Below are positions 1-50,226 of a stretch of DNA of 50,226 nucleotides, piece by piece. This DNA comes from Akkermansia muciniphila (GTDB lineage Bacteria > Verrucomicrobiota > Verrucomicrobiia > Verrucomicrobiales > Akkermansiaceae), in NCBI GenBank assembly GCA_945883695.1, contig CAMCYK010000014.1:1-50226 (forward strand), written 5' to 3'. A model generated the notes under the pieces. The model did no database searches. It was not told where the DNA came from and worked only from the letters and a program-made list of their open reading frames with translations. Numbering within the stretch: the first letter of the stretch is position 1; the number at the start of each line of letters is the position of its first letter. The position numbers were made by a program, and so were the translations under genes.

Positions 1-342
1 GTCGCGGTCCATCTCCGCGTTGCTCCGGTTGCGGTCCCGGTAAACGACCCGGTCAAAGCGACTTTGAAGGTCGCAGCGAAGAGGAAAGGCTTTTCGAAGG
101 AGCGGGTGGAGGCGGTGTTGAAAAGCGGCGGGAAGCTGTCGCGGGCGGAACTGCTGAGGTGCCGGGTGCGCTGGTTCAGCGACGGGGTGGCGATCGGCAG
201 CAAGGGCTTCGTGGAAGGGGTGTTCACGAAGTGCCGCGGACACTTCGGGGCGAAGCGCAAGGACGGCGCGCGGAAGCTGCGGGAGGACGCGGCGGGGAGC
301 CTGCACGCGCTGCGCGGGCTGCGGATTTCGCCCGTGGACTGA
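1..342 (+). CDS. REP-associated (Y1/IS200-like) transposase, C-terminal part, cut by window edge
   Basis: The reading frame is open from base 1 to the stop at 340-342, so the gene starts left of the window; a TTG at 64 is not a convincing start. The visible 113 residues are basic and contain the block ELLRCRVRWFSDGVAIGSKG followed by FVEGVF and FGAKRKDGARKLR. From memory this is the conserved tail of RAYT-type transposases common in Verrucomicrobiota. These Y1 single-strand transposases act on REP palindromes. The catalytic HUH and Tyr motifs would lie upstream, so activity cannot be judged. It converges on the iron transporter operon, 81 bp away. The family call is from motif recognition and is fairly confident. 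Confidence 0.7.
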   Translation, partial: VAVHLRVAPVAVPVNDPVKATLKVAAKRKGFSKERVEAVLKSGGKLSRAELLRCRVRWFSDGVAIGSKGFVEGVFTKCRGHFGAKRKDGARKLREDAAGSLHALRGLRISPVD

Positions 343-423
343 ACACGAAGCGGGCAAGGATGGACCCGGCGTCAGGCAGTGGAGAGACCTTGACTTGAAG
401 GCCGGCCGCCGCGGGACCGCTTT

Positions 424-1473
424 TCATCCGCCGTGCCGCCGCGGGCGCGGGGCGATGGCCCAGGTTTCGCCGGGGTGGACCATGAAAGGTGCGTGATGGC
501 GGACGCTGATTTCGAAGGGCGCGCTGCCCGCTGTCTCGCAGCGGAGCGTCACCTCCAGATAGGCCCCGCGGAAGGAGACCTTGGTGATGACGCCGGTGAG
601 CGTGTCGGTCTTTTCGGAGCGGACGAGTTCGAGGTCCTCCGGCCGCACCCACACGCCGAAGCCGGCGGCTTCCTCGGGTCGCGGCGGGCCGACGTGGCAA
701 AGGATCCGCGCGCCGCTCGGGTGCGGCAGGCTGTGGACGGGGAGGAAATTGCAGGTGCCGAAAAAGGACGCGACGTAGGCGTTGGCCGGGGCGTGGTAGA
801 CCTCGGGCGGCGCGCCTTCCTGCTGCACGACGCCGCCTTTCAACACCACGATGCGGTCGGCGATCGACAGCGCGTCGCCGGTGTCGTGGGTGACGAAGAG
901 GGCGGTGGCGCCGCGCTGCTTGAGGATGGCGCGGGTTTCATCGCGCACCGACTGGCGCAGGCGGGCGTCGAGGCTGCTGAAGGGCTCGTCTAACAACAGG
1001 ACCCGCGGGTTCGGCGCGAGGGCGCGGGCGAGGGCGATGCGCTGGCGTTCGCCGCCGGAGAGTTCGTGGGGGTAGCGGCCGCCGAACTTCTCCAGACCGA
1101 CCAGTTCCAACAAGGGCGCGATCACGCCGGCCCGCTCGCCGCGCGGCAGGTGGCGCAGGCCGAAGGCGATGTTTTTCTCGACCGTGAGATGGGGAAACAG
1201 CGCGTGGTGCTGGAACACCAGGCCGATCCCGCGTTGCTCGGGGGGAGTGACCGCGGACGGTGAGGAAATCACCGTGCCGTCGAGCGTGATGGTGCCGCTG
1301 TCGGGCGTCTCGAGGCCGGCGACGAGGCGCAGCAGGGTGGACTTGCCGCTGCCGCTTTCGCCGACCAGCGAGAGCAGCTTCCCCTCCGGCAGCTCGAACG
1401 ACACGTCCTTCACGGCGGGCTCGTCGCCGCGGCGGTAGCGCTTGCTGAGGTTCTGGACCTGGAGTCGGATCAT
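424..1473 (-). CDS. fbpC: Ferric iron ABC transporter, ATP-binding protein (FbpC-like)
   Basis: 349-residue cytoplasmic ATPase. Visible motifs: Walker A GESGSGKST (38-46), Q-loop VFQHH (86-90), signature LSGGERQ (138-144), Walker B RVLLLDEP (157-164), and the switch His in FVTHD. A C-terminal extension of about 110 residues fits a TOBE-type regulatory domain, and the length matches the Fe3+/polyamine/sulfate importer ATPases. The ATG overlaps the permease stop as ATGA (1470-1473), so the two are translationally coupled. With the permease and binding protein upstream it powers periplasmic uptake of Fe3+. The substrate is inferred from the binding protein; thiamine or 2-aminoethylphosphonate systems have similar ATPases. 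The reading frame continues far upstream inside the permease gene, but that part has no ATPase homology. Confidence 0.85.
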   Translation of the reverse strand: MIRLQVQNLSKRYRRGDEPAVKDVSFELPEGKLLSLVGESGSGKSTLLRLVAGLETPDSGTITLDGTVISSPSAVTPPEQRGIGLVFQHHALFPHLTVEKNIAFGLRHLPRGERAGVIAPLLELVGLEKFGGRYPHELSGGERQRIALARALAPNPRVLLLDEPFSSLDARLRQSVRDETRAILKQRGATALFVTHDTGDALSIADRIVVLKGGVVQQEGAPPEVYHAPANAYVASFFGTCNFLPVHSLPHPSGARILCHVGPPRPEEAAGFGVWVRPEDLELVRSEKTDTLTGVITKVSFRGAYLEVTLRCETAGSAPFEISVRHHAPFMVHPGETWAIAPRPRRHGG

Positions 1474-3068
1474 GTCTTCTGGCGCAGCAGGCGGGTGAGG
1501 GGAATCAAGCCGATGAGGCTCACCAGCACCATGAAAAGTCCCGGCACCGAGGCTTCCGGAATGCGCGACTCGCCGGTCAGGCGGTAGGTGCGGGTGGCCA
1601 GCGTCTCGAAGTCGAAAGGCCGCAGCACGAGGGTGAGGGTGAGCTCCTTGAAGACATCGATGAAAACCAGCGTGGCCCCGCAGACCAGCGCGGGGCGGAT
1701 CAGCGGCAGGTCGACTTCCAGGAGAGCGCGCAGCGGTTTCGCGCCGAGCGTGCGGGCGGCCTGGTGGAGGCTGGCGGAGACCGTTTCCAGGCCGGCTGCC
1801 GCGGGCTGGATGCCGACGGCGAGAAAGCGGACGAAGTAGGCGAACATCAGGCCGAAGGTCGAGGCGCTCAGCGCGAGACCGGCAAGGCCCGGCCAGGTGG
1901 CGAGCGACGAGACCACGGCCCCGATGCCGACCGCGACCAACGCGCTGGGAAAGGCGTAGCCGAGCAGGCCGACGCGTTGCGCGAGCAGCAGCGAGCGGCC
2001 GTCGAAGGCGCGCCGGCCGGAGACCAGCACCAACGCGCCGAGGGTGACCAACAGCGCCGAGCCGGCGGCGAGCAGCACCGAGTGACCCGCGGCGGTGAGA
2101 TTGCCGCTCCAGTCGATGCGGTCGAAGGACTGCCAGGCCCAGCGCGCCATGCGCCAGCCGGGGATCAGGAACCCGGGCAGCAGCGGCAGCAGGCACACGA
2201 TCCAGGCGAGCAGGATCCCGGCGGGCCCGCATTGCCGCCGGACCAGCGGCCGCTCGGCCGGATCCGGCGCGAATTTCCGCCGGCCGCGCTGCCAGCGTTC
2301 GAGGCTGACGAAGAGCAGGGTCATCGCCATCAGGATCATCGCCAGCCGCATCGCCGCGCCGGGCTGGCCTTCGCTCCAGGTGCGGAAAATTCCCGGCGTC
2401 AGCGGGTTCAAGCCGAAAGTACTCACCACCCCGTAGTCGTTCATCGCCTCCATCGCCACCAGGCTGGCCCCGGCGGCGATCGCCGGGCGGGCCATCGGGA
2501 CGGCGATCGAAAGGAAGGTGCGGAAGGGGCCCGCGCCGAGCATCCGCGCCGCTTCCAGCGAACCCGCCGCTTCGCGGGCGAACACCGCGCGGCAGCTCAG
2601 GAAGACATAGGGGAAGAGCGTCGACGCCAGCACCCCGGTCGCGAAGACCCATGGCGCGATTTCCTGCACCCTCAGGAAGGCCTCGATGCCATGGTTCTTG
2701 CGGACCCAGATGTAGAAGGGGATCAGGCCTTCGAGCACGTCGACATAAGCGACCGCGGCGACGAAGCCGGGCATCGCGAGCGGCAGCAGGAGGGCCCACT
2801 CGAAGAAGCGGCGACCGGGGAACTCGTGGGCCGAGACCTGCCATGCCGCCGGCACGCCGAGCAGCACCGCGAGCGTGGTGACCGCCACGATCAGGATCGC
2901 CGAGTGGCCGAGATAGCCGGACAGGCGGGTCTCGACGATCTGTTGCCAGATCTCCCCGGCGGGTTGCAGGGCCCGCCAGCCGACGACCCCCACCGGCACC
3001 AGCACGAGCAGCGCCGGCAGCCAGATCAAGGGCAGGGCGAGGCGTCGGCGGGAGAAGGAGCGGGGCAT
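1470..3068 (-). CDS. fbpB: Ferric iron ABC transporter, fused permease (FbpB-like)
   Basis: 532-residue inner-membrane protein with about 12 hydrophobic segments, built as two tandem permease halves, as is usual for FbpB/SfuB. Each half carries an EAA-type cytoplasmic loop: EAARMLGAGPFRTFLSIAVP in the first and QAARTLGAKPLRALLEVDLP in the second. These loops dock on the ATPase. The start at 3068 is followed by a short basic stretch (MPRSFSRRR) and the first membrane helix. It lies 22 bp downstream of the binding-protein gene and overlaps the ATPase gene by 4 bp, making a three-gene operon. The role is to pass Fe3+ from the binding protein across the inner membrane. Confidence 0.85.
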   Translation of the reverse strand: MPRSFSRRRLALPLIWLPALLVLVPVGVVGWRALQPAGEIWQQIVETRLSGYLGHSAILIVAVTTLAVLLGVPAAWQVSAHEFPGRRFFEWALLLPLAMPGFVAAVAYVDVLEGLIPFYIWVRKNHGIEAFLRVQEIAPWVFATGVLASTLFPYVFLSCRAVFAREAAGSLEAARMLGAGPFRTFLSIAVPMARPAIAAGASLVAMEAMNDYGVVSTFGLNPLTPGIFRTWSEGQPGAAMRLAMILMAMTLLFVSLERWQRGRRKFAPDPAERPLVRRQCGPAGILLAWIVCLLPLLPGFLIPGWRMARWAWQSFDRIDWSGNLTAAGHSVLLAAGSALLVTLGALVLVSGRRAFDGRSLLLAQRVGLLGYAFPSALVAVGIGAVVSSLATWPGLAGLALSASTFGLMFAYFVRFLAVGIQPAAAGLETVSASLHQAARTLGAKPLRALLEVDLPLIRPALVCGATLVFIDVFKELTLTLVLRPFDFETLATRTYRLTGESRIPEASVPGLFMVLVSLIGLIPLTRLLRQKT

Positions 3069-3090
3069 CGGGCGGGCAGGGACGACAAGC

Positions 3091-4116
3091 CTACTTCCAC
3101 CCCGCGGCGTCGAACAGGCGGGCGGCCTTCTGCTGGTCCTCGCCCATCATCGGGAAAGTCGTGGTGTCGATCTTGAACTCGCCCCACTTCGCGTGGGTCG
3201 GGCTGAGGGTCAGATCCATCGAGATCGGATGTTCGTAGCTGCCGTTGGCGAGCATCTGCTGGACTTCCGGCGACACCAGGAACTCGAGATAGGCCTTGGC
3301 GTTGGCGGTGTTTTTGGCGTGCTTGGCGACGCCCGCCGCGCTGACGTTGACGTGGGTGCCCCGGTTGTCCTGGTTCGGGAAAACGATGCTCATCTTTTCC
3401 GCGGCGGCGCGCTCGGCGGCATCGGGCGAATTGAGCAGCAGGCCGAAATAGTAGGTGTTCGAGATGCAAACGTCGGCCAGCCCGGCGGCGCAGGCCTTGA
3501 TCTGGTCGCGGTCGCCGCCCTGCGGGGGACGGGCGAGGTTCGCCGCCACGCCCTTCGCCCACGCGCCGGCCTTTTCCTCGCCGAGCGCGCTGACGAGCGA
3601 CGCGGCGAGCGACTGGTTGTAGCTGCTCGACGACGAGCGGACCAGCAGCCGGCCGCGCCATTCGGGCTTGGCGAGGTCTTCGTAGTCCTTGATCTCGCCC
3701 GCTTTCACGCGGTCGCTGGCGATCAGGATGGCGCGGGCGCGGACGGTGTAGGGGTACCACTGGCCGTCGGGGTCGCGCAGGGTGGCGGGGGTGGCCTTTT
3801 CCAAGACATCGGACCGCAGCGGCTGCAGCAGGCCCTCGGCCTTGGCGCGCTGCATGCGGCCGGCATCGACCGTCACCAGCACGTCGGCCGGGCTGTTCGC
3901 GCCTTCGGATTTCAGCCGCTCGATGAGCTGGTCGGCCTCGGCGTTGACCACTTTCACCTCGATCCCGGTCTTTTCGGTGAAGCGCTGGTTGACCTGCTGG
4001 TCGATCTCGTAGTGGCGATGCGAGTAAACATTGAGCACCTCCGCGGCGGAAAGCGGGAGCAGCAGGGTGGCGGAAAGCAGGGCGGCCGACAGGCTGTTAT
4101 TGCGATTCAGTCTCAT
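3091..4116 (-). CDS. fbpA: Ferric iron ABC transporter, periplasmic substrate-binding protein (FbpA/FutA-like)
   Basis: 341 residues with an N-terminal signal peptide (hydrophobic core about 9-23, likely cleavage near SAA/EV at 25-26). The mature start EVLNVYSHRHYEID is typical of the FutA/FbpA extracellular solute-binding family, where the early Tyr/His residues and a later Tyr pair bind Fe3+. The Tyr pair is seen as Y222-Y223 in SNTYYFG. I chose the ATG at 4116 over a TTG immediately upstream because it directly precedes MRLNRNN. It is the first gene of the operon, divergent from the CBS-domain gene, with a 163-bp shared upstream region holding a perfect palindrome at 4191-4208. No convincing Fur box was found by eye. 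Confidence 0.85.
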   Translation of the reverse strand: MRLNRNNSLSAALLSATLLLPLSAAEVLNVYSHRHYEIDQQVNQRFTEKTGIEVKVVNAEADQLIERLKSEGANSPADVLVTVDAGRMQRAKAEGLLQPLRSDVLEKATPATLRDPDGQWYPYTVRARAILIASDRVKAGEIKDYEDLAKPEWRGRLLVRSSSSSYNQSLAASLVSALGEEKAGAWAKGVAANLARPPQGGDRDQIKACAAGLADVCISNTYYFGLLLNSPDAAERAAAEKMSIVFPNQDNRGTHVNVSAAGVAKHAKNTANAKAYLEFLVSPEVQQMLANGSYEHPISMDLTLSPTHAKWGEFKIDTTTFPMMGEDQQKAARLFDAAGWK

Positions 4117-4190
4117 CAACGGGAAGGTGACGAGTCCGGGAGCGGCTGCAAGTGGAAATTTCGCGGGCGGAAAATGGGCCCCGGAACATG

Positions 4191-4208
4191 TTGACGGCGG
4201 GGCGTCAA
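4191..4208. promoter_or_regulatory. Perfect inverted repeat TTGACG-N6-CGTCAA in a divergent promoter region
   Basis: The 6-bp arms TTGACG and CGTCAA are separated by GCGGGG. The site sits 75 bp from the iron-transporter start and 72 bp from the DUF21/CBS start. The left arm could itself serve as a -35 box for the plus-strand gene, with a weak TAGTTT 16 bp further on. It is therefore a candidate operator for one or both genes. The regulator is unknown. Confidence 0.4.
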
Positions 4209-4279
4209 TCGCTAGTTTCGGCGGTCCCTTTCCGGTTTCACGACCGGCGGGCGTGCCGACTTCGGATCGAAGTCACTCC

Positions 4280-5410
4280 ATGACACTGCTCATCACTTAC
4301 ATCGTCGTCGCCCTCGCGCTGTCCTTCCTTTGCTCGCTCCTCGAAGCCTGCCTGCTGACGCTCACGCCCTCCTCGATCCAAGCGGCCAAGACCCGCGGCG
4401 CCCGTTGGGCGGTCCGGATGGAAGGATTCAAAAACGACCTGGACCGCCCCCTTTCGGCGATCCTGACCCTCAACACGATGGCCCATACCATGGGGGCCGC
4501 GGGAGCCGGCGCGGAATGGGCGCGGCTCTCCGGCAACACCTACGAAGGCGTCTTCGCCTTCGCGCTCACCATCGCGATCCTGATTTTCACCGAGATCATT
4601 CCGAAAACCCTCGGATCGCAGTATGCCAGCACGATCGCCGGGCCGGTCTCGCTGGTCATTGCCATATTCATCAAGGTCCTCTGGCCGCTGGTCTGGATGT
4701 CGCAACTGCTGACCCGCCTCATCACTCCGAATGGCGGGGCCGGACGTCCGCCGCACCGCGAGGAGTTGCTGGCCGTCGCCCGCCTCGGCCACGAGTCCGG
4801 CGAGCTGCGGGAGCGCGAAAGCCAGTTCGTCCACAACCTGATGGAGCTGCACTCGATGAAGGCCTGGGACATCATGACGCCGCGGCCGGTGATCTTCGCC
4901 CTGCCGCAGTCCACCACGCTGCTCGAGTTCGTGAAGTTCATCGAGGACAAGCCCTTCACCCGGGTGCCGGTTTACAAGGGCAACCGCGACGAGATGGTCG
5001 GTTTCGTGATCCGCGGCGAGGCCTTGATCGCCCACCTCAAGGATGCCGACGACACGGGCACGCTCGAGCAGGTGCTCCGGCCGATCGCGGTCACTCCGGA
5101 AGAGACGCCGGTTGACGAGCTGTTCCAGCGCTTCATCGGCGAGCGCCACCAGATCATGCTGGTGATCGACGAGTTCGGCACCACGGTCGGGCTGGTGACG
5201 TTCGAGGATATCATCGAGACCATCTTCGGCTTCGAGATTCTCGACGAGAAAGACAAGGTTCCCGACATGCAGGCCTTCGCCCGCCAGCTCTGGCTCGACC
5301 GGGCGAAGCGGATGGGGATCCAGCTGCCGGAAGAGGCGCCGGTCACTGTGGTCGGCGAGAGTGCCGTGAGGGCGGCTCCCGGGGTGAGGGGATTGAGGAC
5401 TAAGGATTGA
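4280..5410 (+). CDS. DUF21 (CNNM)/CBS-pair membrane protein, CorC/HlyC-like
   Basis: 376 residues. An N-terminal transmembrane DUF21/CNNM domain (about 1-175) with EIIPKTLG, a hallmark of the family, is followed by a CBS pair (about 195-320) containing VHNLMELHSMKAWDIMTPRP, TRVPVYKG and GTTVGLVTFEDIIETIFG. Family members are linked to Mg2+/Co2+ efflux or homeostasis. The frame is open upstream to about 4031, but the ATG at 4280 begins the first membrane helix (MTLLITYIVVALAL), so I placed the start there. There is no C-terminal CorC_HlyC transporter-associated domain: the last 50 residues look degenerate. The stop codon TGA falls in the first unit of the heptamer array, so the natural C terminus may have been cut by repeat expansion. 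Confidence 0.85.
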   Translation: MTLLITYIVVALALSFLCSLLEACLLTLTPSSIQAAKTRGARWAVRMEGFKNDLDRPLSAILTLNTMAHTMGAAGAGAEWARLSGNTYEGVFAFALTIAILIFTEIIPKTLGSQYASTIAGPVSLVIAIFIKVLWPLVWMSQLLTRLITPNGGAGRPPHREELLAVARLGHESGELRERESQFVHNLMELHSMKAWDIMTPRPVIFALPQSTTLLEFVKFIEDKPFTRVPVYKGNRDEMVGFVIRGEALIAHLKDADDTGTLEQVLRPIAVTPEETPVDELFQRFIGERHQIMLVIDEFGTTVGLVTFEDIIETIFGFEILDEKDKVPDMQAFARQLWLDRAKRMGIQLPEEAPVTVVGESAVRAAPGVRGLRTKD

Positions 5411-5510
5411 TGATTGATGATTGATGATTGATGATTGATGATTGATGATTGATGATTGATGATTGATGATTGATGATTGATGATTGATGATTGATGATTG
5501 ATGATTGATG
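5406..5510. repeat. Perfect heptamer tandem array, (ATTGATG)15
   Basis: Fifteen uninterrupted copies of ATTGATG occupy exactly 105 bp. The array begins inside the last codons of the CBS-domain gene and supplies its stop. On the plus strand every frame meets TGA within 21 bases. On the minus strand all three frames are open and read a repeating NHQSSII peptide, which creates long spurious ORFs (for example 4238-5551 minus). Copy number is probably unstable through slipped-strand replication. Confidence 0.95.
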
Positions 5511-5548
5511 AGCAGGAGGACGGATTCCCTCTGTCGATCGCAAATCGA

Positions 5549-5576
5549 CAATCCTCAATCATCAATCGGCAATCTC
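5549..5576. repeat. Four degenerate inverted heptamer units (CAATCNN)
   Basis: CAATCCT, CAATCAT, CAATCGG and CAATCTC follow each other with period 7. CAATCAT is a cyclic form of the reverse complement of ATTGATG, so these are decayed inverted units 38 bp beyond the main array. Together they could fold into a long imperfect hairpin between the CBS-domain and EF-hand genes. Confidence 0.6.
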
Positions 5577-5621
5577 CCGATCGAAAGGACCCGCTTTTTT
5601 CTGGCCAGCCTCGCGGCCGCC

Positions 5622-6038
5622 TCACTCGGACTTGCCGTAGTAGGCGACGGCCTCGGCACGGTCGACCTTGCCGTCGCCGTTGGTGTCGGCGTCCTTGAGC
5701 AGGGTGGCGGAGCGGTCGCTCTTGAGGCCCCAGTCTTTGGCTTCTTCAAGGGTGACGATGCCATCCTTGTCGGCATCGCGTTCGGCGAATTGCACCGGGC
5801 CGGCCTCGTCGCCGGGGACCAGCCATTCCTGCTTGGTCAAGCGGCCGTCCTTGTTGGCGTCGCGGCTGTTGAAAGTGGTGGTGACCTGGGCGTCGCTCAT
5901 TTCGGCGCGGGTCAAGCTGCCGCTGCGGTCGGTGTCGGCCAGGGCGAAGCGGTCGGGCGCGGTGGTCGCGGGCGCGGTGGTTTGGCAGGCGGCGAGCAGG
6001 ACGGCGGCGGAGGCAGGGAGAAGACGTCGGATTTTCAT
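5622..6038 (-). CDS. EF-hand calcium-binding lipoprotein
   Basis: 138 residues. A lipoprotein signal peptide ends in the lipobox LLAAC (Cys18), so the mature protein is probably membrane-anchored and faces the periplasm. Four EF-hand loops with the D-x-[D/N]-x-[D/S]-G pattern and a terminal Glu are visible at 35-46 (DTDRSGSLTRAE), 60-71 (DANKDGRLTKQE), 88-99 (DADKDGIVTLEE) and 118-129 (DTNGDGKVDRAE). This is a calmodulin-like arrangement common in secreted proteins of Verrucomicrobiota and Planctomycetota. The role is probably Ca2+ binding or sensing; no partner is indicated. It is transcribed alone, converging on the CBS-domain gene with the heptamer array between them. Confidence 0.85.
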   Translation of the reverse strand: MKIRRLLPASAAVLLAACQTTAPATTAPDRFALADTDRSGSLTRAEMSDAQVTTTFNSRDANKDGRLTKQEWLVPGDEAGPVQFAERDADKDGIVTLEEAKDWGLKSDRSATLLKDADTNGDGKVDRAEAVAYYGKSE

Positions 6039-6041
6039 TAA

Positions 6042-6340
6042 GGTGGCAACAGGATGATTTCCGGCGGCGGGGGTGCCAAGAAGTACTTTTTATCGTCCAG
6101 ACCTGGCAGCCGGATCGTCGAAGCTGGTCCCACGAAATCAGCTGGAGCTATTGACCGCGGTGGAAGTCTTGGCCGATCGCGAACGTCAAGGATCCTGGGG
6201 CCGCGGCCCCCGGGGACCGCTGGTCTTCAGACCGGCTCGAACGGTCTCCGGAGCCCGCTGCCCATTCCCGCCCGCATCGCCGACACGCGGCCACCCGGTG
6301 CTGTTGCGGGGCGGAGCCTCCGCACCCCCGGTCCGCACCG
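6042..6340. other. Intergenic region without a supported gene
   Basis: About 300 bp between the EF-hand and lipase genes. No ORF here looks coding. It holds small inverted repeats such as GGTCT-TC-AGACC (6222-6233) and a GC-rich hairpin of 8 bp with one bulge at about 6308-6327, just past the lipase stop but without a T tract. Its style (many short GC-rich palindromes) suggests a decayed dispersed repeat. Confidence 0.4.
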
Positions 6341-8002
6341 CTAGTCCGGCTTGGTCCCGGCGTGGAGGTGCAGGATGCGGCGCACTTCGGCGATGCCGTC
6401 GGGGTGCTGGTGGGCGCTGTGGTTGGACGGGATGATCTTCTCGGACGCCGCGCCGGGGAGGTGCGAGCTCCAATACGCCACGAAGCCGTCGGTGCTGACC
6501 GGCCGGGTGTGGTCCTTGTTGCCGCCCTTGCCGCGGTCGCCCATGACCGAGTGGAACGGGATCTCCGGATGAATCGGGATCTTGTTGACCTCGCGGACGA
6601 AACCGTTGCTGGGCGAAAGGGTGTCGATGCTGTTCGGCGCGCGGGCTAGCATGATGGAAGCGGCGTCGGCGGTGGCCACGGAGACGACGGCATTGCGGGC
6701 GTCGGTGAGGAAATCCGGCATCCGGACGATGCGCGAGCCGAGCCGGCCGATCCAGCTCGCGGCGGTTTCCGAGCCGCGGTGGGGCGCGGCGAGGAAGATC
6801 GCGCGGCCGACATCCTCGCGGTGGCTGAAGACGACCGAATCGAGGAGTATCTGGCTGCTGGCCCCGCTGATTCTCATTTCATCGGGGCCCTTGCCGAAGA
6901 GCCCGCGCCAGATCTTGTCGTCGGCGTCGGTGACCATCAGGCGGCTGATGATGCCGCCCATGCTGTGGCCGACGATCACGATGTCGGGATGGTCGGGGAA
7001 GGCGCGATTGACCTTGTCGAGTTCCTTGCGGAGGAGCGAGCCGGAGAAGGGATAGGGGAAACCACTGGGGTAACTGAAGACCCAGAACTGGTATTTTTTC
7101 CGGATTTCGGGGTCCTGGATCAGGGTGTGGTACATCGGTGCCCAGGTGGCGGGCGTGTCTTGCAGGCCGTGGACGAAGAGTACCGGGATCCGGTTCTTGT
7201 CGTAATCCTGGAGCCGCACCAGGCGGGCGGTGTCGGAGTATTTCTGCGGGTTGATCAGGCGGGCCAGGCCGAGCTTGTCGATCCGGGAATCGGCCAGCAT
7301 CAGCGAGACCGGCGCGCTGAAATCCGCGGCGAGCGGCGCTTCCCTGCCGGCGATGGAAATCCGGTCCACCTCGAGCGGATCGACCAGTTCCAGCGTGGCG
7401 GAATTCGTGCGGTCCTCGAGGCGCAGCACGGCGGTCAGCGGGACGGCCTTGAGTTTCGGGTCCAGCGTCCGGCGGTAGTCGGGGTTGTCCGGATAGATCG
7501 CCACCAGCGGCGCGCCCACGCCGCTGCGGTAGGCGTGGATTTCGGAATACTTGCCCCGGAACTGGAGGTTGTCGACCGGCCGGTAGGTGCGGTCCAAGGC
7601 GGGGGCATCGGACTCGAGCCGGCCGCGCAGGGTGCGGGTGGTATCGCCGGTGCCGACGGTGATGCTGCTGCCCCACGGCAGCGCGTCGGCCTGATCCAGC
7701 GACTCGACGAGGCGGGCGACGGCGTGGTTGTAGAGGGCCAATCCGCCGGGTTCGCCTTCCAGCGCCTGGTGGCCGGCAAGGTGGGCGCATTCCACGAAGT
7801 GGCCGCTGGCAAGCAGCGGGTCGGTGGCCGCTTTGCCGGCCTCGAGTTCGCGCAGCGCGGCATCGAGCGGCGACACCTGGAATTCGCCGGTCGGGGTTGC
7901 ACTCGGGGCCTCGGTGTAGGAAATCGGGGCGACGCAGGAGGCAAGCGCGAGGGTGGCGGCGAAGGTCGCGGCACGCAAGGAGCGGGAGATCAAGGGTGGC
8001 AT
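6341..8002 (-). CDS. Alpha/beta-hydrolase lipoprotein, probable triacylglycerol lipase/esterase
   Basis: 553 residues. Signal peptide with lipobox LASC (Cys23), so a membrane-attached lipoprotein. The N-terminal half (about 40-265) is not recognised. The C-terminal half is an alpha/beta-hydrolase: VLFVHGLQDTPATW (oxyanion region, 274-287) and the nucleophile elbow GHSMGG with Ser347, followed by SHREDVGRAIFLAAPHRGSE, which resembles PGAP1-like and lipase-class esterases. A catalytic His is plausible in the terminal IIPSNHSAHQHP. The frame extends upstream to 8500, but the ATG at 8002 directly begins a lipoprotein signal, and the extension runs through repeat DNA. The likely substrate class is an ester; its identity is not visible. 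Confidence 0.8.
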   Translation of the reverse strand: MPPLISRSLRAATFAATLALASCVAPISYTEAPSATPTGEFQVSPLDAALRELEAGKAATDPLLASGHFVECAHLAGHQALEGEPGGLALYNHAVARLVESLDQADALPWGSSITVGTGDTTRTLRGRLESDAPALDRTYRPVDNLQFRGKYSEIHAYRSGVGAPLVAIYPDNPDYRRTLDPKLKAVPLTAVLRLEDRTNSATLELVDPLEVDRISIAGREAPLAADFSAPVSLMLADSRIDKLGLARLINPQKYSDTARLVRLQDYDKNRIPVLFVHGLQDTPATWAPMYHTLIQDPEIRKKYQFWVFSYPSGFPYPFSGSLLRKELDKVNRAFPDHPDIVIVGHSMGGIISRLMVTDADDKIWRGLFGKGPDEMRISGASSQILLDSVVFSHREDVGRAIFLAAPHRGSETAASWIGRLGSRIVRMPDFLTDARNAVVSVATADAASIMLARAPNSIDTLSPSNGFVREVNKIPIHPEIPFHSVMGDRGKGGNKDHTRPVSTDGFVAYWSSHLPGAASEKIIPSNHSAHQHPDGIAEVRRILHLHAGTKPD

Positions 8003-8340
8003 GGCGGGTGATCCGGGAAGGAGTTCGGGCAAGAGGCGGACGGAGCTCGCGTGGGCCGTTTGACGGACGCCAGGCCGCGGGCGCGGGGAGTTAAAGCGGT
8101 CCCTACCGGGATTACCAGCCCGGCGGTGGGATTCGGAGCCGATCCGGGGAATGCCGCGCGCCGTCCGAGTGATGCGCGAGAGGATCTTCCGGGACGTGAT
8201 GGGGGTCCCCGCACTGCAACAAGGATTCGACCTGGGACGGGCTGGAGGTCGCTTCACCGCTGAAGTGAGAGGCGCTGCCTTCCGTCCCGGTGGTGGCGCC
8301 CGCAGCTCCCGCCCCGCCCCGGCCGCCGCGGAGGCCAGCG

Positions 8341-8600
8341 TCAACCGCAACGCGGTTGCCTCGTAAAGCCCGGGGTTGTCGCGACGAGGGAGCGACGACC
8401 CCGGGTAGGGCCGGATTCCAGGATTCCAACCCCGAAGCGGGTTGCCTCGGCGGGCCCCGCCCTCGGGCACCGCATCACCCATCCGGCGGGCCCGAGGCAA
8501 CCCGCTTCGGGGTTGGCAATGCCTGCGGGGTGAACCCGGGGTAGGACCTCCGCTGTCGGTCCAACCCCGGGCTTTAGGAGGGAACGGCGTTGCCGTTGAA
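8341..8600. repeat. Nested palindromic repeat element (REPIN-like)
   Basis: Outer arms at 8341-8378 and 8563-8600 are inverted copies matching at 34 of 38 positions. Inside lie a hairpin at 8369-8405 (arms of 14 bp, one mismatch), a second at 8535-8573, and a perfect 25-bp inverted repeat (8426-8450 against 8492-8516) around a 41-nt centre. Each outer arm contains a mini-hairpin, AACCGC-GTT-GCGGTT on the left and AACGGC-GTT-GCCGTT on the right; the C:G to G:C change is compensatory. The element fills much of the 700-bp gap between the lipase and HAD genes. It looks like a transposase-mobilised REP cluster. Confidence 0.75.
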
Positions 8601-8608
8601 GGGCTAAT

Positions 8609-8640
8609 GAGTCGGTGAGTCGGTGAGTCGGTGAGTCCGT
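8609..8640. repeat. Octamer tandem repeat (GAGTCGGT)4
   Basis: Four adjacent 8-bp units, three identical GAGTCGGT and a last GAGTCCGT, directly beside the palindromic element. A 7-bp hairpin, CCTTTCG-AGGG-CGAAAGG, follows at 8650-8667, before the HAD gene stop. No coding function is apparent. Confidence 0.8.
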
Positions 8641-8702
8641 CATCATTTTCCTTTCGAGGGCGAAAGGCACTGGGCTGAAGCCGGGATTCCCTGAGGCGGG
8701 AT

Positions 8703-9662
8703 TCAGGGGAAGATGGTCTTCCAGTCGTCCTTCATCCTGACGACGGTCCAGCCGCGCTTGGGGGCTTCGTCGAGGCCCTTGTCGAGCTTGCCGACGTGCG
8801 ACTCGCGGTCGTAGGCCCACTCGCGTTCGGCGTCGGTGTGGTGGACGTAGAGGCAGAAGTTCGGGCGGCTGCCGGCGGCGGTCCACTGGAGCATCTGCAA
8901 GTCGCCATCGGAATTGCCGGCGGCGAAAACGGGCCGCCGGCCGATGTGGCGCTGGATGCCGACCGGCTTGCCGTCCTTGTCGTCGTTGTGGGCGATTTCC
9001 GGCAGCTTGACGAGGACCGGCTTGCCGTCGCGGAGTTCGTATTTCAGCCCGCCGCTGCTGCCGACGACCTGCTCGGGCGGGATGCCGTAAACTTTCTCCG
9101 CCCAGGGCCGCATGAACTCGATGCCGCCGCCGGAGACGATGAAGGTCTTGAAGCCGTTGGCGCGGAGGTAGGCGAGCAGTTCGAGCATCGGCTGATAGAC
9201 CATTTCCGTGAAAAGTTTTCCGGTTTTCGGATGGCGGGCGGTGGCGATCCAGTCGCTGACGACTTTTTCGAACTCCTCCGTTGTTAGCCCCGCGTGGGTG
9301 GCCATGACGATTTGGGCGAGGGCGTGCTCGCCGCCTGCCAGCGCGGCTTTGACGTCGCCCTTGAGGAGGGAGGCGAAGGGCTCCTTGTCCTTCCACTCGG
9401 GATGCTGCGGCGCGAGCGCCTTGATCCGGTCGAGCGCGAAGAAGAGCTGGAAGTACATCGGCTGCTCGGCCCACAGACAGCCGTCGTTGTCGAAAGTCGC
9501 GATGCGTTCGGCGGGCGGGATGAATTCGGCCGAGCCTTCCTTGGTCACCTTTTCGACGAAGGAGGTGATGGACTGTTTCGGCGCGGTTTCATTCCACGAG
9601 GGAAGGGGATCGGCGGCCGCGACGGAGAAGCCGAGGGCGAGCAGCAGGAGGAAAAATTTCAT
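8703..9662 (-). CDS. Exported HAD-superfamily phosphatase
   Basis: 319 residues with a signal peptide (MKFFLLLLALGFSVAAA). HAD motif I is FDNDG with Asp58 and Asp60, motif II is FIVSGGG (Ser177), motif III is probably Lys232 and motif IV is GNSDGD (249-254), which resembles the phosphoserine-phosphatase branch. The predicted reaction is hydrolysis of a small phosphate ester in the periplasm. The usual Thr of DxDGT is Cys62 here (DNDGCLW), whereas the paralogue at 30889-31881 keeps Thr. The gene follows a sulfatase by 60 bp, with a strong hairpin in the gap. The same sulfatase/HAD neighbourhood occurs twice in the window, which suggests a linked role. Whether it is a true phosphatase is inference. 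Confidence 0.8.
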   Translation of the reverse strand: MKFFLLLLALGFSVAAADPLPSWNETAPKQSITSFVEKVTKEGSAEFIPPAERIATFDNDGCLWAEQPMYFQLFFALDRIKALAPQHPEWKDKEPFASLLKGDVKAALAGGEHALAQIVMATHAGLTTEEFEKVVSDWIATARHPKTGKLFTEMVYQPMLELLAYLRANGFKTFIVSGGGIEFMRPWAEKVYGIPPEQVVGSSGGLKYELRDGKPVLVKLPEIAHNDDKDGKPVGIQRHIGRRPVFAAGNSDGDLQMLQWTAAGSRPNFCLYVHHTDAEREWAYDRESHVGKLDKGLDEAPKRGWTVVRMKDDWKTIFP

Positions 9663-9679
9663 GGCTCGGGGAAATCAAA

Positions 9680-9709
9680 CGGGTGCTGCCTTGGTCTTGG
9701 CAGCACCCG
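9680..9709 (-). terminator. Intrinsic terminator-like hairpin between sulfatase and HAD genes
   Basis: A perfect 11-bp stem, CGGGTGCTGCC / GGCAGCACCCG, with an 8-nt loop lies 13 bp past the sulfatase stop. Read on the minus strand it is followed by TTTGATTT. It could stop or attenuate transcription before the HAD gene. Confidence 0.6.
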
Positions 9710-9722
9710 CGGGTTTCGGAAC

Positions 9723-11306
<1,584 letters not shown>

Positions 11307-11346
11307 GGTGGTAGGGAGAGGGGGGAAATCACGCCGGACGGGCGGA

Positions 11347-11454
11347 TCATGGGATTGTATCGAGCAGGGCTTCGATGTCCACCGGCTTGCGGAAGCAAGT
11401 GGCGGCACCGGCAACGCGGGTTTGCCTTGCGGCTTTCCCCGGTGTGGACAGGCG
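11347..11454 (-). pseudogene. Response-regulator receiver domain, C-terminal fragment
   Basis: About 35 residues ending in GAATCFRKPVDIEALLDTIP and a stop at 11347-11349. This is the end of a CheY-like receiver domain: the Lys-Pro pair (conserved Lys) and the last helix are present, but the phospho-acceptor part is missing. It sits between two sulfatase genes, 1.7 kb from two intact response regulators of the same sort, so it is probably the leftover of a duplicated regulator gene. The upstream limit is approximate. Confidence 0.55.
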
Positions 11455-11500
11455 GGGGGCTGGTGCCGGTGCCAGGATGGCGTTTCGTGAAAGAGAAAGG

Positions 11501-11525
11501 CCGCACCCGCAAGGAACGGATGCGG
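11501..11525 (-). terminator. Intrinsic terminator-like hairpin after a sulfatase
   Basis: CCGCATCCG and CGGGTGCGG pair (one mismatch) around a 7-nt loop, followed on the minus strand by CCTTTCTCTTT. It begins 19 bp past the stop of the 11544-13082 sulfatase. The closely related sulfatase at 32074-33612 has a hairpin with the same CCGCACCCG core and CCTTTCTC tail. Confidence 0.6.
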
Positions 11526-11543
11526 CTTCGGGAATGCCGGAAC

Positions 11544-13082
11544 TTACTGCTTGGAGCCGGCGGTGACGGCTTCCATCACGCGGTCCAGGTTGAAGCTGCC
11601 GGGCTTCTGGCGCGGCGGGAATTCCTTGAAGCTTTGCAGCCACTGGGCGACGAAGGCACCGGCGGGGGCGATGGCGAACATGTGGTCGAGATACCAGCGC
11701 TGGTAGCCCATGGCGTGCTCTTGCTGGGCGCGCTCGAAGGGGTCCATCTGCAGGTTGGAGAGGAGCGGCGCGCGCAGGGCGGTGAAGGGCTTCTGCCAGA
11801 CATCCATGCCGTGGGCTTCCTGCATCAGGAAGGTGACTTTCCAGGCGTTGTAGCGGAGGGCGGCGACGCTGCCGTCGTCGGTCCAGTAGATGAACTCCTT
11901 GCGCGGCCACCCGGCCTGGCCCCTGAGGGCGGGACCGAGGTCGTAGCCGTCGAGGTGGACCTTGTAAGTCATGTCGCCGATCTTGCGGCCCTTCATCAGG
12001 TCTTCCTTCGCGGTGGTGTCGCCGGCGGCGGCGACCAGGGTGGTCAGCATGTCCTCGTGCGCGCCGATGTCGTTGACGACGGTGCCGGGCTTGATGGTGC
12101 CGGGCCACTTGATGAGGGTCGGCACGCGGTAGCCGCCCTCCCAGTTGGTGTTCTTTTCACCGCGGAACATCGTGGTGCCGCCGTCGGGCCAGGTGAAGGT
12201 TTCCGCCCCGTTGTCCGAGGAATACATGATGATGGTGTTTTCATCGAGGCCGAGCTCCTTGAGCTTGTCGAGCACCTGGCCGACGTGGCCGTCGTGCTCG
12301 ACCATGCCGTCGGCGTAGATGCCGAGGCCGGTTTTGCCCACGGACTCCGCCTTGAGGTGGGTGAAGATGTGCATCCGGGTGGAGTTCCACCACAGGAAGA
12401 AGGGCTTGTCGGCCTTCTTGGCGCGCTCCATGAAGTCGAGCGCCTTGGCGTTGACCTCCTCGTCGACGGTTTCCATGCGCTTCCTGGTGAGCGGGCCGGT
12501 GTCGGTGATGCGGCCGTCGGCGAAGCTGTGGATCACGCCGCGCGGGCCGAAGCGCTTCTTGAACGCGGGGTCCTTCGGGTAGTCGGGGTTTTCCGGTTCC
12601 TCCTCGGCGTTGAGGTGGTAGAGGTTGCCGAAGAACTCGTCGAAGCCGTGGGCGGTCGGCAGCATGTCGTCGCGGTCTCCAAGGTGGTTCTTGCCGAACT
12701 GGCCGGTCATGTAGCCCTGGGCCCTGAGCAGGGTGGCGAGGGTCGGGTCCTCCTTCTTCATGCCTTCCGGCATGCCGGGTAGGCCGACCTTGGTCAGGCC
12801 GGTGCGGATCGGCGACTGGCCGGTGATGAAGGCGGCGCGGCCGGCGGTGCAGCTCTGCTGGCCATACCAGTCGGTGAACAGCGCGCCTTCCTTGGCGATG
12901 CGGTCGATGTTCGGCGTCTTGTAGCCCATCATGCCCAGGTTGTAAGCGCCGACATTGAACTGGCCGATGTCGTCGCCCCAGATGATGAGGATGTTCGGTT
13001 TCTTGTTCTGAGCCGAGAGGCTGGCCGCAAGGGCGACGGTCGCGGCGAGGAAGCATCGCCGGAGGTTTCGTGTTGATGTCAT
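11544..13082 (-). CDS. Secreted class I arylsulfatase-type sulfatase (type A)
   Basis: 512 residues; signal peptide ending near SLSA/QN (24-25). Active-site pieces: KPNILIIWGDDIG (Asp37-Asp38), CTAGR with the formylglycine precursor at Cys78, QFGKNHLGDRDDMLPT, and the later metal ligands in YSSDNGAE. The predicted location is the periplasm or cell surface, hydrolysing a sulfate ester. It is strikingly similar throughout to the 32074-33612 protein (shared FTDWYGQQSC, ITGQSPIRTGLTKVGLPG), showing recent paralogy. It starts only 40 bp after a response-regulator gene, so the two-component operon upstream may read into it. Confidence 0.9.
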   Translation of the reverse strand: MTSTRNLRRCFLAATVALAASLSAQNKKPNILIIWGDDIGQFNVGAYNLGMMGYKTPNIDRIAKEGALFTDWYGQQSCTAGRAAFITGQSPIRTGLTKVGLPGMPEGMKKEDPTLATLLRAQGYMTGQFGKNHLGDRDDMLPTAHGFDEFFGNLYHLNAEEEPENPDYPKDPAFKKRFGPRGVIHSFADGRITDTGPLTRKRMETVDEEVNAKALDFMERAKKADKPFFLWWNSTRMHIFTHLKAESVGKTGLGIYADGMVEHDGHVGQVLDKLKELGLDENTIIMYSSDNGAETFTWPDGGTTMFRGEKNTNWEGGYRVPTLIKWPGTIKPGTVVNDIGAHEDMLTTLVAAAGDTTAKEDLMKGRKIGDMTYKVHLDGYDLGPALRGQAGWPRKEFIYWTDDGSVAALRYNAWKVTFLMQEAHGMDVWQKPFTALRAPLLSNLQMDPFERAQQEHAMGYQRWYLDHMFAIAPAGAFVAQWLQSFKEFPPRQKPGSFNLDRVMEAVTAGSKQ

Positions 13083-13122
13083 GGCGTGTGGGGTTGGTTC
13101 TGTGGAGAGGGTGGACGTTTTG

Positions 13123-13563
13123 TCACCTCGCGAGAGGGTCGGGAATACAACGATCGTTCAACAGCGGCGGATCACCGGTCCCGGCCGCGGTGAGTTCAGC
13201 CAGCAGGCGGAGCAGCGGTCCGCCGTCGACCGGCTTGGTGAGGTAGGCGCGGGCACCGAGCCGGGCGGCCCGCTCGGCGCTGCCCGCCTGGTCGTGGCCG
13301 GTGATGACGATGACCGGCGGCGGGGCCGGCCGGCCCGCGGCGAGGAAGCCGAGGACATCGAAGCCGTTCATGCCCGGCATGTGGAGGTCGAGGATGATGC
13401 AGCCGAAGTCGCGGGCGCGGGAGGCCTCCAGCAGCTCCTCGCCGCTGCCGAACAGGACCACCTCGTAGCCGCGCGGGGCCAGCAGCCGCCGCAGGGCGAT
13501 GCGCATGTTTTCCTCGTCGTCGAGGACGGCGACCAAAGGCGGGTCGGAGGTCATTCGCGACAT
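13123..13563 (-). CDS. Single-domain response regulator (CheY-like receiver)
   Basis: 146 residues, essentially one receiver domain with no output domain. The acidic pair is Asp15-Asp16 in VLDDEEN, the phospho-acceptor Asp59 in ILDLHMPGMNG, the Thr/Ser position in VITGHD, and the conserved Lys110 in YLTKPVDGG. I took ATG 13563; a second ATG at 13554 is equally possible, and neither has a strong ribosome-binding site. It lies 44 bp after the FixJ-like regulator and 40 bp before a sulfatase. It may act as a phosphate sink or second output of the neighbouring kinase; that is inference. Confidence 0.85.
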   Translation of the reverse strand: MSRMTSDPPLVAVLDDEENMRIALRRLLAPRGYEVVLFGSGEELLEASRARDFGCIILDLHMPGMNGFDVLGFLAAGRPAPPPVIVITGHDQAGSAERAARLGARAYLTKPVDGGPLLRLLAELTAAGTGDPPLLNDRCIPDPLAR

Positions 13564-13607
13564 GCTAGCCGATGCCGCCGCCCGCTGGAGTCCAACCTTG
13601 GTTCTAT

Positions 13608-14225
13608 CTATTCCGCCGGGTCGAACCGCAGCCGGTCGGCCGCGCGCACCAGTTCGGCCACCGAGGGCAGGCCGGTTTTTTCGGTGATCCGCATGCGGTG
13701 GATCTTCACGGTCTGCTCGCTGATGCCCAGGTCCGCGGCGATCTGCTTGTTCAGTTTGCCGGTGATGACGTGGCACAGGACTTCCCGTTCGCGCGGGGTG
13801 AGCTGGCCGAAGCGCTCGCGCAGGCCGGCGAGCTGTTCTTCCGCGGCGCGCGATTTCGCGGACTCGATCAGTGCCAGACGCAGGGCATTGAGGAGCTCGG
13901 CGGCGTCCACCGGCTTGGTCAGGAAGTTGACCGCGCCGCCCTTGATCGCGCGGACGCTGGCGGGGATGTCGCCCTCGCCGCTGAGGAAGACCACCGGCAG
14001 CAAGGCCCCGGCTTTCCGCAGGCGCTCCTGCACTTCCAGCCCGCCGGTGCCCGGCATGGCGAGGTCCATCACCACGCAGTCCAGGCCGGCCGCGCGGTAG
14101 CCGCCCAGAAAATCGTCGGGCGAGGAAAAGCAGCACACCCGGAAGCCGCGGCCGGCCAGCAGCCGTTCGAGCGCGTGCAGCATGCCGGGATCGTCGTCGA
14201 GCAGGCCGATGGTGGCGGGGTTCAT
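13608..14225 (-). CDS. FixJ/NodW-type response regulator with LuxR-family HTH
   Basis: 205 residues. N-terminal receiver domain with LLDDDPG (acidic triad), phospho-acceptor Asp54 in VVMDLAMPG and Lys104 in FLTKPVD. C-terminal LuxR-type helix-turn-helix (about 140-200) with LTPREREVLCHVITGKLNKQ and the recognition stretch ISEQTVKIHRMRITEK. Phosphorylation should promote DNA binding. Its ATG overlaps the kinase stop as ATGA (14222-14225), so the pair is translationally coupled and almost certainly cognate. Likely targets are its own operon and the sulfatase genes just downstream; this is inferred from position. Confidence 0.9.
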   Translation of the reverse strand: MNPATIGLLDDDPGMLHALERLLAGRGFRVCCFSSPDDFLGGYRAAGLDCVVMDLAMPGTGGLEVQERLRKAGALLPVVFLSGEGDIPASVRAIKGGAVNFLTKPVDAAELLNALRLALIESAKSRAAEEQLAGLRERFGQLTPREREVLCHVITGKLNKQIAADLGISEQTVKIHRMRITEKTGLPSVAELVRAADRLRFDPAE

Positions 14226-16417
14226 GGGGCGGGTGGCTGGAGCGGCAGCGCGACGTGGAAGACCGCGCCGCCGCCGGGGTTCGGCTCGGCCCACAGGCGG
14301 CCTTCGTGGGCTTCGATCAAGGTCCGGCAGATCGCCAGGCCCATCCCGAGCCCGTGCTCCTTGGTGGTGTGGAAGGGTTCGAAAAGCTTCGTCACGTCCG
14401 CCGGCAGGCCGGTCCCGCGGTCGCGCACGGCGATCCGGATCTCCGCGCCCTCGAGCGAGGTTTCCAGCACGAGCAGCCGCTGCTCCGGGGGGATTTCCGC
14501 CATCGCGTCGGAGGCGTTGAGGATCAGGTTCAGCAGCACCTGCTGGAGCTGCACCCGGTCCGCGCGGAGCGGCGGCAGGCCGTCGGCCAGGCGGAGCTCC
14601 GCGGTGACGTGGCGGGCGATCAGGTCGCTGTGGGTGAGCCGCAGCACCTCGCGCGCATTCTCGTTCACATCGAGCTCCTGCAGGGTGGATTCGCCGCGTT
14701 GGAGCAGCGCGCGCAGGCGCTTGATCACGTCGCCGGCGCGGCGGTCCTCGCGCACGATGTCGGACAGGATGGCCCGCAGCTCGGCCAGGTCGGGCGCGTC
14801 GGCTTCCAGCAGGAATTCCGCCGCCTGGGCATTGCTCAGGATGATGCCGAGCGGCTGGTTCAGCTCGTGGGCGAGCGCGCCGGAAAGGACGCCGAGCGAC
14901 GAGACGCGGGACAGGTGGGCCAGCTCCTGGCGTTGCAGGGCGGCCATCGCGGAGGCCTCGCGCCGCTCGGTGATGTCGAGCGTGGCACCGCGGGTGCCGG
15001 GGACGTTGCCCTTGCGGCCCGGCTCCTGGCGACCGTGGGTGGCGACCCAGCGGACCGAGCCGTCGGGGAGGGCGACGCGGTGCTCCAGCGAAAAGTCGCG
15101 GCCGTCGCGCGCGGTCCGCTCGAGCGCCGCGATCACCCGCTCCCGGTCCTCCGCGGGGATCCGCCCGAGGACTTCCTCCGCGGACAAACGGCCGCCCGCG
15201 GGAAGTCCGAAGATCCGCCGCCAGCGGGCGTTCACCACGAACTCGCCGCCGTGCGGCTTGCGCCGCCACAGGCCGATCTTCGCCGCGTCCGCCGCCAGGC
15301 TGAGGCTGGCATCCGTGTCGCGGGCGCGCCGCCGGGCCGCCAGCAGGCCGCCGATGAGCGCCGTCTGGAGCACCAGGAACCCGGTCGTCAGCAGGACGGC
15401 GGCGCGGTGGGTCTCCCACAGCCCGGGCTGGCGGAACTTCACCGTCGCCCCCGCGGGCAGGCTGCTCTCCGGGATGCCCCAGCGTTTCAACTCCCGTCCG
15501 TCGTAGGTCGGAGCCCCCAGTCCCAGATAACTCGGCGCGATGTCCCCGGCGCGCTCGCCGGCGAGGATTCTCACCGCCGCCGCGGCCCCCACTTCGCCGA
15601 TCCGCGCCATCGGCGCCAGCCGGCCGCCCACGATGCCTTCGCCCAGCTGCTGCTCGCTGTAGCCGAAGATCGGGGCCGAGGTGCTGCGACGGACCGCCCG
15701 CAACGCCGAGTTCGATTCGTGCGGGACGCCCGCGGCATCGCGGTTCATGATGGCGACGAGGATCGCCGAGCGCGGCGGCAGGTCCCGCACGGTGTCCCCG
15801 ATCTCCGCCACGGACCGGTCCATGAGCCAGTGGAAGCGGATCCGCCCCCCGCGGCCGGTCCATTCCCGGCGCAGTTCGGACTCCCAGAACTTCTCCATCG
15901 GCGAGGTGCCGCCGACGACATGGACGTGCTCGGTCTGTGGCAGCAGGTCGGTGATGTTGGAAAGGATCGCCGCGAGATCCATGTCGAGGCCGACGGAAGT
16001 GACCGAGGCGTCGCGGTCGGCGCCTTCCATCCGCCGCTTGTCGGCGGACAGCAGCAGGACGGGTGTGGCGGGAAAAAGGGCGTCGCGGTGACGGGTGGCG
16101 AACATGCCCGCCGGCGCGCCGACCGGCACCAGCAGGTCGGGCGGCCGGTCGCGGTAGATCGAGCGGAGGAATTCCAGCAAGGGCAGGTCGCGGTCGCCGC
16201 CGTCGAAGCGCGCCATTTCCAGCGGCGCGTCGATGAATTCCACCGGCTCCGGCGACAGCTCGGCGAGCCGGGTGCGGAAGCGGGCCGCGACCTCCGCGAA
16301 GGGCGAGAAATCGCGGCCGAAGGAGTGGATCAAAAGCACCCGCCGCGGTCCTTCCTCCGCGGCGGCCAGGCTGCCGGCGGTCAACAGGACGAGCAGAAAG
16401 GGAAGGATTCCGCGCAA
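14222..16417 (-). CDS. Hybrid-architecture sensor histidine kinase: periplasmic ABC-type binding domain, PAS, HisKA, HATPase
   Basis: 731 residues. Signal peptide (1-20), then a periplasmic region (about 25-330) with RRVLLIHSFGRDFSPF and LLVPVGAPAG, matching the ABC_sub_bind-type sensing domain. One membrane helix follows (about 339-361), then a PAS domain (about 372-485, GRQEPGRKGNVPGTRGATLD), the HisKA H-box LAHELNQPLG with phospho-acceptor His517, and a HATPase domain with N-box NLILNASDAM, DRGTGLP, LFEPFHTTK and GLGMGL. It should sense a small molecule outside the inner membrane and phosphorylate the overlapping FixJ-like regulator. Kinases of this layout often sense organic ligands. Given the sulfatases downstream, a desulfated or sulfated compound is a reasonable but unproven ligand. 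Confidence 0.9.
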   Translation of the reverse strand: MRGILPFLLVLLTAGSLAAAEEGPRRVLLIHSFGRDFSPFAEVAARFRTRLAELSPEPVEFIDAPLEMARFDGGDRDLPLLEFLRSIYRDRPPDLLVPVGAPAGMFATRHRDALFPATPVLLLSADKRRMEGADRDASVTSVGLDMDLAAILSNITDLLPQTEHVHVVGGTSPMEKFWESELRREWTGRGGRIRFHWLMDRSVAEIGDTVRDLPPRSAILVAIMNRDAAGVPHESNSALRAVRRSTSAPIFGYSEQQLGEGIVGGRLAPMARIGEVGAAAAVRILAGERAGDIAPSYLGLGAPTYDGRELKRWGIPESSLPAGATVKFRQPGLWETHRAAVLLTTGFLVLQTALIGGLLAARRRARDTDASLSLAADAAKIGLWRRKPHGGEFVVNARWRRIFGLPAGGRLSAEEVLGRIPAEDRERVIAALERTARDGRDFSLEHRVALPDGSVRWVATHGRQEPGRKGNVPGTRGATLDITERREASAMAALQRQELAHLSRVSSLGVLSGALAHELNQPLGIILSNAQAAEFLLEADAPDLAELRAILSDIVREDRRAGDVIKRLRALLQRGESTLQELDVNENAREVLRLTHSDLIARHVTAELRLADGLPPLRADRVQLQQVLLNLILNASDAMAEIPPEQRLLVLETSLEGAEIRIAVRDRGTGLPADVTKLFEPFHTTKEHGLGMGLAICRTLIEAHEGRLWAEPNPGGGAVFHVALPLQPPAP

Positions 16418-16430
16418 GCCCGCAAGCTAA

Positions 16431-16697
16431 GCCACGGACCGGCGGGATGACGAGCGCGAAAGCCCGCGCTGGCACAGTCCGAAGGCCGGAAAGAATGCCG
16501 CCGACTTCGTATCGCTGGAGAATTTGAAGAAGTCCGCGAAGAACCGGCCGAAGAAGCGGGACACGCTGGTGAGCCATGCGAAAAGCTCGCTGGGAAAGAA
16601 CGCGACCGACGCCCAGGGCGCGGCCGTGGTGGCGGAGCTGCTGAAGGCCGGCAAGCTGAAGATCGATGAAAAGGGAGCGGTGGAGTATCGGGTCTGA
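16431..16697 (+). pseudogene. Startless basic ORF, tail of an unknown protein (possibly NYN/OST-HTH type)
   Basis: The plus-strand frame between stops at 16428 and 16695 has no usable start codon, yet reads like protein: KKSAKNRPKKRDTLVSHAKS, then AAVVAELLKAGKLKIDEKGA and VEYRV before the stop. The pattern (helix, basic PKKR, helix, short beta hairpin ending in xVxY) resembles the small C-terminal winged-helix domain of NYN-domain RNA-binding proteins, but I cannot prove this. It lies between the kinase start and a convergent gene. Probably a 5'-deleted gene remnant. Confidence 0.4.
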
Positions 16698-16720
16698 GCG
16701 GAAGAGCCGGTGAAGGGTTG

Positions 16721-17980
16721 TCAGCGCGATGGATACGCGACGCCGATGGTCTTCCAGCCGGCGGCCATCAGGCCGGCGGAGGCGGCGGCCGACAGGCGGC
16801 CGGTGTGGACGAGGACTTTCGGCGTCTCGCCGAGGTCGTCGCGCTGGCCGAAGGCGGCGACCTGGTCGGTCCAGGTGACATGGTCGACCGGGGCGGGGAC
16901 GTGGAGCTCGCCGCTGGCGGTGACGGCGCCAGGCAGGCGGCCGAGGATTTTCAAGGAAGCGTAGTCGGCGGCCCCCGAGCGCTGGCGCTCGGCGAGGATC
17001 GCGAGGGCACCGATCAGGAAGTCGGCCTGGTCGGCGGACTCGCACGAGTTGGCGAGGCGCACCATGTGGCCGCGGCCCTGGGCCTCGGGCAGGGCCTCGA
17101 GATAGCCGACGATGCGGTGGCGGCGGGTGGTGCTCAGCGCGGGATGAAGCTGGAAGGCTTTGATATCTTCCGCGGTGACCCCCATCGCCGCCAGCGAGCG
17201 CGCGTCGCGCAGGGCGAGCTCGTTCTGGGTGAGGGCGTAGGTGTCTTCCGGGATCCCGACCATGTTGGTGGCGGTGAGGGCGATCCCGGCGGAGGCGGCG
17301 GCCGCGCCGACCCGCAAGGGCAGGCCGCCGGCGAAGAAGGCCCAGGTGACCTTGTCCATTTCCTCCTGGAGGCGCGGGTTGTCGGAGTAGGGATCGACGC
17401 CGAGCTGCTTGGCGGTGTCGAGCTTCGCCTTGTCGAAGCCGGCGGCGTTCTTCGCCGCGTTGCCGATGCCGGCTCCGACCTCGCCGGCCGAGGGCTCGCC
17501 GCCGCCGCTGACGGCCCCGGCGACCTTGCTCGCGCCGCGGCCGACCGCCGAGCCGACCTTGCCGAAAAAGTGGCCGACGGTCTTGGGCGCCTGCTTCACC
17601 GACTCGACCGGGTTCTTGACGATGTTCTTCACGGCATCGATCGGCTGCTCGACCGAGCGCTTGAGGCCTTCGGCGAACAGGTCGCCCTTGCTGGTTTCGA
17701 CCAGCTTGCGGATCGCCTCGCACTCGGCGATGCGGCGCCTGGCGTGCGGGACGCCGATGGCGGTGAAGGTGCCGAAGTCGCTGTCGATTTCGAAGTGGGC
17801 CATGAAGCCGTCGGTGGCGACCTGGTCGCGGACGCGGTAGGAGGGCCCGCGCAGCAGACCGGCGGGCACCAGATCGGCGGCCGGAAGCAGCACGCCGCTT
17901 TCGTAAGCGGCCGGTGCCTGGGCGAAGGCGGGTGCGACGAGCGCGAGACAAACGAAGGGGAGGAGCGGCTTCAGGTTCAT
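16721..17980 (-). CDS. Secreted protein of unknown function
   Basis: 419 residues; clear signal peptide (MNLKPLLPF..., cleavage near AFA/QA at 20-21). The ATG at 17980 starts this signal; an upstream start at 18034 would bury it. The central part (about 95-180) is a Gly/Ala/Lys-rich amphipathic stretch (VKNIVKNPVESVKQAPKTVG, HFFGKVGSAVGRGASKVAGA) that could contact membranes. The C-terminal half is Ala-rich and globular (FQLHPALSTTRRHRIVGYLE). I do not recognise a catalytic motif. It is flanked on both sides by gene fragments and appears to be transcribed alone. Confidence 0.75.
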   Translation of the reverse strand: MNLKPLLPFVCLALVAPAFAQAPAAYESGVLLPAADLVPAGLLRGPSYRVRDQVATDGFMAHFEIDSDFGTFTAIGVPHARRRIAECEAIRKLVETSKGDLFAEGLKRSVEQPIDAVKNIVKNPVESVKQAPKTVGHFFGKVGSAVGRGASKVAGAVSGGGEPSAGEVGAGIGNAAKNAAGFDKAKLDTAKQLGVDPYSDNPRLQEEMDKVTWAFFAGGLPLRVGAAAASAGIALTATNMVGIPEDTYALTQNELALRDARSLAAMGVTAEDIKAFQLHPALSTTRRHRIVGYLEALPEAQGRGHMVRLANSCESADQADFLIGALAILAERQRSGAADYASLKILGRLPGAVTASGELHVPAPVDHVTWTDQVAAFGQRDDLGETPKVLVHTGRLSAAASAGLMAAGWKTIGVAYPSR

Positions 17981-18059
17981 GGCGGGCGGATGGATTGCTA
18001 ACTTCAGGACAGAACGAAGCGGGGAATCCTGCAAGAACGGATTGCAGGGAGCTGGCGGT

Positions 18060-18191
18060 TCAGATCCCGACCCCTTCCCGCCATTGTCGGGCCATCAGGG
18101 CGTGGCCGGCGGGCGAGGGATGGATGCCGTCCCAGAGCCGGAACTCGGCCGGGGCGGCCTTCACGGCTTCGTCGAACAAGAACTGGAAGGG
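18060..18191 (-). pseudogene. SGNH/GDSL-hydrolase C-terminal fragment
   Basis: About 42 residues ending in the stop at 18060-18062 read FQFLFDEAVKAAPAEFRLWD followed by GIHPSPAGHALMARQW. The DGIHPSxAGHxLMA block is block V of GDSL-type esterases and carries the catalytic Asp and His. Blocks I-III are absent and the upstream sequence is unrelated, so only the tail of the gene survives. It lies between the secreted protein and a startless cNMP-binding ORF, in a zone rich in fragments. Confidence 0.65.
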
Positions 18192-18335
18192 GGATCCCGG
18201 GCATTTCCAGCGGCGAGTTTGGCAACGGCTCCGGCGGCCGGGATGACGTTCCGGAGCCTCAAATATCCCATCCACCCTATCCATCCTGGTCCATCATCCG
18301 GCTATGGTCCGCGAATCCGTATTCCGGTATCCCCT

Positions 18336-18749
18336 TCAGCCGCGGGTGCGCCAGAACGCCGAGTCGCCGTCGTCCATTTCCTTGACGTAGTTGTAAGTCA
18401 TCCAGTTGACGCGGTGGGCGAGCAGCCGGGCGATTTCGAGGGTGGCCACGGGGTTGGTCCGGAAGAAGGTCGCGGCGTCCCCGATGACCCGCAGCGTGGC
18501 GGGTTTCGACGCGATCACCGACGCGGTCGGGACGACGCCCAGCAGGGCCGACAGCTCGCCGAAGGCCGAACCTGGCTTGGAAATGTTGCAGACGGTGGTG
18601 TGGTCCCGCCGGATCTCCACTTCGCCGTCCTCGAGGATGAAGAGATTCGTCAGCGGACGCCCTTCCTTGATGATGATCTCGCCGGGAGCGAATCGGACTG
18701 CGGGAGCATCGGCGGCGCTTTCAAGGAATGAAGGCCTCCTTTTAAAAGA
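18336..18749 (-). pseudogene. Cyclic-nucleotide-binding (Crp-type) domain ORF lacking a start codon
   Basis: The frame between stops encodes 137 residues with FAPGEIIIKEGRPLTNLFIL, EDGEVEIRRD, and GSAFGELSALLGVVPTASVI, the classic cNMP-binding beta roll and phosphate-binding cassette region (GELSAL). It then ends with a helical stretch and the stop at 18336-18338. No DNA-binding domain follows, so it would be a stand-alone cNBD as used by some regulatory proteins. In frame, no ATG, GTG or TTG precedes the domain; a GTG at 18620 lies inside it and would delete its first third. The 5' end stops abruptly next to repeat DNA, so the gene was probably truncated. Confidence 0.65.
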
Positions 18750-18844
18750 TTAGGCGGCAGAGGGCCGGCGATTGAACCGGAAATGGTGACAAATTCGACG
18801 GATTGAGGGACAGAGCCTGCCGCCGCTTTCCTTGGACTGCGGCA

Positions 18845-19046
18845 GCCGGCTGCCGCTCTCCCTCCGCCAGCCTGCTGGCGGGTCGGGTCCGGACTCCACG
18901 GCAGGCCGTGGCAACAAAGCGGCAGCGGGCTGCCCGCAGTCCATGGCCGGCTGCCGCTCTCCCTCCGCCAGCCTGCTGGCGGGTTGGGTCCGGACTCCAC
19001 GGCAGGCCGTGGCAACAAAGCGGCAGCGGGCTGCCCGCAGTCCATG
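18845..19046. repeat. 101-bp direct tandem repeat, two copies
   Basis: Units 18845-18945 and 18946-19046 are identical except for one C/T difference (GGGTCGGG against GGGTTGGG). Each unit contains palindromes GCCAGCCTGCTGGC and CCACGGCAGGCCGTGG and ends in CCCGCAGTCCATGGCCGG. The GGACTGCGG just before the first unit is inverted relative to CCGCAGTCC at the unit end. No spacers, leader or cas genes are present, so this is not a CRISPR array. It looks like a dispersed palindromic repeat that duplicated in place and fills most of the 397-bp gap upstream of the cNBD ORF. Confidence 0.85.
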
Positions 19047-19146
19047 GCCGGCCGGCATTCAACCCACCCTTTGCCGGGTGGCGGGGAGCACGCGGGCAAG
19101 CAGGCGTCGGCGACACCGTGGCCGGAGAGGGATTCGGACTGAGGAA

Positions 19147-20577
19147 CTATCGGAGATGGCTCTCCAGAAGTGTCTTGAGATCAGGGCTGGACGGGCGCGG
19201 GGCGGCGACGCTCACGATCCTGCCGTTCTTGTCGAAGACCATGAACCGTGGGATGGAGGTGATCTTGTAGGCCGTGCAGACCGGGGATTTGAAACCGGCG
19301 TCACCGATCAGTTGCACGCCACCGAGCTTCTTGGCCGTCACGAAGTCCTTCCACTTCGCGAGATCCTTCATTTCATCGATGGAGTAGCTGATGAAAACCA
19401 CGTCCTTGCCGGCCATCTCCTCCTCCAGCTTCTTGAGGTGGGGGATTTCGGCGATGCAGGGGCCGCACCAGGTGGCCCAGACGTCGACGAGCACCACCTT
19501 GCCCTTGAAGTCGCCCAGGCTGACCTTGGTTCCGTCCGGAGTGGTTCCATCAAAGGGGATGGCCGGTTCTCCCTTGCCGGTCTTGTTGATGGTCAGGATG
19601 AAGTCCGACACGAGTTTTCGCTGCTCGTCGGTGACGAGATGCTTCCGGTATTTTTCCAGCCTGGCGATGTAGTCGTCATCATAGGCCTTGGCACGGGTCA
19701 GGACATTCCTTGCCAGGTACCAACCCCGCACGGTTTCATCCGGAAGGTATTTGAGGGCGACATCGGCCTGGGCGTTTTGCTTGTCAGGGACGTCAACCGG
19801 ATGTGAGGACTGCTGATACATGCAATAGACGCTGGCGAAGTCCATGCCGAAGTCGAAGTGCATCACGGTGTCGTCGGTGAACCGGGGCGCGGAGGAGATC
19901 CGGCGGTAGATTTCCGGATAGTCCGCCGGTTTCGGATGAACCGTGCGCGGCATGTAGAGAAAGTGATAGAGTTCGTATTCGAATTCCGCTTCGACCAGCT
20001 TCGGGAGCAAGCGGTCGAAGCGGCTGTCGCCGCCTGCCGTTGCTGCCAGGAATCCGTCTTTCGCTTTCTCGAGAGCGGGCAGGGCGGGGAACACCTGTTG
20101 ATAGGTGAAATTCCCGCGCAGTTGGTTGCACTTTTTGAGATCCCAGAGGATTTTCGCCCATTTCGAGAGTTGTGTGTTTTCCCGGTCATCCGCCGCGACC
20201 GAATAGGTCTCGCCGTCCATCGTCAGATCCACGTTCTTGCCTGGTGCGAGATAGAGCCGGGCCGCGTCGCCCCGCTCGCCCACGGTATAAAACCCCTCGT
20301 ATTCCGGCTGGAGGTAGAAGCCGAAGGTGCCGTCCTTCGCCACCTTCACGTTGGAATGTTTCACCGGGATTCCATCCCGCACGGTGTTCAGGGAGATTTC
20401 CGCGGGGATGCGGGCGCCCGTGAAGCGGCCGCGGATCAGGCTGGCGGTCTGGTCCTGGGCGAAGCCGCAGAGGGTCAGCAGGAGCGATGCTCCGGCGATC
20501 CGCGCGGCGAGGTGGAGTTTCCGGGTGACCGGTGACGGGAGCGGGTTCACGGAACCCGGGGAAGTGGAAGGATTCAT
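19147..20577 (-). CDS. TlpA-like thiol-disulfide oxidoreductase, exported
   Basis: 476 residues with an N-terminal hydrophobic export segment (about 25-40). The N-terminal part (45-130) resembles the DUF4369-like beta domain found before thioredoxin folds; the middle (135-325) is helical. The C-terminal thioredoxin-like domain (about 335-476) has the redox motif WCGPC (Cys371, Cys374) and the cis-proline loop ITSIPRF. AhpC/TSA-TlpA family proteins with such architecture reduce or rearrange disulfides in the periplasm. Its ATG is only 6 bp after the stop of the giant beta-strand-repeat protein, so the two are co-transcribed; it may assist folding of exported proteins, though the partner itself is Cys-poor. 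Confidence 0.85.
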   Translation of the reverse strand: MNPSTSPGSVNPLPSPVTRKLHLAARIAGASLLLTLCGFAQDQTASLIRGRFTGARIPAEISLNTVRDGIPVKHSNVKVAKDGTFGFYLQPEYEGFYTVGERGDAARLYLAPGKNVDLTMDGETYSVAADDRENTQLSKWAKILWDLKKCNQLRGNFTYQQVFPALPALEKAKDGFLAATAGGDSRFDRLLPKLVEAEFEYELYHFLYMPRTVHPKPADYPEIYRRISSAPRFTDDTVMHFDFGMDFASVYCMYQQSSHPVDVPDKQNAQADVALKYLPDETVRGWYLARNVLTRAKAYDDDYIARLEKYRKHLVTDEQRKLVSDFILTINKTGKGEPAIPFDGTTPDGTKVSLGDFKGKVVLVDVWATWCGPCIAEIPHLKKLEEEMAGKDVVFISYSIDEMKDLAKWKDFVTAKKLGGVQLIGDAGFKSPVCTAYKITSIPRFMVFDKNGRIVSVAAPRPSSPDLKTLLESHLR

Positions 20578-20583
20578 ATCGGT

Positions 20584-23500
20584 TCAGGGGGAGACTTGGA
20601 CCCGCAGGAAGCCCTTGGATGGCAGTCCGTCGGATCCATCGAGGCGGAAGGTGCGGTATTCGTAGCCGGCGGGTGCCGCGGGCAGTCCCGTGGTCACCGT
20701 CGTGACGACCGAAACCGGGGCGCTGAAGGTGGCGAGTCCCAGGCTGCCTTGGACGGTGCTGGTGAAGCCTTCGTGGGTCGCGGCGGGTGAAGGAGATCCG
20801 GTGAAGGCCGGTGTGCCGCTGCGCACGGCGATGGTGAGCAGCAACTCCCTGTCCGTGCCCCCGTCGTCGCTGTCCAAGGTCAGCGGATGGACTCTGGCGC
20901 GGGACGATCCGTTGTTCGGAGTTCCCCCGAGGGCGAATTCCACCGCGTTGCTTTCACCATCGCCATCCGGATCCGCGGCGGGACCGATGATGGCCGGATT
21001 GGTCTCGCCCGGATAGTAGGTGTCGATCCACGACCCGAAGGGATTCGCGGTCTTCACCAGGGCGATGTTGGTCGAGGTGACGCCGTTGTTGTGGTTGTAA
21101 ACGAGCGAGTAGCCGGGCGGCAGGTCGGTCACGGTGCCGAAGGTTCCTGTCAAGGTGCCGGCATAGCTCGCGATGACGTGGGATGCCGCGGTGAGCGGAG
21201 TTCCGATCGAATTGAAGTCGAGCGTCGAGGCGGCTCCCAGGGTCAAGGCACCGGCGGCGTTGAGAACATCGGTCGGAGTGCCGGCGGAGCCGTCGGTTTC
21301 AATCTGCAGGGTGCCATTGATCGTCGTGGTCCTGGCCGTGGTTCCAAGCTGGCCGCTTTCCAAGGTTCCGATTCCCGTGATTCCCGGTGCGAGGGTTCCG
21401 GTGACGGTGACTGCGCCCGACATTTTGCCGCTGGCACGGAGAGTCGCGCCGCTACTGACCGTGACCGCGCCGGTTCCGGTCTGGGTGACATTCACGAGCA
21501 AGGTGCCGGCGGTGACGCTGGTTGCCCCCGAGTAAGTGTTGTTGCCGTTGAGAGTGGTGGTGCCGGTGCCGGCTTGCCGGACGCCACCGGTTCCGCTGAT
21601 GACGTTTCCGAACGCCATGTCGGAGCTTCGATTGAAATTCATCGAAGTGGTCGCGCCACTCAGGGCGATGGATGCCGCATCGAGGGTTCCGGTGCTGCCG
21701 TCAAAGCCGAGGTTCCCGGTTGTCATGGTGATCGCTCCCGTGACATCGAGATCCCCGAGGAACGAGGTGGTGCCACCGCTTGCCGCTCCATTGCTGGTGA
21801 GGTTTCCGGGAATGCTGAGATCGTTCGGAAAAGTCATCACCGCGGAAGAGACCTGATCGACTTTGACGGTTAGATCGCCTTCCGCAACCATGCTGCCATT
21901 CCAGTTGACCGAGGTGCCGGACTGGAGGGTGCCGCCGTTTTCGACGGTTACATTGGTGGTGTGGACGTAGGTCCCGGAGGTGTTGGGGGATCGCGCGGCG
22001 GCTCCGGATTTCACCAAAAGGGTGGAGCCAAAGCCGTCGGACAGACTCGTTGACAGGGCTCCCTCCGCAACCACCGTGTTGAGGTTGGAAGCCGGGCCAT
22101 TGAGCAAGACCTCGCCACTGCCTTTTTTGGTCAGCGTGAAGCCGCCACCGGCAATCGATCCGCCGGTGCCAATATCGAAGCTGCCCGATCCGCCCACCGA
22201 GGCATGGGCGGCGAGTGTGAGGTTGCGGAGGCCACTCTTGCCAGAGCCTTGGAACAGGGTCGTCGTAGTGGAGGAATTGACAATTGCTCCTTCAGCAGTC
22301 GAACCGTCTCCGCGGATGGTGGCGGAAAACGAGCGGGCCGCGTCGTTGAGGAGCTGTCCGTTGAGGTCCAGTTGCCCGGCAGCGGGCGAACTGCTGGTGA
22401 TCGTCACTCCCGACGTGAAGCCCAGAGCCCGTGGACTGAGAAGGACCAATCTGCCGTCGTTGAGTTGAACCGGACCCGCGAAGGTATTGGTGCCGCCCAG
22501 GCTGACCCATGCGTCACCGGATTTCAGCAGGCCTTCGCCGGTACCGGCGATTCCCCCGGCACCCGTGATGACGTAGTCGTTGAGCCCCGAGTTGGTGAAG
22601 GTCATCTTGCCGGGGTGGACCGTGGTGGTCAGGTCGATGGTCTTGCTCGCGGCGGCGTCAGAGAAGGTCACCCGGTCAAGGTTGAAGAACGGGCTGGCGG
22701 ATCCTCCAATGTCCCAACTCGCGGCGGACAGATCCCAGGTGGCACCTGCCGTGCTGGTCCAAACGAGGTTCGCCGCGCTGCCGCCGAGGCTCAGGGTTAT
22801 CTTGTTGCCCGTGACGGCGTCCACGGCCGGTGCGCTCAGGCGGGTGGTGGCAAGGTCGGGCGAGAATACAAGGGTCGGGGTACCGGCGAGGCTGCCGTAT
22901 TCGGCGAGTACTACGGGCCCGGTGGGCGCGGACTGGAGATTCGCGGTGAGAGCGCCACCGGAGAAGGCCATGTTGCCGGCGGATGTCAGCTTGCCGGCGG
23001 TGTTGCCGATCACGGGAAGTTCGATGTTGCCACCGGTTTGATTGACCGAGGCCACAGGAATGCCCGCGACCAGGTTCGACGGCGTTTTCAAGGTGCCGCC
23101 GGACACCGCAAGCGGGCCGGAGGAGAACGCGCCGCGGATTTCGAGGCTCCCGCCGGTGACCGTGATCCCGGCGGTGTTGAGGAGCGGTCCGTCGACCAGC
23201 AGGGAGGAGCCCGCGCCAACGGTGACGGAGGATGCGCCGGCGAGGCCTGCCGTCACCAGACCGGCTCCATTTTGCACAAGGGTGGGGCCGGTATAGGTTG
23301 CTGCCTGACTCAGGGTCAGGGTGAGCTTGTCACCGCTGCCACCGGTGAGCGTGAGCCCGAGTTTGTGGGTGGCACCATCCTTGATGAGGCCGCCGAAGAC
23401 AGGAGCGGTAATGGTGGAGACGTTGCCTGTGTCGGCGCCGAAATCTCCAAGGGTCAGGACGGAGTCGCTGGCGCCGTTGTTCGTGATCACGCCGGTGGCG

Positions 23501-24297
23501 GCGGTTCCCTGGATGCGGGTGGTCGAGAGGTTGTTGCCATTGAGGTCCACCAGACCGGAGATCAAGCGGATGCCGGTATTGCCATGGGTCGCGGGTGCGA
23601 CGGCGGTGCCGGAGAACAAGTTGGTGTTGGAGGAACCGATGACCAGGGTGCCGTTGGCGCCGATCGAACCCAGGCCCAGCAGGCGGGCGTTGGAGCCGGT
23701 GCCGTTCAGCAGCAGGTTGCCTGCGGAGAGGCTGCACTGCAGGAAAGTGAGGGTGTAGTCGCCCGTGAGTTCCAAAGTGCCGGTGCCGCCGGTGTTGCCC
23801 ACGCTTTTGGTCATCGTGCGGACGGCAACGGGATTGTGGAAATACCGGCCATCGAGGGTGAGTTTGCCGCCAGGCGCGATGTCGAAGATCGTGCTGTTGA
23901 TGAGGAGTGCCCCGGTGGAGCTGGTCCCGGAACCGCCGCCGTTGGTGAGGTTGATGGAGTAGTTGTTGGCATCGTTCACTCGGATGGTTCGCGCCGCGGT
24001 GTGGGCGATGTTGGCGGTGTCTCCGCTCGCATTGACGATGCTGAATCCCGCGCCATTGCCGAAAGTGAGGGTCGACGAGGTGTTGGTCGCACCATTCAGG
24101 CGCACGCTGGAAGTCGCGGGATTGGTAAACGTCGCGGTGTCGGCGGCGGCCGGGACGGTGGCGGGCGTCCAGTTCCCGGCACTATTCCAAAGACCGCCGG
24201 TGGGACCGGTGAAGTCCATGGTCGCGGCTGCAAGCGGAGAAAGGGAGCCCGCCAAGGTGGTGGCGGTTGAGATCAGAATCGAGTGGCGGGGCTTCAT
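20584..24297 (-). CDS. Giant secreted autotransporter-associated beta-strand-repeat protein
   Basis: 1237 residues; signal peptide (about 1-24, ending SPLAAA). The body is a long Gly/Thr/Ser-rich beta-helix with recurring autotransporter-associated repeats of the form KxGxGxxxLxGxNxxxGxTxVxxGxL, for example GTGTTTLNGNNTYSGATSVT and LTKKGSGEVLLNG. The C terminus has a Ca-loop-like segment ADPDGDGESNAVEFALGGTP followed by about 90 residues ending KGFLRVQVSP. No 12-strand autotransporter barrel is visible, so the family name describes only the repeats. It heads a two-gene operon with the TlpA-like protein and faces a XylR-like regulator across 132 bp. It is probably a surface or secreted adhesin- or glycan-binding-like protein; the function is unknown. 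Confidence 0.85.
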   Translation of the reverse strand: MKPRHSILISTATTLAGSLSPLAAATMDFTGPTGGLWNSAGNWTPATVPAAADTATFTNPATSSVRLNGATNTSSTLTFGNGAGFSIVNASGDTANIAHTAARTIRVNDANNYSINLTNGGGSGTSSTGALLINSTIFDIAPGGKLTLDGRYFHNPVAVRTMTKSVGNTGGTGTLELTGDYTLTFLQCSLSAGNLLLNGTGSNARLLGLGSIGANGTLVIGSSNTNLFSGTAVAPATHGNTGIRLISGLVDLNGNNLSTTRIQGTAATGVITNNGASDSVLTLGDFGADTGNVSTITAPVFGGLIKDGATHKLGLTLTGGSGDKLTLTLSQAATYTGPTLVQNGAGLVTAGLAGASSVTVGAGSSLLVDGPLLNTAGITVTGGSLEIRGAFSSGPLAVSGGTLKTPSNLVAGIPVASVNQTGGNIELPVIGNTAGKLTSAGNMAFSGGALTANLQSAPTGPVVLAEYGSLAGTPTLVFSPDLATTRLSAPAVDAVTGNKITLSLGGSAANLVWTSTAGATWDLSAASWDIGGSASPFFNLDRVTFSDAAASKTIDLTTTVHPGKMTFTNSGLNDYVITGAGGIAGTGEGLLKSGDAWVSLGGTNTFAGPVQLNDGRLVLLSPRALGFTSGVTITSSSPAAGQLDLNGQLLNDAARSFSATIRGDGSTAEGAIVNSSTTTTLFQGSGKSGLRNLTLAAHASVGGSGSFDIGTGGSIAGGGFTLTKKGSGEVLLNGPASNLNTVVAEGALSTSLSDGFGSTLLVKSGAAARSPNTSGTYVHTTNVTVENGGTLQSGTSVNWNGSMVAEGDLTVKVDQVSSAVMTFPNDLSIPGNLTSNGAASGGTTSFLGDLDVTGAITMTTGNLGFDGSTGTLDAASIALSGATTSMNFNRSSDMAFGNVISGTGGVRQAGTGTTTLNGNNTYSGATSVTAGTLLVNVTQTGTGAVTVSSGATLRASGKMSGAVTVTGTLAPGITGIGTLESGQLGTTARTTTINGTLQIETDGSAGTPTDVLNAAGALTLGAASTLDFNSIGTPLTAASHVIASYAGTLTGTFGTVTDLPPGYSLVYNHNNGVTSTNIALVKTANPFGSWIDTYYPGETNPAIIGPAADPDGDGESNAVEFALGGTPNNGSSRARVHPLTLDSDDGGTDRELLLTIAVRSGTPAFTGSPSPAATHEGFTSTVQGSLGLATFSAPVSVVTTVTTGLPAAPAGYEYRTFRLDGSDGLPSKGFLRVQVSP

Positions 24298-24429
24298 GAG
24301 TGTGGCAGGTGAAAGGACAGATTTTCAGGAACCAGCTTGCCGCAGCCGCCATTTCCAGGTCTTTGCAAATTCACGTTTTTTCTTTTCGAAATTGCGCAGG
24401 ATGCTGCCTTCGCCTGAACTGGGCGGCGG
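24298..24429. promoter_or_regulatory. Divergent promoter region between beta-strand-repeat and XylR-like genes
   Basis: 132 bp separate the two starts. An AT-rich core at about 24360-24402 (TTTGCAAATTCACG, then CTTTTCGAAATTGCG) stands out against the GC-rich surroundings and is the obvious promoter/operator zone. No perfect palindrome was found by eye. Confidence 0.4.
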
Positions 24430-25590
24430 ATGAAGCGAGCCACGACGATCGGTGTGGTCATGGACAATTTCCGGCCTGCGATTCTTGAAGGTGCCGGTGT
24501 CTATGCGCGGGAGCACGGCATCCTTTTGGACGGGCGCTGGTCGGTGCGCGCGGACTGGGTGCCGGATCACCTCGCGTGGGACGGGATTCTTGCCTATCTG
24601 GTTGACGGCAAGGAGACGCTGGACCGCATCTCCACTCCCGGGGTGCCGTTGCTTCATCTGGCCGGTTGGCTGGGACGGCAGGCGCGGCCGAGGATGGAAC
24701 CGGACTTCGCGATGGGTGCGGCGCTTGCCGTGGAGGAGTTCCAAAGAATGGGGCTGTCCCGGGTGGCGGGCATGGAATGGAGGCCCTATTCGATCGACCG
24801 GCGGGCCTATCGCGGGTTGAGATCGGCAGTGCGGAAAGCCGGCATGGAATTCGCCGGCTTGACTTCGTGGAAGAAGGGGGACTGGGCGGTTCAGATTGGC
24901 TCCCTTGCCGATGAGTTGATGAAAGTGGAACGACCTTTCGGATTGTTCCTGGTCCACGCCGGAGTGGCATGGTCCCTGGTGGAGGAATTGTTGCAGCGGG
25001 AGATCCGAATCCCGGCGGACATTTCGATCATCGTCATCGACAAGGACGTGCAGCGGACACCGGCCCTGGCTGCGGTTCCCTTGACGGCGGTGATGCTGGA
25101 TGACTGGCAGTTGGGCTACAACGCGGCGGCATGGGTGCACCGCATGATTCGCGGAGAAGCACATCATCAGCGAATCCTGCGGATCCCGCCATCGGGCTTG
25201 CTGCGGCGGGAGAGCACGGGGACAACGGGTGATCGCGACCCGGTGGTTGCCAAGGCGCTGCATCTGATCGACGGGCCGGTGGATGGAGATCTCACGGTCG
25301 ATGAACTCGCGAAACGGGTGGGTGTTTCACGACGGAAGCTGGAGCAGCGGTTTCGGAAGATCACCGGTGGCACGCCCCACGCGGCGATCCTGGACCGACG
25401 GATCACCGAAGCGAAGCGGCTGCTGGAAAGCGGGACCGAATCGATTTCCGATGTGGGTCAGGCATGCGGCTTTTCTTCCGTCCACTATTTCACCACCGCC
25501 TTCAGCCGCGAAGTGGGGGAGTCCCCTGGAGCCTATCGACGAGCAAGGAATGAACGAGTCCGCCGCGACCCGCGGGGTGGCTCGCGTTGA
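24430..25590 (+). CDS. XylR-like AraC-family transcriptional regulator with sugar-type binding domain
   Basis: 386 residues. The N-terminal two-thirds (about 5-265) is a LacI/periplasmic-binding fold as in E. coli XylR (TIGVVMDNFRPAILEGAGVY; IPADISIIVIDKDV; VPLTAVMLDDWQLGYNAAAW). The C-terminal AraC DNA-binding domain (about 270-372) has two helix-turn-helices: LTVDELAKRVGVSRRKLEQR and ISDVGQACGFSSVHYFTTAF, the AraC signature. It probably binds a sugar-like effector and controls the divergent beta-strand-repeat/TlpA operon. XylR-type regulators are greatly amplified in Verrucomicrobiota and usually do not respond to xylose, so no xyl symbol is given. The start is supported by a purine-rich GGGCGGCGG immediately upstream. 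Confidence 0.85.
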   Translation: MKRATTIGVVMDNFRPAILEGAGVYAREHGILLDGRWSVRADWVPDHLAWDGILAYLVDGKETLDRISTPGVPLLHLAGWLGRQARPRMEPDFAMGAALAVEEFQRMGLSRVAGMEWRPYSIDRRAYRGLRSAVRKAGMEFAGLTSWKKGDWAVQIGSLADELMKVERPFGLFLVHAGVAWSLVEELLQREIRIPADISIIVIDKDVQRTPALAAVPLTAVMLDDWQLGYNAAAWVHRMIRGEAHHQRILRIPPSGLLRRESTGTTGDRDPVVAKALHLIDGPVDGDLTVDELAKRVGVSRRKLEQRFRKITGGTPHAAILDRRITEAKRLLESGTESISDVGQACGFSSVHYFTTAFSREVGESPGAYRRARNERVRRDPRGGSR

Positions 25591-25694
25591 GGATCGATGC
25601 TTGTCAGATCGGGCCACCGCCGCCGTGCGCGCAATTCGGGCCGCTTCTTCGCCGTTTGAGTTTCCTGTCAGGGTATCCCCCTTCTCCCCGGTTC

Positions 25695-26870
25695 TCAGAG
25701 CAGGGTCTTGAAGAGCTTGCCGAGGAGTTCCACGATGGGGATTTCGATGGTGGCGCCGATCAGCAGCGGCACGGCGGCGGGGAGCACGAGGACGAGGACG
25801 GAGGCTTTGGTGAGGGGGATGTTCCGCATGGCGACGACGCTGTCGTGGATCGCCCCGATGTCGCAGGCGGGGCCGAGTTCGGGGGCTTCGAGCAGGGCGC
25901 GGTCGGCCACCGGCCGGCCCTCGATCCATTCGCGGTGGACCAGCCGGCCATGGCGGGCGATGAGGTTTCCGTAGTCGGCGAGGGCCTTGCGTCGGGTCCT
26001 TTTCAGCAAGGGCATGAAGACGGCGAGCGGGCTGAGACAGACAAGCAGCAGGACCGCGAGGAAGAGGCCGGCGAGCAGCTTGAAGTCACGGACGTGGGCG
26101 CCGTGCCAGACGATGTCGTGGGCCCATTTCGAGGCAAGGATGCAGGACAGGGCGAAGGCGAAAGGGGCGAACAGGATGGGGAAGCCGGGGACGAAGCCGA
26201 GGCCGCCGAGGCGGTCGGGATGGTTGGGGACGAGGTCGAGCCCGAGGCCTGCGACGCGCTTGAGCAGCAGGCCGAAAAGCAGGATGCGCCAGAGCCAGGC
26301 GAAGAGGAAGATCTGGAAGACCGGGCGGGAGACCAGCAGGAACCACCAGCCACCGAAGCCGAGCCCGCCGTCGGTGCGGGCCCAGTCCAGTTCTTCCAGC
26401 CTGAGGCCGGTGTCGGGGACCAAGGCCCAGAGCAGGATGACGCCGGCGATGCCGACCCAGGGCAGGGTGGAATTGCGCAGGCGGATCATCGAGGCGATGA
26501 CCTCGCGGAAGGCGGGGACTTTTTCCTCCGGGACACAGCCCGAGGTGACGAAGCGCGGGAGCAGCCGCTTCATCACGGACTGGGCGACCCGCTCGCCGAA
26601 GATCAGCGCGGGCAAGGCGACGAGGTAGCGGGCGTGGGTGCCGTAGTGGCGGAGCAGCGGCTCGCCGGTGGCGCATTCGAAAGCGCGGCCGGTGGCGAGG
26701 GCCCAGGCGACCAGCGGCAGCCAGGCGAGGACGATGAAGAAGAGGATGCGGCGGAAGATGCCGTCCTTGCCGTCCGCCGGGACGAGGCGGAGGACCCGTT
26801 GGAGACGATACCAGGCATCGTCGCGGACGAGCGAGAAGCTCAGGTCACCGGGAGGCGGAGGGGCGGACAT
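25695..26870 (-). CDS. Multi-pass membrane protein of unknown function
   Basis: 391 residues with about six to seven hydrophobic segments, among them IFRRILFFIVLAWLPLVAWA, LPWVGIAGVILLWALVPDTG, FQIFLFAWLWRILLFGLLL, LLAGLFLAVLLLVCLSPLAV and a C-terminal VLVLVLPAAVPLLIGATIEI. A conserved-looking polar stretch NHPDRLGGLGFVPGFPILFA lies between helices. I recognise it as a conserved bacterial inner-membrane family but cannot assign a function. It is the last gene of the 35219-25695 series, separated from the TPR-protein gene by a 54-bp gap containing a perfect 15-bp hairpin. Confidence 0.8.
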   Translation of the reverse strand: MSAPPPPGDLSFSLVRDDAWYRLQRVLRLVPADGKDGIFRRILFFIVLAWLPLVAWALATGRAFECATGEPLLRHYGTHARYLVALPALIFGERVAQSVMKRLLPRFVTSGCVPEEKVPAFREVIASMIRLRNSTLPWVGIAGVILLWALVPDTGLRLEELDWARTDGGLGFGGWWFLLVSRPVFQIFLFAWLWRILLFGLLLKRVAGLGLDLVPNHPDRLGGLGFVPGFPILFAPFAFALSCILASKWAHDIVWHGAHVRDFKLLAGLFLAVLLLVCLSPLAVFMPLLKRTRRKALADYGNLIARHGRLVHREWIEGRPVADRALLEAPELGPACDIGAIHDSVVAMRNIPLTKASVLVLVLPAAVPLLIGATIEIPIVELLGKLFKTLL

Positions 26871-26880
26871 GGCAAAGGAA

Positions 26881-26915
26881 GCCGGACCGGAGCGGGGTGG
26901 CCGCTCCGGTCCGGC
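26881..26915 (-). terminator. Perfect 15-bp hairpin in an intergenic gap
   Basis: GCCGGACCGGAGCGG and its exact reverse complement flank a 5-nt loop (GGTGG). On the minus strand the stem is followed by TTCCTTTG, then the ATG of the membrane-protein gene. It may be a terminator or attenuator for the TPR-protein transcript or a translational control element for the next gene. Confidence 0.6.
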
Positions 26916-26924
26916 GGATGCGGA

Positions 26925-28850
26925 TCAGCCCTTTTTGAACGAGAGGCCGGGATCGCCCTCGGGGCTGCCGACGATGATGAACTTCATCTGGCCGTCGGTG
27001 GGCAGGGTGACCTCGGAGACCATCTGCGAGTCGTCCATGGAAAGGACCAGCAGGCCCCGGTCATCGAGGCCGTAGGTGCCCTTCAGCTCGCTCGACTGGT
27101 CGCCGTTGGCGTAGCTCCAGGTGAAGCTGCCGTCGGCGGCCATGGTGAAGGTGACCTTGCCTTGCGCGCCGTTGTCGCTGACCCAGTTGCCGACCAGCTT
27201 GTCGGTCGGGACCGGGGCGGGCGGGGCGGGCGGCGGGGTGTCCTCGCCGCCTTCGACCGGCAGCGATTCCTTGGTCAGGTCGCGGAGCTGGCGGGCGATG
27301 CTGTCGGCCGGCTGGAGCTGCACGGTTTTTTCGAACTGCTGGTAGGCCTTTTCGGTGTGGCCGCAGACCAGGTAGTGGTAGCCGAGCAGGAACTGGCCGT
27401 CGGCCTTGTCGGGCGAGCCCTTGACGTAGGCCTCGAGCTTGCGGAGCTGGCCGTCGTAAGTACTGGATCCGTCGTAGAAGCCGGTCATGGTGTCCCAGCC
27501 CCAGCCGGGGCCGGAGGCGAGGACCGGATTGATCACGCCGGCGGCGTCGGCGTATTTGCCGAGGGCGAAGAACACCAGGGCGCGGTATTCGTGCAGGGTG
27601 ACGTCGCCCGGGGTGTGGGCGATCGCCTCGTCGACGGCCTTGGAGGCGGCGAGGTAGTCGCCCTGTTTGAAGGCGGCGCGGGATCTCTCGAGGGCTTCGT
27701 TCGACTTGGTTTCGGCGAGCGTCGCGGCGGCCTCGTCGCCCGGCGGGGCCTGGGCGGCGACCACCGACACCGGCTGGGTGTAGTTGATGGTGGTGTTCTG
27801 GACCGGCGGCGCGGGGTAGGGGTTGCTGTAGGTCTTGTAGCCCATGTCGTAGACCATGTTGCCGAGGCTCCAGACGGCGATGCCCCACATGAAGCCTTCG
27901 GCGAAGTCGTTGTCGTCCTTGAAGTACCAGTGGCGGTTGTAATAGTTGCGGTTGTAGCCGTAGTTCCAGTGGCCGTGGTGCCAGCCGTGGGCGTTGGAGG
28001 CGCCCCACCAGGGTTTCGCGCCCCAGTAGTTGGGCTTGTAGGCGAAGTTGTTGTTCCGCTTGAAGTTGTTATTGATCTTGATGTCGACGTCGTTGCCGAT
28101 GTTCACGTTGTTGCCCCAGACGCCCTTGTTGCCGCCCCACTGGTTGGAGTTCCAGTTGCGCTGGTTGGCGGGCAGGGTGGCGGGCCGGTTGAGGGCGGTG
28201 TTGCGGCGGTTCACGTTGACCTGGTCGACGTGGATGTTGTTCTTGTTGCCGCCCTTGAAGGTCTTGTCGCCGCCCTGGATGTTGACGTTGTTGTTGCCGA
28301 CGCGGTTGTTGTTGCCGGCGTTGATGCCGGTCTTGTTGCCCGCGTTGAGGCTGTTGCCGACCTTGTTGCCGTTCCCGGCGCGGTCCGGGTAGCTGACCAT
28401 GCCGGGCAGGGTGGCGGGCTTGTTGGGGTTCGGGCGGCTGGCGTTCGGCTTGCCGTCCGGTTTGTTGTCGGGGCGGCTGAGGCCGGGTTTGTTGCCGGTG
28501 TTGCCGGGCAGCGTCTGCGGCCGGGAATCGGGGCGGGCGGCCGGTTTGGAGGTCGGGCGTTCGACGGCTGGCCGTGCCGCGGGCTTGGTTTCCGGCCGTG
28601 CCGCGGGTTTGGTGGCCGGGCGCGCGGCGGGCTTGGCCGCGGGTTTCGGGGCCGGCCGGGAGGCGGGACGCTGGATTTTCGAGCCGGTGGCCGGGCTGCG
28701 CTTGATCGCCGCGCCGCCACCGCCGCCGCCGCGGTTGGCGGCTTTGCCGCCGCCGCCGCCACCACCGCCGCCGCCAAAGCGGGCTTCGGCGTGGCTGCCA
28801 AGGAGGGAAAGTCCGAGCAGGGCGGACAGGAAGGTTGTGAATGGTTTCAT
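26925..28850 (-). CDS. Secreted low-complexity Asn-rich protein with TPR region
   Basis: 641 residues; signal peptide ending at HAEA (about 20-23) followed by a ten-Gly tract. Regions in order: Arg/Pro/Ala/Lys repeats of the type KPAARP (about 45-110); Asn-rich, beta-forming stretch (about 125-290) with GNKTGINAGNNNRVGNNNVN and VNIGNDVDIKINNNFKRNN; a Tyr/Trp/Asn-rich segment (NYGYNRNYYNRHWYF); a TPR-like helical region (about 390-530) with ALERSRAAFKQGDYLAASKA; and a C-terminal lipocalin-like beta domain (GNWVSDNGAQGKVTFT). It could be a cell-surface or periplasmic scaffold. I chose the ATG at 28850 because it starts the signal peptide. The 18-bp spacing from the SnoaL-like gene implies co-transcription. 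Function unknown. Confidence 0.75.
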   Translation of the reverse strand: MKPFTTFLSALLGLSLLGSHAEARFGGGGGGGGGGKAANRGGGGGGAAIKRSPATGSKIQRPASRPAPKPAAKPAARPATKPAARPETKPAARPAVERPTSKPAARPDSRPQTLPGNTGNKPGLSRPDNKPDGKPNASRPNPNKPATLPGMVSYPDRAGNGNKVGNSLNAGNKTGINAGNNNRVGNNNVNIQGGDKTFKGGNKNNIHVDQVNVNRRNTALNRPATLPANQRNWNSNQWGGNKGVWGNNVNIGNDVDIKINNNFKRNNNFAYKPNYWGAKPWWGASNAHGWHHGHWNYGYNRNYYNRHWYFKDDNDFAEGFMWGIAVWSLGNMVYDMGYKTYSNPYPAPPVQNTTINYTQPVSVVAAQAPPGDEAAATLAETKSNEALERSRAAFKQGDYLAASKAVDEAIAHTPGDVTLHEYRALVFFALGKYADAAGVINPVLASGPGWGWDTMTGFYDGSSTYDGQLRKLEAYVKGSPDKADGQFLLGYHYLVCGHTEKAYQQFEKTVQLQPADSIARQLRDLTKESLPVEGGEDTPPPAPPAPVPTDKLVGNWVSDNGAQGKVTFTMAADGSFTWSYANGDQSSELKGTYGLDDRGLLVLSMDDSQMVSEVTLPTDGQMKFIIVGSPEGDPGLSFKKG

Positions 28851-28869
28851 GGTCGAAGAAGGGTTGAAG

Positions 28870-29787
28870 TTATTCGGCGGCGGGTTCCGGGGCCTGGCGG
28901 ACGAGGCGGAGCTCGACGTCGGGGAGCGGCTCGCCATCGATCAGGCGGTCCTTGGCGGTCCAGAGCAGGGTGTCCTTGCCATCGGGCTTGAGGGTCTGGG
29001 TGGCGCTGGTGGTTTCGCCGTCGGCGGTGGTGCCTTCGCTGCGGATCAGCCAGCCGTCTTCAGTGGCGGTCCAGTCGCCTTTCGCGAAGCCGCCGCCGTC
29101 GTCGAAGCTCCACCAGGTGATGGTCTTGCGCGCGGCGTCCCAGCCGATCCGCAGGGTGGTGGTCTGCGGGTCGGCGTCGGCGCTGGTGGCGAGCATTTCA
29201 CCGGCGACATAACTTCCGGAGCCGTCCCAGCCGAAGGCGAGGTCGAGGCGCAGGCCTTCTTTCTGGCAAGTCCAGTCGCCCTTGAGGGCGGCGGCGACTT
29301 CGGCGAGCTGGCCGGCGGCGCCGGTGGTGTCGGCGAGGGCGCGGGTGCTGGCGATCTGCCAGACGCCGGCCTCGTTCTTCTGGAGGACCGCGGTGTAGGC
29401 GGTCGATCTGGCGGGAGCGTTCTCGCCCGGCGGGGTGAAGTGGACGGTGCCGTCCTCGATCGCGAGGTCCTTGCCGACGAAGCGGACGGAATCGACTTCG
29501 ACCGCGACGGATGGCGTGTCGCCGGCGGCGAAGATCTCCGCGTAGCGCAGCTGGATGTCGACGCGGCCGGTGGTGGTGTCCGCGCCCCGGAGGTCGGCCA
29601 TTTCGCCGTTCTCGGTAAACAGCGCGGCGATCGCGGCGGGGTCCTTGGCATTGTAGGCGAGCACGAAGTCCGCGGCGGCCTGCTGGAGGCCGGCGATCTC
29701 CGGGGAGGGTTCGTCCTGGGCCCGCAGGCCGGAGGCGGTGAGCAGCGCCAGCAGGAAGCCGGCGGCGAGTGGGGTCGGTGGTTTCAT
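28870..29787 (-). CDS. Exported SnoaL/NTF2-like protein (SgcJ/EcaC type)
   Basis: 305 residues; signal peptide ending near LRA/QD (23-24). Residues about 30-140 form a SnoaL/DUF4440-type cone-shaped fold: LQQAAADFVLAYNAKDPAAI, ALFTENGEM, and ARSTAYTAVLQKNEAGVWQI with the usual W-QI ending. The rest (about 150-300) is a second beta-rich domain with repeated Trp (GDWTCQKEG, TWWSFDDGG, GDWTATEDGW). Members bind or isomerise small ligands, or are non-catalytic. It follows the outer-membrane barrel gene by 89 bp and precedes the TPR protein by 19 bp. A decayed copy of its N-terminal end occurs at 41457-41546. Confidence 0.8.
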   Translation of the reverse strand: MKPPTPLAAGFLLALLTASGLRAQDEPSPEIAGLQQAAADFVLAYNAKDPAAIAALFTENGEMADLRGADTTTGRVDIQLRYAEIFAAGDTPSVAVEVDSVRFVGKDLAIEDGTVHFTPPGENAPARSTAYTAVLQKNEAGVWQIASTRALADTTGAAGQLAEVAAALKGDWTCQKEGLRLDLAFGWDGSGSYVAGEMLATSADADPQTTTLRIGWDAARKTITWWSFDDGGGFAKGDWTATEDGWLIRSEGTTADGETTSATQTLKPDGKDTLLWTAKDRLIDGEPLPDVELRLVRQAPEPAAE

Positions 29788-29876
29788 GGGGACTTTCGGG
29801 AGGCGGTAGGGTTAAAGCTGGCAGGACGCGGCCGGGGCCGCCATGGCACTTTGGTTCAATGGAACTTTCCGGTGGC

Positions 29877-30812
29877 TCAGAACTGGAAGACCGCTTTCAG
29901 CCAAAAGTAATCGCCTTCGAGGCGGCGGCGAGTGTCAAGTTCGGGCAACCAGCGGCCTTCGATGACCAGCGTGTTGTCCTCGATCGGCAGGACGTAGGTC
30001 ACCACCGGACCGACGCCGGTGGTCATGCCCTTGAAATCGCCGAGCGTGGCCCCGCGGCCGCTGTCGCCCGAAATTTGCTCGTAGTAGAACGCGTTGAAGC
30101 CGATGCCAAGGAAGCCGGGGCCGACGGGGATGAGTTGCTGCACGCTCAGCTCGCTGTGCCAGACGGTGCCGCTCTTGTAGTCGGTGTCGCCGTTTTCGGT
30201 GTTCATCGAGAAGCCGGTGTGGAGCGCGGCGTTGAAGCCGTTCTTGGCTCCGTTGTAGGAGACGCCGATGGTCGGATCGAAGGTCCAGTGGTTGCGGCCC
30301 GGGTTGGCGAGGCGACCCTTTTCGAAGTCGCCGGTCGGGGCGTAAACCGGCAGCGCGGCGTTGAATTGCCAGTCGTCGCGCTTCCATCCCATCAGCAGCG
30401 GCATCAGCGTGATGTCGCCGATCCCGTCCTCGCTGTCGTTGCGCAAAGCCGCGCCGAGCGGGGTGGTGACGGTGGCGCTGACGTCCATCCAGACGTAGGG
30501 CACGAAGGCACCGACGCTGTACCAGGCAGCTGCGACCTGGCTCTCGAAGGTGTGGAAGCCGCCGAGCAGGAAGGCATCGCTGGTGGCGTCGAGACCGCCG
30601 GCCAGCAGGCCGCCGATGGGCAGCGTGCGGGTGGCGTTGGCGGAACCCTCGTAGTGGAGATACATCGATTCGAAGACCCAGCCGGGCTTGGTTGGCGGGA
30701 GATCGATCAGCGTGGCCATCGAGCCGGGGACATAGTGGCCGGCTCCGCCTTCCTCGGCGTGGATGGTGGAGAGGGCGACCAGCGGGGTGAGGAGTCGGGC
30801 GATGGGTTTCAT
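29877..30812 (-). CDS. Outer-membrane beta-barrel transporter, phenol-degradation MetA family
   Basis: 311 residues; signal peptide cut near IHA/EE (19-20); mature start EEGGAGHYVPGSMA, then alternating amphipathic strands with frequent Trp/Tyr and a terminal Phe (AVFQF), as expected for an outer-membrane barrel. GDITLMPLLMGW and LPVYAPTGDFEKGRLANPGR are typical of the Phenol_MetA_deg family, thought to form channels for hydrophobic or aromatic compounds. It follows a HAD phosphatase gene by 76 bp in a sulfatase cluster, so it may import the sulfated substrate. Its closest relative in the window is 47855-48808, with the same mature N terminus. A fragment of a third copy is at 49823-49850. Confidence 0.85.
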   Translation of the reverse strand: MKPIARLLTPLVALSTIHAEEGGAGHYVPGSMATLIDLPPTKPGWVFESMYLHYEGSANATRTLPIGGLLAGGLDATSDAFLLGGFHTFESQVAAAWYSVGAFVPYVWMDVSATVTTPLGAALRNDSEDGIGDITLMPLLMGWKRDDWQFNAALPVYAPTGDFEKGRLANPGRNHWTFDPTIGVSYNGAKNGFNAALHTGFSMNTENGDTDYKSGTVWHSELSVQQLIPVGPGFLGIGFNAFYYEQISGDSGRGATLGDFKGMTTGVGPVVTYVLPIEDNTLVIEGRWLPELDTRRRLEGDYFWLKAVFQF

Positions 30813-30888
30813 GGGGATGGTGTTGACAAGGGTTGTGCCCGAGCGGCGGAAGATGGGAATCGGGGCCTTCGGCGATGATGAACCGCTG

Positions 30889-31881
30889 CTACTTGTCGGC
30901 CGGGAAGATCGTCTTCCAGTCGGTCTTCATGTCGATCACGGTCCAACCGCGTTTCGGGGCTTCGTCGAGTCCCTTGTCGAGACGACCGACGTGTGACTCG
31001 CGGTCATAGGCGACCTCGCGGACGGCATCGGTGTGGTGGACGATCATGCCGAGGCGCGCGCCCTTGCCGGCGGTGGTCCATTCGAGCATTTGGAAATCGC
31101 CATCGGAGTTGCCGAAGGCGGCGATGGGGCGGCGGCCGATGTGGCGCTGGATGCCGACGGGTTTGCCTTCCTTGTCGTCGTTGAGGACGAGTTCGGGCAG
31201 CTTGACGATGACCGGCGAGCCGTCACGGAGTTCATATTTCAGGCCGCCGCTGGTGCCGACGACTTGTTCCGGCGGGATGCCATAGACGCGCTCGGTCCAT
31301 GGGCGCATGAACTCGATGCCGCCGCCGGAGACGATGAAGGTCTTGAAGCCGTTCGCGCGGAGGTAGGCGAGCACTTCGAGCATCGGCTGGAAGACCATTT
31401 CGGTGAACGGCCTGCCGGTCTTCGGATGCTTCGCGGTCGCGAGCCAATCGGTGACGGAATTTTCAAACTCCTCGGTGGTCATGCCGGAATGGGCAGCGGC
31501 CATCAGCGCTGCCAACGCTTTCTCACCACCGGCGAGAGCGGATTTCACGTCGCCCTTGAGCACGGAGGCGAAAGGTTCCTTGTCCGACCACTCCGGGTGC
31601 TGCGGTGCGAGCGCCTTGATGCGGTCGAAGATGAAAAAGGCCTGGAAATACATCGGCTGCTCGGACCAGAGCGTGCCGTCGTTGTCGAAGGTGGCGATGC
31701 GTCCGGCGACCGGCACGAAATCCGGCGAGCCTTCCTTGGTCACCTTTTCCACGAAGGCGAGGATGGCCTGCTTCGGCGCGGTGTCGTTCCAGGAGGGAAG
31801 CGGATCCGCGGCACGGGCGAGGGTGGCGGTGAGTGCCAACGCGCAGGTGAGCGCGATTGTGGGCAGGCATCTTGTTTTCAT
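30889..31881 (-). CDS. Exported HAD-superfamily phosphatase (paralogue)
   Basis: 330 residues; signal peptide ending near LARA/AD. HAD motif I FDNDGTLW has Asp66, Asp68 and the canonical Thr70; motif II is FIVSGGG; motif IV is GNSDGD. It is very similar along its whole length to the 8703-9662 protein (shared ADPLPSWN.TAPKQ, EQPMYFQ, RANGFKTFIVSGGG). The start at 31881 begins the signal peptide, though the frame is open to 31917. The gene lies downstream of two sulfatases, separated by a terminator-like hairpin and a palindromic repeat in a 192-bp gap, and upstream of the barrel gene. The predicted role is periplasmic phosphate-ester hydrolysis. Confidence 0.82.
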   Translation of the reverse strand: MKTRCLPTIALTCALALTATLARAADPLPSWNDTAPKQAILAFVEKVTKEGSPDFVPVAGRIATFDNDGTLWSEQPMYFQAFFIFDRIKALAPQHPEWSDKEPFASVLKGDVKSALAGGEKALAALMAAAHSGMTTEEFENSVTDWLATAKHPKTGRPFTEMVFQPMLEVLAYLRANGFKTFIVSGGGIEFMRPWTERVYGIPPEQVVGTSGGLKYELRDGSPVIVKLPELVLNDDKEGKPVGIQRHIGRRPIAAFGNSDGDFQMLEWTTAGKGARLGMIVHHTDAVREVAYDRESHVGRLDKGLDEAPKRGWTVIDMKTDWKTIFPADK

Positions 31882-31893
31882 TGATCTTGGAAA

Positions 31894-31960
31894 TTGAACA
31901 GGAGCAAACGGAAGCAACGGAGTTGCATTTGATTCTCGGTTGCCTCGGGTTGCTCCTGTC
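31894..31960. repeat. Palindromic intergenic repeat, GAACAGGAG family, copy 1 (divergent)
   Basis: TTGAACAGGAGCAAACGG at the left and GGGTTGCTCCTGTC at the right form an imperfect inverted repeat. The same GAACAGGAGGnAAC...CGGAG arm recurs at 43913-44046, 44471-44553 and 44634-44717. This copy is the most divergent. Confidence 0.6.
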
Positions 31961-31980
31961 GGTGCGACAGTTGGAGAAAG

Positions 31981-32039
31981 GCCGCACCCGGATGGAACCC
32001 ACCTTCGCTCGAGAGCTTCGGTGGGCAGGCGGGTGCGGC
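31981..32039 (-). terminator. Long hairpin, terminator-like, after a sulfatase
   Basis: Outer perfect 10-bp stem GCCGCACCCG / CGGGTGCGGC, inner stem CCCACC / GGTGGG, with a GCTC-GA-GAGC core between them. On the minus strand it is followed by CCTTTCTCC. It lies 34 bp past the sulfatase stop. The core and tail match the hairpin at 11501-11525 behind the paralogous sulfatase. Confidence 0.6.
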
Positions 32040-32073
32040 TTGGTGGAGTGATTCAGTTTTCCGCGGTGTGGCG

Positions 32074-33612
32074 TCAGTTGCCACCCACCGGCTTGCTCAC
32101 CGCTTCCATCACGCGATCGAGGCTAAAGCTGCCGGGCTTCATCCGTGGTGGGAACTCACGGAAGCTTTGCAACCATTGGCCGACAAAGCCGGCCGCAGGG
32201 GCGATCATGAACATGCGTTCGTTGAACCATTTCTGATAGCCGACGGCATGTTCCGATCTGGCCCGCTCGAACGGATCCATGCGCAGGTTGGTGATCACGG
32301 GCGCACGCAGTTGGGTGAACGGCTCGATCCACACATCCATGCCTTCCGCCTTTTGCTCCAGGAAGGTCAGCTTCCAGTTGTTGTAGCGCAAGGCGGCGAC
32401 GCTGCCATCGTCGGTCCAGTAGATGAATTCCTTGCGCGGCGAGGGACCTTCGCCCTTGAGTGCCGGTGTCAAGTCGTAGCCGTCGAGGTGGACCTTGTAG
32501 GTGATGTCGCCGACTTTGCGTCCTTTGAGGAGGTCTTCCTTGAAGGTCGGGTCGCCGGCCGCAGCCAACAAAGTCGGCATCATGTCTTCGTGCGCGCAGA
32601 TGTCATTGATGACAGTGCCGGGTTTGATCACACCGGGCCACTTGATCATGGTTGGCACGCGAAAGCCGCCTTCCCACTGGGTGTTTTTCTCACCGCGGAA
32701 CATGGTGGTGCCACCATCGGGCCAGGTGAAACTCTCGGCTCCATTGTCGGTCGAATACATCACGATGGTATTCTCATCCAGGCCCAGCTCTTTGAGTTTT
32801 GCCAGGATCTCACCGACATGTCCGTCGTGCTCCACCATGCCATCGGCATAGACGCCAAGGCCGGTCTTGCCCTCGGACTCCTCCTTCAGGTGGGTCCAGA
32901 TGTGCATGCGGGTGGAGTTCCACCACATGAAGAAGGGTTTTTCCTCCTTGGCCGCGCGCTCCATGAAATCCACTGCCTTGGCATTGACTTCCATGTCGAT
33001 GGTTTCCATGCGCTTCTTGGTCAGCGGACCGGTGTCGGTGATGGCACCGCCAGCGAAGCTATGAATGACACCGCGGGGACCGAATTTTTTCTTGAAGGCG
33101 GGATCCTTCGGATAGTCGGGATTCTCAGGCTCTTCCTCGGCATTCAAGTGATAAAGATTGCCGAAGAATTCGTCGAAGCCATGGGCGGTCGGCAGCATGC
33201 TGTCCAGGTCGCCAAGGTGATTCTTGCCGAATTGGCCGGTCATGTAGCCTTGGGCCTTGAGCAACCTGGCGATCGTTGGATCTGCGGCCGTAAGCCCTTC
33301 GGGCGCGCCCGGCAGGCCGACCTTGGTGAGCCCGGTGCGGATGGGCGATTGGCCGGTGATGAAGGCGGCGCGGCCGGCGGTGCAGCTCTGCTGGCCATAC
33401 CAGTCGGTGAAGAGAGCGCCTTCCTTCGCGATGCTGTCGATGTTCGGCGTCTTGTAGCCCATCATGCCCTGGTTGTAGGCGCTGATGTTGAATCCGCCGA
33501 TGTCGTCGCCCCAGATGACGAGGATGTTGGGTTTCTTCTTGTCCGCCGCGTGGGCGGAGGTGATAGCCACCGCACTAAAAAGCGCGGCGGTGAGGAGCCG
33601 TGGTATTTTCAT
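32074..33612 (-). CDS. Secreted class I arylsulfatase-type sulfatase (type A paralogue)
   Basis: 512 residues, the same length as its near-twin at 11544-13082. Signal peptide ends near AHAA/DK (23-24). KPNILVIWGDDIG gives the metal-binding Asp pair (36-37), CTAGR gives the formylglycine precursor Cys77, and QFGKNHLGD supplies the active-site Lys/His. It follows the type B sulfatase gene by 44 bp, so the two are co-transcribed. Compared with the first cluster the order of types A and B is reversed. Its base composition at third positions looks slightly less GC-rich than that of its twin. Substrate unknown. Confidence 0.9.
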   Translation of the reverse strand: MKIPRLLTAALFSAVAITSAHAADKKKPNILVIWGDDIGGFNISAYNQGMMGYKTPNIDSIAKEGALFTDWYGQQSCTAGRAAFITGQSPIRTGLTKVGLPGAPEGLTAADPTIARLLKAQGYMTGQFGKNHLGDLDSMLPTAHGFDEFFGNLYHLNAEEEPENPDYPKDPAFKKKFGPRGVIHSFAGGAITDTGPLTKKRMETIDMEVNAKAVDFMERAAKEEKPFFMWWNSTRMHIWTHLKEESEGKTGLGVYADGMVEHDGHVGEILAKLKELGLDENTIVMYSTDNGAESFTWPDGGTTMFRGEKNTQWEGGFRVPTMIKWPGVIKPGTVINDICAHEDMMPTLLAAAGDPTFKEDLLKGRKVGDITYKVHLDGYDLTPALKGEGPSPRKEFIYWTDDGSVAALRYNNWKLTFLEQKAEGMDVWIEPFTQLRAPVITNLRMDPFERARSEHAVGYQKWFNERMFMIAPAAGFVGQWLQSFREFPPRMKPGSFSLDRVMEAVSKPVGGN

Positions 33613-33656
33613 TTTATCGTGACGTGATGGTTGGTTGGTTTGGTGGAATGAGGGGT

Positions 33657-35219
<1,563 letters not shown>

Positions 35220-35375
35220 GGTAGGATAGGAGTCAGGGATCGGGGGTATCTCATGGAGATCAATAGATCCGGCTCGGGGGCCGGGGCGGGGAGGGTCCGT
35301 GGTGAGAAGTAGCCGGCGGCATGGCGCCGGCCGGTCTCGGGAGGCCGGGGAGGAAGAAGTGGCCGCGTTTGCGGG

Positions 35376-35460
35376 TCAGGCTTTCGGGAGGAGGAAGGTG
35401 ATGCCGAAGCGGGGGCTCCATTCGGCTCCGGGATCGGCGTCCGGGGCACGGAGGGTGGGG
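35376..35460 (-). pseudogene. Possible outer-membrane-protein C-terminal fragment
   Basis: In the 305-bp gap between the giant repeat protein and a sulfatase, one minus-strand frame ends LRAPDADPGAEWSPRFGITF then LLPKA and a stop at 35376-35378. An alternating hydrophobic final strand after a charged loop is how many outer-membrane barrels end. Nothing upstream extends it. The rest of the gap shows no gene. Weak evidence. Confidence 0.3.
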
Positions 35461-35524
35461 GGAACGGCAAGTATTCTCCCCGCGGGGATTTCCGGAAGCC
35501 GGGATGCTTGTGATGAGGCCGGTT

Positions 35525-38500
35525 TCACGGAGTGAAAGGGATCTCGACCTTGAGGCGCGCGAACCTTTTCGGATTACCCGCCGTCGGAAGCGCCACCGTG
35601 ACGTCGTCGGCCGCGGCTCCGTTCTCCACGACGGTGACCGGTGGTCCCGCCACCGCGGTGGTCGGGATCACGGTCTGGACGGGCCAGAGGGCGAGCGTGG
35701 TGCCGCTCTCGACCGTCACGGTGAAGGCCTTCGAGGCGTCGCCGCGCTTGAAGGAGAAGAGGAAATTGCCACCGCTGACCGTTCCGGACGGGAGACCGGT
35801 GGAGGTGGCGATGGTGGGATTGCTCTCGATCACGAATTCGATGCCGTTCGGGAGGCCATCCTTGTCGAAGTCGGCGTCGGGCGAGCGGTCGGCTCCGGTG
35901 ATGGAGGGGTAGGCGGCGAGCCAGCTGGCGTAGGGGTCCGCGGTGACGGTCACCAGCGCGATGTGGTTGCCGCCGGTGCCGTTGTTGTAGTCGTAAGCGA
36001 GTTTGTAGCCGGGCGGCAGGCCGTTCACGGTACCGAAGGTGCCGGTGAGTGTCCCGTAGCTGGCGATCACGTAGGCGGGTGCGGCCGGGGTGCCGGAGAG
36101 CACGAGGTTGAGCGTGGTTCCGGTCACGTTGAGGACGCCCGTGGTGTGGATCGAGTCGCTCCGCGGGGTGGAGCTGTCATTGATCTCGATTTCCAGCACG
36201 CCGCCGGTGGAAAGGTTCGCGCTGGCGAAGCTCATCGCCCCGGTGGAATTGCCGGGGGAGAGCACGGCACCTGCGGCGGTGGCGGTCAGCGCGGCGGTGG
36301 AGGCGGGGGTGCCCTGGAGGCCGGTGCCGGCGGACATGGTGATCGCGGAGGCGTAGCTGCCGTTGATAGTCAGGGTGCCGCCGGTCAGCAGGGTGCTGCC
36401 GGTGAAGGTGCAGTCGCCGTCGAGGGTCTGGGTGCCGGGGCCGGACTTGGTGAGGGCGAGGATTCTCGTGGTGCTCCCGCTCTCGTTGTCGAGGGTGCCG
36501 CCGAAGACGTGGTCGCCGGGTCCCGCGAGCGTGATGCGGGAGGTGCCGCTGCCGCTGACATTGGGATTGAGCTGCGCGGGCGGGAGCACTCCCGCGGCCG
36601 CGCCGCCGCTCAGGCCGGCGAAGGTGTCGCCGGAGGATCCCATGCCGATGCGGGTGCCGGCGGACAGGTGGACCACCGCGGTGTTGGGGATGGCGTTGTA
36701 GGCGTTGCCGACGTTGCCGTTGCCGATCTGGACCATGCCGGTTTCGACAAAGAGATCACCGCTCCAGGTGTTGGCGGTGTTCATGATGCGGGCGCGGGCG
36801 ACGGGGTTGAGAGTCCCATCCGGATTGGTGCCGGTGCGGACGCGGACGTTCCCCTGACCGGAGATGAGCGAGGAGAGGTTGTAGAGGCGGGCGGTGACGC
36901 CTGGATCCAAGTGGGAGGTGTTCCCGATGATGAGGTCCCGGCCGTTGAGGGCGATCGTCCCGCCGAAGTTCGGGCTGCCGCCGTCGCCGGCCTTGCCGGG
37001 GAAATTGATGGTCGCGGGGGATGCCGGGGCGTCCGGGCTGAGGACCACGGCGGCACCCCACACCGACTGGTCGGCGGCGGTGGCCGGCGGCACCTCGATG
37101 ACGGTCGGCGCGGTTCCGGTGGAGGCCGTGCCGAGGGTGACGGTGCTGGTGGCGGAAAGCGGGGTTCGGGAATCGAAGCCGAGCGTGCCCTGCACGACCA
37201 CGACGGACGAGGTGCCGCTGAGCGCGTTGACGGCCGAGCCCAGCGTGTCGCGGTGGCCGATCTTCAAGGTGCCGGTGCCGAGTTTGAGGATGCTGGCATT
37301 GGCGATCGACCCGCCGAGGGTGCCGATCTTCGCGTTCGCGGCCTGCGGGGTGATGGTGGCCGACTTGCCGGTGATGGTCACCGCGTCGCCCACCGTCAGC
37401 GTGCAGGTGTCGCCGGGCAGGGTGGCGGCGTCGCCGAATTCCAGCGTGCCGGTGCCGAGCGCGTCGGCGTGGCCGGCCCCCAGCTCGCCGCTGGAAATGA
37501 CGACGGGTCCCGAGAAGGAAGCGCTGGCCCCGGATAGCAGCACGCGGCCCTCGCCGGCTTTGATCAGCGTGCCGGTCCCGGAAAGCGGCGCCGACAAGGT
37601 GGTGGTCGCGGCGGTTCCGGGCGCGAAGCGGAGGGTGCCGCCATTGTGGCTGATCGAGCCGGTGATATCGAGCGGATTGGCGAAGGTTACGGTGCCGGTG
37701 CCGGATTTCGCCAGCGTGCTGGCGGCGAGGATCCCGCTGCCGGTGAAGGTGTAGCTCCGCAGGCTGTTGGTGAAGCGGAGGTCGGTGGCGAGAACGTCGG
37801 CGGGCAAGGTGATGACTTGATCGCCGGCCGGCGCGTCGCCGAACGCGGCATGGTCCGCGATGAAGAAATTGCCGGGCGTGGTGGACGGATCCTGCCAGTT
37901 GGCGGTCGTGTTCAGGTCCCAGTTGCTGTTTCCGCCGGCCCCGGTCCAAATGAGGGTGACGGGGGCTCCGAGGGTGAGGGTCACCGCGCCGGCACCGGTT
38001 GAGAAGGAGGGCGTGCGGTAGCTGCCGCTGTTCACCAGCGTGAAGTTCGCCGGGCTGCCGCCAAAGCTGCCGCCGTAGCCGAGCACGGCGATGGGTGCGG
38101 ACGTGGCGGGGAGGCCTGTCAGCTTTACGGACACGGTGCTGGCGCTCAGGTTGCCGCCGGCAAGCAGGCCGGCCGGAGTGGCCCCGTTGACGTCGATCGT
38201 GGCGCTTCCCAGGTTGAGAGCGCCGCCGAAGACGCCTTCGCCGCGCAGCACGGTGCCGCTGCTGAAAGCGGCGGACGAGGTGGCCCCGCCGAAAGTTCCG
38301 GTCAGGTTCAGACCGCCTTCGTTCACCTGCATTGAACCATCGAAAGTCGTGGATCCACCGGACAAGGTCAGGATGCCGGCACCGGACTTCACCACCGAAA
38401 GGGCGGCGGTGCCGGCATCGAAAGTGCCGGCATAGGCGGAGTCTTCGGGAAGTGCGAGTGTCAGCAACGACGGGGTTGCCCCCAGGTTGGCGACGGCGGC

Positions 38501-39994
38501 GGCGTTGGCCGCCTTGGTGAGTCCGCCGAGCTTCTGGTCGTGACCGTTGAGATCGAAAACCGTGGCACCGGAGCCGGACAGGGAAAGCAGCGCGTCCGGG
38601 GCGATGCCCTGGTCGGCGGCCAGCCGCAGGGTGCCTTGCAGGGCATTCAGCTGGGGGTAGATGCCGCCGCCACCGAGTTCCACCGTGCCGATCCCCATCT
38701 GCGGGATGATGCTGTTCTGGGAGATGATCGGTCCCATGATCCTCAGGACCGAGGCCGAACCGCCTTCGGAGCCGAAATGCCCGCCGTTGCCGACGGCGGC
38801 CGAGACCGTCACCTCGCCGTTGACCGTCGCCACCGACGGGGTGACGAGGTCGCCGGCATAGCTGAACAGCGCGCCCCTTGAGTCGGTCTGCGCTGTCGAA
38901 TCCAGGATGATGCTGTTTCCGATCGTGATGTTGGTGCCGAGCTGGAGCCGGGTGACCCGCGCCGCGGTCCCGTTGCCGGTCACGTAGATGCTGCCGCTGC
39001 CGAACGCGGTGTTCGAGTCGCCGATGACGATGGCACCGCGGATGTCGGCGCCGCCGGTGAAGGAGTTGGTGCCGCTGACGCGGATCGTGGAGTTCGCGGA
39101 GGTGCTGAGGTTGGCGAGTTCAAGGGAACGCCCCGGCGTCGATTCGCCGATGTTGCCGGTCAGGGTGCCGGTGCTGCCTTGGGCGGTGATGCGGGTGTCG
39201 CCGGCGAGGGTGATGCTGCCGGTCACCGAGGCCCCGCTCTGGATCCGCAGCGCACCGAGTTGTCCGGCGGTTTCGGTGATGCCGATACCGTTCAGCGTGA
39301 AGTTGTTGGGATAGATTCCGGAGGCCACCGTCAGATAGGCCTGGCCGCCGTCGGCGACCGTCACCGGTCCCGTGCCGAAGGCCCCGGCGCTGCTGGCACC
39401 GACGCGGCCCGCGTTGATCGTCAGGCCGCCGTCGAAGGTGTTGTTGCCGGCCAGGGTGATGATCGAGGGACCGTTCTTGGTGATCGAGAACGAGCCGGCG
39501 CCATCGTCGATGATGCCGTTGAGACTGAGTGCGGCGGCCGTGGTGAAGATCTGCTGGGCGTCGATCACCAGGTTGTCGTTGAGCAGAATCCCTGCGCTGA
39601 TCACGTTGGCGCCGAGGCTGGCGGTGACGGGCAGGCTGATCGTGGCGTCGGCCGTGCCGGTCTGGTCGAGGACGAGACGCCCGACGGGCGAGCCGGCAGA
39701 GATCGTGTAGGCGAAGTAGGCTGCAGCCGGGTCGCCGATCGTGAGGTTGCCCACGGTGCGGTCGGCATTCAGCGTGATGATGCGGGCGGCGGTGAGATTG
39801 AAGTCGAAGTTGGCGGTGTCACCGGCCGCGTCCGGGATGCCGGCCGACCAGCTGGTCGCGCTGTCCCAGCCGAGGTTGGCGGCGGTGGTGCCGTTATACG
39901 TCCAGTTGCTGACGGTCTGGCTGTGAGAATGGCCTGCCAGTACGCACGAAGCGGCGGCGACGACAAAAGGAATGAAGGATTGGCTGTGGTTCAC
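35525..39994 (-). CDS. Giant secreted autotransporter-associated beta-strand-repeat protein (second)
   Basis: 1489 residues from a GTG start at 39994, chosen because NHSQSFIPFVVAAASCVLAG forms a signal peptide and no ATG lies between it and an unrelated upstream stretch; the frame itself is open to 40252. The body is a beta-helix of repeats such as SFSITKNGPSIITLAGNNTF, LSVVKSGAGILTLSGGSTTF and TLIKAGEGRVLLSGASASFS, each matching the autotransporter-associated strand repeat. The C terminus has a Ca-loop-like SPDADFDKDGLPNGIEFVIE and ends RFARLKVEIPFTP, like the end of the 20584-24297 protein. No barrel domain is seen. It faces a GntR/LacI-type regulator. Surface or secreted; ligand unknown. 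Confidence 0.85.
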   Translation of the reverse strand: MNHSQSFIPFVVAAASCVLAGHSHSQTVSNWTYNGTTAANLGWDSATSWSAGIPDAAGDTANFDFNLTAARIITLNADRTVGNLTIGDPAAAYFAYTISAGSPVGRLVLDQTGTADATISLPVTASLGANVISAGILLNDNLVIDAQQIFTTAAALSLNGIIDDGAGSFSITKNGPSIITLAGNNTFDGGLTINAGRVGASSAGAFGTGPVTVADGGQAYLTVASGIYPNNFTLNGIGITETAGQLGALRIQSGASVTGSITLAGDTRITAQGSTGTLTGNIGESTPGRSLELANLSTSANSTIRVSGTNSFTGGADIRGAIVIGDSNTAFGSGSIYVTGNGTAARVTRLQLGTNITIGNSIILDSTAQTDSRGALFSYAGDLVTPSVATVNGEVTVSAAVGNGGHFGSEGGSASVLRIMGPIISQNSIIPQMGIGTVELGGGGIYPQLNALQGTLRLAADQGIAPDALLSLSGSGATVFDLNGHDQKLGGLTKAANAAAVANLGATPSLLTLALPEDSAYAGTFDAGTAALSVVKSGAGILTLSGGSTTFDGSMQVNEGGLNLTGTFGGATSSAAFSSGTVLRGEGVFGGALNLGSATIDVNGATPAGLLAGGNLSASTVSVKLTGLPATSAPIAVLGYGGSFGGSPANFTLVNSGSYRTPSFSTGAGAVTLTLGAPVTLIWTGAGGNSNWDLNTTANWQDPSTTPGNFFIADHAAFGDAPAGDQVITLPADVLATDLRFTNSLRSYTFTGSGILAASTLAKSGTGTVTFANPLDITGSISHNGGTLRFAPGTAATTTLSAPLSGTGTLIKAGEGRVLLSGASASFSGPVVISSGELGAGHADALGTGTLEFGDAATLPGDTCTLTVGDAVTITGKSATITPQAANAKIGTLGGSIANASILKLGTGTLKIGHRDTLGSAVNALSGTSSVVVVQGTLGFDSRTPLSATSTVTLGTASTGTAPTVIEVPPATAADQSVWGAAVVLSPDAPASPATINFPGKAGDGGSPNFGGTIALNGRDLIIGNTSHLDPGVTARLYNLSSLISGQGNVRVRTGTNPDGTLNPVARARIMNTANTWSGDLFVETGMVQIGNGNVGNAYNAIPNTAVVHLSAGTRIGMGSSGDTFAGLSGGAAAGVLPPAQLNPNVSGSGTSRITLAGPGDHVFGGTLDNESGSTTRILALTKSGPGTQTLDGDCTFTGSTLLTGGTLTINGSYASAITMSAGTGLQGTPASTAALTATAAGAVLSPGNSTGAMSFASANLSTGGVLEIEINDSSTPRSDSIHTTGVLNVTGTTLNLVLSGTPAAPAYVIASYGTLTGTFGTVNGLPPGYKLAYDYNNGTGGNHIALVTVTADPYASWLAAYPSITGADRSPDADFDKDGLPNGIEFVIESNPTIATSTGLPSGTVSGGNFLFSFKRGDASKAFTVTVESGTTLALWPVQTVIPTTAVAGPPVTVVENGAAADDVTVALPTAGNPKRFARLKVEIPFTP

Positions 39995-40299
39995 GGGAGT
40001 CGGTGGCGGCGTTTTGATTGACTGACTGAATCCTTGGGTCCTCCGATACGAAGCTGCCGGGGAGAGGGGACAAGCGGAAAGTATTCCGGGAAGGCGGATC
40101 CAACTGCTTGGGGAGGGCGATGACGGTGGGTGCGCCGGGCGATGCCTTCGCCGCAAGTGCAAGGGTTCCCGGTGAATTCGCGGGCACCTGCTGAGCATCG
40201 GAGATGTACAGTTTTTATGCCCCGGAGTTTGGCGCTGTTCGGCGGCCCGCACCGCAGAATCCTTTCGACAGCAACGGTGCCTGCCCGCTACACAGCGAC
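39995..40299. promoter_or_regulatory. Divergent promoter region with CGGAA-AGTA-TTCCG palindrome
   Basis: 305 bp between the second giant repeat protein and a GntR/LacI-type regulator. No separate gene is supported. The perfect 5-bp-arm palindrome CGGAAAGTATTCCG at 40075-40088 is the clearest operator candidate, 81 bp upstream of the GTG start of the repeat protein. Confidence 0.4.
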
Positions 40300-41397
40300 A
40301 TGGATCCGGTGCTTCGAAGCTCGATGGTGGACCGCACGGAGACGGCGCTGATGGCGGGCATTCGGAAGGGTGTCTGGAACGACACGTTGCCCGGCGTTCG
40401 AATCCTCTGCCGGACCTTCAAGGTCAGCCCGCCGACCTTGCAGGCGGCGACCGGCCGGCTGCTGACGGCGGGAGTCCTGCTCTCCGACGGGCCCCGCCGC
40501 CGGCTCCGGATTTCCAAGTCGTGGAGCCGGGAAAAAAAGCCGGACGCCCTCGCCGGCCGGGAACGGCGAAGGGTTCTCTTCCTTTCCGGCGATCCGCTTT
40601 CCGACATGCCTCATTCGCGGCTCGAGGTCTTCTCCGGTTTCCGGCTGGAATGCCCCGACTGGGACGTGCGGCTGCAAAGCCTGTCGTTCGAAGACGCGAA
40701 GGTGCCGCGCCGCCAGTGGGACCAGCTGATCCGGACTGAGGAACCGGACGCGCTGGTGATCTTCAACGGCACTCCGGTCATCGGCCGCTGGGCCGCGAAG
40801 CGCAAGCTGAAGACGGTCTTCATCGGCGGGGATTCCGGCGGCCTGCCCGTCCCGACCATCGGCATGATGGCCCGCGGGCTGATCCGCGATGCCATCGACG
40901 AGTTTGCCCGGCATGGTCACCGGCATATCTGCATGCCCGTGATCGGTGTCTTCCCGCGGCTACAGGAGGGGCTTGGCAAGACGATGGCGGAGGAAATGGA
41001 GCGGGCGGGCCTGCCGTTCGATGTCTCATGGAACATGCCGACCTCGACCCAGCACGACCCGGACGTGCTGCTCAACATTCTGACCCGGGTGTTCAAGGTG
41101 CGGATTCCAACCGCCGTGATCGCGATGACGTGGTCGGACTTCGTCACCATCCAATCGTTCCTGAACACCCGTCGCCTCGCCATTCCGGACGATGTCTCGG
41201 TGCTGGTGCTTTCGACGAGTTCCGCCCTCCGCTGGGTGCGTCCGCAACTGACGCATTTCACCCACGGGGTTGGCCGGGTCGCCCGGACCGTGCGGGACTG
41301 GATCGACAAGGGCGTCCCCGCCGATTGCACGCCCATCGCCCTGACGGTGCAGATCGTCCGCGGGGGAAGTGTCGGCCCTCCGCGACCGGGGTCGTAG
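40300..41397 (+). CDS. GntR-HTH transcriptional regulator with LacI-type effector domain
   Basis: 365 residues. The N-terminal winged helix (about 9-75) reads TETALMAGIRKGVWNDTLPG then SPPTLQAATGRLLTAGVL, matching the GntR fold. From about 85 to the end is a LacI/GalR-type periplasmic-binding fold: RRVLFLSGDPLSDM, DALVIFNGTPVIGRWAAKRK, VFIGGDSGGLPVPTIGMM, FARHGHRHICMPVI, and IPDDVSVLVLS near the end. It should bind a small, sugar-like effector and control the divergent giant repeat protein. I chose the ATG at 40300 because the region upstream (to 40204) lacks domain homology. The pairing mirrors the XylR-like gene at 24430. Confidence 0.8.
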   Translation: MDPVLRSSMVDRTETALMAGIRKGVWNDTLPGVRILCRTFKVSPPTLQAATGRLLTAGVLLSDGPRRRLRISKSWSREKKPDALAGRERRRVLFLSGDPLSDMPHSRLEVFSGFRLECPDWDVRLQSLSFEDAKVPRRQWDQLIRTEEPDALVIFNGTPVIGRWAAKRKLKTVFIGGDSGGLPVPTIGMMARGLIRDAIDEFARHGHRHICMPVIGVFPRLQEGLGKTMAEEMERAGLPFDVSWNMPTSTQHDPDVLLNILTRVFKVRIPTAVIAMTWSDFVTIQSFLNTRRLAIPDDVSVLVLSTSSALRWVRPQLTHFTHGVGRVARTVRDWIDKGVPADCTPIALTVQIVRGGSVGPPRPGS

Positions 41398-41456
41398 CGG
41401 GAGCCGTCACTTGACGGGGCCTTGTCAGCCGTTCCGGTTGGCGGATCGGAGGGGTC

Positions 41457-41546
41457 CTTGGCATTGTAGGCGAGCACGAAGTCGGCGGCGGCTTGCTGGA
41501 GGCCGGCGATTTCGGGGGACGGTTCCTCCTAGGCCAGCAGGCCGGA
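41457..41546 (-). pseudogene. Decayed N-terminal copy of the SnoaL-like gene
   Basis: Minus-strand translation reads SGLLA, stop, EEPSPEIAGLQQAAADFVLA then YNAKDP, against SGLRAQDEPSPEIAGLQQAA DFVLAYNAKDP in the intact 28870-29787 protein. The CAG codon after the signal peptide has become TAG and the match stops after NAKDP. It begins 6 bp past the stop of the 41553 sulfatase. This shows that a SnoaL-like gene once followed that sulfatase. Confidence 0.8.
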
Positions 41547-41552
41547 CCACCG

Positions 41553-43895
41553 TCACTTCAAGGAGACCTTCACCGTGCCGATGCGGCCGTCGAATTTGAA
41601 GGGTCGGCGCTCGTAGTAGTCGCGGGAGACGGTGGAGCCGAGGTCGCGGCCGACGTCGAAGCTCTCGCTGGCGGTGAAGGCGGCGGGCACGGTCATCTTC
41701 ACCGCGGTGCGGGCGACTTCCTTGCCATCCACGGTGAGGATGATGTCGGCGGGCGCGCCGGGCTTCGGGGCCTTGAGCCGGGTCTCGACGACGATGACGT
41801 GCTTGCCGGGCGCGATCTTCTCCGCCGATTTCGCGATCGAGCGGTCGATGATCATGAGGTTGTACTCGAAGACGAGGTGGCCCTTTTCCATGTAGCAGGC
41901 GAGGCCGCCGCCCGCGCCGCCCATGGCGTACAGCACGCCGCTGGCGTCGGGGCCGGTCTCGACGTCGAGGGTGACGGTATTGTTGCTGTTGCCCAGGGCG
42001 GGCGCGGTGAACTCCGGCATGCGGTTGGTCGTGTCGTCGAAAGTCCAGCTCGTGTAGGGCGTTTTGATCCGGTCCTCGGGTCGGAGCCGCAGCCAGATGC
42101 CGGCACCGATGGGGAAAGCTTTGTTTTCCTCTGCCTGTTGGAGGAACAACTTCTTCATTTCCTCGAGCTTCTCCGGCATCTCCTTGGCGAGATCGTGCAT
42201 CTGGGAGAAGTCCTTGGTGAGGTCGTAGAGTTCCCACACGGCCTTGCTGGAGTCCCATTCGGCGAGGCCCGGCTGGGCGTTGAGCCAGGGCGACAAGGGG
42301 CCGAAGGTGCAGGCGTACCAGCCGTCCTGATAGATGCCGTCGCTGCCGTTGTTGTCGAAGTACTGGACCTGCTTGTTTTCCGCGGCCTTCGGGTCGGTGA
42401 AGGAGGCGGCCATGCTGACGCCGTCGACGGGATCCTGCGGGAAGCCGTTCACTTCCCGCGGGGTCTTGATGCCAATGACGTCGTAGAGCGTCGGGGCGAT
42501 GTCGTTGACGTGGTAGAACTGCGAGCGCGGGGTTTTGTCGGGCTTGATTTTCTTCGGCCACGACACGACCAGCGGGTTGCGGGTGCCGCCGAAGTGGGAG
42601 GCGACGAGCTTGGTGTGGCGGAACGGGGTGTTGCCCGCCCAGGCCCAGCCCGAGTGCTTGATGTTGTCGGTCAGCGGGCCGCCGAGCGCCTTGAGGCCGC
42701 CGAGTTCGTCGAGGGCCTTGATCTGCTGGGCGATGGTGTTGGGGATCTGGTTCTGGGCGAGCAGTTCGCTGATCGAGCCGTTCTGGCCTTCGGCGGAGCA
42801 GCCGTTGTCGCCCCAGAGGTAGAGGATGATCGTGTTGTCGCGCTGGCCGCTCTGATCGAGGAAATCCACCAGCTTGCCGACCTGGGCGTCGGTGTGTTCG
42901 CAGAAGCCGGCGTAGAGTTCCATCAGGCGGATCTGGAAGGCGCGCTCGGCTTCGGGGATGTCGCTCCAAGCGGTCATCGTGGGGTCGCGAGGCGTGAGTT
43001 CGGTGCCGGCGGGGATCCAGCCGAGCGACTTCTGACGGGCGAAGATTTCCTCGCGCAGCTGGTCCCAGCCTTGGTCGAACTTGCCTTTGTATTTGTCCGC
43101 CCAAGTCGAGGTGACGTGGTGGGGACCGTGGACGCCGCCGGGGGCCCAGTACATCAGGAAGGGCTTGTCGGGGGAAAAGGCGCGGTGCTTTTTCAGCCAG
43201 GAGATGCCCTTGTCGGCCATGTCCTCGGTGAGGTGATAGGTCTCGTCGTGCGGTGGCTCGATCGCGGTCGTATTCTCGATGAGGCGCGGCTCCCATTGCG
43301 AGGTCTCCCCGGCGAGAAAGCCGTAGAAGTGCTCGAAGCCGTAGCCGGTGGGCCAGTACGTGAAGGGTCCCATCGCGGTGGTCTGGTCGGCCGGCGTGTT
43401 GTGCCACTTGCCGAAAGCGGAAGTCTTATATCCGTAGTTTTTCAGCACCTCGGCGACGGTCGCGGAGGTCTTCGGCATCACGCCGGTGTAGCCATCCCAA
43501 TCGACCGCTCGCTCGGCGATGGTGCCGCTGCCGACGCGCTGGTGGTTGCGGCCGGTGAGAAGTGCGGCCCGGGTCGGCGAGCAGATGGAGGTGGTGTGGA
43601 AGCGGTTGTAGGCGATGCCCTCGTCGCGGAGCCGGGTCAGCGTCGGCGTGTGGGCGAATCCGCCGAAGGTATCCGGCACGCCGAAGCCCGCGTCGTCGAT
43701 CAGCACGATGAGCACGTTCGGCGCGCCTTTCGGCAGGCGCTCCGGTTCGACGCGGCGCCGGTGGGTGGACTCCTGCAAGGTCGGCCCTGCCTTGCTGGCG
43801 GAGGGTGCGGGCGGGAACGGCAGCACGGAGCCGTCGTCGGGCGTCGCGGCGGCGAGGGGCAGTTGGAGGATGAGGAGGGACAAAATGGTTCTCAT
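41553..43895 (-). CDS. Secreted long arylsulfatase with C-terminal beta domain
   Basis: 780 residues; signal peptide ending near LAAA/TP (17-18). The sulfatase domain starts at APNVLIVLIDDAGFG (Asp67-Asp68) and carries the classical CSPTR signature with formylglycine precursor Cys105, followed by LLTGRNHQRVGSG, and AFGKWHNTP with the active-site Lys/His. This resembles the S1_4-type bacterial arylsulfatases. After the catalytic part (to about 600) an additional beta-sandwich-like domain runs to the end (TNRMPEFTAPALG; ILTVDGKEVARTAV; RRPFKFDGRIGTVKVSL). It is paralogous to 44719-47076. The frame is open to 44042, but the ATG at 43895 starts the signal peptide. Substrate unknown. Confidence 0.9.
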   Translation of the reverse strand: MRTILSLLILQLPLAAATPDDGSVLPFPPAPSASKAGPTLQESTHRRRVEPERLPKGAPNVLIVLIDDAGFGVPDTFGGFAHTPTLTRLRDEGIAYNRFHTTSICSPTRAALLTGRNHQRVGSGTIAERAVDWDGYTGVMPKTSATVAEVLKNYGYKTSAFGKWHNTPADQTTAMGPFTYWPTGYGFEHFYGFLAGETSQWEPRLIENTTAIEPPHDETYHLTEDMADKGISWLKKHRAFSPDKPFLMYWAPGGVHGPHHVTSTWADKYKGKFDQGWDQLREEIFARQKSLGWIPAGTELTPRDPTMTAWSDIPEAERAFQIRLMELYAGFCEHTDAQVGKLVDFLDQSGQRDNTIILYLWGDNGCSAEGQNGSISELLAQNQIPNTIAQQIKALDELGGLKALGGPLTDNIKHSGWAWAGNTPFRHTKLVASHFGGTRNPLVVSWPKKIKPDKTPRSQFYHVNDIAPTLYDVIGIKTPREVNGFPQDPVDGVSMAASFTDPKAAENKQVQYFDNNGSDGIYQDGWYACTFGPLSPWLNAQPGLAEWDSSKAVWELYDLTKDFSQMHDLAKEMPEKLEEMKKLFLQQAEENKAFPIGAGIWLRLRPEDRIKTPYTSWTFDDTTNRMPEFTAPALGNSNNTVTLDVETGPDASGVLYAMGGAGGGLACYMEKGHLVFEYNLMIIDRSIAKSAEKIAPGKHVIVVETRLKAPKPGAPADIILTVDGKEVARTAVKMTVPAAFTASESFDVGRDLGSTVSRDYYERRPFKFDGRIGTVKVSLK

Positions 43896-43912
43896 GGCCT
43901 TGAATGGAGGAA

Positions 43913-44046
43913 GTTTGAACAGGAGGAAAGGGAGGGAACGGAGAGTTTGAATTTGATCCGTTTCGTCCGGTTGGCGGGGTGGCGTTGAAATCGAAGGGAA
44001 TCGATCAGGGATCCTCCGTTTCCTCTGTTTCCTCCTGTTCAAATCC
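43913..44046. repeat. Palindromic repeat pair, GAACAGGAG family, copy 2
   Basis: Forward arm GTTTGAACAGGAGGAAAGGG (43913 onward) and inverted arm CTCTGTTTCCTCCTGTTCAA (ending near 44043) face each other across about 65 nt. The inverted arm overlaps the 3' end of the GxxExxY ORF and encodes its last residues GFEQEETEETEDP. Confidence 0.75.
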
Positions 44047-44450
44047 TTCCGGGGAATTCGCGCCGGGAAGAATCAGCCGGTGGACGCCGGCAGTGAGCTT
44101 CATCTCATTGAAATTGATGAGGAGGCCGACCGGGACGTTCAGAAGTTTCATGTAGCTGAGGAGTTGGGCCTTGTGGATCGGAAGGATTTGTTGCGCGGCT
44201 TTCACTTCCACGAGAACACAACCGTCAACGAGCATGTCGAAGCGGAGCGGCTCTTCGCGGGTGAAGCCTTTGTAGTGGATCTGCACGCTCTTCTGGCTGA
44301 CGCAGTCGAGCTGGCGGAGTTCCAGTTCCTTCAGCAAGCACCACTCGTAGATGGACTCGATGAGTCCCGGGCCTTTGTCGCGGTGGACTTCGATCGCTCC
44401 ACCGATGATGGATTCGGTGAGGGATGAGGCTTTCGGGAAGAGAGGGTCAT
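44005..44450 (-). pseudogene. GxxExxY / PD-(D/E)XK-nuclease-like protein, apparently frameshifted near the start
   Basis: The frame ending at 44005 reads LTESIIGGAIEVHRDKGPGL then IESIYEWCLLKELELRQL, with the name-giving G-L-I-E-S-I-Y motif, followed by RFDMLVDGCVLVEVKAAQQI, a PD-(D/E)XK-type Asp...Glu-Val-Lys core. Family size is about 125-140 residues, so the domain is complete. No start codon lies in frame before LTESII; an ATG at 44450 leads into it only if the CTCTCT at about 44438-44443 is read two bases shorter. A TTG at 44337 would remove the first conserved block. The C-terminal 13 residues come from a palindromic repeat. The gene lies between copies 2 and 3 of that repeat. It may be inactive, slippage-controlled, or mis-assembled. 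Confidence 0.7.
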
Positions 44451-44470
44451 GGTTATTGGGAGAAAAGCCT

Positions 44471-44553
44471 TCTGAACAGGAGGGAACAGAGGAAACGGAG
44501 AGGATCCGGTCGAAATGAATCTCTGTTACCTCCGTTTCCTCCTGTTGAAATCG
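44471..44553. repeat. Palindromic repeat, GAACAGGAG family, copy 3
   Basis: Left arm CTGAACAGGAGGGAACAGAG and right arm TACCTCCGTTTCCTCCTGTT are imperfect inverted copies around about 20 nt. It lies directly upstream of the GxxExxY ORF. Confidence 0.75.
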
Positions 44554-44633
44554 TTGTGGTTTCGAGGAGACCCGACGGTCATGGCTTCGGTGAGACCGGA
44601 GGCTTTGGAGAACAAGGGGTGCATGGGGGATTG

Positions 44634-44717
44634 GATTTTGAACAGGAGGGAACAGAGGAAACGGAGATGGTCAGTTTCAGAAGAATCTCTGTCGCCTCCG
44701 CTATTTCATGTTGAAAT
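44634..44717. repeat. Palindromic repeat, GAACAGGAG family, copy 4
   Basis: Left arm TTTTGAACAGGAGGGAACAG matches copy 3 almost exactly; the right arm (GAATCTCTGTCGCCTCCGCT, then ATTTCATGTTGAAATT) is more decayed and abuts the stop codon of the 44719-47076 sulfatase. The 268-bp gap 44451-44718 consists mainly of copies 3 and 4; I see no gene in it. Confidence 0.7.
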
Positions 44718-44718
44718 T

Positions 44719-47076
44719 CTATTTCTTCAAATACCTGATCTCGGTTTTGCCGATGGTCCCGTTGAAGGCGAAGGGGGCCTGGTCGAAATAGTCGAGCGAG
44801 ACGGGCGAATCGAGGTCGGTGCCGATGTCGAAGGTCGCGTTCGAGGTGAAATGGAGCGACATCGCGGCGGGCACGCGGCCTTGCGCGACTTCCTTGCCGT
44901 CGACTTTCAGCGACACGTCCATCGGCCCGCCGATCTTGTCGACGAGCTTGGATTCGACTTCGACCTTCACCTTTCCCGCCGGCAACTTGTCCTTGGACTT
45001 CAGCTTGGTGCGCTGGACTTCGAACAGGTTGAACTCGTAGTGCAGGTAGCCGTCCTTCACGTAGCAGGTGATGCCGCCGGAGAAGCCGGCCAGGGCGTAG
45101 AGCACGCCGTTCGCATCCGCCGGCACGTCGACCTCCATGCTGACCAAGCTGTCCTGCTTGCCGAGCTTCGGCGCGGCGGATTCCGGCATGCGGGTGATGG
45201 GCGAGTCGAAGGTCCATTCCGTGAGCGGGGAGGCGGGCGCGTCCTCCGGGTGGAACAGCGCGGTGGACCAGAGGCCGCCGCCGATGGGCAGGTTCTTGTT
45301 TTTCGTGGATTCGACCAGGAAGAGCAGCTTCAGCTCTTCCAGTTTCTTGGGATTCGCGGCGGCGAGGTCGTTGGCCTGGCTCCAGTCCTCGTCGAGGTTG
45401 TAAAGCTCCCACTTGTCGGTCAGCGGCGACCATTCCTTGATCCCTTTCGGCAATCCGCCGATCCACGGTTCGCGCGGGCCGGGCGCGCTGGCGAACCAGC
45501 CATCGTGGTAGATCCCACGGCTGGCCATGATGTCGAAGAACTGGGTCTTGCGGGTGCCCGGCGCCTTCGCGTCATCGAAGGCGTAGACCATGCTGACGCC
45601 GTCGAATGAATCCTGCTCGAAGCCGTTCACGATCTTCGGCGGGGTGATCTTGGTCAGTTCGTAAATGGTCGGCGTGATGTCGATGACATGGTGGAACTGC
45701 GGGCGGGCCGTCGGGTCGGCCTTGATGCGCTTCGGCCAGGAGACGGCCAGCGGCTGGCGGGTTCCGCCGAAGTGCGCGCCGACGAGCTTGGTGGACTTGT
45801 AGGGCGTGCTGCCGGCCCAGCCCCAGGCGGCGTGGTACATGTTGTCGGTCTTGGTGCCGCCGAGGGCATCGAGCCCGCCGAGTTCTTCCAGCGCCTCGAG
45901 GTGCTGCGAGATTTTCGTCGGGATGCCGTTCTGCGCGAGCTGCTCGCTGATGGTGCCGTAGAGGCCTTCGGCGGAGGAACCGTTGTCGCCCCAGATGTAG
46001 AAGATCAGGGTGTTGTCGAGTTTGCCCTGCTTCTCGATCTCGTCGATCACGCGGCCGGCGTTGTAGTCGGCGTGCTCGGTGAAGCCGGCGAAGACTTCCA
46101 TGAGGCGGCGCTGGAAGGGTTTCTCCGCCTCGGGGATCGAGTCCCAGGAGGCCATCGACTCGGGCCGCGGCGTGAGTTGCGCGTTCTGCGGGATCCAGCC
46201 CTTCGCCTTGGCCTTGGCAAAGACGCGCTCGCGATACTTGTCCCAGCCGTCGTCGAACTTGCCCTTGTACTTGTCCGCCCATTCCTTCATCACCTGATGC
46301 GGGCCGTGGGAGGCGCCGGGCGCCCAGTACATGAAGAAGGGCTTGTCCGGCGCGTAGGCCTTTTGCTCGCGCAGCCAGGTGATGGCGTCGGAGGCGATGT
46401 CGTCGCTGAGATGGTAGCCCTTGGGAAGATGGTCGGTGACCGGGTTGATGTTGCGGGTCAGGGTCGGCTCATACTGCGAGGCTTCGCCGGCAAGGAAGCC
46501 GTAGAAGTATTCGAAGCCGTAACCGATGGGCCAGTATTCGAAGGGGCCCTTGCTGGTGATTTGTTCTTCCGGGGTGTTGTGCCATTTGCCCCAGCAGCCG
46601 GTGTTGTAGCCGTAGTTTTTCAGGACCTCCGCGACGGTCGCCGAGGTCTTCGGGATGACCCCGCTGAAGCCGTCGAAATCGTTGGCGATCGCCGCGATCT
46701 GGCCGTTGCCGACGCGGGTGTGGTTCCTTCCGCAAAGCAGGGCCGCGCGGGTCGGCGAACACATCGCGGTCGAGTGGAAGCGGTTGAACGAAACGCCCAT
46801 CTTCGCGACGCGGTCGAGGGTCGGCGTGTTGATCTCGCCGCCGTAGGTCGAGGCGGTGCCGGGGCCGACATCGTCCATCAGGATGATCAGGATGTTCGGC
46901 GCGCCTTCGGCCAGGCGCTTCGGTTCGACGCGCTTCTTGTAGGTGGAATCCTCGATGGTCAGGCCCGCGGTGGAGCCGGAGGGGGCGGGCGGGAAGGGCA
47001 GGATTTCCTGGGCACGGGCCGCCGGGGCCAGCGCTGCGGCGAGGATGAAGCCGGCGATATAGGGAGGGAGTGTCAT
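44719..47076 (-). CDS. Secreted long arylsulfatase with C-terminal beta domain (paralogue)
   Basis: 785 residues; signal peptide ending near ARAQ (about 20-23). APNILIILMDDVGPG gives the Asp68-Asp69 metal ligands, CSPTR gives formylglycine precursor Cys106, and CWGKWHNTPEEQ carries the active-site Lys/His. The catalytic part is followed by a beta-rich C-terminal domain (ITRMPESAAPKLG to TIGKTEIRYLKK), the same architecture as 41553-43895. The gene starts 12 bp after the outer-membrane protein gene at 47089, completing a barrel-barrel-sulfatase operon that faces a LysR regulator. The predicted role is hydrolysis of aryl or alkyl sulfate esters in the periplasm. The stop abuts a palindromic repeat. 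Confidence 0.92.
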   Translation of the reverse strand: MTLPPYIAGFILAAALAPAARAQEILPFPPAPSGSTAGLTIEDSTYKKRVEPKRLAEGAPNILIILMDDVGPGTASTYGGEINTPTLDRVAKMGVSFNRFHSTAMCSPTRAALLCGRNHTRVGNGQIAAIANDFDGFSGVIPKTSATVAEVLKNYGYNTGCWGKWHNTPEEQITSKGPFEYWPIGYGFEYFYGFLAGEASQYEPTLTRNINPVTDHLPKGYHLSDDIASDAITWLREQKAYAPDKPFFMYWAPGASHGPHQVMKEWADKYKGKFDDGWDKYRERVFAKAKAKGWIPQNAQLTPRPESMASWDSIPEAEKPFQRRLMEVFAGFTEHADYNAGRVIDEIEKQGKLDNTLIFYIWGDNGSSAEGLYGTISEQLAQNGIPTKISQHLEALEELGGLDALGGTKTDNMYHAAWGWAGSTPYKSTKLVGAHFGGTRQPLAVSWPKRIKADPTARPQFHHVIDITPTIYELTKITPPKIVNGFEQDSFDGVSMVYAFDDAKAPGTRKTQFFDIMASRGIYHDGWFASAPGPREPWIGGLPKGIKEWSPLTDKWELYNLDEDWSQANDLAAANPKKLEELKLLFLVESTKNKNLPIGGGLWSTALFHPEDAPASPLTEWTFDSPITRMPESAAPKLGKQDSLVSMEVDVPADANGVLYALAGFSGGITCYVKDGYLHYEFNLFEVQRTKLKSKDKLPAGKVKVEVESKLVDKIGGPMDVSLKVDGKEVAQGRVPAAMSLHFTSNATFDIGTDLDSPVSLDYFDQAPFAFNGTIGKTEIRYLKK

Positions 47077-47088
47077 GACGAGTGGTTG

Positions 47089-47841
47089 TTAGAAGGTGGG
47101 AAACAAGGTGGTGAAGGTGAACGCGACCGACCATTCGCTCAGGCCGCGGTCGTTCTTGAGGTTGTACTGCGGGTTGATCGCAAAGCGCACCGGCTGGTCG
47201 CCGAGCTTGGTGACCTTGCCGAGCTGGATGCCGACCGGGACGCTGAGCCAGCGGCTGTTTTCCCAGTCGTAGGAGAACTGCAGGTCGCCGGCGCTGAGCG
47301 ACCAGCCGCCGCCGAGCTGGTAGGCGATGACCGGCTGGATGTTGGTCAGCGCGGTATCGCTCCAGAAGACGTTCTGGGTGAAGAGCCCGAGGCTGAGTTT
47401 CTTGTCCACCTGCCAGACGAAGCCGGCCGCGGGGCCGATGGAGAAGCCGTCCGGAAGGTCGCCGGTGGTGTCGAGCGACATCACCGGGCCCACGCCCCAG
47501 CGGCCCCAGTCCTGGTTGAAGACCATCAGGTCGAAGAACGACAGCGGCGCGAAGCCCTCGTCGCCGCGGCCGCCGGTCTGATAAGGAATGGTGGCGCGGA
47601 AGATGTTGGGCCGGCCGAGGAACTCGAAGGGAATCACCGGCCGGAACTGGAAGGTCCACTGCTCCGAGTCCTCGCCGGGAATGGACGTGCCGTGGAAGCC
47701 GCCGGTGTAGATCGACTGGAAATTCAAGGCCATCAGCGAGGCCGTGGGATCGGTCGCCTGGCGCGAGAGTTCGTCGGCATCCTCCGCCGCATGGACCGTG
47801 GCGGCGAGGGACAGGAGAGGAAGGAAGTGGCGGAGGTTCAC
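47089..47841 (-). CDS. Outer-membrane beta-barrel protein, probable transporter
   Basis: 250 residues; signal peptide ending near VHAA (about 18-19). Amphipathic strands rich in Trp/Phe/Tyr, for example SEQWTFQFRPVIPFEFLG and WSVAFTFTTLFPTF at the end, with a terminal Phe, fit an outer-membrane barrel. FAPLSFFDLMVFNQDWGRWG and LDTTGDLPDGFSIGPAAGFV resemble the 'neuromedin U'-like or putative transporter proteins that accompany arylsulfatases. It is encoded 13 bp after another barrel gene and 12 bp before a sulfatase, so the three proteins are expected to be made together. A channel for the sulfatase substrate is the natural inference. Confidence 0.75.
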   Translation of the reverse strand: MNLRHFLPLLSLAATVHAAEDADELSRQATDPTASLMALNFQSIYTGGFHGTSIPGEDSEQWTFQFRPVIPFEFLGRPNIFRATIPYQTGGRGDEGFAPLSFFDLMVFNQDWGRWGVGPVMSLDTTGDLPDGFSIGPAAGFVWQVDKKLSLGLFTQNVFWSDTALTNIQPVIAYQLGGGWSLSAGDLQFSYDWENSRWLSVPVGIQLGKVTKLGDQPVRFAINPQYNLKNDRGLSEWSVAFTFTTLFPTF

Positions 47842-47854
47842 GGATCGGATGTTG

Positions 47855-48808
47855 TTAGAACTTCATCAGCATCTTGAACCAGATCGAGTCGCCCTGGAGG
47901 CGGTTCCTCGTTTCAAACTCGTGCAGCCATTTCACCTCGGCGAGCAGGTCCTGGCCGCCGACCTTGGTGATGAAGGAAAGCGCCGGGCCAAGTCCCGCGG
48001 TGCGGCCTTTGAAGTCGCCGAAGGTCGCGCCCGCGCCGCTGTCGCCCTCCACCTGCTCATACCAGTAGCCGCTCACGCCGACCCCGGCCAAGCCGCCCCA
48101 CAGCGGGAAGTGCTGGGCCAGCGTGCCGTCGAGGTGAAGCTGGGTGCCGCTCTGGTAGTTCGTGTCGCTATTCTCCTGGTTGAAGCTGGCCCCGAAGAAC
48201 AGCGATGCCTCGATGCCGTTCTTCTGGCCGAAGTACATGGCCGCCACTTTCGGCTCGATGGTCCAGAAGTTCTTGCCGGTGTTCGCCAGGCGGCCGACCT
48301 GGTAGCGTCCGGTCGGCGCGTAGCCGGTGACGCGGAAGTTGAAGCTCAGGTCGTCGCTCGCCTTGTAGCCCAGCATCAGAGGGATCAGCACGATGTCGCC
48401 GATCCCGTCGAGGCTGTCGGCGCGCTGCACGTTGAAGGGCCCGGCGGCGACGGTGCCGGAGACGTCCATCCAGAGATAGGGAATGGTCGCGCTCATCGCA
48501 TACGACCAGCAATCGCCGAGTTCCACCGGCGGTCGCCACAGCATCGTCAAGCCCACGGCGGTGGAGTCGGCATTCACGCCCAGTGCCTTGAGGCCGGCGA
48601 TCGGGATCTGTTGGCCTCCTTCGAAGTCGCCTTCGTAGTAGAGGAAATTGAAGCGGGTGATGAAGGTCTCCTCCATCGGCACGCCGTCCATGAACGAGGC
48701 CATGGAACCCGGCGCATAGTGGCCGCTGCCGCCTTCTTCGGCGACGAGGAGGGTGGGGAGGACGAAGGCGGAGAGTGCGGCGGCGCGAAGGCAGCGGGAC
48801 GGGGACAT
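47855..48808 (-). CDS. Outer-membrane beta-barrel transporter, phenol-degradation MetA family (paralogue)
   Basis: 317 residues from ATG 48808 (a GTG at 48814 is also possible). Signal peptide cut near LVA/EE (23-24); mature start EEGGSGHYAPGSMASF matches the 29877-30812 protein. GDIVLIPLMLGYKASDDLSF and GYAPTGRYQVGRLANTGKNF are family blocks; the end IWFKMLMKF is a barrel C terminus. First gene of the operon with 47089 and 44719. The LysR gene is transcribed away from it across about 110 bp, the usual arrangement for direct LysR control. It probably admits a hydrophobic or aromatic substrate; that is an inference from the family. Confidence 0.85.
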   Translation of the reverse strand: MSPSRCLRAAALSAFVLPTLLVAEEGGSGHYAPGSMASFMDGVPMEETFITRFNFLYYEGDFEGGQQIPIAGLKALGVNADSTAVGLTMLWRPPVELGDCWSYAMSATIPYLWMDVSGTVAAGPFNVQRADSLDGIGDIVLIPLMLGYKASDDLSFNFRVTGYAPTGRYQVGRLANTGKNFWTIEPKVAAMYFGQKNGIEASLFFGASFNQENSDTNYQSGTQLHLDGTLAQHFPLWGGLAGVGVSGYWYEQVEGDSGAGATFGDFKGRTAGLGPALSFITKVGGQDLLAEVKWLHEFETRNRLQGDSIWFKMLMKF

Positions 48809-48843
48809 AAGCACGCGGATACGATTTTGTTAGAAAGTGGGGC

Positions 48844-48858
48844 ATTATCCTAGGCAAT
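48844..48858. promoter_or_regulatory. LysR-type box candidate (ATT-N9-AAT)
   Basis: ATTATCCTAGGCAAT has the T-N11-A spacing typical of LysR-family binding sites and a central CCTAGG. It lies 36 bp upstream of the barrel-protein start and 60 bp upstream of the LysR start, in the shared divergent region. Confidence 0.45.
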
Positions 48859-48917
48859 GCGCGTCATTCCGGGCAAGGAGTATTGATTTGGATGGAATCC
48901 ATAGGCATGGGTTATGG

Positions 48918-49820
48918 GTGTTCCCGCGCAACGTGCAGAAAATCGGCCACTTCGTGGCGGTCGCGAAGGCGAAGAGCTTGAGCGAGGCTGCGCGGCAACT
49001 GGGCATCAGCCAGCCGGCGCTGACCGCGAGCATCCGCAAACTGGAGGCGGTGCTGGGCTTCGAACTTTTCGACCGCGAACACGGCTTTCACCTCACCGCG
49101 ATGGGGACTGAGCTGCTGTCCCGCGCCGAGTCCGCGTTCCTCCATCTCCGCGATCTGGAGCGGGAACTGGACCTGCTCCGCTCCGGGGCCCTCGGCGAGA
49201 TCCACGTCGCGTGCGGGCCGACCGTGGCGGACGGCTTCGTCGGTCAGGCGGTCGGCCGGCTGTTGAAGTCACGGCCGGAGGTGAAGACGAACGTTCATGT
49301 CGGTCGCTTTGAAGAAATGCCGAAACTGCTGCGCGAGCGGCGCATCGACTTCTTCATTGCCGACTTCACGTTGATCGAGCGCGATGCCGATCTGGAGATC
49401 CTGCCGCTGGCCCCGCTGGAGATCCTTTTCTTTTGCCGTGCGGGGCACCCGCTGGCGGATCGTGAGATCGGACTGGAGGAATTCTTTTCCTATCCGCACG
49501 CGGCACCCGGACTTCCGGCGTGGGCGAAGGCATGGCTGGAGAAGCACCGTCCGGCGGACGCGCCGATCAAGGGGCTGCACGTTCAGTGCAGCCATCACGC
49601 GCTGCTCAAATCAGTGGTCGAGCACAGCGACGCGATCAGCGGCGCGACGCGGCCGGTGATCCGGGCGGAGCTGGATGAAGGCCGCTTCGCCCTGATTCAT
49701 CTCAAGGCCGAGAAGATGCACAACCAGGCGGGCATCGTCTGGCTGCGCGGCCGTCCGCCTTCGCCGGCCGGGAAACTGCTGATCGAAGAACTCCAGCGGC
49801 TGGCGGGCGAGAGCATTTGA
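48918..49820 (+). CDS. LysR-family transcriptional regulator
   Basis: 300 residues from the GTG at 48918, where the normal LysR N terminus begins (FPRNVQKIGHFVAVAKAKSL). The winged HTH (about 1-62) includes SEAARQLGISQPALTASIRK, the family signature; the C-terminal co-inducer domain (about 90-295) begins ALGEIHVACGPTVADGF. The frame is open upstream to 48837, but those residues lack homology. It is divergent from the barrel/barrel/sulfatase operon and so probably activates it in response to a pathway compound. LysR regulators near sulfatases often respond to sulfur status or aromatic inducers; the ligand is not evident here. Confidence 0.88.
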   Translation: MFPRNVQKIGHFVAVAKAKSLSEAARQLGISQPALTASIRKLEAVLGFELFDREHGFHLTAMGTELLSRAESAFLHLRDLERELDLLRSGALGEIHVACGPTVADGFVGQAVGRLLKSRPEVKTNVHVGRFEEMPKLLRERRIDFFIADFTLIERDADLEILPLAPLEILFFCRAGHPLADREIGLEEFFSYPHAAPGLPAWAKAWLEKHRPADAPIKGLHVQCSHHALLKSVVEHSDAISGATRPVIRAELDEGRFALIHLKAEKMHNQAGIVWLRGRPPSPAGKLLIEELQRLAGESI

Positions 49821-49822
49821 TT

Positions 49823-49850
49823 CACGGCCTTCGATGACCAGCAGGTTGTA
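49823..49850 (-). pseudogene. Fragment of a MetA-type outer-membrane protein
   Basis: The minus strand reads YNLLVIEGRE, matching the NTLVIEGRW block near the C terminus of the 29877-30812 protein; the DNA matches there at about 22 of 26 bases. It directly follows the HAD fragment at 49851, in the same HAD-then-barrel order as the intact locus. Confidence 0.55.
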
Positions 49851-49928
49851 TCAGGGCTTGTTGGGGTAGATGGCGGACCATTCGTCCTCCATGCTGACGA
49901 CAGTCCAGCCTTTGGCCTTCGCCGTGTC
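49851..49928 (-). pseudogene. C-terminal fragment of a third HAD phosphatase
   Basis: Translation DTAKAKGWTVVSMEDEWSAI then YPNKP and a stop at 49851-49853 matches the ends of the two intact HAD proteins (DEAPKRGWTVVRMKDDWKTI; DEAPKRGWTVIDMKTDWKTI). Nothing upstream continues the match. It is the relic of a third sulfatase-type module. Confidence 0.75.
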
Positions 49929-49948
49929 ATGCCGAGTTTATCCCTGAT

Positions 49949-50226
49949 TCAGGCAAAAGGGTTGACCGGGGTGATGCCTTCAATCCCGCTAAAATCCTTC
50001 GCGTTTTCGGTCAGGATGAGCGGTATGCTTTCGCGGATCATCAGCGCTGCGAGTTGCCGGTCAAAATAGGCCTGCCGGGTGACTCCGCCCGTCACGCATA
50101 AATCCAGCGCGAGTTGGGCCGTCCCGAGCGTCAGCGGAAGAACCGTCAAGCCACGCAAACGGGCCAGCGAACGGATCTTGTCGCGCGCCAACTGAGGACT
50201 GTCGGGTGGCTGATTTCTCGGGCCGG
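49949..50226 (-). CDS. PIN-domain ribonuclease, VapC-like toxin, C-terminal part cut by window edge
   Basis: The frame is open from the window end to the stop at 49949-49951, giving at least 91 residues. YFDRQLAALMIRESIPLILT then ENAKDFSGIEGITPVNPF is the typical end of a PIN domain: D in DRQLAA and the T-x-N-x-x-D-F segment carry late acidic active-site residues. PIN toxins cleave RNA and are usually paired with a small antitoxin encoded just upstream, which would lie beyond the window. The gene begins outside, so completeness cannot be judged. Confidence 0.75.
   Translation of the reverse strand, partial: GPRNQPPDSPQLARDKIRSLARLRGLTVLPLTLGTAQLALDLCVTGGVTRQAYFDRQLAALMIRESIPLILTENAKDFSGIEGITPVNPFA

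Follow-up and report, generated by a model that had tools for sequence, protein, structure and literature searches.

Genes annotated as GxxExxY usually lie, both in the window analysed here and beyond it, between inverted arms that are built from short iterated units. We propose that gene and palindromes together form an element of the REPIN/RAYT kind in which an unrelated PD-(D/E)XK enzyme recognises its own row of units, and we put the probability of this reading, within which we infer recognition, cutting and dispersal, at roughly 0.6. The window is the whole stretch of DNA that was analysed, 50,226 nucleotides in length. A sequence-only reading of it had likened the locus to the REP/RAYT pairing, as a nuclease-like gene in its own palindromes with a different enzyme, and this likeness is now strongly supported and generalises beyond the window. 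We know of no settled function for the GxxExxY annotation.

The window locus

The open frame in the window matches PF13366 (E 1.2e-36, 126 bits against a curated cut-off of 22) and TIGR04256, the GxxExxY model (132.9 bits against a curated cut-off of 35). All elements of the arrangement first described, three palindromes around a GxxExxY frame of PD-(D/E)XK type, are present:

43914..44043, 3' side of the gene: palindrome 1, 30-nt arms of GAACAGGAGG type, 70 nt apart
44005..44436, minus strand: GxxExxY / PDDEXK_3 open frame, domain match 44074-44421, last codons inside palindrome 1
44471..44550, 5' side of the gene: palindrome 2, 27-nt arms, 18-nt loop
44576..44624, minus strand: decayed second GxxExxY N-terminus, 73% to 44403-44447, ATG kept at 44622-44624
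44636..44717: palindrome 3, duplicate of palindrome 2 (80%), right arm decayed
about 31896..31960, elsewhere in the window: gene-less diverged palindrome of the same type as the locus

One palindrome thus lies 3' of the gene and two lie 5' of it. The arms of palindrome 1 (43914-43943 and 44014-44043, 30 nt) are complementary at 90% and those of palindrome 2 (44475-44501 and 44520-44546, 27 nt) at 85%, while palindrome 3 is an 82-nt copy of palindrome 2 with its left arm intact; the sequence GAACAGGAGGnAACAGAGG is common to the arms of all three (43913-44717). With up to three mismatches, the arm pattern is matched seven times in the window, where shuffling gives an expectation of 0.04. The earlier observation that a repeat arm encodes the last codons of the frame was borne out, as palindrome 1 supplies the final codons, GFEQEETEETEDP, which are followed by the stop, and the divergent copy reported near 31894 is indeed there, as the gene-less palindrome listed above. 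The second upstream palindrome arose with a partial tandem duplication of palindrome and gene start, at a spacing of 166 nt.

No in-frame ATG, GTG or TTG is found upstream of 44337 in the window frame, so this copy of the gene may be broken. A species of the same genus (G118) carries an element 84% identical over gene and palindrome 1. At the corresponding position this copy has an ATG in frame, and by reading it is without the upstream palindromes. Both frames read into an arm, and the two copies give a dN/dS of 0.12. The gene is flanked by two sulfatase-like genes, named by reading of their translations, and does not lie in a 23S rRNA helix.

The window's own repeat has not spread. A search of its own genome with up to two mismatches gave five hits, all at the window locus, and at three mismatches none of 117 genomes of the same bacterial family stood out, with a reversed-pattern control giving similar counts.

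Generality of the bracket

Four GxxExxY genes were found in the window's genome (92.6% complete), all of them bracketed, by four different inverted repeats. The other three brackets, GAACCGCCAAGACGCCAAGTGCGCCAAG, GAACCGCGAAAAAACGCGAAATACGCGAAA and AACCACAGATTTAACAGGATGAACGCAGATGG, are unrelated in sequence and like in design, each with its inverse on the opposite side of the gene. A single dedicated repeat is ruled out, the window repeat being confined to its locus and the other three genes having other repeats; what remains of the dedicated repeat family first proposed is that each gene lineage has its own repeat of a common design.

Brackets were scored by aligning locally the 300 nt upstream of each gene with the reverse complement of the 300 nt downstream, with a cut-off of 30 that was set after the first scores had been seen. 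Of 137 loci scored in the window's bacterial family, among the matches listed (150 matches, minus 12 genes outside the retrieved loci and one with a short flank), 110 have inverted arms; so do 69 of the 79 loci scored from many phyla in GTDB, one of 80 having been dropped for a short flank. Shifted windows in the same GTDB loci showed a bracket in 1 of 384 cases, and none of 29 PIN genes from genomes of the window's family had one (one of 30 dropped for a short flank). These two controls replaced swapped flanks, which were unsuitable because the loci share arm types. The check put forward in the sequence-only reading, whether repeats cluster within 300 nt of GxxExxY genes more than elsewhere, comes out clearly positive in these counts. 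Several loci under the cut-off still show units by eye, and a few above it, such as L103, are not iterated-looking.

Within the family, GxxExxY is present in 63 of 117 genomes. The GTDB loci come, by title, from Verrucomicrobia, Planctomycetota, Acidobacteria, Bacteroidetes, several proteobacterial groups and Cyanobacteria, many as MAGs, as well as from Armatimonadetes, Parachlamydiales, Spirochaetota, Gemmatimonadetes and Methanosarcinales. In most cases neither arm extends beyond about 230 nt from the GxxExxY match, and a transposase gene would not fit into the gene-bearing copies.

Palindromes of a generic kind, such as terminators or REPs, might be expected by chance near any small gene, and 13 hairpins with a score of at least 38 do occur elsewhere in 20 regions of 6-14 kb, one of them itself of ACGGAA type. 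Against this stand the near absence of brackets from shifted windows and PIN genes, by which chance hairpins are ruled out at this sample size, and the finding that two bracketed comparator families carry other motif classes; we give such an explanation practically no weight.

The GxxExxY protein

An AlphaFold2 model of the protein, based on 71 aligned sequences, has a pLDDT of 95.5. Foldseek returned two matches below 1e-3 in the PDB, both of them chains of SSO0001 (4ic1, E 2.8e-4), which we take to be a Cas4 protein, followed by lambda exonuclease and the Cas4-family ACE1 at about 0.02 and an archaeal Holliday junction resolvase at 0.18, with tRNA-splicing endonucleases lower in the list. 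The fold is thus predicted to be Cas4/RecB-like. No solved structure was found among sequence relatives, and the match to the Cas4 profile is weak. Membership of a defence system was considered and rejected, PADLOC giving weak Cas4 matches only.

The 71 sequences, headed by the window copy, are invariant at E25, D65, E75-x-K77 and Q89 and near-invariant at Y93, in a set whose other 70 members were retrieved with conserved segments from a single subgroup and which omits L114 (stops) and L101, L125, L127, L142, L144, L149, L151, L158 and L159 of the 80 loci. The catalytic pattern includes a Q-x-x-x-Y motif. Among 33 family members E21, D61 and K73 agree, and E71 and Q85 are conserved at 90% or above. 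The protein is about 115 residues long, and C31 is the only near-invariant cysteine among the 71 sequences, so there is no sign of an Fe-S cluster. Among 94 close pairs, 46 had saturated dS and gave no ratio; the 48 with unsaturated dS have a median dN/dS of 0.08 (range 0.03-0.28, 46 of them at or below 0.16 and two above), which points to strong purifying selection on the protein.

The arms could instead act at the level of RNA, pairing in a transcript as in 23S rRNA intervening sequences, with the element excised from or tolerated in the RNA and GxxExxY acting on the RNA hairpin. The layout does recall intervening sequences (IVS) as they are described in the part of PMC4990558 available to us, with terminal inverted repeats around an S23 ORF. 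However, the GxxExxY loci read in detail lie between protein genes, and the best solved fold match is of Cas4 type, with DNA exonucleases next and tRNA-splicing endonucleases further down; we regard action on RNA as very improbable.

Arm design and its match to the protein

The arms consist of about three short units (CGCCAAG, CACGGAA, ACAGATT and others) placed 8-10 nt apart, and the autocorrelation of 158 arms reaches 0.35, 0.41 and 0.35 at lags of 8, 9 and 10, compared with 0.28-0.29 in shuffled arms. The 122 arms of CGCCAAG type have (A/C)AC followed by three CGCCAAG units, the first two separated by a single base and the last two by two free bases; the free 2-nt spacer carries 0.26 and 0.04 bits, and the third unit, which lay outside the search pattern, carries 0.69-1.43 bits over the six positions counted. 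Such iterated arms look like a row of binding sites.

Arms also follow the protein. Similarity between arms correlates with protein identity at r 0.24 across genomes and below 60% protein identity, where the largest of 500 permutations reached 0.10, for a set of 214 proteins after removal of duplicates and stop-containing copies, 175 of which have an arm score of at least 30. The corresponding values are r 0.02 for the outer flank and r 0.10, a weak correlation, for the inner spacer. On a tree of 169 of these 175 proteins, those with an arm type as assigned by our own short list of patterns, the arm type changes 36 times, compared with a mean of 102 (minimum 91) after shuffling, and a cross-phylum subset of 63 loci requires 19 changes against 30 (minimum 24). 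When each arm is paired with the nearest one from another genome, the gene class agrees for 106 of 107 family GxxExxY arms, 13 of 22 arms of the four-helix IVP genes and 14 of 21 arms of the Y1 transposase genes, the class sizes being unequal.

Physical linkage alone could give part of the match between arm and protein. Neighbouring DNA is linked just as closely and differs in this respect, which speaks for a match between arms and protein lineage that is maintained. Taken with the co-occurrence described below, this co-variation favours recognition of its own arms by the GxxExxY protein.

Dispersed gene-less copies

Two arm types were searched in the 117 family genomes, with counts that include the arms at the genes themselves. 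At least eight copies of type 1 occur in 7 of 10 genomes with a matching GxxExxY arm, 7 of 53 with another GxxExxY and none of 54 without the gene; for type 2 the figures are 6 of 15, 8 of 48 and again 0 of 54. A matching arm here means an arm at the retrieved GxxExxY loci, drawn from the 150 matches listed, of which 12 were not retrieved. GxxExxY is found in each of the 22 genomes in which either type is abundant, compared with 63 of 117 overall (Fisher 2.5e-7), and shuffles within genera give p 3.5e-4 overall and 0.009 for type 1, with type-2 cognacy within genera not significant (p 0.07). Fifteen combinations of genome and type have at least eight copies and no matching arm at a retrieved GxxExxY gene, among them 18 copies of type 2 in G000 and 45 in G009, some of the assemblies being incomplete.

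Copies read in 20 regions are largely gene-less inverted pairs, mostly with a short loop, and two are longer, with 333 and 392 nt between arm starts; as these regions were mostly chosen for close plus/minus hits, they describe the pairs and give no estimate of the paired fraction. The sequence-only reading had named two observations that would speak against the pairing, namely repeats equally frequent far from GxxExxY genes and repeats in genomes that lack them. The dispersed arm types do occur far from the genes, as REPINs do, whereas none of the 54 genomes free of GxxExxY has at least eight copies of either type tested.

A comparable situation is found on a 1.1-Mb plasmid of Gemmatirosa kalamazoonensis (Gemmatimonadota), in which a profile built in this analysis identifies three GxxExxY genes. 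Two are bracketed, one of these matching in two pieces in different frames, so that it may be broken; the third is unbracketed and has one iterated palindrome, downstream only. The arm cores of the two bracketed genes occur in 53 and 38 copies (reversed controls, 1 and 0), of which 36 of 53 and 30 of 38 stand in plus/minus pairs 43-131 nt apart; by frequency both arm families rank among the top 15-mer families of the replicon. Other abundant 15-mer families there, some of them same-looking, have no GxxExxY gene on the replicon. With one query protein, GxxExxY was found in 7 of 72,556 plasmid records and in none of 50,697 phage records; on these counts the gene is rare on plasmids, and the reading of it as a plasmid- or phage-borne gene was set aside.

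Site polymorphism among relatives

One orthologous site is gene-bearing, gene-less or empty in different genomes of the same genus. This is a metH-like junction (gene name by reading), for which sequence was available from 17 of 18 same-genus genomes. Five of them (G000, G039, G064, G117 and G006) have a GxxExxY element there, with two arm types among them; G114 has a gene-less palindrome within 219 nt, and G118 and G108 have apparent remnants. In G056 the junction is occupied by an element of the four-helix IVP kind (PF05635, 4.1e-10), which has iterated palindromes of its own. No element is present in G019 and G079, where the junction measures 32 nt, or in G101, G120, G030, G093, G085 and G048, where it measures 12-56 nt between flanks that align less well.

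A second, batA/batB-like junction (names by reading; 10 genomes) carries a gene-less CGCCAAG palindrome in G000 and G039 and other palindromes in G118, G114 and G108; in G006, G019 and G064 the genes abut and no element separates them. The sequence from G079 looks the same at its end, and G085 gives no clear reading. No target-site duplication is evident at the metH-like junction, and at the batA/batB-like junction a repeat of about 10 nt is seen in G039 only, where a start codon could explain it, so that the two orthologous sites compared offer no convincing duplication. Since gene-bearing, gene-less and empty states occur at orthologous sites, arms with the gene and arms without it behave as insertions.

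These observations bear on a housekeeping or regulatory role, in which GxxExxY would bind the palindromes for autoregulation or hairpin trimming without mobilising them, and infrequent recombination and slippage would account for the spread of copies. Iterons that recur every 8-10 nt between free spacers do resemble binding sites, the frames of the window and of G118 extend into an arm, and the family is under purifying selection. However, there are dozens of remote copies, many of them inverted pairs, and gene-less and empty orthologous sites, which call for a dispersal route, as autoregulation alone does not. We consider this role improbable.

The main rival to recognition by GxxExxY is that other shared machinery, either host replication and repair or a Y1 transposase, moves the palindromes and that GxxExxY, like IVP, is cargo. 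It is kept alive by the parallel with IVP, whose genes (TIGR02436) lie in inverted-repeat brackets of the same layout at 22 of 30 loci of the same family, with other motifs, many of them iterated, and which shares an orthologous site with GxxExxY elements in different species. It is also kept alive by the ubiquity of Y1 transposases (PF01797), which are present in all 22 repeat-rich genomes and in 91 of 117 overall, so that, by presence alone, they may be the movers. Yet arms are specific to their gene class and follow the GxxExxY protein lineage, the Y1 genes of the same genomes carry other motifs of the classical REP type, and G029 and G064 are repeat-rich with no TIGR02436 match. The lack of GxxExxY-free genomes rich in the two types and the strong purifying selection on the protein also speak against mere carriage, which we hold to be unlikely, if less so than the regulatory role.

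Proposed mechanism and its meaning

We hypothesize that a GxxExxY element would exist as a gene-bearing master copy of about 0.5 kb, consisting of arm, gene and inverted arm, and as miniature gene-less copies elsewhere in the genome, consisting of arm, some tens of nucleotides and inverted arm. GxxExxY, as a minimal Cas4/RecB-like PD-(D/E)XK nuclease, would bind the short units of its own arms, probably with several subunits on a row of units, and would nick or cut the hairpin or cruciform that both arms may form in single-stranded DNA, for example at a replication fork. The cut would fall near the outer AACC/GGTT ends of the arms, and host replication and repair would then integrate the freed or copied hairpin at new intergenic positions. 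Internal deletion might give rise to the gene-less copies, which would be moved in trans.

If the pairing holds, it would provide a function for the GxxExxY family, would mean that dispersal of the REPIN kind has also evolved around an unrelated nuclease fold, and would explain a large class of intergenic repeats, while offering many natural pairs of protein and arm from which a recognition code for short DNA units might be read. A wider reading, for which we judge the odds to be slightly below even, is that GxxExxY elements constitute a superfamily of self-spreading repeats that has gone unrecognised in prokaryotes of many phyla: a minimal Cas4-like nuclease would read rows of units by a lineage-specific, evolvable code and disperse the matching miniature palindromes, with IVP genes as a second, parallel class at the same sites. 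Were this true, the natural diversity of arms and proteins would amount to a ready-made protein-to-unit recognition code.

Comparison with known systems

The IVP elements (TIGR02436, PF05635) and 23S rRNA intervening sequences resemble GxxExxY elements in having a small gene between inverted arms, and one IVP element occupies a GxxExxY site of relatives. The four-helix IVP protein has a fold unrelated to that of GxxExxY and its arms belong to another motif class; since IVP genes do not encode nucleases and are nonetheless arranged in this way, the layout does not require a nuclease. Unlike a 23S rRNA intervening sequence, the window element has GxxExxY in place of an S23/IVP ORF and lies between protein genes of the sulfatase type. 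With Cas4, RecB and lambda exonuclease the protein would share a predicted core fold and the catalytic pattern, including Q-x-x-x-Y, but it differs from Cas4 in its small size and single near-invariant cysteine. MITEs are similar as short gene-less elements with terminal inverted repeats; the difference from IS elements and MITEs is that no IS transposase occurs in the gene-bearing copies read and that no clear target-site duplication is seen at the two sites.

In the open-licence literature we found no description of GxxExxY together with repeats. The accessible part of one paper mentions GxxExxY in passing beside a reverse transcriptase, in a passage unrelated to repeats (PMC8934634), and six arm sequences matched only animal-biology papers in the portion of that literature open to search. 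TIRYT genes and TIRtrons (Di Nocera 2013), as presented in the sections of that paper available to us, have a tyrosine transposase gene in long terminal inverted repeats and form moderately abundant families in some genomes (PMC3733652). GxxExxY elements are alike in that the gene is flanked by long terminal inverted repeats, and differ in their enzyme, the same sections making no mention of GxxExxY or PD-(D/E)XK genes or of iterated 8-10-nt units (PMC3733652).

A close likeness is to REP/REPIN-RAYT systems, with which GxxExxY elements have in common a gene flanked by inverted palindromes (110 of 137 among the matches listed, and 69 of 79), gene-less inverted doublets that are dispersed, for two family types and two Gemmatirosa types and not for the window's repeat, lineage-specific repeats, and rarity on plasmids with, for one GxxExxY query, no phage record found. 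REP repeats carry a GTAG (or CGTC) tetranucleotide tag at one end, according to the available sections of the same paper (PMC3733652), while the outer end of the 122 CGCCAAG-type arms is (A/C)ACC, with no GTAG, other arm types having been compared by eye only. Y1 transposase genes of the same family served as a positive control, with brackets of classical REP look at 21 of 30 loci and motifs unlike the GxxExxY arms. The RAYT is a Y1 HUH transposase, whereas GxxExxY is a PD-(D/E)XK protein (PDDEXK_3) with a predicted Cas4-like fold, and its arms are rows of about three short units; by enzyme and motif, RAYT and TIRYT membership is ruled out. As neither the Y1 enzyme nor the GTAG/CGTC tag is found, we do not file the GxxExxY element under REPIN/RAYT, although it would work alike. 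To our knowledge it has no component in common with any known repeat system, and the mechanism that we infer is dispersal of matching palindromes by a nuclease that would read its own arms.

Apparent gene and palindrome pairings beyond GxxExxY

Inverted repeats also bracket 22 of 30 genes of the four-helix bundle IVP/S23 type (TIGR02436 loci L279-L308, from the window's family), and many of these brackets are composed of iterated units, among them GGGGTCAGGGGTTGAGG, GTTGATGGTTGAGAG and AATTAGGAATTAGG. The IVP/S23 genes and their brackets thus apparently form a second pairing of gene and palindrome.

On the Gemmatirosa plasmid (NZ_CP007129), a 15-mer family, ACGAATCGTTGCAGC, is present in 51 copies (e.g. 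797820-813158). Repeats such as AACCACAGAGGACAC (18 copies) and CCTGTTCATCCTGTC (16 copies) on the same replicon resemble GxxExxY-type arms for which the replicon has no gene.

Genomic sites and backgrounds

Two intergenic sites were compared across species:
metH-like junction, loci L339-L368
batA/B-like junction, loci L389-L398

At each, a single intergenic site carries differing classes of palindromic element according to species, and because of this varied occupancy both junctions look like insertion hot spots. The genome holding the window, G000, has 28 matches to the Y1 transposase family (Y1_Tnp), the highest count among the matches listed in a search of 117 genomes, and several repeat systems may therefore coexist in it. 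Three further strong hairpins (score 40 or more) lie in the window, at 8351, 18826 and 35626.

The GxxExxY proteins of L134, in a MAG labelled Bifidobacterium breve, and L135, in one labelled Sphingobacterium thalpophilum, share 88% identity, which, together with the similar assembly names, suggests that the former MAG is mis-binned or mislabelled.

Local duplication of arms

Another GxxExxY gene of G000 (contig C230) has its downstream arm doubled:
L008:1861-2212, tandem duplication of 176 nt, 95%, adjoining the gene

GxxExxY arms seem prone to local duplication, given that this 176-nt duplication resembles the 166-nt duplication in the window.
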